From NCBI GenBank assembly GCA_963931865.1, contig OZ007512.1, positions 12,036,756 to 12,100,755 on the forward strand: DNA of 64,000 bases, written 5' to 3'. This DNA is from Axinella damicornis. Taxonomy: Eukaryota > Porifera > Demospongiae > Axinellida > Axinellidae. Shown in pieces: positions 1 through 64,000 of the stretch; within the stretch, counting starts at the first letter, position 1, and each line of letters begins with the position of its first letter. The notes beneath the pieces are model-generated. The model searched no databases and was not told the origin of the DNA. It worked only from the letters and a program-made list of their open reading frames with translations. Both the position numbers and the translations under genes were made by a program.

Positions 1-417
1 TGAAAGGTGGGGGGGCACTATATATTACACGCTGCCGGAGGCAGTGCATAGAGGCGTGTACAGTAGTGCTGATCAGTCCGCGCAAAGCGCGGAAAAATTT
101 TATCGCCTTCATTTTTCAGTTATCAGGATGGGCTCTCGTGGCACCTTTGTGCTTTGCACTGTAAGTTCCAGATGTACGAGGATTGCAGGTCCTGGGGCCG
201 CCCGGCCGCCATGTGTGCTCAAATTTCGCTCACGAACGTAATACGTACGTACACAGAGGGGTATACTACATTGTAGATCGTAGTCTCGTTCCCAAACCGT
301 TCGGTTTCAGGCAATGCACGGTATTGCGACCTGAGGAGGCCAGGCCAGGAGTTGCAACGTAGCGGCAGCAAGCTAGTAAGGAGGAAAATAAAGTGATGAA
401 GAAGCAAACTTGACTTG

Positions 418-453
<36 letters not shown>

Positions 454-615
454 AGATCCGCCACTGGAACAAATGAATGCTTAGGAGAGTGCATAGATTT
501 GACTGCAATCTTGCTGTATTATGGTATATTGCAGTTTCGGTAATATTGCCAATCTAATTATGCAGTACGATAATTGCAGCAGTACATAATATTGAATTAT
601 TGTCCAACCCTACAG
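1..615. other. Intron or upstream sequence of the helicase gene
   Basis: No convincing exon is visible. The stretch has a homopolymer run of about 34 C at 420-453, a length that sequencing often gets wrong. It ends in a clear 3' splice site (tacag at 611-615) leading into the helicase exon, so at least its right part is intron. Confidence 0.6.
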
Positions 616-1401
616 GTGCGGTGCATCAGGGAGAAGCTCTCCTCGGCTGTTCCTAAGCAGCTGGAGGTGTGCACCGTGGACAGCTTCCAAGGCAGAGAGA
701 AAGACGTGATTGTATTCAGTACCGTCCGCAGTAGGCCAAGTGGGTTCCCCTTCGCCAGTGACAAGTATCGTATGAATGTCCTTCTGACACGAGCCAAGCG
801 TGGTTTGGTGGGCGTCGGCAGTAAAATTGCTTTGAAAAGTGAAGATCTGTGGAGTAAATGGCTGGAACAAGTTTGTGTGATGACAGAAGACGAATTTGGT
901 GCATCTATTGTAAGCAAGAGCAGGGATCAAGCATCAAGCAAAAGCCGTCAGTACCACAGGGAACCAGGAGATTCAAAGCATAGGAGAGCAGGGGATCACG
1001 ATCGCAGGCAACAGGGAGGTTATCACAGAGGCCAAGCTCACTCAAGACCAATTGGTCAGCGTTTTGGGCCGTCAAGAAGTCAAAGTTACGGGCAACCTGG
1101 TGAAACAGTGGGTCAAGATCACAGTCCACCAGGAGATCCACAGCAGGACGAAGAAGAACACATGCACCCTGGAGTTGATGATCACAGTGGCCACAATCCC
1201 AGAGGAGGAGGAGGATACCGCGGACGAGGAGGATACCGTGGACGCGGAGGTCGACACAGGCCACCAAGAGACGGAGCTGTAAGGGACCAAGATTACAAGG
1301 AACCCAGCAGTGGTAGTTACAGGAGACCAAGAGATAGTCGGTACACGAGTCCCCGAGATTACCCTGGAGGTTCAAGAGCTCGAGAACACAGATGGCAGTA
1401 A
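616..1401 (+). CDS. UPF1-like superfamily 1 RNA/DNA helicase, C-terminal exon (partial gene)
   Basis: The last coding exon (262 codons including stop) starts after the acceptor tacag at 611-615 and ends at TAA 1399-1401. The first ~100 residues carry the end of a UPF1-type (SF1B) helicase core: motif V-like VDSFQGREKDVIVFS and motif VI-like MNVLLTRAKRGL, followed by a W-x6-V segment usual at the end of such cores. The Walker A/B part must lie to the left of the window. The remaining ~160 residues are low complexity, rich in R, S, G, H and Q, with RGG/RGR repeats near the end (GGYRGRGGYRGRGG), typical of RNA-binding tails. A role in RNA metabolism is inferred. I cannot tell which member (UPF1, ZNFX1, HELZ type) it is. 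Confidence 0.8.
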   Translation: MRCIREKLSSAVPKQLEVCTVDSFQGREKDVIVFSTVRSRPSGFPFASDKYRMNVLLTRAKRGLVGVGSKIALKSEDLWSKWLEQVCVMTEDEFGASIVSKSRDQASSKSRQYHREPGDSKHRRAGDHDRRQQGGYHRGQAHSRPIGQRFGPSRSQSYGQPGETVGQDHSPPGDPQQDEEEHMHPGVDDHSGHNPRGGGGYRGRGGYRGRGGRHRPPRDGAVRDQDYKEPSSGSYRRPRDSRYTSPRDYPGGSRAREHRWQ

Positions 1402-2227
1402 TACAACTGAACACTTCAAGTAAGCTTACTATAGCTGCGCTGCATGTTGTTGATAATCTCCCATTGTTATTATTGCTGTACTACAGTGTGCCGTGACCTT
1501 GTATGGGTGTTTGTAAAATGAGATCGTTAAACCTTGAACCTGAATTAATGTGATTGGTTATGTAAATTAGTTCAACGATGTATGACAATGTATGACTAAC
1601 TGGCTGTTTGCAGCACTATACTGTGTTTCTGTACGTATCACCTTTAATTGTCTTGACATAAATTTTATCGGCAGTGCACATGCACGGATAATGCTACATC
1701 AAAATCAGGATCATGTTGTGTACCGGTATATCTATCTAGACTTGACTGGTCACTTTCGATCTATAGTGACTGAAGCAGTTCAGTTGAAATGTCGATCAGC
1801 TGCTAAAAGTTTTCTGATCTAAAGTAATTGGTAGCGGAGAAGCCTCTATTCCATTCATGCAGGATCAAACTGAGAATCCATGCACTTCGATAATATTTGC
1901 AAACACTATTATAGAGAAGTATAATACCCAGAGCAACTGGTGTTTTGCAGTGCTTATAATTGCTTGATCTGTACACAGATTGATAAGCTATAGAGATAGG
2001 CCTTCTCGCCCCAGCGTTTGTCGCTTGCAGTACCCCCCGCGTTAGTTCTGCATGCGACAAACACTGGGGTGAGAAAGCTTGGAAACGTGGCTACTATATC
2101 AGCTGGTCTAGCTTAGAACGTAGTAATTTGTATTATGTAATTTTATTACATAAATAAACCTTGAACTTTAAGTGATTACCTGCATAGTTGCATAATTGAA
2201 CATTCATTATGATGACATCATGACCGG
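1402..2227 (+). other. Helicase 3' flank / intergenic with one hairpin repeat
   Basis: No coding exon is seen. A hairpin lies at about 2003-2077, with arms reading ttctcgccccagcgtttgtc and gacaaacactggggtgagaa. A poly(A) signal AATAAA at 2153-2158 could serve the helicase transcript. Confidence 0.5.
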
Positions 2228-2236
2228 CTATAAAAG
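2228..2236 (+). promoter_or_regulatory. TATA box of the CARD-CULT gene
   Basis: The string ctataaaag is a near-perfect TATA box 130 bp before the ATG at 2365. It implies transcription starting near 2260 and a 5' UTR of about 105 nt. It supports a short, intronless gene model. Downstream promoter elements were not identified. Confidence 0.55.
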
Positions 2237-2364
2237 CAGTGCATATCCGGAATTAATTATACCTAGCAGCTGCTGTATATAACTAAATTGAAGCCTGCAT
2301 GCTGGGGCTAGTGTATGCTACGTAGGAAGATTTCAGATCAGCGAAGTTTATCAGTGAACTCAAA

Positions 2365-3105
2365 ATGAGTGCATCAGGAGTACATGTGCTTGACCGGTGT
2401 TATTCACAGATGCTTAACTCTCTTCAGATTGATCAATTCAGCGACTACTATCGTAAATATGAAGCACTAACGGATGACGAATCAGGAGTGATCACGAACC
2501 CAAACAAAGACAGCTGCAGACGTACTAGACTGAATTGTATCGTAGAAGCTGTTAAACGGAGGAAGAGGGAGGGTCTGGAAAACTTCAAAAAAGCTCTTGA
2601 AGAAAGTGCCAACTTCCCAGGGTGTAAAACACACCGTGATATACTGGACGATATAAACACATACATGGATTCGGATCAGCCTAATAATGAGGTGTCATCG
2701 TTATCTAGAAGTATGAACAATCTGTCCTTATCAGACCGTGATGATTTCATCGTGCGCAACTTCCAATGCATATGTTGTGCTGGCTGTAACACCAAAATAT
2801 CCAACACCAGCTGTCTATTTGACAAAGACGGAGATGGCTCCTATAAGCAGGAGCATGTCAACCCACATGGATACCATCACGAGTTCATCACCGTCACGGG
2901 AATTACATGCCGGCCATCGCAGTTACGTTGGGACTCCAACGAGACCCTGGAACACACGTGGTTTCCCGGATACAAATGGACAATAATCCACTGCAGCAAG
3001 CCCAGGTGCTCCCGTCATCTGGGATGGCGTTTCCAATCAGTAAGAGCAGGTGCAGACCCACAGATATTCTTCGGACTATGCCGTCCAGCAATACTGCTCT
3101 GCTGA
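2365..3105 (+). CDS. CARD-CULT fusion protein (death fold plus cereblon-type thalidomide-binding domain)
   Basis: Single-exon ORF of 246 aa. Residues ~8-100 resemble a CARD: helices around SQMLNSL, an acidic 'ALTDDESGVI' turn, then LENFKKALEES and a final HRDIL helix. Residues ~131-246 match the CULT domain of cereblon: zinc ligands C138-x2-C141 and C210-x4-C215, the VNPHGYHHE segment, the aromatic-cage tryptophans W199 and W205 in WFPGYKW and W221 in HLGWRF, and a closing FFGLCRPAILL strand. The second Cys pair has two extra residues compared with human cereblon (C-x2-C). There is no Lon-like N-terminal domain, so this is not cereblon itself. CULT domains bind cyclic imides and uridine-like ligands; CARDs assemble signalling complexes. 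A ligand-sensing signalling adaptor is my inference. The ATG follows caaa and a TATA box lies upstream. The C-terminus is complete. Confidence 0.85.
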   Translation: MSASGVHVLDRCYSQMLNSLQIDQFSDYYRKYEALTDDESGVITNPNKDSCRRTRLNCIVEAVKRRKREGLENFKKALEESANFPGCKTHRDILDDINTYMDSDQPNNEVSSLSRSMNNLSLSDRDDFIVRNFQCICCAGCNTKISNTSCLFDKDGDGSYKQEHVNPHGYHHEFITVTGITCRPSQLRWDSNETLEHTWFPGYKWTIIHCSKPRCSRHLGWRFQSVRAGADPQIFFGLCRPAILLC

Positions 3106-3971
3106 TCGATCTGACAGAGTCAACACGCATGTCCATCGTGATGGTGTAACACAGATCCTTGCAACAATGCAGGTTATCATACATGTATAGCTACAGACGA
3201 AGCATCACTCGGACATGTGAATAGTATCTCTCAGTGCATGCATATGTGCTTTATTGTACATGTAGTATAACTGAACCACATTTCGCCCATTTTACATACT
3301 GCATTATAATTATGTTGTGTAACGAATTATAGCTATATGCGCTGACACGTACATGTACATATGGTTGATATCTTTGCCATGCAAATTATGCTTAGCCCTT
3401 GGTTTGTATTAAATCCATGCTCATGCATTTAATTGCTCTCAATTTTTGTTCGCGAGTGGGAGAGCCTGGGAACAAGGCTATTGCAAAGATTGTAGTTGAG
3501 TGTTGCAGTTGATCATAACCACTGAAGTTGCTTATTGTCCCCATTTTTCCATTAGACAATCATAATCGTTCGGGTCAGTGCTTGTACCTTTTGCCTATAT
3601 CATTGTAAAGGTGTGTGTTTGTTCAAAGGCTGCTCAATTGACATGCAAATTTACTTTATTTGTTTGCCATCATGTGCCATCAAGAAGTCAATTAAAATTT
3701 TGCAGGTACTCAAAGAACTGAGCCAGACCGTGAAATTCAGCAATTCATTTTCCCTGCATAATTATGCCGCCTGATTTCCTTCCATGCTAATTGCACCTGC
3801 ATCGTTTGTTTGGTGAATCCACAGGTGCCCTCATACTTAAGTCAATGTTCCTTGAGAACTGTGAAGACAAACTCAGCATTTCAAAGGATTCGGATCATAT
3901 AGACCTACAGTGTATAGCAGTTCTGTAAGTACATTCCAACTCAACTCGTCATATAGAGCAATTAATACAAA
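3106..3971. other. Intergenic region between convergent genes
   Basis: This holds the 3' flanks of the CARD-CULT gene (+) and the DUF7802-like gene (-). A possible orphan exon at about 3826-3926 is bounded by cacag and gtaagt and has one open frame (MFLENCEDKLSISKDSDHID in the middle), but no family is recognised and no partner exon was found. Otherwise nothing coding is visible. Confidence 0.4.
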
Positions 3972-6900
3972 CTAAGCCTTTTTCATTTTCTGCATCCTAG
4001 CTGATGGCGGTCCTGATCTATACAGCAGCTGGTAGTAGACTGCCAGGCCGAACAGCGAGCTGGCCACCACCATCACGGTATGCTCTATGCCATTGCCGTA
4101 AGGTGTCCCACAGATTGTGTATAGATTGGAGCCATCTTCGGGAAGGGAGCCATTCAGGCAGCTGAAATCAAAGTATGGTTCATCAAAGTCGGTTGGACAC
4201 AGGTAGGTTTTCTTAGGAATAGTCTGTAGGGAGAGTGTAGAGGAGATTAAGGGTAAAGACGTCAAAGGAACTGTGGGGTGAAGTTGTATGTTAAACCTTT
4301 GATGTAAGATACTGCCAATGATAGTCGAATTGAATAATGTTGGCCTAGCTATAACTTCCAATTTGTACTCACGATCGAGGCTGCTGAGGAGAACTGACAT
4401 GTGTCACGCTAATGCTAACCACAAGGGAGGCATGAGCTCACCAGAAGGCTGCACTGGGAGCTGTCCAGCGCCAGACTTGCACACGGATGCTATACAGACC
4501 TTATTCTGCTGAAATGAAATTCCAGGTCTCTGTTGCTTGTACCCATCGATATATCGGTCACCATGCAGATAGGCTGCATCATGTGTGTGCACTAGGGTGC
4601 ACAAGAGGACACTTGAACCATGCATGATCCCAGATCTGAAATGAAATTCCAGGTGTCTGTTGCTATGGCAATGACAACCCAATTGGCAAATAGGCTGCAT
4701 CCCAGATTTGAAGTAAACAGGATGTATAGTGTCCCAGTTACAGCCTCTCAAAATTCAGGCTGTAACTGGGAATCCAAGAATATTTCTTTTGGAGGCGCCT
4801 CCAGTAGAAGATTGGGAACAGCAGCTGAAGTGAGCGAGAGAGTGAAGCTGCTTGTCACTCTCCGGTATAATTATCCCATGCCTAACAGGACTGGTTGTGT
4901 ACAGCTGTTGGGTACAAAGGTCATCGTGGGGACTTACCCAGGTAGCTCCCCTTGATTATCAGGCTCAATAAACAAGGCATTTGGCCATTAGTTATTACAG
5001 TAGGTGGACATGCTGAAAGGGAGAGTCCAAAGGTTGTAATTGGAGTTGATGTTACTATACTTACTCCAAATACTTGGCACCCTGCTTGGCATCTTGGGCT
5101 AGGAATGAGATATGAAGCTGGGATTTGCACCATTTTGATCAGCATGAATGGAGCATTCCAATGATGTCAATTGTGCTGTAGGTTGAATTTTGACCTCGAT
5201 TATAGCCTTTGGTCGAGTGCAATTTTTGACAAAAAATGACCAACACTAAAAGTCATTTCAGCACATCACTTGAACCATGCTGATCACAATGGCACAATAC
5301 CAAGCTTCATGCATATCTCATTTGCATGGATACATGTCTTTCTTTAGACACAGTAGGAATTAGAATTAGGCCAAATGTTTGGGCCATGTAGTATGCTAGG
5401 TATCTTGGGCTAGGAATGAGATATGAAGCTGGGATTTGCATCATTGTGATCAGCATGAATGGAGCTTTCAAACGATGTCCATTTTGGTGTCGGTTGAATT
5501 TTGACCCAAAATCATGAAAAACCATGGATTATAGCCTTTGGTCGAGTGCGATTTTTGGCAAAAATATGAGCGAAATTAAAAACCAATTCATTTGAAAGCT
5601 CTTTTCATGCTGACCACAATGGCACAATCCCCAGCTTCATATCTCAGTCGTATACCTTGTGCAACATTCTCCAATACCAATTTTGTTTCATTGGTCCATT
5701 TTTGGCAGAAAATGGCACATGCATCAGGAGTGCTTAGCAAGATCTCGGGGCTGGGAACAGGTATAGTCCCACACTGAATAGTATTTACTTATAGGAACCT
5801 TTGCTGGGGTAGTGGTTGGGGGAGGGGTGGATGGAGGTGGAAAGAGAGAAAGAAGGACGAGTGGAAGAGGGGGAAGAGCCGGGGAGGTGGGTGGGAGGTG
5901 GGTAGGGAAGGCGAGGGGGTGGAGTAGGGCTGGGAGAGGGTAGGGGATGGGTAGCGGAGGGGAGGTGTGGGAGAGGGGGATGATACTGTGTCTGGGAAGG
6001 AGACTAACCTGTCCCATGATGGTGTTGAGGTAAGTCACATGATTGCAATCTCCAACCTCCTGGTGGCGTCCGGTAGAGATGTACCTCTCGGGGCTGGCCA
6101 GCAGTACCAGTGCAATGTACAACAAGAAGTGCAACGCTATCCCCAGCACTACCTCGTCAAAGTAGCCACGGCGACGAGAACGAGAGCCTGGGATGAAAGA
6201 GAGGGGGAGGGGCAAATTCAGCAGCTGTTATCACAGACTGTACTATCGTACGGTTGCCAGAGGAACAGTGCACGTACCAAAGCAGGTGCATTACAATGAG
6301 GAAGAGATGGTAACATTGTACAATGGTTTCAAATTTTACCAATACTTCTGATTCCAGTAAGGGAATATGGGTATCAGGCCAACACTAATACCGATACCAC
6401 TATTGATGGGCGTATACATGTACGTACATGTGCACCGAACACACAAGCATATACAATACACACACAGGCATATACACAATATGCACGGGCATATACACAA
6501 TATGCACGGGCATATACACAATATGCACGGGCATATACACAATATGCACGGGCATATACAAGCAACAATATACACAGGCATACACAATATACACAGGCCT
6601 ATCTATATGCAATATTCACGCTGACCTTAATGACTCGATACTAAAAATTCTTAATCCAAATCAAGGTTGGCGAACCTTACCCTGGGATGGTCTTGCGTCT
6701 GGTTCGTTCACCCTGTCCCCGCTCCAGGCTATGATGGCGTACACCGCGACCATCACTCCGACACACACCTCCGTGTGGACACCGTAGAAGTCATGAAGGA
6801 TGTGGTAGAAAGGGACAAACTGGAAGATGACCGCCATCGGCATGGAGAGACACCCTGGGGAGAATAGAACACTTTGAGAATGGCACTCCATCAGATTGAA

Positions 6901-9228
6901 GAACGGCAGCTGTTAACAAGATGCTCGGATTGAAATGTCCTGTAAATGTTTCTATGTTATCAATGCTCAACTAACCATCCACGTTCATTCATACAACGTA
7001 GCAACGAGCCTTTACTCTACATCATCGCTCACAGTGAGAACAGAACACTTTAAGAATGGCAAGAGTGGAGAACCTTATTCCCAAGCCCAGTCTTCATTAC
7101 TTGCAGTACAGAAAAGTGGGGAGAGCTAGTACGTAATTGATATACAATGTCATGTATGTCTCATTAGCATAATGAAACTGACAGAACGAAAAGCCATGTT
7201 GTCCAACCAACTACGCGTTCAAAGCTTGATGTACGGACATGTATACATAATGACATCACCCCCAATGGCTGGTACTAAGTCACCTGGTATATGCGGTTGT
7301 TCTTCTTGTTGCTTAGAGCCCCAGTGCACCATGCCAATTAAACCAATTCTACCATCCCTTCCATCCATGTGAGGTAATGTACGAGACCTTCCTCATATAC
7401 CACTTGTGATGTAAAGCTGGTGGTTCAATATTAGGCACTTCAAGCAAAAGGGTCCTACATGGGACTCCCATACGGAAAGGGTTAAGAAATGGGTGTCTTC
7501 ACTGACCAGTGATGATGCTGCAGACAAGCTCAGAGAAATAGTTGTCAGACAACTTCTCTCTGTCAGCACTGCCGGTGAGCAGGTAGCGCGAGGCGTTGAG
7601 GAGGAAGGAGAAACTGGAAGCAAATGTCAGGTGGAACATGTAGCTGGGGGGAGGGGGGGAGAGAGGAAAGGGGAGGGGGGGAGAGAGGAAAGGGGAGGGG
7701 GGGAGAGAGGAAAGGGGAGGGGGGAGGGGGGGAGGGAGGGAGGGAGGGAGGGAGGGAGGGAGGGAGGGAGGGAGGGAGGGAGGGAGGGAGGGAGGGAGGG
7801 AGGAAGGAGAGGGAGGGTGGGTGGGAGGGAGGGGGAGGAGGAGGGAGGGGGAGGAGGAGGGAGGGAGAGGGTGGAGAGGGAGAGGATTGAGAGAGAAGGA
7901 GAACAGAGAGGGGTAAAGTAATGGCGGTAAGTGCTGAGAGAGAAGAGGGAGGGATGAGGGTTAATGGACTTGGTCCACTATACAATGATCACAATGATGG
8001 CATCACAATGAAGACATCTGAGATTCCTACTACCTTGTCCATGGCACGTTGTAAGTCCTATCAAAGATGTTGGGGTCGCTGTCGTGCCAGGTCCACCAGA
8101 GCAGCTTCACCCCCATGATGTCAAACGGGAGATCCAGGAGCAGGTCGGCCAGGGCGACCATGAACGGTTCCACCCACAGGCTCAGTTTGAGTCTCATGGC
8201 AACCACACTGGTGGTGTAGTGGAGACACGGGTCTGTGAGTTGGGTGGGTTGGGAGGAAGGGAGGGGGAGGGTAGCATTTCAAGTGAACCTCTTCAACAGC
8301 ATAGAGAAATACCAAACGCCATATGAGCCAGGTTAGTCTGCACTGAGACCTAAGCAAAAAAAATCTTCATGGCCGTGTGAGCTATATCATGTGACTCGCC
8401 ACAGAAGATGTCCCCACCCACTCGAATGTCACATTACCCAATCAAAATTGAGTGTGCACTACTGTCAGTCTTGGATTGTAAAATGGCCACACCCACTTGG
8501 AATGTCACATGACTCACAGAAGCCAATGACGTAGATGGGTAGCCGCTGGTTGAAGAACATGATGGTGCCGCGGTAATGCCAGAAGTTGTCGATATCCGGG
8601 AGGATGTACGAGAGGCTCTCCACTGCTAGCCCATGCAGGATGGACGTAAACCAGAGCTGGACGTAGCGACCACCGTGACGGAGGGCTGTGTGTGTGTGTG
8701 TGATTGGTGTGTATGCATGTGTGTGTGTGTGCATGAGTGTGTGTGTGTGTGTGTATGTGTGTATATATATATATATATGTGTGTGTGTGTATGAGTGCTG
8801 TGTGTATGATGTGTGTGTATGAGTATGTGTGTGTTGTGTGAGGGTTTGTGTGTGTGTGTGTATGGGTGTGTGTGCGTTGTGTGTGTGTGTATGCTATGTT
8901 GCAAGTGTGAGCTATACCTAGCGTACATGTCATTGTGTGAATGCATATGTATGTAGTACTTATGTGTTGTGTGTGGGCATGTTGTGGGTATACATGTATA
9001 TTGAAGATTGAAATCCGGGGGTGAGATAAATGTTTTGCAAGGAACAGTTGGTCATTTCCATAGCAACGTACCGTGTCGGAGAGTAAGAAGTGCCCAGAAG
9101 ACGCCCACTATCTCGATAAGAAGGAACGTGGGGTTTTCTTCCCAGACTTCCATGGGGTTCCGGAAAGAAACCACCCTCCTCCTTCTCTCGCTCTCCCACA
9201 CTTCACGGAGGCCTTGTAGGACATCCAT
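3972..9228 (-). CDS. Multi-pass membrane protein, DUF7802-like, seven exons
   Basis: Exons in transcript order on the minus strand: 9228-9072, 8685-8518, 8232-8034, 7643-7507, 6854-6681, 6187-6009, 4223-3972. All junctions are GT-AG and join in one frame to 421 aa. Several hydrophobic segments are visible (FLLIEIVGVFWALLTL, LLLDLPFDIMGVKLLWW, FQFVPFYHILHDF, LGIALHFLLYIALVLL, VMVVASSLFGLAVYY). Conserved-looking motifs are PDIDNFWHYRG, WWTWHDSDPNIFDR, VPWTSYMFHLTF and the GNGIEHTVMV stretch near the end. These match a metazoan family that I recall from public annotation as DUF7802; its function is unknown to me. The C-terminus is basic (RMQKMKKA). An acceptor-like site just upstream of 9297 leaves open a further 5' exon. 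Introns carry a (TG)n tract, GGGA tracts and a 21-bp tandem repeat. The gene is head to head with the FRRS1-like gene. Confidence 0.8.
5090..5655. repeat. Two copies of a ~260 bp inverted-repeat element
   Basis: Copies at about 5090-5300 and 5395-5655 share one arm (gagatatgaagctgggattt, then catgaatggagc) and a loop (atggattatagcctttggtc). The same family recurs at 57155-57425, 57484-57760 and 62350-62625, where the reverse-complement arm is also clear. They lie in the last intron of the DUF7802-like gene. This looks like a non-autonomous DNA element; no target duplication was defined. Confidence 0.6.
6440..6600. repeat. 21-bp minisatellite
   Basis: Tandem copies of a unit like catatacacaatatgcacgg occur about five times, in an intron of the minus-strand gene. 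The reading frames it opens on both strands are artefacts of the repeat period. Confidence 0.8.
7645..7915. repeat. GGGA/CCCT tract directly upstream of a 3' splice site (minus gene)
   Basis: Long (GGGA)n with GGGGGA variants on the plus strand. On the transcribed minus strand this is (CCCT)n running into the acceptor ccccag of exon 7643-7507, so it forms the polypyrimidine tract. Confidence 0.85.
8686..8960. repeat. (TG)n/(CA)n microsatellite next to a 3' splice site
   Basis: Interrupted TG/TATG repeats. On the minus strand they read as a CA tract ending in the acceptor cacag of exon 8685-8518. Confidence 0.8.
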
Positions 9229-10020
9229 TGCCTCTACCTGCTTGCTGGTATGGTCCTCTGCAAGATGTCTTCGGTTCCCAGTCACGACCACGACCACTGT
9301 AAGCCCAGAAAGCAGAAAGATTACTTTTCCTATACTGCTAAAATCAACAGTGGATATTTATAGATAATTATCTATGATATTTGACATGGTTACTGTCCTG
9401 GGAAGGGGAAAACCCTGTTTTTAGGTGCAACTGGTGGGACTCGAATGACTACACTCTATAGTCTGTAAGACTTCCCCGTCACTACCCGTGGATAATATAG
9501 CACGCGAGAACTATATTATCCATGCATTACCTTAGTACTAGTCTCGTACCCACACTTAGCACTCGCCTTCACTGCAGTCAACCAACAGGCGTAGGGCGTT
9601 ACTGCTACATTGTATGTCTCGTTCCCAAGACCAGGACCCTTGAATTGGAACACGATTGCACATCACGTGGGCGGGGCTACATCAGGCACAATTATAATAT
9701 TCTGACCTGTTCAACGAACGATGGCGACAACAAAGACGGAGACCACTCGTGGACATTGGCTAGAGCACCATGAATAGGTATTCTTCCTCCTCAGTGGCGA
9801 CACTGACAAAGACGGAGACAGCTCATGGTGGACCTACATGTACGCCATGGCCGGGGTGACGTTGCTGCTAGACTGCTTCAGCTAGCTAGCTATAAACGCT
9901 AACCTGGCTCACAGTTGCTGTCATGTGCACGAGTGTATGTTTCAAGAGTGCCATAATTTCTGTGCTCATTGCATTCCGATGACAATCATGTGAATTCAAC
10001 TGCTCCTTGCATGTCCTGTG

Positions 10021-10128
10021 TAGTCTCGTTCCCAGACCCAAACAACCCCAGCGAAGATCGCTTGCAGTATCTCGCGAGATACTGCAAGCGATCTTCGCTG
10101 GGGTTGTTTGGGTCTGGGAACGAGACTA
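10021..10128. mobile_element. Perfect 108-bp palindromic MITE with 9-bp target duplication
   Basis: The element runs from tagtctcgttcccagaccc to its exact reverse complement, centred on tatctcgcgagata. It is flanked by direct repeats tgtcctgtg at 10012-10020 and 10129-10137. It belongs to the TAGYCTCG-terminus family found throughout the window. Confidence 0.85.
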
Positions 10129-10299
10129 TGTCCTGTGGGCATGACATAGTGCATGCACTTCGCTCAGGCTCGCCCTCCAATGTCCTGGTAGTTTGTATGT
10201 ATCAAGTCTGAGCTTGAACCTCATCTCCTCAGTGCTAGAAAAACACTTTGTTCCAAGTTACCCCGCCTTACCATAACCGTCTCAGACCACGACTTGCCG

Positions 10300-10346
10300 T
10301 AGTCTCGGAACCAGACCCCCGCCTGAAGGGTCTGGTTCCGAGACTA
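10300..10346. mobile_element. Short hairpin MITE of the TAGYCTCG family
   Basis: A 47-bp hairpin (tagtctcggaaccagaccc and its complement) is flanked by 9-bp direct repeats gacttgccg at 10291-10299 and 10347-10355. Confidence 0.8.
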
Positions 10347-10524
10347 GACTTGCCGCGCCCACAAACGTTTACAAGGCCAGGGGCGGGTTAAATTCCCCTC
10401 ACACGAAAATGGTCTTCTCGGATGCCTAATGTGGGCATATGCATATTATAGCACTGAAGGATGGTCTGGTGAACTGTACCTTCACACTACAATACAGTGT
10501 GTAAATTATAGCTAGCTAGGTGAA

Positions 10525-13500
10525 ATGTTACTCTTTTGTTTTTTCGCGATTGCGTCGGTCCTGCTCCCTTCCGGATATGGTCGATCGTCTGGTCCTCCGA
10601 TTTCGAATACTATGCAAAGAAATCGTGTTTGCGACCAAATGCTTCCAAACCACCCCCCGTCGAATCCACAGAATGGCAATGGAGGCTATTTCATCGTTTC
10701 GGACCTCATCGACAACGGAGGCGCCTACGTGGCAGGACAGTCGTACTCGAGTGAGTCGGGCTTTTAATACATGTGTAGACTTGCAACACCAAACAAAAAA
10801 GCGTCAAGAGAAGTAAATTGGCAAAGTACAGTTGTGGGGTTGTCATCCTTTGTTGTGGTCTTGTCATCCTTTGTTGTGGTCTTGTCATCCTTTGTTGTGG
10901 TCTTGTCATCCTTTGTTGTGGTGTTGTCATCCTTTGTTGTGGTCTTGTCATCCTTTGTTGTGGTCTTGTCATCCTTTGTTGTGGTGTTGTCAGCCTTTGT
11001 TGTGGTGTTGTCATCCTTTGTTGTGGTGTTGTCAGCCTTTGTTGTGGTGTTGTCAGCCTTTGTTGTGTGTCATTCTTTGTTGTGGTGCTGTTAGCCTTTG
11101 ATGGAATGTGCTCAAATTGTGTATCGCTACTTCCTTGTATGGAGGCACTGTTGTTATACGTTTGGACTGAATTTGCAGTCCGCGGAATTTTGGTGGCATG
11201 AATCTGATTGCTATGTACCGATAATTGCGTTGTGGCACTTCACAGGTGGCTAAGTGTGGATAGAGTGAATTAGTACCTCCTTGAGAGCCACCATATCACC
11301 TTTAATTGGCACTTAGGAATCCTCATGCAAGCTGTAGCCATCATGGCTTTCTGTATGCAACTGTACCAGACTCCCCCTCCCCCTTTGGGTATGCAACTCT
11401 GGTTCCGGGACTAGGGTAGCCTATGTCACCAGCGGTACCTACAACAGCCTTTGGACTTGTTATGATCTTCAATCCAGTCTAGCCTGCTAAACCCTCTCCA
11501 CCCAGCTCCATGACCATGTAGCCGGTCTAGCAGGCTAGACTGCGTCCATCCCCGGTTCACATTGACCGTTTAGCTATCATTGTACACACACACATGTACG
11601 TATACAGTTCAACTTCTTGGTACAGCCGTGGATAGGACAAGGAGTGGTACTCTGGGCAACACGTTCCGTGGGTTTTTGATCCAGGCCCGGGAAGGTGGCA
11701 ACTACATTGGCAGCTTTATCAACCTGCCCTCTCTCACACAGACACTGGCCTGTGATGCTTCCAACCCATCGGTACATTGTGTAGCATGAAATTGCATTGT
11801 AGATTTTAGTACATACCTACCTCCGTAGCCTCGTTCCCAGTCTCGGATCGGGCCTGGGAACGAGGCTAATACCGGCACCTCAATAGCCTCGTTCCCAGTC
11901 TCAGATCGGGCCTGGGAACGAGGCTGATACCGGTGCCTCAATAGCCTCATTCCCAGTCTCAGATCGGGCCTGGGAACGAGGCTGATACCAGTGCCTCAAT
12001 AGCCTCATTCCCAGTCTCGGATCGGGCCTGGGAACGAGGCTGATACCGGTGCCTCAATAGCCTCATTCCCAGTCTCGGATCGGGCCTGGGAACGAGGCTA
12101 GTACCGGTACCTCAATAGCCTCGTTCCCAGTCTCGGATCGGGCCTGGGCACGAGGCTGATACCGGTACCTCAATAGCCTCGTTCCCAGTCTCGGATCGGG
12201 CCTGGGAACGAGGCTAATACCGGTGCCTCAGTAGCCTCGTTCCCATATGCCAACATGTAACATATCCTGAGACCAAGAGTTCAAAAAACAAGAGTGTGCA
12301 ACTGCCATATGGCTTCCACTACCGCCATCTCGGCAGTATGACATCGGCAATCAGTGGTGCATGAATATGTTTAACAGGAAGCCTTTTCAAGAACACATGT
12401 ACATATATAGGTTGTGTATGATGATTGCCTATATGTACGTACCTGTTAAACATATTCACCACTGATTGCCGACGTCATACTGCCGAGGTGGTGGTCGTGG
12501 AACCCATATGGTAGTCGCACACTCTTATTGTTATGAACTCTTGCTGGGACCAAGGCTAGAGTTGCCAACATGCATGTGACCGTTTCGTGTGAGCTCTCCC
12601 AAAACCAGATGGTAGGATTTGCAGTCCTAACGTCGGGATATACTATTTCTCTACACTGCATGGCCTGAGGAGGCTAGCTTCATGCAAGGTTGGATCTGAG
12701 CACATTCTCACAAGTACTGTCCATTTCTTTGGCGGATGGGGTGCAGTCTTTTTACCAATACCAATGTGTTCATGGCCACTATGCCCGAAGCTAGCCTCTG
12801 CAGAGAGATGTGAGATGCATTGGGGCATCAGTTGTTGTGGGAAGGGGTGCCAAGTAGACTGCGTACGTTCTGTGACTTTTCTTTGCTATAGGCTACTGTG
12901 ACACACATGAACCCTGGTACTGTGAGCTTCAATTCTCTGAACTTCACCTGGCAAGCTCCTTCTGGCAGTGATGGTGTTGTCAGCATCATGTAGGGAGACT
13001 ACACAAAGAATTGTCGTTTGTGCCCATAATACCTACTTGGCATGTTGTTGGTAGAAAACCAGTGTTAAAATCCTGGATAATCCAGCAAGATTGGTATATG
13101 GGCATATGTTGTGAATTCTCTTGTTTATTACACATGTATGTATACTTAGTATACTATGCTAATGTATACTTAGTATACTATGCTAATGTAAAACGTGCGT
13201 GGTCTAGCTAGTCTTGAGTGCTTGGGGTAGCCTCGTCCCCAGTCCCACGCCCAGCTTTTCATCGCTTGCGGTACGGTAAAGTGGGGAGGGCCTGGTACAT
13301 TTCCTCAAGTGAGCATGACGTAATCGACAAATGGCAAAATTTTCAGAACAAAGACACTACATTTTGCGTGTTATTTGACCATCTACACGTTCAACGCTCT
13401 GTGAGTATGACAGTCGCTCCCTGCTAGCTAGATGCGTGTGGTATGTTACCTGGTACCTTCGCTCTTCTTGCTGTTCTGAGACCCACATAGCCTCATTCCT

Positions 13501-14744
13501 AGGCCGTATTTTCACGATGACTATGCACCCAAGATCAGCACTAGCTTAGCTATGATTGCACGGTGCATCATTGTCGTGACATTATGATGCGTTTGGGCAA
13601 AAATTTTGATAGAGAGAGCAACGCAAACCTTGAATGCCTTTGTATGTCTCTGATTTACTGGTATTGTTCAGGTACACTGCCGTGCAAGAGTACTCTACCT
13701 ACTACGTGGCACTGAATGCAGCTCAGGAAAGGGTAAGTTCCTTTTTTTTCTTTTTTTTTCTTTTCTTTTCTCTATACAAGTTTTACACACACACAGAGTG
13801 CTAACTTAGTGTATGGATAAAGCCGCCTAGCCATGAGGCTAATATATATGAAGGCTGTCCAAGAAACCAAAAGATAAATACAGGAACTGCACTATAGCAT
13901 GTTTGTCTGTGTAGCTAGGCTACACGATAGAGCAAGAGAATGTTACTTCAATCCAGACTCACAAACAGCCACACAAGCTGTCTGTCCCAACTACAGACCT
14001 GTCAAGGTCGGCAGCCTCACTTGAGTGAGACCCCTCCTCAAAATGAGTGAGATTGTCACAAAATGAGTGAGACCCCATGAACACCCATCCAATTTAAACT
14101 CATGACACAATAAATACCCTTCACAATGACGAATTTGACCCGAGGTCAAGGCAGAAATTCATGACTGAATAAACATACAACAGTTTCTAAACAACTTCAC
14201 TAGTTGCATGCCTCAAGCTGAGAACTTGAACACTTGAACACGTGTCATGTAAGTGGGTATAATTGAATCAACCATTGAGAAACCTGTCAGTATCCACTTA
14301 GGGAAGTCAATGAAATGCTTACTAGCTACATAGCTAGTGCTTCAGTGTTCAAAGGAAGCCAAACTCAACAGTAACATGCGGTGCAAATGCGTGAGATTTG
14401 GATATGCATGCGTGTGAGCGTGAGATGACATGTAAATGCGTGTGTCTCACACAGGATGTGTGAGACTTGACAGGACTGCATCTACATCTGCTGTTAGTGA
14501 AAATGGTTCTTCTCTCATAAATGTGACTCATTCCCTGCTCACACACATACAAACAGCCCCCTTCGACCACACCCACTGTCCCATCAACCACGCCCACTGT
14601 CACATCAACCACATCCACTGCCCCATCAACCACAATGGTAGGCAGCCAATACTGAATGACAAACCCCTGACTGTTGACAAACTAAATTTCCTTTTTCTCT
14701 CACAGCCACCGGCCACATTAAACTTTATACGCCCTGATCCTCCA
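10525..14744 (+). CDS. FRRS1-like N-terminus: signal peptide, Reeler domain, Pro/Thr linker
   Basis: Exon 1 (ATG 10525) encodes the signal peptide and first Reeler strands (GYFIVSDLIDNGGAYVAGQS). Exon 2 has the family hallmark NTFRGFLIQAREGGNYIG and Cys-rich LACDASNPS. Exons 3-4 hold VTHMNPG, LNFTWQAPS and the closing YTAVQEYSTYYVAL strand. Exon 14557-14637 (27 aa, PPSTTPTVPSTT type) is a likely O-glycosylated spacer, and exon 14706-14744 (PPATLNFIRPDPP) leads into the first DOMON. Phases agree at every junction. Reeler domains are extracellular or lumenal. Confidence 0.85.
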
Positions 14745-17700
14745 GTAAGCTACTATATATATGTAGATCTTAGTGCAGAAGCCTTGTTCAACACTCCCTC
14801 CCTCCCTCCCTCCCTCTCCCTCCCTCCCTCCCTCTCCCTCCCTCCCTCCCTCCCTCCCTCCCTCCCTCCCTCCCTCCCTCCCTCCCTCCCTCCCTCCCTC
14901 CCTCCCTCCCTCCACCCCTCCCTCACTCCCTCCCTCCCTCCCTCCCTCCCTCCCTCCCTCCCTCCCTCCCTCCCTCCCTCCCTCCCTCCTTCCCTCGCTC
15001 CCTTCCTCCAGAATGTCTCTCCAGAGAACTATCGTCTCATCAGCGGAATCCCTGCTGGCTGTACCCCGACTGTGGACTGCTCCTACTTTGTGGGCATCCA
15101 GACCAACGCAAACAGTTCCTTCCTTGACATCTACCTGGAGGGAGAGTCAGAGGGGTGGGTCGCAGTGGGGTTCTCTCCCACTGCAAACATGGTAAGCTGG
15201 CTGGGAGATCTACTATGTAAGGGTTATTAGACCAGCTTTGTTTTGCCGAAATATCCTTCAAGCTGCAACACTGAAATGGCTGTAGTTCAACATCTATGAA
15301 GTTTATGTACTGTGGTATATTAGATGTATGAAACCTTTTACTCTTACTCTGTGACCTACTGTAGATCTATATCGGGATATTTTTGTTGTTAATATTTTCG
15401 CGAATGCCACTAAATGCGAAAATTTATCATGCAAAATAATTTACGAATAGATCTACTGAGGAAAGCGTATAGATCTACTGAGGAAAGCGTAATTATGGTA
15501 ACGAACACGTGTACATTACCCGGCTCTGTAGGTGTTTCGCTGCTTTCAACGATGGACTTCCAGCCTGACTCAAGACGGAAATACCTTCTCAAAGTATCGC
15601 TCAAGTGGATGAAGAGGTTCAAGATGCGGGAGCAGCGTATTAAGCACACGGAGTGGACCAGAATAGGTAAGTACAGTACTTGCATTTGTCATGGCCATGG
15701 TGGGTCGCAGCTGCTCGAGTTTTCCTGAAGAAGCTGCATCGGCGTGTTAGTGAAAGAACGGCAAGTACAGCAAAGTGAGATTTGTTTCACTTCAATCACT
15801 GCAGTTCGCGCGAAAATTTTTCAACATGAAAATTTCCCGATATACAGTACGTTGAGTTGTGATCTTTTGTCCTCTGGAGTGCAATGAAATGACCTTTGAA
15901 CCCACCATCAGTTGTACTGTATGCAGATACTTCCTAATTGGGCAAGGTCACTGCTCGTCATCCCAGTCAGTGTAGAATTTCCCGCTTCACAGCTCAGTGC
16001 AGACGTACTGGGATGCAACAGGATGGGACAGACTGGAGAGGTGCTTGTGGTGGACACTTGGAACCCTGACAACCTCCCACGAACAAACGTGTTGGATGCC
16101 AACCAGGTGAGGACTACTCGGTACATGTAATTTTACTGTTGTACTGAGGGAGTCGAAACTTTTTGCATCCTGGCCATGAGCAATTTGAAATCTGAATGTA
16201 TGTTCTTGTCTATACTACAAACCATTCTCTCAGAACACTGATGCACCTGCCTGGCTGTTGATTTCATCCATATTAGGAAGGTGTATTTTCACATTCTGCT
16301 GAATTTTTCAATGGAAAGTTGTCCTGCAAGTAAGTCCAGATTATTTTGTTGAGCTGGTGTTGTTACCCTGTTTGTGCATGCGCAGCAAGGGGCTAAGCAA
16401 TGCCTTTTGCATCTGTGTGTGTGTGTCTGTCTGTCTGTCAGCAAAAACAAATTGCTTCAAGCAAGCTACCTACATGTAGGCACCACAACGCAAAACAATG
16501 AACATACGTAATAATATTCGGACATTTCTATACCTGATGCCAGTCAACGTGACTGTTTTCGCCATTATTTCAGCTACTTCCTATTATCAGTTTCTTGGCT
16601 CCGCCCATTTTGAAATCACACGTGGCATCATGTTGATCGTTGACCGCATGCGCTGCACTGTACTGGTGAGACGCAACACAAGGCGCTTGGGGTAAGTATT
16701 CCACTAGGGTTTAGTTTAGAAGAAAAGGTGCGTTGGCTTTCTCAATTGTGTTAGCTGTGATTGGTTTTAAATTAGCGGATTAGTTTTCCAAACCCCGAAG
16801 AGATTTACTCATCGAATAATTTTTAACAGGCGATCCCTGGATTGACTTTACATTTAAGCTCAACATACATGTACTACGTACGACCATACTGTAATACACG
16901 TGTACCTGGACAAGATTATTTGATGTATGTATGTACCCTATTGTGATTGTACAGTCAACACTCATGACCTTGTGATAATCTCCTCAGCTTCAGCCGCTTC
17001 ATTGGAGTGGTGAACCCGAACCAGGACCTCAACCTCAATGGAGACTACTTCCTCTTGTTTGGCCAAGGGGCAACAGGAGGTGGGGAAATTAAAAACAGTT
17101 TCTAAGCAAAACAACACAGAACTACTAAACTACAGTGTTTTGCTTTAGTACGAGTTTGGTGTAGTTCTGAAAGTATGTAATAGTTGATTGTGGCTCCAGT
17201 TTATTACAACTGAAACTTTTCTACTAACAGCATGGATAATAGAGCACGGGGAACTCGATTGGAAATGTGCATTTACGGGATTGAATGCAGATTTCGCGTT
17301 GAGTATGCCGTTACCAGCCGTTACAGTGATTAGTCAGGACAGTCAGGAGTAAAATTATATTGACGCTTTAGGCATTCATCAGTCAGTTCAAGACCAATCG
17401 AACGATACGAAGGGTAAGCCTCAGAACAGTTTGCGTGTGGCACCAGAGGTGCAACAGTACACGGGTATCACAATTTCAGGGATACGTCCATTTTTGGACA
17501 GCTCATGCTTTTATCTGCGACTCAGGAACAAAATGTACCACTTTGGGCATACACTGGTTGAAGGCAGATCCGACAGAGCAAGAGGTGAGCCCCAGAACAG
17601 TCCCGGTGCGGCACCAGAGGTACAACAAAAACCAGCGAAACCCTGCATTAAAGTTGTATAGAGGAAAAAAAAAAGAAAAAAAAAGGCCGTGCCGACATTC

Positions 17701-20700
17701 CATCCATTACGAATTATACAAGGCCGTCGGAAGCGGTGCGGCCGGTGCGGCTTTGGCCGCACCACTTTTTTGAGACGTTGATTTTTTTTTTTTATAAACA
17801 GAATGTGTGCGCGAGCACGTGCAATTAATTCTAGTATAAAATGTCACTGTCAAAGTATTTCCAAGCGAAGCTACCAACTCCTTACTTGCGGAAAACCTTG
17901 TTCTTCAAGTTTCCAAAGCGCGAGTTCGGAAAAAAAAGCGTTGAGAAGAGATCGTTCCAACCTCAATGTTTTGCTCGAAGTGGCTACACTACGATGAAGA
18001 ACGCGAGTTGGCCTTCTGTTCACGTGCGTGAAAGCCTACAAAGAACACAAGCTCCATTCGTCTACCAACCTTGAGACGACGTGTATTTCAACAGGGTATA
18101 GTAACTGGAAAGATGCCTCGGTAAGAATTGCAGCTCATGAAGCCAGCGCGTGTCACAAAGATGCCGTACTGAAGACAATTACACTTCGGCTACAACGCGC
18201 GATATAGATATAGGCGCTTGAAAGCCTCTCAGCACAGCAAAGCAGGTGTGTGTGCAACAGATGGTAATTTTGTCTCAGCTAAGATGTGTGCTTTTATCAC
18301 AGAAGGCTCTAAAAGTAACCTCAGAGAGCATGAATATCAAAAAATTTCCTGGGGGGGTATGCCCCCAACCCCCCTAGCTAGCGCGCGTTATACGCGCGCT
18401 AGTGCTGCACATTGGCCTTACCACTTCCTCTGTGCTTCCGACGGCCCTGGAATAGGGCAGTGCGCGCGTTTCCAATCCAGTTCCCCGTGCTCTATTATCC
18501 ATGTCCTAACCACACCTACTCCTTGGCAAACTCACAGCTCTCGAGGAATGGCTGTCCGTACAGACCAAGATAACAGCTTCACTGCTAGAAATGGAGACCC
18601 TACGTGGCCAGTATGGGGGGTGATCAGTGTCAAAATGGGAGTAGCAATCTAGAGGGGGGTGATTTCAAGTTGAGAGGGGGTGTACTTTGTGTTAAGAGGG
18701 GGTATACTTCAAGTTGATAGGGGGTGTACTTCGTGTTGAGAGGGGGTATACTTCAAGTTGAGAGGGGGTGTAGTTTGCAATAGGGGGTGTACTTCGTGTT
18801 GAGAGGGGGTACACTTTGCAATAGGGGGTGCACTTCGTGTTGAGAGGGGGTATACTTCAAGTTGAGAGGGGGTACACTTTAAGTTGAGAGGGGGTGTAGT
18901 TTGCAATAGGGGGTGTACTTCGTGTTGAGAGGGGGTACACTTTGCAATAGGGGGTGCACTTTGTGTTGAGAGGGGGTATACTTCAAGTTGAGAGGGGGTA
19001 TACTTCAAGTTGAGAGGGGGTGTAGTTTGCAATAGGGGGTGTACTTCGTGTTGAGAGGGGGTACACTTTGCAATAGGGGGTGCACTTCGTGTTGAGAGGG
19101 GGTATACTTCAAGTTGAGAGGGGGTACACTTCAAGTTGAGAGGGGGTGTAGTTTGCAATAGGGGGTGTACTTCGTGTTGAGAGGGGGTACACTTTGCAAT
19201 AGGGGGTGCACTTCGTGTTGAGAGGGGGTATACTTTAAGTTGAGAGGGGGTGTAGTTTGCAATAGGGGGTGTACTTCGTGTTGAGAGGGGGTACACTTTG
19301 CAATAGGGGGTGCACTTCAAGTTGAGAGGGGGTACAATTCAGTAATATGGGGGTGCTCTTGTTTAATAGGGATGCGTTTATAAGTTAGCATGTCACCTGA
19401 TTCCAGTGCGCATGCGTGATGATTAACCTTTGCACCCGTGATGGTGGTCACAACTCTGAGAAGAATTGCTGAGGACTTTCCAGGATTATGACGACGTTGA
19501 AGGTTTAGTTATTTGTCTAGAGCTTGTCTTACGGGAGCTGATAGCTCAAGAACACCTTGCTGGACTAGATGAGAATGAAGAGGCAGCAGGTGAGTTGGTG
19601 AAGACGTCCCTTGGATACCTCAGGGTACTAGCAGATGACAATGAGATACAGCAGGATCAAGCACCACCTGTGGTATACACAGGGAGTGTTGGTCGTCCCA
19701 AGTTTGAAATAACTCGTGAACAGATTAATTTCCTTGTGGAGAGTGGCTTCACTGGTCCCCAAATAGCATCACTGATTGGTGTGTCTCTCAGTACTGTGAG
19801 AAGAATGGTTTACTTTGGGTTATCCATAGGCGCTCAATACTCGTCTATTACAGTTAGTGAGTTGGATGACTTTGTACGAGAGATAAAGCAGTGTTTTCCC
19901 ATGTGTGGAAACAAGTAGCTACAAGGTCATTTGACCTCTCATGGATTCCGAGTCCAGCAGCGACGAGTGAGAACTCTCAAAGACGAGTCGATCCTGAAGG
20001 CAGACGTCTTCAAGCTGTCAATCGCCGAAGGTACCAAGTACCTTCACCTCGTTCTCTGTGGCATATGGATGGCAACCACAAGTTAATAAGGTGTGCACTT
20101 GTAAATGGTTACTAACAGTGAAGCCACTCTCCACAAGGAAGTTAATCTGTTCACGAGTTATTTCAAACTTGGGACGACCAACACTCCCTGTGTATACCAC
20201 AGGTGGTGCTTGATCCTGCTGTATCTCATTGTCATCTGCTATAGTACCCTGAGGTATCCAAGGGACATCTTCACCTGCTGCCTCTTCATTCTCATCTAGT
20301 CCAGCAAGGTGTTCTCCCGTAAGACAAGCTCTAGACAAATAACACCTTCAACGTCGTCATAATCCTGGAAAGTCCTCAGCAATTCTTCTCAGAGTTGTGA
20401 CCACCATCACGGGTGCAAAGGTTAATCATCACGCATGCGCACTGGAATCAGGTGACATGCTAACTTATAAACGCATCCCTATTAAACAAGAGCACCCCCA
20501 TATTACTGAATTGTACCCCCTCTCAACTTGAAGTGCACCCCCTATTGCAAAGTATACCCCCTCTCAACACAAAGTGCACCCCCTATTGCAAAGTGTACCC
20601 CCTCTCAACACGAAGTATACCCCCTATTGCAAAGTGTACCCCCTCTCAACACGAAGTACACCCCCTATTGCAAAGTACACTCCCTCTCAACTTGAAATAT

Positions 20701-23700
20701 ACCCCCTCTCAACACGAAGTACACCCCCTATTGCAAAGTATACCCCCTCTCAACTTGAAGTATACCCCCTCTCAACTTGAAATCACCCCCCTCTAGATTG
20801 CCACCCCCATTTTGGCACTGATCACCCCCCATATATTGCAAAGTATACCCCCTCTCAACTTGAAGTATACCCCCTCTCAACTTGAAATCACCCCCCTCTA
20901 GATTGCCACCCCCATTTTGACACTGATCACCCCCCATAGGCCAGAAGACGTTTTTTTAAAGCCCATTTGTGCAAAGGAGGAGAGTGCTGAGACCCGCCCA
21001 CCTCCTCCTGTCCTGCCCCTTCTGCTGGTGCAGAACCTAAGTCCCAAGGAAATTGCCGGAAGTGATATCACAAAATGAAACTTGTAGAAGACATACAATA
21101 TCTAGTGGACGGTAGAACATCTGACGAGCAAGTGTACACAGGATTTTACTTTCTTTCTCTGCAGGAGGATTGGGACGCTTCCCAAATCACCTGCGGCCGA
21201 ACCCCACTATCAGTGCTTCCCAAGTGAACCCCTCCACTTTGACACAAGATCTGAACCCCACAGCTCCCCCGGGAACCTTTGTGCAACCCAACCCACCTGT
21301 AAGCTCTTCAACAATATGATTGTACAGTTCCTTATAATAAACAGCTATCGGTTGTAATTTGTTTTGCAAACAATTATTAATTTCCTGTGCTCTCTCTCCT
21401 TAATTCCTTCCCTCCCTCCCTCCCTCCCTCCCTCCCTCCCTCCCTCCCTCCCTCCCTCCCTCCCTCCCTCCCTCCCTCCCTCCCTCCCTCCCTCCCTCCC
21501 TCCCTCTCTCTCTCCCTCCCTCCCTGTCCCCCCCCTCCCTCCCTCCCTCCCTCCCTCCCTCCCTCCCTCCCTCCCTCCCTCCCTCCCTCCCTCCCTCCCT
21601 CCCTCCTTCCCTCCCTCCCTCCCTCCCTTCCTCCCTCCCTCCCTCCTTCCCTCCCTCCCTCCCTCCCTTCCTCCCTCCCTCCCTCCCTCCCTCCCTCCTC
21701 CCCTCCCTCCCTCCCTCCCTCCCTCCCTCCCTCCCTCCCTCCCTCTCTCCATCCTTCCCTCGCTCCCTTACCCCAGAATGTCTCTCCAGAGAACTATCGT
21801 CTCATCAGCAGAATCCCTGCTGGCTGTACCCCGACTGTGGACTGCTCCTACTTTGTGGGCATCCAGACCAACGCAAACAGTTCCTTCCTGGACATCTACC
21901 TGGAGGGAGAGTCAGAGGGGTGGGTCGCTGTGGGGTTCTCTCCCACTGCAAACATGGTAAGTTGACTGGCAGATCTTTGTGTGCATATAAAAGCATGTAC
22001 TGCTCTGGTGGTTCTAGATCCCTGCAGTTAGCTGGATATCCTTCTGACAGGTTTGGATAATACTGAGATTGGTATTAGCTCTGAAGTATGTAATTAGGCA
22101 TTATTGTGTTCTACTGGAACTTTGCTTTAATAGTGCAACCTATACCATTACACATTGAGTTGTCATGTTCGGTTGTCCCCTGGAGCACAATATTGATGAA
22201 TGTGACCTTTGAACCCTCCATCACTAGTATTTTGATATTCAGTATTGTATTGCAGTTGTTTGCTTTTACACAGGCTTAGGAAAGAAAGGAGGTGAAAAAT
22301 CTGGAGTCGCCAGGAATCGAACCTGGGTCGCTCGCATGAGCCACGAGTGCTTAACCACTAGGCCACAACTCCAGGCAACAACCAGACCCCCCACCTCCTT
22401 TCTTATACAGCATGGGCAGTACCGAAATACAACAGTCTCATACCCAGCCGACCACAGTATTGTGTTGTACCCAGATGTAACTACTGCCCAGATACTTCCT
22501 AATTGGGCAAGGTCACTGCTCGTCATCCCAGTCAGTGTAGAATTTCCCGCTTCACAGCTCAGTGCAGATGTACTGGGATGCAACAGGATGGGACAGACTG
22601 GAGAGGTGCTTGTGGTGGACACTTGGAACCCTGACAACCTCCCACGAACGAACGTGTTGGATGCCAACCAGGTGAGGACTAGGATCTGAGTAGTGTACTG
22701 TTACACCCTGGGCTCATTCCCAGTCCTCCTCTTGGGAGGGGGTCTGGGTACGAGACCAGTTACACCCTATAGCTAGTCTCATTCCCAGACCGTGGGATGA
22801 GTTGGATGTCAACAAATGAGGATACCAGTGAAGACTGTGTTCTCACCATGAGCAATTGGTTTGTGTTGCTCCATCAACTGCTTCCAGACGCATACTCTCT
22901 CTCATACAATCCCTTCTCATCAGTAGTCAGTTTCTCAGCTCCGACATCCAGTGATTTGTACCTGTATGTACGTAGTGTCGCAAATATTCACCATAAATTT
23001 AACCCACCCTCCGCTAGCCTTGTTCTCAGGCAAGGCTGACACTCAGCATAGCTTAGCCTCGTTCCCAGGCCCGCGCGCCATTTTCGGTTGCAAGCGATGA
23101 AAAGCTGGGCCGGGCCTTGGAACGAGACTAAGCATAGCTAGCTTCTGAGATATTTACAGTTTGCTTATCATACCCCGATTTTATCATTATACTAGGATGG
23201 TGTATTTTCACATTCTGCTGAATTTGTCAATGGAAGGATCTCCTGCAAGTAAGTCCAGAATTATAAACTATACTGTTGAAGTGGTGGTGTTTGGTAATGG
23301 TGTGAAGTTTACTTTTAGTGCCGTACGTACACCTCCCAATTGTGTTAGTTGTAGTGTTGATTTTAGTTGCAGATTAGGTATGTTTATAAAACAATTAGGC
23401 ATTATGAGAAGCAGCATACCCAACAATAGAAATTAACAGTTGGTAGCAGGTGTTAATTACATATATTATCCTATGTCAATCAATACCTTACCAGCAGCTA
23501 AGAAATACAATTTTAGTTGAGGTAAAGAATTTTAGTTTATCCACGCCTGGGTTGACAATACATAATTATCAGTGTACAATGGAGTTCTTCACGTTGCTTG
23601 CAGTCGACACTTGTGACCTTGTCATTATCTCCTCAGCTTCAGCCGCTTCATTGGAGTGGTGAACCCGAACCAGGACCTCAACCTCAATGGAGACTACTTC

Positions 23701-24346
23701 CTCTTGTTTGGCCGAGGGGCAACAGGAGGTGGGGAAATTAAAAACAGTTTCTAAGCAATACAACACAAACTGCATTGTGTTGGTTTATAGTTGAAGCTTA
23801 GGTGTAGTTGTTAGACTATGAGAGTGATAGTTGACAGGTAGTTGTTGGAATTTATGACTTGTGTGCCCTTACTAGCAGATACTAGACTAATAGGAAAGAT
23901 ATGCTTTTCTGGTTTATAAGGTTTAACGCTGCTACTTGTTCTCAGGTAGCTATGTATAAGTGTAGTGTTGCTAGCAACCAAGAGATGCTTGTGCATGTGT
24001 ACATTGCATACAATATCCAGTGGATAGTAGAATATTCGTACAACATCTGACGAGCAAGTGTACAAACTTTCTTTCTCTGCAGGAGGATTGGGAAACTTTC
24101 CTAATCACTTGCTGCCGAACCCCACTATCAGTGCTTTCCAAGTGAACCCCTCCACTTTGACACAAGATCTGAACCCCACTGCTCCCCCGGGAACCTTTGT
24201 GCAACCCGACCCACCTGTAAGCTCTTCAACAAAATGATTGTACAGTTCCTTATAATAAACAGCTATCGGTTGTAATTTGTTTTGCAAACAATTAATTTAC
24301 ATTTAATTTCCCGTGCTCTCTCCCCTTCCCTCCCTCCCTGTCCCCC

Positions 24347-24377
<31 letters not shown>

Positions 24378-26900
24378 TGTCTCCCTCCCTCCGTCCCTCC
24401 CTCCCTCCCTCCCTCCTTCCCTCTCTCCATCCTTCCCTCGCTCCCTTACCCCAGAATGTCTCTCCAGAGAACTATCGTCTCATCAGCAGAATCCCTGCTG
24501 GCTGTACCCCGACTGTGGACTGCTCCTACTTTGTGGGCATCCAGACCAACGCAAACAGTTCCTTCCTGGACATCTACCTGGAGGGAGAGTCAGAGGGGTG
24601 GGTCGCTGTGGGGTTCTCTCCCACTGCAAACATGGTAAGTTGACTGGCAGATCTTTGTGTGCATATAAAAGCATGTACTGCTCTGGTGGTTCTAGATCCC
24701 TGCAGTTAGCTGGATATCCTTCTGACAGGTTTGGATAATACTGAGATTGGTATTAGCTCTGAAGTATGTAATGAGGCATTATTGTGTTCTACTGTGCAGT
24801 GGAGTTGGTGTATTGACAGCATATTGACTCTGCCATTGGAAATTTGCTTTGATAATGCAACTTATACCATTACACATTGAGTTGTCATGTTCGGTTGTCC
24901 CCTGGAGCTAATGAATGTGACTTTTGAACCCTCCATCAGTAGTATTTTGATATTCAGTATTGTGTTGTACCCAGTTGTAACTGTTGCCCAGATACGTCCT
25001 AATTGGGCAAGGTCACTGCTCGTCATCCCAGTCAGTGTAGAATCTCCCTCTTCACAGCTCAGTGCAGACGTACTGGGATGCAACAGGATGGGACAGACTG
25101 CAGAGGTGCTTGTGGTGGACACTTGGAACCCTGACAACCTCCCACGAACGAACGTGTTGGATGCCAACCAGGTGAGGACTAGGATCTGAGTAGTGTACTG
25201 TTACACCCTGGGCTCATTCCCAGTCCTCCTCTTGGGAGGGGGTCTGGGTACGAGACTAGTTACACCCTAGTCTCATTCCCAGACCCTGGGATGAGTTGGA
25301 TGTGGATACCAGTGAAGACTGTGTTCTCACCATGAGCAGTTGGTTTGTGTTGCTCCATCAACTGCTTCCAGACGCACTGACACACCCAGTGTACTCTCTC
25401 TCATACAATCCCTTCTCATCAGTTGTCAGTTTCAGCTCCGACATCCAGTGATTTGTACCTGTATGTATACGTACGAAAGTGATGGTGTGGTCTGAGACTG
25501 GTGTTAGTGGTTTCTCCCCCTTACAACGAAATTAGCATAATACAGTGTCGCAAATATTCACCTCAAATTTAACCCACCTTCCACTAGCCTCGTTCTCAGG
25601 CAAGGCTGACACTCAGCATAGCTTAGCCTCGTTCCCAGGCCCGCGCGCCGCTTTCGGTTGCAAGCGACGAAAAGCTGGGCAGGACCTGGGAACGAGGCTA
25701 AGCATAGCTAGCTTCTGAGATATTTACAGTGTGCTTATTATACCCCAATTTTATCATTATATTAGGAGGGTGTATTTTCACATTCTGCTGAATTTGTCAA
25801 TGGAAGGATCTCCTGCAAGTAAGTCCAGAATTATAAACTATACTGTTGAAGTGGTGTTGTTTGGTAATGGTATGAAGTTTACTTTTAGTGCCGTACGTAC
25901 ACCTCCCAATTGTGTTAGTTGTAATGTTGATTTTAGTTGCAGATTATAGGTATGTTTACAAAACCTAGTAAAACAATGAGAAGCAGCATACCCTACAATA
26001 GAAATTAACAGTTGGTAGCAGGTGTTAAATTTCTTATAGATCTCATATGTCAATCAATACCTTACCAGCAGCTAAGAAATACAATTTTAGTTGAGGTAAA
26101 GAATTTTAAATTTATCCACGCCTGGGTTGACAATGCATATCAGTGTACAATGGAGTTCTTCACGTTGCATGCAAGTCAAGAATTGTGACCTTGTCATTAT
26201 CTCCTCAGCTTCAGCCGCTTCATTGGAGTGGTGAACCCGAACCAGGACCTCAACCTCAATGGAGACTACTTCCTCTTGTTTGGCCAAGGGGCAACAGGAG
26301 GTAGGGAAATTAAAAACAGTTTCTAAGCAATACAACACAAACTGCATTGTGTTGGTTTATAGTAGAAGCTTAGGTGTAGTTGTTAGACTATGAGAGTGAT
26401 AGTTGACATCTAGTTGTTGTAATTTATGACTTGTGTGCCCTTACTAGCAGATACTAGACTAATAGGAAAGATATGCTTTTCTGGTTTAAGGTTTAACACT
26501 TCTCAGGTAGTTATGTATAAGTGTAGTGTTGCTAGCAACCAAGAGATGCTTGTGCACTGCACACAATATCCAGTGGATAGTAGAATATTCATAGAATATC
26601 TGACAAGTATACATAGAATTTCACTTTCTTTCTCTGCAGGAGGATTGGGAAACTTTCCTAATCACTTGCTGCCGAACCCCACTATCAGTGCTTCCCAAGT
26701 GAACCCCTCCACTTTGACACAAGATCTGAACCCCACAGCTCCCCCGGGAACCTTTGTGCAACCCGACCCACCTGTAAGCTCTTCAACAAAATGATTGTAC
26801 AGTTCCTTATAATAAACTGCTATCGGTTGTAATTTGTTTTGCAAACAATTAATTAATTTCCTCTGCTCTTTCTCCTTCCCTCCCTCCCTCCCTGTCCTCC

Positions 26901-26938
<38 letters not shown>

Positions 26939-29900
26939 CTCCCACCCTCCCTCTCTCCCTCCCCTCCTCCCTCACTCCCTCCCTCCACCCCTCCCTCCCT
27001 CCCTCCTTCCCTCTCTCCCTCCCTCCTTCCCTCTCTCCATCCTTCCCTCGCTACCTTACCCCAGAATGTCTCTCCAGAGAACTATCGTCTCATCAGCAGA
27101 ATCCCTGCTGGCTGTACCCCGACTGTGGACTGCTCCTACTTTGTGGGCATCCAGACCAACGCAAACAGTTCCTTCCTGGATATCTACCTGGAGGGGGAGT
27201 CAGAGGGGTGGGTCGCAGTGGGGTTTTCTCCCACTGCAAACATGGTAAGCTGACTGGCAGATCTTTATGTACATATAAAACGTACGTACTGCTCTAGGTG
27301 GTTCTAGATCCCTGCAGTTAGCTGGATATCCTTCTGACAGGTTTGGATAATACTGAGATTGGTATTAGCTCTGAAGTATGTAATTAGGCATTATTGTGTT
27401 CTACTGGAATTTTGCTTTAATAGTGCAACCTATACCATTACACATTGAGTTGTCATGTTCGGTTGTCCCCTGGAGCACAATATTGATGAATGTGACCTTT
27501 GAATCCTCCATCACTAGTATTTTGATATTCAGAATAATTGTGTTGTACCCAGATGTAACTGTTGCCCAGGTACTTCCTAATTGGGCAAGGTCACTGCTTG
27601 TCATCCTAGAATTTCCCTCTTCACAGCTCAGTGCAGACGTACTGGGATGCAACAGGATGGGACAGACTGGAGAGGTGCTTGTGGTGGACACTTGGAACCC
27701 TGACAACCTCCCACGAACGAACGTGTTGGATGCCAACCAGGTAAGGACTAGGATCTGAGTAGTGTACTGTTACACCCTGGGCTCATTCCCAGTCCTCCTC
27801 TTGGGAGGGGGTCTGGGTACGAGACCAGTTACACCCTATAGCTAGTCTCATTCCCAGACCGTGGGATGAGTTGGATGTCAACAGATGAGGATACCAGTGA
27901 AGACTGTGTTCTCACCATGAGCAATTGGTTTGTGTTGCTCCATCAACTGCTTCCAGACGCATACATATAATCCCTTCTCATCATGCAGTTGTCAGTTTCT
28001 CAGCTCCGACATCCAGTGATTTGTATCTGTATGTACGTACGAAAGTGATGGTGTGGTCTGAGACCGATGTTAATGGTTTCTCCCCCTTACAACGAAATTA
28101 GCATAGATACAGTGTCGCAAATATATTTAACCCACCTTTCGCTAGCCTCGTTCTCAGGCAAGGCTGACACTCAGCATAGCTTAGCCTCGTTCCCAGGCCC
28201 GCGCGCCGCTTTCGGTTGCAAGCGACGAAAAGCTGGGCGGGGCCTGGGAACGAGGCTAAGCATAGCTAGCTTCTGAGATATTACTTATTATACCCCGGTA
28301 TAATAGGAGGGTGTATTTTCACATTCTGCTGAATTGGTCAATGGAAGGATCTCCTGCAAGTAAGTCCAGAATTATAAACTATACTGTTGAACTGGTGTTG
28401 TTTGGTATTGGTGTGAAGTTTAGTATAGTGCCGTGTTAGCGGTACTAGTCTTTTAGTTACAGATCATGTCAACAAAACTTGAAGAGATCTACTAAAACAT
28501 GTACAATTAGGCATTATGAGAAGCAGCATACCCAACAATAGGTGTTAGCGGGTGTTAAATTACATATAGTATAATATGGTATGTCAATCAATACCGTAAT
28601 TACCAGGAGCTAGGAAACGCAATTTTAGTTTAGGTAAAGAATTTTAGCTTATTTAACCACTTTATCAATTTAAATGATGCCCGGGTTGGCATTTCATATC
28701 AGTTGTACAATGGAGTTCTTCACGTTGCATGCAAGTCAAGAATTGTGACCTTGTGATAATATCCTCAGCTTCAGCCGCTTCATTGGAGAGGTGAACCCAA
28801 ACCAGGACCTCAACCTCAATGGAGACTACTTCCTCTTGTTTGGCCAAGGGGCAACAGGAGGTGTGGAAATTAAAAACAGTTTCTAAGCAAAACAACTCAG
28901 AACCGCTAAACTACAGTGTTTTACTTTAGTAGGAGCTTGGTGTAGTTCTTAGACTCTGGAATTTATAGTTGACAGCTTTGAACAAAACCAGTGTGCCCTT
29001 ATTGTGGTGATGTTCTGAAGTTTGATTGACACTAGCTGCCAACTTGTGGCAGTAGAGATAAGCACTGCTTTGAACTCAAGCAATTGCACGGCTGTTTAAC
29101 AGCATATGAAATTATACACGTAGAGCAGCTTTATAATATATTGTGAGGAAAGTACAACAGACCTCTCTTTCTAAGTACGATTTTCAAGGTCTCAAATAAT
29201 TGGCTTTGATCCCTGTTAATACATTTGAACCTCTGAAAGAGGACAACCTCTCTACAAAGGACAGGATTCCACTGTAGGGCATCTGAGATGCTCGGGCTAT
29301 CTAGTTTTTTTCCCTTCTTTCTCTGCAGGTGGAATGGGAAACTTTCCAAATCACCTGCTACCAAACCCCACAGTCAGTGCTTCCCAAATGAACCCCATGA
29401 CTGCTGAAGCGGAGGTGGGTGTGGACACCGTTAGGGCGGGACTTATTCGGGCTCATGGTATCCTCATGATCGTTGCCTGGCCCATCCTGGCTGTGACCGC
29501 TATCTTCTTTGCCTCTTGGATGAAACCAGCCCTTCCCAACGGAGAGTGGTTCCAGGTAAGTATCCTACCCTTCATTCCTTACCCTCCGTAGGATGACAAA
29601 CATGCATCCAGTCTCTCCCTGCTCCTATTTTTAGCCACTTCTCGCTTCATCCATCCACCTCCCTCCCTCCCTCCCTCCCTCCCTCCCTCCCTCCCTCCCT
29701 CCCTCCCTCCCTCCCCTCCCTCCCTCCCTCCCTCCCTCCCTCCCTCCCTCCCACCCTCCCTCCCTCCCTCCCTCCCTCCCTCCATCCCTCCCTCTCTTCC
29801 CCCCTCCCTCTGTCCCTCCCTCCTGACCTCCCTTTGATCCTCCCTCTCTCCCAGGTCCACCGAGCCTTCTTGCTAGCATCAATGTTCATAGCAGCACTGG

Positions 29901-32900
29901 GATTCCTGCTTATTTTTGTGGCTTTTCGAGAGAATAGTTTACCGGGGCTGATCACTCTGGGCAGTAGTAACGTAAGTTAGAGATATATATGGCAGTCGGT
30001 TCTATGTGGCTTACACAGTACCGAATCCAGCCCCGGGTGTGGGGGTGTGATTGCCATGCTATAATTATGTGTGACCCTCTCAGGGAAAATCGACCATCTG
30101 GGATAAACATTGAATGTACGTTACGTGGGTTTAATGTTCAGTGCTTCGTGCGTGTATTTCGATCACATTCTCAACTTTAAACACTTATAGCGAGTGAACG
30201 CTTAGGACCTCCACTCTAGAGATTGTAGTACGTATACCATTATTATTTCATGTAACAGGCTGGATGTCGTATGTATTCCACGTTTAAATTGTCCATACAA
30301 TCAAAATAGACATGCATATTGACCAAATATAGATGCCCATAATTATGTCTGGAATGGTAAATCCGATTTGAGTACCACTGTGATCAGCACTGAATGGGCT
30401 CTCGCGATCTGGTGGTGTAATAATCTTTCACTAAAAGTGCCAAAAAGTTCCCTCTCTATCAGTGATACGGCATGGGTGTCTGCTGCATTCCCTCGCTCGC
30501 GCTGATCCGAGGCTCCAGCTTCTCTCCAATGGCGTGACATGGTATCCGGTCCCGGGAACGTGCACGTGCACGCGCTACGCATACGTACGCGTGAACAAAA
30601 TCTTCGTGTGGTTTAATTTTCGTCGGTGTGCTCGAGCGACAAAAATAAAACAACACGAAAAATTAAAAGGCGAATTATATTCCGCGAAAATTTCCAGATC
30701 TACGGTACAAATAGTCACATATATGTCTGAAGAGCGGGGTGCACACGCATTGCTAGGTAGCACTGCAGCAACACTAGACGCATCCAGACCTGATCCCCAG
30801 GGCAGTGCTACTCTATAATCCCTCCTAGCAGGTACGTACTGTATGAGATTTATTTATGACCTAAGCAGCACTTAGCGATCGAGTTGGAACTAGCTTTGAT
30901 GTAGTCAAGAGGCCCAAGGTGAGCTTAGACGATACTCTGACTGTGAGCACAAGTACAGATGCCCAATCTCAGAACAAGCAAATTTCAAAACATTTCTGGG
31001 AGCAGTAAGCCCCAACCCCCCTTAGATCCGCGTGCTTCATACTCTGGTCAGCCCTCCCTGATGAAACTATCTTCCGCCACCTAGAAGTAGCGTGTACCTG
31101 TATATGTGACAGCATCACAATGGTACATTCAGTCATGATGTGTCTCCTTGATCTTCTGATCACTGCAGGGGGTTGGCACTGCCCACTTCGCAATTGGAAT
31201 AATTGTCATGGCGTTACACATCCTCAATGTAAGTGTGTGCCCCAGCTGCCTACTGAGTGTACACTGTCATCATCATGCAGCTGTGTCCACGCACAGTCGG
31301 CTCCATCCACTCATCATCAGTATGTAATTGGGGCGAGCCTGAGCGAGCCCCACACTAGCGTGACTTCATTGCGCTGTGCATGTGTCTTGTTTGATTGGAT
31401 CTTGCAGTTACTGTAAATTTAAAATCAGTGAATTTCACTTGCACGCGCACAAATTCAACGAACTCGACCGTCTAGCTATACCTGTTCGACAAACAATGGC
31501 GACAACAAAGACAGAGACCACTCGTGGGCATTGGCTAGAGCACCATGAACATTCTTCCTCCTCGGCGACACTGACAAAGACGGAGACAGCACATGGACCT
31601 ACACGTACCGCCATGGCCGGCATAGCTAGCTAGCTAGCTACATGTAGCTATACTGAAACGCTAACCTGACTCACAGTTGCTGTGATGTGCACGAGTGTTA
31701 TGTTTCAAGAGTGCCATAATTTCTGTGCTCATTGCCCGGTCACATTCTGATGACAATCATGTGAATGCAACTGCTTCTTGCATGCCCTGCATGCACATGC
31801 ATATGCACTTCACTCAGGCTCGCCCTCCAATGTCCTGCATTCCACTAGTAGTAATTACTGTACTATTGCTCTTCCAGCCTATCATTGCTGCTTTCCGCTG
31901 CAAACCAGGAGGCAAGGAGTAAGTTTTGTCCATTGGCATTCACCTGAGCACTAATTTTTGCTTCTACAATCGATAATATCCTAAACACTTTACACACCCT
32001 CTCCTATCCTTGTTATCAGGCCAACCCCCATATCTTCTTTTTCGGCTTGCATTGATGATAATACACAACCCAACACAAGGCAGGGAAGGCCTAGCTGGGT
32101 GCATTGGGGGGTAGTCGGTTCACTATGGTTCAGCAGGTCCCGGATCAGTTCGTCACTAGTCGGCTAAGTTTGAATGCTCCACCACTAGTCCACACACTTG
32201 AGTGCTGGGCCAGTGTTTAAACTTATTGCAGTTGGGCCCCACCCCCTTATGTCAACCAAATACCGTAGTCGCGCGTTATTAGGTGCATGCACCTATAACT
32301 CCACAGGAAAGAAATATGCGCCTATAAGCGAGATGCGCCTAATAACGAATGTATAATAATGACATTCCTCGAATAGGAAGTGCGCTTCAATTCGAATTAG
32401 CTATAGCTGTTTTCCACTCTGTAGGACAGAGTTTCTGGAAGAAGACTGCAGCGCTTAATAGCGAGTACCTGGGACGAGAGTTGAACCTGCGCCTAACAGC
32501 GAATATGTGCCTATAAGTGAACTGTGCCTAATAACGCGCGACTACGGTATCACTCACGTGATGCTCTCAGGCCTTCCCCGGCTCTTCCATTTCGATGTAT
32601 TACAACTGAAGAATAAAAAACAGGGTGACTTGGAATGAGGCTAACCCTGTCCCTCCTACTCCCCTACAGCCGCTGGATCTTCAACCTGTTTCATGCCTCT
32701 CTCATTGGCCTAGTGGTACAAAGTCTGGCATGTGAGTGCTTTACGGTTAAATACATAATATGAAGTATTTGATTAATGTGACACACACGCATGGACGGAC
32801 ACACACACACACACACTGCAGTGACCAATACTGGTCTTGGACTGTCACGGTTTAGCACTGTTTATAGCCGGTTTGGAGACCTGACTATCTTCTGGGTGTT

Positions 32901-33374
32901 CCTGGCCTTCATCGTTGTCTTTCTGGTGCTGGTGGGGGTGTTCCTCATTGTTTTCGTCATCCTCCCCTGCTTCACTGTCCATAAGGATGGTCAGTCCTCA
33001 CTCCACTCTCTGCCGTATTCCCATTCAACAATCTGTACCCTGGCTCTCCATATGTACAATTTGTACCCTGGCTCTCCATTATGTACAATCATGCATGTAT
33101 AAGTGAGCTTTTAAAATTTGCCCCTCCCCCAATACACACAGGATCTGCAAAAGGTGCTCCTTCCTTCGTAAAGCTGTTTGTCTCATCTCCACGTGGAAAA
33201 ACATATGAAGTTGAGTTGACCTCAAAACAGAATCCCTCCAGAAATGATGACCCTCCACCTCCGAAAACCCCGTCAGAGGATGCTATTTTCCGCTGGATCG
33301 GATTGGTTGTGTTCCTGGCTGTCATGCTCCCGTTAATGGTTGCCGTCATCGTACTAGTGGCACTCCCTCAGTGA
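10525..33374 (+). CDS. FRRS1-like ferric reductase: Reeler, four DOMON domains, cytochrome b561
   Basis: The model has 29 exons and 1329 aa with all junctions in frame. N-terminal exons: 10525-10750, 11608-11771, 12892-12989, 13672-13732, 14557-14637, 14706-14744. The four DOMON modules are listed separately. C-terminal exons: 29329-29555, 29855-29971, 31169-31228, 31878-31918, 32670-32731, 32822-32989, 33142-33374. A signal peptide (MLLFCFFAIASVLLPSG) leads a Reeler domain, a P/T/S-rich linker, the DOMON domains, a six-helix cytochrome b561 core and a membrane-anchored tail. This is the order of animal FRRS1 (stromal cell-derived receptor 2), which has one DOMON. The family moves electrons from cytosolic ascorbate across a membrane to ferric iron. 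The three extra DOMONs are the oddity. The symbol is left empty because orthology was not tested. Confidence 0.88.
10833..11095. repeat. 21-bp minisatellite in intron 1
   Basis: About twelve tandem copies of a unit like gttgtggtcttgtcatcctt (period 21). Because 21 is divisible by three, it opens long false frames on both strands. Confidence 0.9.
11475..11542. repeat. Small hairpin repeat
   Basis: Inverted arms cagtctagcctgcta and tagcaggctagactg lie about 40 bp apart within intron 1 of the FRRS1-like gene. Confidence 0.6.
11827..12245. repeat. 58-bp tandem array built from a hairpin MITE
   Basis: About seven head-to-tail copies of a 58-bp unit. Each contains the inverted pair gcctcgttcccag and ctgggaacgaggc around tctcggatcggg, separated by a spacer like ataccggtgcctcaata. 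This is the TAGCCTCG MITE family amplified as a satellite in intron 2. Confidence 0.88.
12270..12552. mobile_element. MITE with ~110-bp inverted repeats
   Basis: The arm at 12270-12380 (motifs accaagagttc, cggcagtatgac, cggcaatcagtgg, tgtttaacagg) is repeated in reverse complement at 12441-12552. It lies in intron 2 of the FRRS1-like gene. Confidence 0.7.
14745..15011 (+). repeat. (CCCT)n tract forming the 3' end of an intron
   Basis: A long CCCT microsatellite from about 14793 runs straight into the acceptor of DOMON exon a at 15011. It opens a false 'SLPPSLPPS' reading frame. Confidence 0.9.
15012..17079 (+). CDS. DOMON module 1
   Basis: Four exons: a 15012-15191 (180 nt), b 15927-16106 (180), c 16277-16329 (53), d 16988-17079 (92). 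The encoded segments are SPENYRLISGIPAGCTPTVD to WVAVGFSPTANM, then ILPNWARSLLVIPVSVEF to VLDANQ, EGVFSHSAEFFNGKLSC, and FSRFIGVVNPNQDLNLNGDY. The GFSPTANM methionine sits where DOMON heme-ligand Met residues are found; the heme-binding assignment is inferred from the family. Unlike modules 2-4 it is preceded by a short 39-nt linker exon, and its b-to-c intron is much shorter and lacks the hairpin MITE, so it looks like the oldest copy. Confidence 0.85.
17231..18503 (+). mobile_element. hAT-like DNA transposon remnant with a broken TTF zinc-finger region
   Basis: Inverted ends catggataatagagcacggg (17231 onward) and its complement (ending 18503) bound ~1.27 kb. Inside, about 17840-18170 on the plus strand encodes an N-terminal region resembling the TTF-type zinc finger of DUF4371/ZMYM1-like hAT transposases: KREFGKKSVEKRSFQPQ, then in another frame WLHYDEERELAFC, then GYSNWKDASVRIAAHE and ACHKDAVLK. 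The frame is broken at least twice, so this is a fossil. No clear 8-bp target duplication was found. Confidence 0.65.
18655..19335. repeat. Subterminal tandem repeats, left arm of the foldback element
   Basis: Repeats of about 22 bp (gagagggggtatacttcaag, gagagggggtgtacttcgtg) alternate with tagtttgcaataggg units. The inverted counterpart is 20510-20800. Open frames across them are artefacts. Confidence 0.85.
19466..20115 (+). pseudogene. Integrase-family transposase fragment (HTH plus start of the catalytic core)
   Basis: The open frame 19466-19918 contains GRPKFEITREQINFLVESGF followed by a helix-turn-helix (GPQIASLIGVSLSTVRRMV). After a stop at about 19916 the similarity continues in other frames with RRVDPEGRRLQAVNRRRYQV and then LWHMDGNHKLIR, whose Asp fits the first catalytic residue of rve-type integrase cores seen in many animal DNA transposons. 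The sequence then runs into the inverted right arm, so most of the catalytic domain is missing. A reverse-strand copy of the N-terminal part is at 20338-20120. It is not a host gene. Confidence 0.7.
21165..23728 (+). CDS. DOMON module 2
   Basis: Exons: linker 21165-21298 (134 nt, GLGRFPNHLRPNPTISASQ), a 21777-21956 (180), b 22492-22671 (180), c 23196-23248 (53), d 23637-23728 (92). The sum is 639 nt, or 213 codons, and the module starts and ends in phase 1, so it can be added or lost without shifting the frame. The encoded DOMON is almost identical to the other modules. The intron before exon b carries a 215-bp tRNA-like insertion absent from modules 3 and 4. The intron before exon a is almost entirely CCCT repeats. 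Confidence 0.87.
21405..21776 (+). repeat. (CCCT)n tract at a 3' splice site
   Basis: About 370 bp of CCCT repeats end in the acceptor ccccag before exon a of module 2. The equivalent introns of modules 1, 3 and 4 have shorter CCCT tracts plus poly-C runs, so the tract length is changing quickly. Confidence 0.9.
22249..22463 (-). mobile_element. tRNA-derived retroposon insertion with 9-bp target duplication
   Basis: Comparison with modules 3 and 4 shows an extra 215 bp here, flanked by cagtattgt at 22240-22248 and 22455-22463. The empty site is intact in module 3. The minus strand at 22372-22303 folds as a tRNA: acceptor ggagttg/cgactcc, box A tggcctagtgg, T arm ccagg-ttcgatt-cctgg. It therefore inserted after the modules were duplicated. 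Confidence 0.75.
22303..22372 (-). tRNA. tRNA-like sequence inside the retroposon (probable pseudogene)
   Basis: A 70-nt tRNA-like cloverleaf. The acceptor and T stems pair perfectly, the D stem is weak, and the anticodon loop ggctcat lacks the invariant U33. The nominal anticodon would be CUC. I treat it as a tRNA-derived SINE head rather than a working tRNA gene. Confidence 0.5.
23054..23130. mobile_element. TAGCCTCG-family MITE in module 2
   Basis: A 77-bp hairpin (tagcctcgttcccaggcc and its complement) is flanked by agcatagct on both sides (9-bp target duplication). The same insertion with the same flanks occurs at 25624-25700 (module 3) and 28182-28258 (module 4), so it predates those duplications. 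Confidence 0.85.
24083..26300 (+). CDS. DOMON module 3
   Basis: Exons: linker 24083-24216, a 24455-24634, b 24992-25171, c 25766-25818, d 26209-26300. Sizes are identical to module 2 (134, 180, 180, 53, 92 nt; 213 codons). The protein differs from module 2 at only a few positions, for example IRPNWARS for ILPNWARS, and 'SVESPSSQ' for 'SVEFPASQ'. Introns are also nearly identical to module 2. The a-exon acceptor follows a poly-C run at about 24346-24377 and CCCT repeats. Confidence 0.87.
26640..28860 (+). CDS. DOMON module 4
   Basis: Exons: linker 26640-26773, a 27065-27244, b 27570-27740, c 28307-28359, d 28769-28860. Exon b is 171 nt instead of 180: nine bases are missing in frame after LLVI, removing three residues of the PVSVE stretch. 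This is the only size change among the modules. Exon d reads GEVNPNQD where the others read GVVNPNQD. A poly-C run lies at about 26902-26934 before exon a. Confidence 0.87.
29329..33374 (+). CDS. FRRS1-like C-terminus: cytochrome b561 core and tail
   Basis: Seven exons: 29329-29555, 29855-29971, 31169-31228, 31878-31918, 32670-32731, 32822-32989, 33142-33374. The four histidines that ligate the two hemes in b561 proteins are in place: RAHGILMIVAW, WFQVHRAFLLAS, GTAHFAIGI, and FNLFHASLIG. Six hydrophobic helices follow the pattern of the b561_FRRS1 group. A last exon adds a hydrophilic segment and a further helix (IGLVVFLAVMLPLMVAVIVL) just before the stop, so the C-terminus may be re-anchored in the membrane. 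The 29329 exon starts with a module-like linker (GMGNFPNHLLPNPTVSASQ), showing that the tandem unit recombined at this exon. Confidence 0.87.
29655..29854 (+). repeat. (CCCT)n tract at a 3' splice site
   Basis: CCCT repeats fill most of the intron and end at the acceptor cccag before exon 29855-29971. Confidence 0.9.
29972..31168 (+). other. Intron of the FRRS1-like gene without further genes
   Basis: No exon is recognised. Short open frames around 30460-30820 lack any known motif and lie on both strands. I treat the stretch as intron with unclassified repeats. Confidence 0.5.
31490..31800. repeat. Second copy of the ~300 bp dispersed repeat from 9685-10010
   Basis: Shared segments include gatggcgacaacaaagac, ggctagagcaccatgaa and gtttcaagagtgccataatt in the same order and orientation as upstream of the FRRS1-like gene. 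Confidence 0.7.
32261..32549. mobile_element. 289-bp MITE with ~24-bp inverted repeats
   Basis: Ends taccgtagtcgcgcgttatt and its complement (ending 32549). The outermost TA on each side could be a TA target duplication, as in Tc1/mariner-derived MITEs. It sits in an FRRS1-like intron. Confidence 0.75.
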
Positions 33375-34376
33375 TGACGCCTATCATTATCATTTCTTTC
33401 TCTGTTTGTTGTGGGTGCATGGGTGGAAATCTAACCACTATAGTTCATATTTTTATACGACAGAGGTAATGGGAACTTTTCTGTTAGGTTATGTTAGTAC
33501 TTTTGCCTGACATAATTATATTACCATGAAATGTATAAATTGGTGTATAGTCTATATATACATTTACTTACAATTTTCCTTCCCCGTTCTGTTATTACAC
33601 AGTATAGTTATTTATATTGTGTACCACATTTTCCCTTCGGGTTGGCTCTATTACATCTATAAAAGAATATATGTCCATTTCCACAATGAGTATACGGGGT
33701 CAAGATTCGGTAAGGAGGAGACTATATACCTTACTCCTTAGTACATCAAACACTCGCCTTCTGTTCACTGTTAATACGTGCAGCTGGAGCAACACAGTCA
33801 ACCAGCGTTACTGCTATGTCTCGTTCCCAAACTAGCACGTACGATTGCACAACAATTATTGCAACAGCTAGGTCACGAGTAGCTCGTGCCAGAACACACG
33901 CACGGTCTGGGCGAGATTACAATGACACGTACTTCCGCGCTAGCCTCGACTCGTACCCAGGCCCTCACGCGGAACGTGGTGACACATGGCAAAATTCCCG
34001 TATGTGCTGAGCTCAGCAGTCTTGATTTCGGGTAGGCGAATCACGTTCGTCCATTGCCAATTACTGCGTAGTAATTACATTCTTCACCCCGTGAAAAGTG
34101 TAGCCGTTTGATAAAACCGCTGTTCTAGCCTTCAAGACTCACCTCTGGTCACTCCTTGGCAAGGATTTGCTACTTAGCCATCACCGTGAGGGCGCCGGGC
34201 CTGGGTACGAGGCTAATTCCGCGCCGCCTACGCGCACCCATAGAAGTGTACTGCGCATGCGCAGAAGCAGTGTTGTGGGTGTGGCCCGCGAGACGCAAGA
34301 CTATTTACATGGGCCAGCCCACTTCCTCACGTTGAGAAACAACCGTCCACCTTCTTGAAGCGTGCGAGTGTGAAAG
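33375..34376. other. Intergenic region after the FRRS1-like gene
   Basis: 3' flank of the reductase gene, one MITE (33941-34215) and the presumed promoter of the first death-domain gene. No further gene was recognised. Confidence 0.5.
33941..34215. mobile_element. 275-bp TAGCCTCG-family element
   Basis: Starts tagcctcg, ends cgaggcta, flanked by cttccgcgc (33932-33940) and attccgcgc (34216-34224), eight of nine bases matching. Its interior is the reverse complement of the interior of the 384-bp element at 62861-63244, so both are longer members of the same family. Confidence 0.75.
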
Positions 34377-37300
34377 ATGAATGTCTGCAGGGATTCTGCG
34401 AAGCTGATGCTCCTCATTGGTAGGTGCTCTGTGCAACTAACTTATGGTTTAATTAATATGCACACTGATGTTGGTACGTTAACAATATACTAAGTTTGGT
34501 ATAAGATAACGTGAGGGGTAGTAACGGGTAGTTAGTTATGTTGCCTGTGATCAGAATCCAAATATTGTCCTTGATTGCTTGATTGTTCCCTTCTGATTCT
34601 CTTGATCGCTTGATTTTGGGGGTTCAAAGGACAGAGGTGTAGCTAGTCTCGTTCCCAGACCATGGGCGTAGCTAGCATTGAGGCAGAGGAGGCAGTTGCT
34701 TCCTCGCTTTTCTGAATAATGACGCACGTGTCTGGAGTCCTAGATCCTCGCACATGCCGTCACGGTATGTGCGTTCGATCTTATGACAGAGGCAGGAGCT
34801 AGGCTGACCATGAGCCGGTGTATATAGTCTTAACACGGATAGTACAACATTGATACCGAAGCAGAGAGGGGCAGTAGAAGCTTTCATTTATGTGCTTACC
34901 ATCCGGCTACCATATGGCAAAGTTTTCATAATTCGACGGTTTAGTGCCTCAGTGCCTTGACTTGACTTGACTACCATTGAGGGGTTTACCACGATGGTGG
35001 CTAACGAGGGCCTAGAGAAGGCAGAGCCTATGAACCCAGGTCCCCCGAGACCGACGGCTTTACATCCCCTCCGAAGGATGCGGTGTGAACTGTTTCAGGT
35101 GAAATGCCTTCAAGAACACACCTAACATGCCAAGCATATATAGGAATGGCTTGATCCAATGTCCAACATGTTCAAGCTAGTCTTTAGCTACAGTTATAAC
35201 GTAGTCTCTCGAAAATACGTCCATGGGCAATGAACTTTAGTGGCTGCTCAGAGGGGGTGGGCGTATTTTTGAGGACCTCGCTCTTGAAAATAGGCCCACC
35301 CATTTCGAAAGTTAAGTACAAGATGCGTAATCAACAAATATACGAGTGCCATACTGCAACAGTCATTCTAGCAAGGCTTTACTACTACTACTCCCGGAGT
35401 TTCTTAGTGAGCAGGAAGAATCTCTTCGTGTGAGTAGCTACAGGAACAGCAAATAAGACACAGCAGGAGTGCTTGAATGACGTGGAGCGCGCAGACCACC
35501 TACGGGGCTTGCCAATTACTGCTACTATGTAACGGACCCGAGCGGTATTAACTTGCAACAGAAGAGTAATAACTGAATCACAATGAATCTTACAATCTCA
35601 GAAACTAACAAATCTCCCTCCATACAAAACCAAAGAGGTACTTAAATATACAGAGCAACAACAAAAGACTATTCAACAACAACAAAGGTAAGGACAATAC
35701 ACAAAAGGAGTCGCCCTGCGCACCAAGGGGCTCCCTCCAAAGTTGGGCCAACACTATTTAACATTAATTAACAGTTCCAGTCCTCCACACTCCACCCCCC
35801 TTCTCCTGCAGCAAACTAGTTCTGCGACAGCAAACTATAGTCTTGCTGATAATGCAGCCTTCCAGCTCAACTCAGTCAGCTCCTCATACGAATAGCTCCT
35901 CTCACTCAGTGTCTTGCAATATCCCCTAACTCTCTGTCTTGCATGCCTCAACGCCTCTTGCCTCCTGCGACCCTCGCCTTCTCTGGCAGCGACCGGCGTC
36001 CCGCTCAGCGACTCTCGCGCACTCTTGCGGCGACCCTCCGCTCCTGACGACCCTCGCACTCCTGGCTCACGTACTCTTGGCAATGTTGGAGGCAGTCGTT
36101 CACCAACGCTCCTCCCTCTCACAGTTTCGGAGGCAGTCACTCACACAGTGACCCTCCCTCTCTTGACACTCGGAGGCAGTCGCTCACTCAGCAACCCTCC
36201 CTCTGCTATGTCCGTCAAACCGCGGCTCTCTCCTCGCTCGCTCAGCACCTGCTGCACACTGCGTGTGGGCCCTGCCGCCGACTGGCGGGCAGTGGATCCC
36301 TGTGGGCCCTGCCGCCGACTGGCGGGCAGTGGATCCCACCGCTGCCACCAAATGTAACGGACCCGAGCGGTATTAACTTGCAACAGAAGAGTAATAACTG
36401 AATCACAATGAATCTTACAATCTCAGAAACTAACAAATCTCCCTCCATACAAAACCAAAGAGGTACTTAAATATACAGAGCAACAACAAAAGACTATTCA
36501 ACAACAACAAAGGTAAGGACAATACACAAAAGGAGTCGCCCTGCGCACCAAGGGGCTCCCTCCAAAGTTGGGCCAACACTATTTAACATTAATTAACAGT
36601 TCCAGTCCTCCACATACTAGTACTTCCGAGAAATCCATAGTCTTCTAGTGCTATGCTAGGGCGTGTGCATGGTCTCATGTCATGCATTCAGTCCACAGCT
36701 GATTATGCAATGGCATACAACATAATGAGTAGTACTGCGATAGCCAGCCTTCATTTCTTAGTCCCACCTCTTTGACAGTACTTCTTCCTGAGCTAGTCAA
36801 GTGCTTTCCTGTTCAAGCCAATAGGGTGGGTGACCCTTTGCAACAACTTGTCCCGAAAAAGGGGGGTGGGCGTATTTTCGAGAGACTACGGTACTTGTAA
36901 GTTCTTAAGTAGTATGTAGATTGCTTGATTACCTTCCATCCTACTTCAACATGCGACACATATGTGCTTTTGAATTTTGAATTACCCTTGAGGGATTTAC
37001 CATGATGGTGGCTAACGAGGGCCTGGAAAAAGCAGAGCCTATTGAACCAGGTCCCCCGGGACTGACGGCTTTACATCCCCTCCAAAGGATGCAGTGTGAA
37101 GTATTTCAGGTGAAACGCCTTCAAGAACACACCTACTCATTTTTAGAGTAGAGCTGAGTCAACTCCTAGGAGAGAAAACAATCACCTATGACAATGGTAG
37201 GACTCGAACCAGCAACCTTTCGATTAGCTGTCGAATGTTTCATCCACTTGGCCACCAGCCATCCCCCATCCTGCACTATCTGAATTTGATTCTTGTAGTA

Positions 37301-38880
37301 AATGAAGTGTGTGAAAAGTTGTAGAATGATTTATTTATTTCATAGTTCTCTTTGGCGGTGTGGCAGGATCAAAGCCAAAAATTGGTAAGTTCTGAGTCTC
37401 ACACACCAGTAGTACTTCTGTCCAACACATCACCACCTGCAAATGTATATAATGGCATGGCATCTCAGCAGCACCAATTGCTATGTATAGTTCAAGAAAT
37501 ATGATGTTTACGATAAACTCACTCGCATGTGCTTGTTAGACAGATTGAAGTTGAACATTGGACAAGCACTATTGATACTGTAGTGAACTTTAAAAAAAAC
37601 TATCTTCTTGATGAATGCAGACGACATTCCTGCTTTGACTGAGTTGCGAAAATTCCCAGCAAAAGATGGAAGTATTGACATTGCAACTGAGATTGGCACT
37701 GATTATGAACACTTTGGAACTTTGATTCTGGAGGACAAGACTGGAAGTAGAGTTAAAAGCATCGACAAAACCAAGCATGGTGATGCAGGTGATATTGCAG
37801 TCGAGATCCTACGGCAGTGGCTACAGGGGAAAGGGAAGCAGCCTGTTACGTGGCGAACGCTGGTTGAGTGTATACAAGACATAGGGTTGAATGTTCTTGC
37901 CAATAACATTAAGAGTGGACTGTCGCCAGGAGGTGACAGCGAGGTTCCTGGTCCTTCAGTTGAACCTGTTCCACATCCATCGGACAATCCACGACCATCT
38001 GACAATCCACAACCATCACCTTGTAAGTTGTCATTTCACAGTGGTAAGCAGAACATATTATAGGCTCATTGCTTATAGCAGCATGTTCAACTTCGGAAGT
38101 CACTTGACAGAGCATTGACATAGCAGAATACAGAATGTTTCAGCTCAAAAGCCTTCATCAGCTGCTAGCTGTCACAACTAGCAGCACCTATAGCACCTGC
38201 ACTTCCAGTTTGATCTCAGTTGTGTCAGCTAGCAGCTGATGAAGGCTTTTGAGCCAAACCGTTCTGTAATCACTGTCCATGAAAAACTGGTGATCTACCA
38301 CCATCAAGCCACTATATAGTGATGTGACCTGGGAAATATTCCACATGATTGAAATTGGCGTGAACTCTGCCCCATAACTCCTCCTTGGTATGACCCAAAA
38401 GCATCATTTCCTGGTCATTGCTACAGTACTGCTCCTGTATAAACAGTATAAACCACAAACCAACTCATACTCAGATTGTGAATACTGTTGCATGCATTCA
38501 ATATGGAAAGTGGTCCCGTAAGTTGAATACATAGTTATCATGTAATACAACATTTCGTTTTACTAACTACAGTGGATTGCCACAGAATCTCACGGAAGCG
38601 AGACCTGGAAATAGCCGTGGCTGTGATTGGCGACTGGCAAGCACTCTGTGAATACCTAGGAGTACCAAAGCCGGTGCTCCAGCAACTTCGTTATGACAAT
38701 AAGCAACATTCTGAGAAGAAGAGTGAATGTCTGGAGGCTTACCTTAATACAGGGGAAGCCTGCTGGGAAACCGTAGTTCGGGTTGTAGCACACTATCCAT
38801 TCTATAACAAGAAGGTTGCTAAGGAAATAGCGGACAAGTATGAGGTAGATTACTCTAAGCATGTGAAAGAGGAGCTGTAA
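34377..38880 (+). CDS. Signal-peptide double death-domain protein A
   Basis: Four exons: 34377-34419, 37346-37384, 37621-38022, 38573-38880, all GT-AG, giving 263 aa. The first two exons encode MNVCRDSAKLMLLI-VLFGGVAGS, a plausible signal peptide or signal anchor. Residues ~32-125 form a death-domain-like unit (LTELRKFP, DYEHFGTLILED, AGDIAVEILRQWL, VTWRTLVECIQDIGL). A Pro/Asn/Ser-rich linker (PSDNPRPSDNP) follows. Residues ~165-255 form a second death-domain-like unit (WQALCEYLGVP, KSECLEAYLN, CWETVVRVVAHY, AKEIADKYEVDY). Death folds normally act in the cytosol, so a secreted form would be unusual. Exon 1 is the least certain because it is only 43 nt and lies 2.9 kb upstream. Intron 1 contains a nested LTR mini-element and SINEs. 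Confidence 0.72.
34970..35125. repeat. Dispersed repeat, partner of 36977-37270
   Basis: Shares tggtggctaacgagggcct, gacggctttacatcccctcc and ttcaagaacacacct with 36977-37135. This copy lacks the tRNA-like end. Confidence 0.65.
35200..36890. mobile_element. DNA element with cgtagtctctcgaaaatacg ends, split by a retrotransposon
   Basis: The terminal sequence cgtagtctctcgaaaatacg begins at 35200 and its complement ends at 36890. Removing the nested LTR element (35528-36614 plus one target copy) leaves about 600 bp. The ends are also rich in CCACCC/GGGTGG next to the inverted repeat. Confidence 0.6.
35528..36614 (-). mobile_element. Mini LTR retrotransposon (TRIM/LARD-like), minus strand
   Basis: Two direct repeats of 262 bp (35528-35789 and 36353-36614) look identical; each starts TG and ends CA. 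The flanks are a perfect 5-bp duplication tacta (35523-35527, 36615-36619). Read on the minus strand, the 5' LTR is followed by tttggtggcagcggtgggat, a typical tRNA primer-binding region, and the 3' LTR is preceded by a purine tract (ggagaaggggggtggag). The internal region is only 563 bp with no reverse transcriptase. A minus-strand frame of 101 codons at 36140-35835 is basic and may be a gag remnant. It is non-autonomous and, with identical LTRs, recent. Confidence 0.85.
36977..37270 (-). mobile_element. tRNA-derived SINE
   Basis: On the minus strand the element starts with a tRNA-like head at about 37268-37198 (box A tggccaagtgg, box B ggttcgagtcc) and continues into the body shared with 34970-35125. 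The anticodon loop cagctaa lacks U33, so it is not a functional tRNA gene. Confidence 0.65.
38134..38268. repeat. Hairpin repeat in intron 3 of gene A
   Basis: Arms ctcaaaagccttcatcagct and its complement are about 90 bp apart. The duplicate copy is at about 42600-42722 in gene B. Confidence 0.65.
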
Positions 38881-40083
38881 TCCACGGAAACATTTTTAGC
38901 ATGTTTTATATAGAGCTACAAATTGAACTAGCAGTGTAGTTGCATTTTCCGAGATAAAAGATTTAACCCCTAGTCCAGACTGAATGCTGACCTTCAGCAG
39001 CTGTGGCTCTTTCAGTTTACAAGGGGGTGACACCCCCATAGACACCGTAGTCAGAGCTGCAACCTGGCTTATCGGTGTACCCCGTATACTAAGGAAGGGG
39101 TGGAGTCGCTACACGTATACTATCAGCGGTCAAGTGGCCAACAGCTGAAATACAGTTCAGTCAAATGGTCAAGTGCGATGCGGTCAAGTGGTCAAGCACC
39201 AAAAATGACGGTCAGGTTTTCTTGACCTGGTCGCAGCTCTGACTACGGCGTGAATGTCAGTGTGACCCCAATGATATCTACTCTACCATGCAACAGTTGA
39301 AGGCATGATATCATTTCCAACCATGTATTATCGATGCTCGTCCGTAAGGTGTGTATTAGCCTACGTACATGCATTAGCATACTGTGGCTTCAGAAAAAAG
39401 AGAAACTGGTAAGACAAGTCTTGGAGCTTATCACTTGTGATTGTAACCTATAGTGACTAAGTGTTGGCATACGTACCACAAGAATGACATAGTGACAGAA
39501 TTGAGGTTTGTGGAGGGACACTGAACACTGGAAGTTACAACCTACTACTGCATGTGACTAGTCATAGGACTAGGCATAACTAGATCCTCATCTTGCCAGT
39601 TTTCTCAATTGGAACTCTTAGTTACGGTAGCTAACTACATTGCCACCTCATTTTCAAATTAAGTGCCGAACTTTTGCATAAAGTACATGTAATAGTGTGC
39701 CTCTGGCTGAAGCAGCGGCTGCAGCACTTGTTGCAATAAGCACACTTCTTGCTCAAATAATCATAATCCTGATGGGCATCTCAGAACCCTTGAGATGTAT
39801 AAGAGAGACCAAAGTTTGTGAAGACCATTATGGTGGTAGCTGTTCATAGGTCCCAACTACATGTAGTCTCGCAGGCCAGACTTTACATTCCGCCGAAAGG
39901 GGATTTTTCCCCACCCAGGTGCGAAAAATCGTCTGGGAACGAGACTATGTTCGTCTGACTGCCATGTGCTTTTTCATAAGCTGCTGCTACGTTATTAGCC
40001 TCGTTCCCAGGCCCACACGCGAAACGAAGGCCTGGGTACGAGGCTACTGCGTTATTGCGTGAGCCCTTCGATCAGATCAGTAG
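38881..40083. other. 3' flank of gene A with hairpin MITEs
   Basis: No further exon seen. It contains a repeat at about 39020-39250, related to 60930-61240 (motifs aaggggtggagtc, ggtcaagt, ggtcgcagct), and TAGYCTCG hairpins at 39864-39947 and 39996-40046. Confidence 0.55.
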
Positions 40084-40561
40084 GCTACTCCTCGTCGATC
40101 GTGCGTGTACGTGTGGGTGTAAACATTTTGTGGGCGGGGCTGGTACCTCACGTGAGTCTGCGCTCCAAATTCAAAAGGGGGAGGATCCCTAGCAACGCTT
40201 TCGGCGATCCCTAACACTAAATTGCGCTGCCATTTATGATAGTATCGCTGCCACTGGATGCCCTGCTGAGGAGGAAGCACGGACGGGTTCAAAGAAGGCA
40301 GCTGAATTAATCCTGCGTGCTGCTGCAGAGTTTGTCTACGTTTGCAGGGCCTCTGGCAAAGGGGGCGGAGTCTCACTTGGACTAGGGGGAGTAGCTGGTT
40401 TGAATACAGTCGAGTTATTGCAATCGAAAGGGAGATCGCGTACTCAAAAGCGATATTGGGGGGTTGAGGAAAGTAATTTTGGAGTTATTTATACACAGAA
40501 ACCTTGTGCGTGTGTAAGGATTTGAAAGGCGCCGAGTTAGAACGGTCAACGCCCACTCACG
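40084..40561 (+). promoter_or_regulatory. Promoter copy 1 (upstream of death-domain gene B)
   Basis: Near-identical to 45995-46465 upstream of the receptor. It contains a GC box (gtgggcgggg), an E-box-like cacgtga, a tagcaacg half-site like an RFX X-box, and a TATA-like ttatttataca at about 40485 some 75 bp before the ATG. Promoter function is inferred. Confidence 0.5.
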
Positions 40562-43500
40562 ATGCTATTGCGTGGCTTCCTATGGTGTGTGGTGTTCGCC
40601 GTGCTACTAGGTGAGTTTAAATGTCCTCAGAAACTTTTGCTCTATAAAGTGCATAGAGTTTGAAGTAACCAGGCAATTCATGTGTGGTACGGAGGAATCA
40701 TGTTTTAAATTGCCAGTTGAGTGTGGTCCGAAACGACCGGCGGTGTGAGGTGAATTAATTTTGCAAGTCTTGCAGTCAGGAGCCCATAATGAGGAAGCGA
40801 GCGGAAGGAAGGGAGGAGCGTGAAACGACCACGCCAAAGATTAAAAATTGAAAACTTTCCCACGGTAGTCCCGTTACTATTTTTAGCTCGCACGCGTACG
40901 GAAACTTCAAAGAAGGACGACTTCTAGCCGGGCTAGAACACAGAGAAAAGGCCAGTATCAGGACTCCAATGGCAGCGAGGCACGGGAATGACATACTGGT
41001 AGTGACAGACCTCGAGAAAGTGCCGTATGACGATGCAGTCGATCGAGCCGCCAAGCGGGTGGTGGAAATAGCCGCCCCTTCTGCTTTTCTGGAGTTCATG
41101 ACTGCTGGGAAACATCCCGCGACACTTACGGACACTATCTTCTCTCTCCCATCGAGATTTGACCCGTCGCTGTAGGCCTATATTTATATAGCTAGTCAGT
41201 CACAACAATACACGTGCATGCTAAAAATAGTAACGGGACTACCATTTTCAATTTTTAATCTTTTGCGTGGTCGTTTCACGCTCCTCCCTTCCTTCCGCTC
41301 GCTTCCTCATTATGCGCTCCTGTTGCAGTCCATAGTTATTTGTGTTGCACTTAGATTGTAGCTACCACAGAAGAGAAGTATCTGCGTGCGTGCGATTGCC
41401 ATCGCTGCAAAGCACAACACGGTTACTAGCCAAGGTCGTGCCCCAAGCAAGAATTAGCAGTGAAGAACTCCTTCAGCAGACGGCCGCGGGATGTACTCGT
41501 GAGTCTTCTGACCGGCACTGGTTAAGTCACTTTGTTACTACGTATATATACTGCTGGAGGCTTTTCCCTAGCTCGCCTTCCGACGGTTACTACTGTCCTG
41601 AGCTTCGCGAGCATCTCCAACTTGCTTCGCAAGTCGCACATTTGACAGTTGTGGGCACCCCCCCCCCCCCCCCCCCCCCCCCCCATTCCTGTAGTCCTCT
41701 ACTATCTGAATTTGATTGTTGTAGTAAACTGTGAAGTGTGTGAAAACTTGCAGAATGAGTTTATTCTTTTGCAATTCATAGTTCTCTTCGGCGGTGTGGC
41801 AGGGTCAAAACCAAATATTGGTAAGTCAAGTGTCTGTCCCAACAGACCGAGTCTCACACACCAGAAATTGCTTCCCTCCAGCACATCACCATCTGCACAA
41901 TCATGTATATCACAGCATGGCAATTGTATGTAGTTCAAGGAATATAATGTTTGATTGTTTTTACGATAAACTCACTCGCATGTGCTTGTTAGGCAGATGA
42001 ATTTGATCATTGGCCAAGCATTATTGATACTTCAGCGAACTTAAAAAAACTCTGTCTTCTTGATCAATGCAGACGACAGTCCTGCTTTAACTGAGTTGCG
42101 AAAATTCCCAGCGAAAGATGGAAGTATTGACGTTGCAGCTGAGATTGGCACTGATTATGAATACTTTGGAACTTTGATTCTGGAGGACAAGACTGGAAGT
42201 AAATTAAAAAGCATCGACAAAACCAAGCATGGTGATGCAGGCGATATTGCAGTCGAGATCCTACGGCTCTGGTTACAGGGGAAAGGGAAGCCTGTTACGT
42301 GGCGAACATTGGTTGAGTGTCTACAAGACATAGGGTTGAATGTTCTTGCCAATAACATTAAGAGCGGACTGTCGACGTCGCCAGGAGGTAACAGCGAGGT
42401 TCCAGATAATACTGGTCCTTCAGTTGAACCTGTTCCATATCCATCGGACAATCCACGACCATCTGACAATCCACAACCATCACCTTGTAAGTTGTCACCT
42501 CACAGTGGTAAGCAGAACATATTATAGGCTCATTGCTTATAGCAGCATGTTCAAGAAGTCACTTGACAGAGCATTGACATAGCAGAATACAGACTGTTTC
42601 GGCTCAAAAGCCTTCATCAGCTGCTAGCTGTCACAACTCAGCATCTATAGCACCTGCACTTCCAGTTTGATCTCAGTTGTGTCAGCTATAGCAGCTGATG
42701 GAGCTAGGCTCTTGAGCCAAAACGTTCTGTAATCACTGTCCATGAAAGACTGGTGATCTACCACCATCAAGCCACTATACAGCCATGTGACCTGGGAAAT
42801 ATTCCACATGATTGAAATTGGCGTGAACTCTGCCCCATAACTCCTCCTTGGTATGGCCCAAAAGCATCATTTCCTGGTCATTGCTACAGTAATGCTCCTG
42901 TATTAGGGGTGGGCCGATACCGATACCAAATATTCGATACTGTCGATACTCGCTTACGCGCTGATGGTATCGATACTTGCAAGCAGAATCGGTGTGTTTC
43001 GATACTTGCGCGCGCCGCACACACAGTTTGTGCGCATGCACGATTTCAACCTTTGAACCTTTCCGCATTCCCAAACAGACTTGTCGTTTGTGACTTTGTA
43101 ATGGTATCCGGTGGTGATAGTGAGGCTGGATCTTTTTCTCTGATCATGGGTGGTGCCTCAGTTAGCCCAGTGACAGCTGAGAAGTAGCCAAGGAGTACCG
43201 TATGGCTATATTTCAAGACGTTACCTGAAGTCTTATCTGTGCTTCATTTTTATGAATATCGGTATCGAAAAAAGTATCGTATCGACAGTATCGAAGGTAA
43301 AATACTCAGTATCGTATCGAACTGAAAATAACTGGTATCGCCCACCCCTATCCTGTATAAACCAGTATAAACCACAAACCAACTCCTACTCAGATTGTGA
43401 ATACTGTTGCATGTTTTCAATATGGAAAGTGGTCGCTGAATACATAGTTATCATATTCGTTTTACTAACTACAGTGGATTGCCACAGAATCTCACGGAAG

Positions 43501-43782
43501 CGAGACCTGGAAAGAGCGGTGGCTGTGATTGGCGACTGGCAAGCACTCTGTGAATACCTAGGAGTACCAAAGCCGGTGCTCCAGCAACTTCATTATGACA
43601 ATAAGCAACATTCTGAGAAGAAGAGTGAATGTCTGGAGGCTTACCTTAATACAGGGAAAGCCTGCTGGGAAACCGTAGTTCAGGTTGTAGCACACTATCC
43701 ATTCTATAACAAGAAGGTTGCTAAGGAAATAGCGGACAAGTATGAGGTAGATTACTCTAAGCATGTGAAAGAGGAGCTGTAA
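40562..43782 (+). CDS. Signal-peptide double death-domain protein B
   Basis: Four exons: 40562-40610, 41782-41820, 42073-42486, 43475-43782, giving 269 aa. Exons 2-4 duplicate those of gene A with few changes (an extra STSPGG and PDNTG in the linker). Exon 1 encodes MLLRGFLWCVVFAVLL, a strong signal sequence that is identical to exon 1 of the receptor at 46466, not to exon 1 of gene A. Phase 1 junctions match, so the chimera reads through. The two death-domain-like units are as in gene A. Intron 1 holds a hAT-like insertion and a poly-C run (~41658-41683); intron 3 holds another hAT-like insertion. Whether exon 1 really joins exon 2 needs transcript evidence; exons 2-4 are solid. Confidence 0.72.
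40777..41322 (+). mobile_element. 546-bp hAT-like element with ~100-bp inverted repeats and an internal frame
   Basis: Ends caggagcccataatgaggaa and complement. It is flanked by ttgcagt at 40770-40776 and 41323-41329. The duplicate copy near 46823 has the single, uninterrupted site, which proves insertion. Inside, an open frame (about 40870-41175) encodes an acidic/basic peptide containing HGNDILVVTDLEKVPYDDAV and ends at a stop. I do not recognise the family; it may be a captured host exon. Confidence 0.8.
42904..43350 (+). mobile_element. 447-bp hAT-like element with 8-bp target duplication
   Basis: Ends taggggtgggc(c)gatacc and complement ending cgcccacccta-type at 43350. It is flanked by tcctgtat at 42896-42903 and 43351-43358. 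The empty site survives in copy 1 near 38430. The interior has gatac/gtatc-rich subterminal repeats and a short frame (MVSGGDSEAGSFSLIMGG). Confidence 0.85.
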
Positions 43783-43879
43783 TCCACGGAAACATTTTTA
43801 GTATGTTTTCTAGAGCTACAAATTGAACTATATAGCAGTGTAGTTGCATTTTTCCGAGATAAAAGATTTAACCCCTAGT

Positions 43880-43968
43880 CCCCATTGCCTGGAAACACGC
43901 TTTTCTGAATGACCTTTGAAAGTTTGAATGTGCATGCCATGGGCTGTAATAGACCAATCTTTTTCTTT

Positions 43969-44015
<47 letters not shown>

Positions 44016-44035
44016 GTCTGGAGAACAAGCCTAGG
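43880..44035. repeat. Copy-2-specific insertion with a T/G homopolymer
   Basis: Absent from copy 1 near 38975. It contains cttttttttttt followed by about 36 G, a likely sequencing or assembly weak point. Confidence 0.6.
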
Positions 44036-44845
44036 CCTAGACTGAATGACCTTCAGCAGCAGAGGCTCTTTCAGTTCACAAAGTGGGTGACACTCCCATA
44101 GACACCGTAGTCAGAGCTGCGACCTGGCTTATCGGTACCCCCATATACTAAGGAAGGGGTGGAGTCGCTACACGTATATATACTATCGGCGGTCAAGTGG
44201 CCAACAGCTGAAATACAGTTCAGTCAAATGTTCAAGTGCGATGTGGTCAAGTGGTCAAGCAGCAAAAATGATGGTCAGGTTTTCTTGACTTGGTCGCAGC
44301 TCTGACTACGGCGTGAATGTCAGTGTGACCCCAATGATATCTACTCTACCATGCAACAGTTGAAGGCATGATATCATTTCCAACCATGTATTATCGATGC
44401 TTGTCCGTAAGGTGTGAATTAGCCTACGTACATGCATTAGCATACTGTGAACTCTGAGTCTAACTATCCGTGGGCCTGGGAATGAGGCTACTTTTATACA
44501 ATATGGTTCAGCACTTAATTTGAAAATGAAGTGAAATGTTTTCCACTAAGGTGTTCTAAGGGCTTCAGAAAAAAGAGAAACTGGTAAGACAAGTCTTGGA
44601 GCTTATCACTTGTGATTGTAACCTATAGTGACTAAGTGTTGGCATACGTACCACAAGAATGACATAGTGACAGAATTGAGGTTTGTGGAGGGACACTGAA
44701 CACTGGAAGTTACAACCTACTACTGCATGTGACTAGTCATAGGACTAGGCATAACTAGATCCTCATCTTGCCAGTTTTCTCAATTGGAACTCTTAGTTAG
44801 GGTAGCTAACTACATTGCCACCTCATTTTCAAATTAAGTGCCGAA

Positions 44846-45586
44846 GGTGTCACGGAAATTTTGGTCCGGCAAAAAAATTGGTCCAGGGGACCAAAATTTC
44901 CGGAATATCGGCCCAGGCGGATCATTTTTATCCTGAAAATTTTGGTCCCCCTGTAAAAAAAATGGTCCTTGATCATGATAGAGCTAGACTACTTCGTGTA
45001 CAGTATGGTGGATAGCTATGAGTAGCCTGCATTGTAATAGCGAGTGTATTGGCATGCTTGATGTCACAGCATATACGGCTATACTGTCATCGTACCGTGA
45101 GCGTATTGCTCAGAGTGCGAGTTGTGGCTTGACAATGAACAACATCGACATTGAGCCGGCAGAATTTGTCCAGGTCATCCACAATGGTAGAGGATACTGC
45201 TACTACACTGGCATTTGGAGAGCCCCCAGGTCAGTACCACTTCGATCAACAGAATGTGCGTTGCCATCTGTACGGAGTGCCAGGAACTGCTTTGATCTTG
45301 AGAGAAGGAAGATGTCATTTTTTCCGTACAGCAAGCTGAGACGGGCCACAGAATCGACTGTCAAGTCAGTAGAAGTCCCAGTGTACTGCATTTGTAGGAT
45401 GCCAGAGCTAGCGAACATTGGATTGAGTGCTCTGGCTGTAAGAAGTGGTAGGTTGGGGGGAGGACCAAAATTTTCAGGGTAGGACCAATTTTTCCGGAAA
45501 AAAAAGGTCTGGGGGACAATTTTTTCCAGTGGAAAAAGTGGTCCTAGGACCAATTTTTCCAGGACCAAAATTCCAGTGACAAACCT
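44846..45586 (+). mobile_element. ~740-bp DNA element with ggaaattttggtcc ends and a PHD-type remnant
   Basis: Copy 1 lacks it (near 39672). The ends carry gtcac-ggaaattttggtcc and a complementary ggaccaaaattccagtgac, with further aaaaattggtcc repeats inside. The frame 45018-45482 ends in a segment (KMSFFPYSKLRR then VPVYCICRMPE) like the Ulp1-protease/PHD-finger junction found in some animal DNA transposons. The protease core is not recognisable, so this is a degraded or non-autonomous copy. Confidence 0.6.
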
Positions 45587-45994
45587 TTGCATAAAGTACA
45601 TGTAATAGTGTGCCTCTGGCTGAAGCAGCGGCTGCAGCACTTGTTGCAATAAGCACACTTCTTGCTCAAATAATCATAATCCTGATGGGCATCTCAGAAC
45701 CAAGCTTGAGATGTATAAGAGAGACCAAAGTTTGTGAAGACCATTATGGTGGTAGCTGTTCATAGGTCCCAACTACATGTAGTCTCGCAGGCCAGACTTT
45801 ACATTCCGCCGAGAGGGGATTTTTTCCCCCCGGGTGCGAAAAATCGTCTGGGAACGAGACTATGTTCGTCTGACTGCCATGTGCTTTTTCATAAGCTGCT
45901 GCTACGTTATTAGCCTCGTTCCCAGGCCCACACGCGAAACGAAGGCCTGGATACGAGGCTACTGCGTTATTGCATGAGCCCTTCTATCAGATCA

Positions 45995-46465
45995 GTAGGC
46001 TACTCCTCGTCGATCGTGCGTGTGGGTGTAAACATTTTGTGGGCGGGGCTGGTACCTCACGTGAGTCTGCGCTCCAAAAGGGGGAGGATCCCTAGCAACG
46101 CTTTCGGCGATCCCTAACACTAAACTGCGCTGCCATTTTCGATAGTATCGCTGCCACTGGATGCCCTGCTGAGGAGGAAGCACGGACGGGTTCAAAGAAG
46201 GCAGCTGAATTAATCCTGTGTGCTGCTGCAGAGTTTGTCTACGTTTGCAGGGCCTCTGGCAAAGGGGGCGGAGTCTCACTTGGACTAGGGGGAGTAGCTG
46301 GTTTGAATACAGTCGAGTTATTGCAATCGAAAGGGAGATCGCGTACTCAAAAGCGATATTGGGGGGTTGAGGAAAGTAATTTTGGAGTTATTTATACACA
46401 GAAAGCTTGTGCGTGTGTGAAGGATTTGAAAGGCGCCGAGTTGGAACGGTCAACGCCCACTCACG
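45995..46465 (+). promoter_or_regulatory. Promoter copy 2 (upstream of the receptor gene)
   Basis: Near-identical to 40084-40561, with GC box, E-box-like site, X-box-like half-site and TATA-like ttatttataca near 46390. The shared promoter predicts co-expression of gene B and the receptor. Confidence 0.5.
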
Positions 46466-60131
<13,666 letters not shown>

Positions 60132-61999
60132 TTCAAGCACATGCCACGAAATTACTAAACACGATACTTTTATCCACATCTTATATTTATGTACTTCACA
60201 AAACACACTCTCCGAAAGTACGTACCTATTCTCACTCCACTGTTGTGGAACACAGGCAGCATAATGGCAGTTTCATTTTAATACGCACACAATTTCAGAC
60301 TTCCTTTAGCTTGACTGTACTGCTCTCGGCAATGCTAGAGCATTTATCGTTGTACCTAATACCTTTACCCCAATACATGTTGTGTATTATAGCTTTAGAT
60401 ATCACTGTATAGGTGTTTGTGAGTTTTCGTTATATCTTACTGCCATGGTTAATAATTGCAGTGACATTGTATTGACTGTGTGTAATTAATGTCTTACCAT
60501 CACGAATATCTTGGTCTCATTCCCACACTGCATGGCATGTGGACTGCAAGCGCCAATGGAGTATATAATGAGACTACAAAGTCATGATTGAGAATCGGGA
60601 ATAGTCCTAGCTGTCGACGCTTCAGCCTGGGGAGAATATGAAATCTGACATTGCAACAAAACCACAGCTGAGAGATCATAATTATATCAAAGTAGTCTCG
60701 GTCCCAGACCCAAACCAACCCCAGCACGGACCACTTCCAGTAGCTATCACTATCAAAGCAGACTACAATATTATACACTGAGGATATACGTATTCAGATC
60801 TCGGCTGGCTCATGATCACCTGAGAGGCTCGGGTGGAACAGCCCCACTACAGATTGAGAACGGCAAATTATGTCTGCCTAAACCTGCATGCGGAAGAAAA
60901 GTCAATGATGGAATATACATGAGCAGGACTCTTGTGTGGGCTAGGTAGTGTAGATCTAGGGGATGACACTCCCATATTCGCTGTCGTCACAGCTATGATT
61001 GGGCATCTTGACCCTGTATACAAAGAAGGGGTGGAGTCACTACGCATTGTTCCGCATAATGGGGCAAAATGTGCGTGGGGTCAAACACGCAGTCAACGGC
61101 TGAAATACATCGCAGTCAAATGGTCAAGTCTTTTGCAATGCAGTCTAGTGGTCATGTGCAAGCAGCAAAAATGGCGGTCAAGATTTTCGTGACCCCGGTC
61201 GCAGCTGTGTCTACAACCGCTACGCGAGAGTCGCCCTTTTGTAGATCAGACTGGGAAACTTCCTGCGGACCAGATTGAGTTTACCTGCCAGGATAGATGC
61301 AGAGATTATCCAAAAGCACACAGCTATCATTACCTCAATGCATTATCGATTTTGTATGTGTCTAATTAGCTCTATAGCTACTCACTACCCATATTCATTC
61401 AGGTAATGTGTATCATAACACATGCAGTAAATGCACATTGACTTGATAACTGGGCAAGTCTGAGGTTGTCCTGTGAGGTGGTAAGGAACCTTCGCCTCCG
61501 TCCGCTTTGATGGCAACTATATTCCCATTGGAGTCAGTGCAGCTCTCACAGAAGCCATGGGAACTTGACACAGAGCGTCGCTATCGCAATCACATATTGT
61601 TCATCACAGATGGGTCTTTCTCTGTGAGGTTGATAGTGTACCCAGCCTATTTGGAATTCTGTATTCCGATTGGTGACAAGCTATATGTCAAAAACATGCA
61701 CTGTCCAAATGCTGTACAGCTATATAATATTATGGAGTTAGGTAAGAGAAAGGTAACATTTATAGTTTGAGAACGATGTATGACTTGCAAGTTTGGGGCG
61801 CCTGCAAATTAATTTTAACTGCATGCCTGTATTATGATGAAAAGACTAGCACCACCTCCACTTAAACCCAGTCCATATATAGATATATATCGATCATTAT
61901 GCAGAAGTATAGGCTGCGCCGTAAGCCCTTTCAGTGGGTATGTATTGCCTCATTAATCGGATACAACTATGCACGCAAATTAATGATGTTGTGACCATC

Positions 62000-62083
62000 T
62001 AGCCTCGTTCCCAGGCTCCCCCTGTGCGTGCAGTGAAGAAAAATACGGTGTGCAGCTAGGGGGAGGAGCCTGGGAACGAGGCT
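62000..62083. mobile_element. TAGCCTCG-family MITE with 9-bp target duplication
   Basis: Hairpin ends tagcctcgttcccagg and complement, flanked by gtgaccatc at 61991-61999 and 62085-62093. Confidence 0.85.
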
Positions 62084-62860
62084 GGTGACCATCCACTTGA
62101 ACCACTTTTCATCATGCACCCAAAGTTATCACCATAATTATATGGTTGACCAAAACATTTATGTAGTGGAAGTCATGTGATATATGCATGATTGAAGTTT
62201 GTGGTGTCAGTTGCTGGCTGGCGTGATATGATCAGAGATCTCTTTGAATCTGCTACTGCAAACGGTCAGGAGTTGATGACTACCCCTCAGCAGAACCGCC
62301 AGCCTGGGAGAGAGGCAGATCAGAGCGGTCAATGTGGTTCACACGAACTCAGCATTCTAGTTGTCTTGGGCTAGAGTGAGATACGAAGCTGGGATTTGCA
62401 CCATTGTGATCAGCATGAATGGAGCATTCCAGTGATGTCCATTCTGCTGTCGGTTGAATTTTGACCCAAAATCACAAAAATCCATGGGTTATAGCCTTTG
62501 CCCGACTGTGATTTTTGACAAAAACGTGACCGAGATTTTAAGGACATTGTTGGAAAACTCTTTTTATGCTGCCAACAATGGCACAATCCTCAGCTTCAAA
62601 TTTCATTCACATACCGAGTGCAACGTTCTCTTCTAAGTCTATTCCCAGTGACCAATTGTGGTTCATTGGCCCATTGCTGTTGGTAGTACACTTCAGCTTT
62701 GCAAGCAGGGTGGACATGGGTTTGCACTTTTAGTGCTTCTTGGAGCCCTTACAAGCCCTAACCCAAGTGTTCCAAGGGGGTAAAGTGTGACTGGGGAGGG
62801 AGGGGTCTATCTTACTTAGATACATGTAGCTATGACAAACATTGTATAAAGGCTTCAACC

Positions 62861-63244
62861 TAGCCTCGTACCCAGGCCCACACGCGGAACGCGGAAGAGG
62901 GCCTGGTGACACTTGGCAAATTCCCATACATGCACAGTCAGCATAACTGCGTTAGCGATTAACTTGGATGCATTCAAAATCACACGAAAGGTAGGCTGTA
63001 GGTGATGGCTAAGTAGAACGTCCTTGCCAAGGAGTGACCAGAGGTGAGTCTTGAAGGCTAGAACAGCAGTTTTATCAAACAGCTACACTTTCACGGGATA
63101 AAGAATGTAATTACTACGCAATAATTGGCAATGGACGAACGTGATTTGCATACCCGAAATCAAGACTGCTGAACTCAGCACATACGGGAATTTTGTCACC
63201 AGGTCCACTTCAGTGCTTCGCATGTGGGCCTGGGAACGAGGCTA
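62861..63244. mobile_element. 384-bp TAGCCTCG-family element with 9-bp target duplication
   Basis: Starts tagcctcgtacccaggcc, ends cctgggaacgaggcta, flanked by gcttcaacc at 62852-62860 and 63245-63253. The interior (about 62940-63190) is the reverse complement of 34000-34190 in the other long member. Confidence 0.88.
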
Positions 63245-63311
63245 GCTTCAACCTACCACCATGTGGAAGCCTGTCAACATCACCTAAGGAATTATTCGTG
63301 ATTGGTCTTAC

Positions 63312-64000
63312 CAGTTTCCAGTCCAGTATGTCCACCCACTCGTCAGCTTCTGACTCACTGCTGGCAAACATGAAGAACGTACGATAGGACGTTATCAGTC
63401 TGGGGAGGGAGGGAGGGAGGGAGCATGTGATAGGGGAGGGAGGGAGGGAGGGAGGGAGGGAGGGAGGGAGGGAGGGAGGGAGGGAGGGAGGGAGGGGGGA
63501 GGAAGGGGGAGGGAGGGGGGAGGAAGGGGGAGGGAGGGAAAGGGAGTGGGGGTAGGAGGGAGAGAAGGAAGGAGAGGGGAAGGAGAGGGAGGGCAGAGAG
63601 GGGAGGGGAAGAGAAAAGGAAGGAGGGAGAGACAGGGGCACAATGGCACAATAAGATTAAGACGTCATTGTATCCCAGGGTTATGTTTCGGAGAATGGGT
63701 ATTATGGGAGCATGTCCACTTAGGGGTATCACAAATTAATCTGATCAGCTTTCAGAACAAATTAAAGCTTGAAATCTGAAGTGGGGAGGGTATGCTTCCA
63801 AGAAGTATAAAGCCCCCTCCTCACTCCAAACTGATGCATGTACATCCCACCCCAATCACCTGAAGCAGAATGGCTTCCCAGCTGTCTCGTCCCTCTCAAC
63901 TGAAGTAGCGTCTTCCAGTTTTATTATTCTCAGAGGCTCAACCTCACCTCTGGCATTGTAGTACTTCAGTTCATTACGATACAGAACAAACCATCTCCGT
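63312..64000 (-). CDS. PH-domain protein (partial gene, two exons seen)
   Basis: On the minus strand, exon 64000-63860 encodes RRWFVLYRNELKYYNARGEV and onward to KPFCFR, then exon 63399-63312 encodes LITSYRTFFMFASSESEADE followed by WVDILDWKL. The two join in frame to a typical pleckstrin homology domain: a KRWFVL-like start, and the invariant Trp in the C-terminal helix (DEWVDIL). PH domains bind phosphoinositides or proteins at membranes. The rest of the gene lies beyond the right edge and possibly further left past the donor gtaaga; I found no further exon in the window. The intron is filled with CCCT repeats on the sense strand. Confidence 0.8.
63400..63640. repeat. (CCCT)n tract (minus sense) at a 3' splice site
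   Basis: GGGA repeats on the plus strand are CCCT on the transcribed strand and end at the acceptor ccccag of exon 63399-63312. Confidence 0.9.

Follow-up and report, generated by a model that had tools for sequence, protein, structure and literature searches.

The CARD–CULT gene and its surroundings

The window (the whole 64,000-nucleotide stretch of Axinella damicornis DNA that was analyzed) contains a gene that consists of a single open frame of 246 aa, running from an ATG at 2365 to a TGA stop at 3103–3105, and that encodes an N-terminal CARD, a linker, and a C-terminal CULT (thalidomide-binding) domain of the cereblon type (Table 1). The uninterrupted frame described in an earlier note, made from the letters alone, is borne out with its exact coordinates; the three cage tryptophans (W199, W205, and W221), the VNPHGY segment (residues 165–170), and the two cysteine pairs named there likewise all lie where they were placed. 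Because the alignment to cereblon reaches residue 244 of 246, the CULT domain looks complete, with no intron needed. In the genome of the same sponge (226 Mb, 120 contigs), this one place is the sole full-length match to the gene.

Upstream, on the same strand, a helicase-type C-terminal exon comes to its end (574–1398, +; AAA_12, E = 1.4e-21), and its tail is rich in RG/GG. An AATAAA at 2153 lies between this exon and the CARD–CULT gene, as does TATAAAAG, a candidate for the TATA box claimed upstream of the gene. Farther along the window is a tandem segmental duplication (37269–40765 and 41695–46744), with several blocks of 87–99.6% identity. A frame in the second copy (42045–42524) passes the Pfam Death model at 24.4 bits, and its counterpart in the first copy (37587–38060) has no Pfam match at E ≤ 0.01. 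Just beyond, at 46916–47389 (+), is a frame with DUF4215 matches (E = 2.6e-11).

Table 1. Coordinates of the CARD–CULT gene, its parts, and a possible upstream element in the window.
Feature	Position	Strand	Remarks
CARD–CULT gene, intronless frame with stop	2365–3105	+	Frame read directly; 13 further full-length relatives
CARD, residues 5–104, six predicted helices	2377–2676	+	
Linker, residues 105–131, with (S/T)RSxSxLSL-type motif	2677–2757	+	Low-confidence region of the model
CULT (thalidomide-binding) domain, residues 132–246	2758–3102	+	
First cysteine pair, C138/C141	2776–2787	+	Invariant, 19/19
Cage tryptophan W199	2959–2961	+	Invariant, 19/19
Cage tryptophan W205	2977–2979	+	Invariant, 19/19
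Second cysteine pair, C210/C215 (C-x4-C)	2992–3009	+	Both Cys invariant, 19/19; spacing two longer than in 17/19
Cage tryptophan W221	3025–3027	+	Invariant, 19/19
TATAAAAG, possible TATA box	2229–2236	+	Read directly; first base 136 bases before the CARD–CULT start codon

The CULT domain

A single-sequence search of solved structures matches residues 131–244 to cereblon (E = 2e-19), with 38% identity over 105 aligned residues, in agreement with the earlier assignment of residues 131–246 to CULT; with a profile built on the first six members of the family, the CULT match reaches E = 1.7e-26. Pfam calls this part of the protein Yippee-Mis18, a neighboring family, at 26.6 bits, which is the cut-off itself, and the same model is matched at E ≤ 0.05 by all 19 aligned proteins. 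The features by which a CULT domain is recognized, namely the three cage tryptophans, the two cysteine pairs, and a significant match in both sequence and fold, are all present in the query, and the CULT domain of the relative P0006 is confirmed by a significant match in both sequence and fold. A PF03226 profile search of the sponge genome gave nothing above cut-off; since it also missed the CARD–CULT gene itself, its sensitivity is too low for the empty result to carry weight.

Beyond the tryptophans and cysteines marked as invariant in Table 1, N166, P167, E196, and H218 are also the same residue in 19/19 aligned proteins (counting the first CULT domain of P0005). In known CULT domains the cysteine pairs hold zinc. 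The first pair is spaced C138-x2-C141; in the second, C210-x4-C215, the two-residue insertion is limited to the query and P0002, and the other 17 of the 19 proteins have C-x2-C. At position 203, the tyrosine of WFPGY, 14 of the 19 proteins have Y and 5 have F; we take this position to correspond to Y384 of human cereblon in the usual numbering. Passages in one study term the Y384 alanine mutant binding-deficient (PMC4449219).

The CARD

Residues 5–104 are read as a divergent CARD. The claim of a CARD-like N-terminus is backed by relatives, by a family profile, and by the predicted fold; Pfam by itself speaks for it weakly, since the full-length protein scores E = 0.011 and residues 1–111 score E = 0.0018, both below the curated cut-off, and the gene is absent from the genome-wide listing of the CARD model at E ≤ 0.1. 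In the profile comparison proposed for residues 8–100, the query (residues 1–111) stays below the cut-off, and P0006, a relative of the same layout, passes it. An HMM of the family N-termini matches CARD loci elsewhere in the sponge genome (best E = 2e-11); at E ≤ 1, in a locus set that was enriched for CARDs, it recognizes 26 of the 33 loci that had been retrieved for a CARD or CARD-like match, and otherwise only loci that hold the CARD–CULT gene. The structure prediction called for in the earlier note yields an N-terminal model of six helices with a predicted fold nearest to CARDs, and the best 18 structural matches of the query model comprise 17 natural CARDs and one designed protein. For P0006, the structural list was filled by CULT matches and so speaks to the CULT part of that model only.

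Charged positions are well kept in the 14 CARDs of full-length members: D10, D27, R30, R53, and K64 are conserved in 14/14, positions 52, 55, and 66 are K or R in 14/14, and positions 37–39 are acidic in 11 to 13 of 14. The conserved acidic positions (D27, 37–39) set against the basic ones (52, R53, 55, K64) would suit type I CARD contacts.

A conserved CARD–CULT family

Protein searches, three in all, yielded 5, 18, and 17 proteins, and an alignment was made of 19, query included; P0020, a CULT-only protein matched later, was excluded. Full-length CARD–linker–CULT proteins on single frames account for 14 of the 19 (P0001–P0004 and P0006–P0015), of which P0002 begins a few residues late and P0003 and P0004 start without Met. 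P0005 has two tandem CULT domains preceded by a CARD remnant only, and the other four (P0016–P0019) are predicted proteins without a CARD. Identity to the query is 93% for P0002, 65% for both P0003 and P0004, 45% for P0005, and 29–34% for P0006–P0015. The linker motif (S/T)RSxSxLSL is kept across the family, with departures in some members. These relatives are uninterrupted predicted proteins, many of them from short contigs, and intron-bearing relatives may be missed. Because 14 of 19 members are full-length, and the three tryptophans and four cysteines are present in 19/19, CARD–CULT is a conserved family rather than a chance fusion, and the union of the two domains in one intronless gene is supported by the sequence, by the 13 further full-length relatives, and by the structure prediction.

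P0001 and P0002 are identical at 80/90 CARD positions and at 115/115 CULT positions (Fisher p 2e-4), with six gap positions in the CARD, and P0003 and P0004 show the reverse (83/93 CARD vs. 84/110 CULT positions identical). Among P0006–P0015, 31 of the 45 pairs are closer to each other in the CULT domain than in the CARD (means of 66% for CULT and 62% for the CARD). From these comparisons we draw no general rule that the CARD evolves faster than CULT. An unrooted CULT tree that includes a single cereblon and the CULT-only P0020 agrees with one origin for the family, and is too thin for proof. Searches with the 19-sequence alignment and narrow patterns gave no confirmed relative in bacterial and archaeal species genomes (3 pattern stretches) or in viral contigs (20 stretches).

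Cereblon and LON domains in the sponge genome

A cereblon CULT fragment picked out the CARD–CULT gene in the genome (E = 1.4e-18) and, besides it, three places with weak matches, at E = 0.028, 0.043, and 0.43. These three were rejected as cereblon: in translation none has the cage together with both cysteine pairs, and two contain stops. The place with E = 0.043 (C3:10812614–10812769, −) resembles CULT faintly and is broken by three stops; it may be the decayed remains of a CULT copy, or the likeness may be due to chance. Another weak match (L006) was discarded as CULT, reading by eye as an SRCR-type gene. A fragment of human cereblon spanning LON and the helical part had no match, in a search run without a positive control and from which introns could hide cereblon. 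Five LON matches were found (L045–L049), of which, by eye, we take L045 and L046 to be a LON-RING protein and L047 and L049 a LON protease. The CARD–CULT protein itself has no LON match at E ≤ 10 (Pfam), nor any other third domain; for the proposed independence from the cereblon E3 ligase, this is the sole support.

CARD, caspase, and NB-ARC genes

The genome has at least 67 CARD matches, at least 57 of them above cut-off (five of these only jointly with an in-frame neighbor), as well as at least 39 caspase-domain, at least 6 NB-ARC, and at least 5 BIR matches. Among the matches listed, 3/6 NB-ARC matches and 0/39 caspase matches have a CARD match no more than 6 kb away; indeed, none of the 39 listed caspase matches is within 80 kb of any of the 67 CARD matches, the closest being at 80 kb, in a comparison that distant exons would escape. 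The family CARD HMM, applied to frames of at least 60 aa in eight caspase stretches, found nothing at E ≤ 1. Among the matches listed, then, no CARD–caspase gene stands out as a direct partner, which argues against direct recruitment of a caspase, weakens the caspase signaling suggested earlier in its narrow sense, and points to an intermediate CARD protein. Four caspase matches are situated 139–297 kb from the CARD–CULT gene on its contig (C8), to which we attach no meaning. On another contig, a tandem caspase array of ~51 kb (C77:21702–72733) holds nine matches to the caspase domain, every one of them on the + strand.

An Apaf-1-like layout is seen in one region (L064, C7:5565000–5574999), where a two-CARD frame and an NB-ARC frame share a strand and are 4.7 kb apart. 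Seven long CARD frames were scanned, and three (L028, L033, and L035) match TPR models at E ≤ 1e-3, the cut-off being passed by L033 only; these three are single frames of 508–579 aa with a CARD, and are possible adaptors. The best scorers of the family CARD profile among the loci examined are two related loci on contig C3 (L003 and L004; entries L050 and L051), in which the next frame is hydrophobic and, by eye, probably membrane-spanning. No listed CARD match was seen near the BIR matches when coordinates were compared by eye, a comparison from which introns or weak CARDs could hide one. According to the literature, death-fold domains are confined among eukaryotes to animals (PMC10055258), as befits the animal source of this CARD-rich genome, and a sponge with 39 CARD and 128 DEATH genes has been reported (PMC12909245).

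Comparison with known CULT and CARD proteins

Cereblon shares with the CARD–CULT protein the CULT fold, the three cage tryptophans, the two cysteine pairs, the NPHGY segment, and EHxWF; it differs in having LON before CULT, where the CARD–CULT protein has a CARD and no LON match. The stand-alone CULT proteins of animals (secreted) and bacteria have the same fold and pocket residues, but have CULT as their only domain, to which the animal ones add a signal sequence (PMC4287342), whereas the sponge protein carries a CARD. Within its residues 1–45, mean Kyte–Doolittle hydropathy peaks at 1.2 for spans of 9 residues and at 0.15 for spans of 19, so that there is no strongly hydrophobic stretch; judged by hydropathy, the protein shows no sign of the secretion signal of the secreted animal CULT proteins. 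On the CARD side, the six-helix fold is shared with Apaf-1, caspase-9, BinCARD, NLRC4, and RIG-I/MAVS, which are the best structural matches.

The CULT groups named in passages of a 2015 paper are cereblon, secreted animal, bacterial, oomycete, and kinetoplastid proteins and a few more (PMC4287342); looking through the paper's main text for CARD or death gave no occurrence. A search of the literature, in which most subscription papers were outside coverage, found no CULT-bearing CARD protein among the papers listed, judged by title and opening lines of the abstract, so that the earlier statement that no CARD–CULT architecture has been described holds for the searchable literature. Both domains are known; it is their union as a conserved family that appears to be new.

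Proposed function

We lean, at somewhat less than even confidence, toward the CARD–CULT protein being a cytosolic sensor–adaptor, in which a C-terminal cereblon-type pocket takes up a ligand and the N-terminal CARD recruits another CARD protein. The CULT cage would bind a cyclic-imide or uracil-like group, for which the C-terminal cyclic imide of a damaged protein, a nucleoside such as uridine, or a microbial imide are candidates. Ligand-induced folding and uridine binding are described for a bacterial CULT domain in passages of PMC4449219, and the recognition of cyclic imides by cereblon in PMC11974815. Binding may order the pocket, cluster several molecules on a damaged target, or both, and CARDs so brought together would nucleate an assembly with a partner that has a CARD of its own; an NLR/Apaf-like protein or another CARD adaptor is a likelier partner than a caspase directly. 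Candidate partners in the genome are the at least 57 CARD matches above cut-off, the Apaf-1-like locus with its tandem CARDs and NB-ARC, and the long single frames with CARDs. As far as can be judged from residues, a coupling of small-molecule or damaged-protein sensing to death-fold signaling, as first proposed, fits the conserved pocket.

Other functions can be envisaged for the same architecture. The CARD might cap or block other CARD assemblies, as CARD-only proteins do, with CULT serving merely to place or stabilize the protein; we regard such a regulator or decoy as unlikely, in that a mere tether would not need the ligand cage, which is kept in 19/19 proteins, distant members included. 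It is decidedly improbable that the protein acts as an E3 substrate receptor, with CULT binding cyclic-imide proteins and the CARD docking to a CARD-bearing ligase (cIAP1 has a CARD) in place of LON and DDB1, given that no listed CARD match was found by eye near BIR matches, although introns or weak CARDs could hide one. A protector that competes with cereblon by capturing cyclic-imide ends or uridine without sending them to degradation, and whose CARD only clusters the protein, would agree with the conserved pocket and the missing LON match; yet it does not by itself explain the conserved CARD, and the cereblon fragments revealed no clear cereblon in this genome, where introns could hide one, so we consider it a poor prospect.

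Two further alternatives concern the architecture itself. That the N-terminal part is a six-helix bundle other than a CARD is very improbable in view of the relative above the Pfam CARD cut-off, the family HMM that recognizes 26 of 33 CARD or CARD-like loci in a CARD-enriched set (best 2e-11), and the 17 natural CARDs among the best 18 structural matches. The frame is known from genome sequence and not from a transcript, which leaves room for a prediction artefact or a chance fusion of two neighboring genes; against this stand 13 further full-length members with the same domain order, a shared linker motif, and 29–93% identity to the query, and we give it next to no credence.

Implications

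Thalidomide acts on cereblon through a CULT-type pocket; it is chiefly this pocket that targeted-degradation drugs exploit, and work on its natural role continues. Returning to the sensor–adaptor reading, we tentatively suggest, with some doubt, that the family may comprise CARD receptors gated by a ligand: damage marks of the cyclic-imide kind, or metabolites resembling uracil, would be sensed by the pocket and would activate a CARD signalosome without a ubiquitin ligase. If so, the cereblon-type pocket would be a more general sensor, and the family might offer a lead to what it naturally binds; an innate immune or cell-death pathway would be set off or blocked by glutarimide drugs. The CARD–CULT architecture also predicts a chemically switchable CARD pathway that would be addressable by existing glutarimide compounds.
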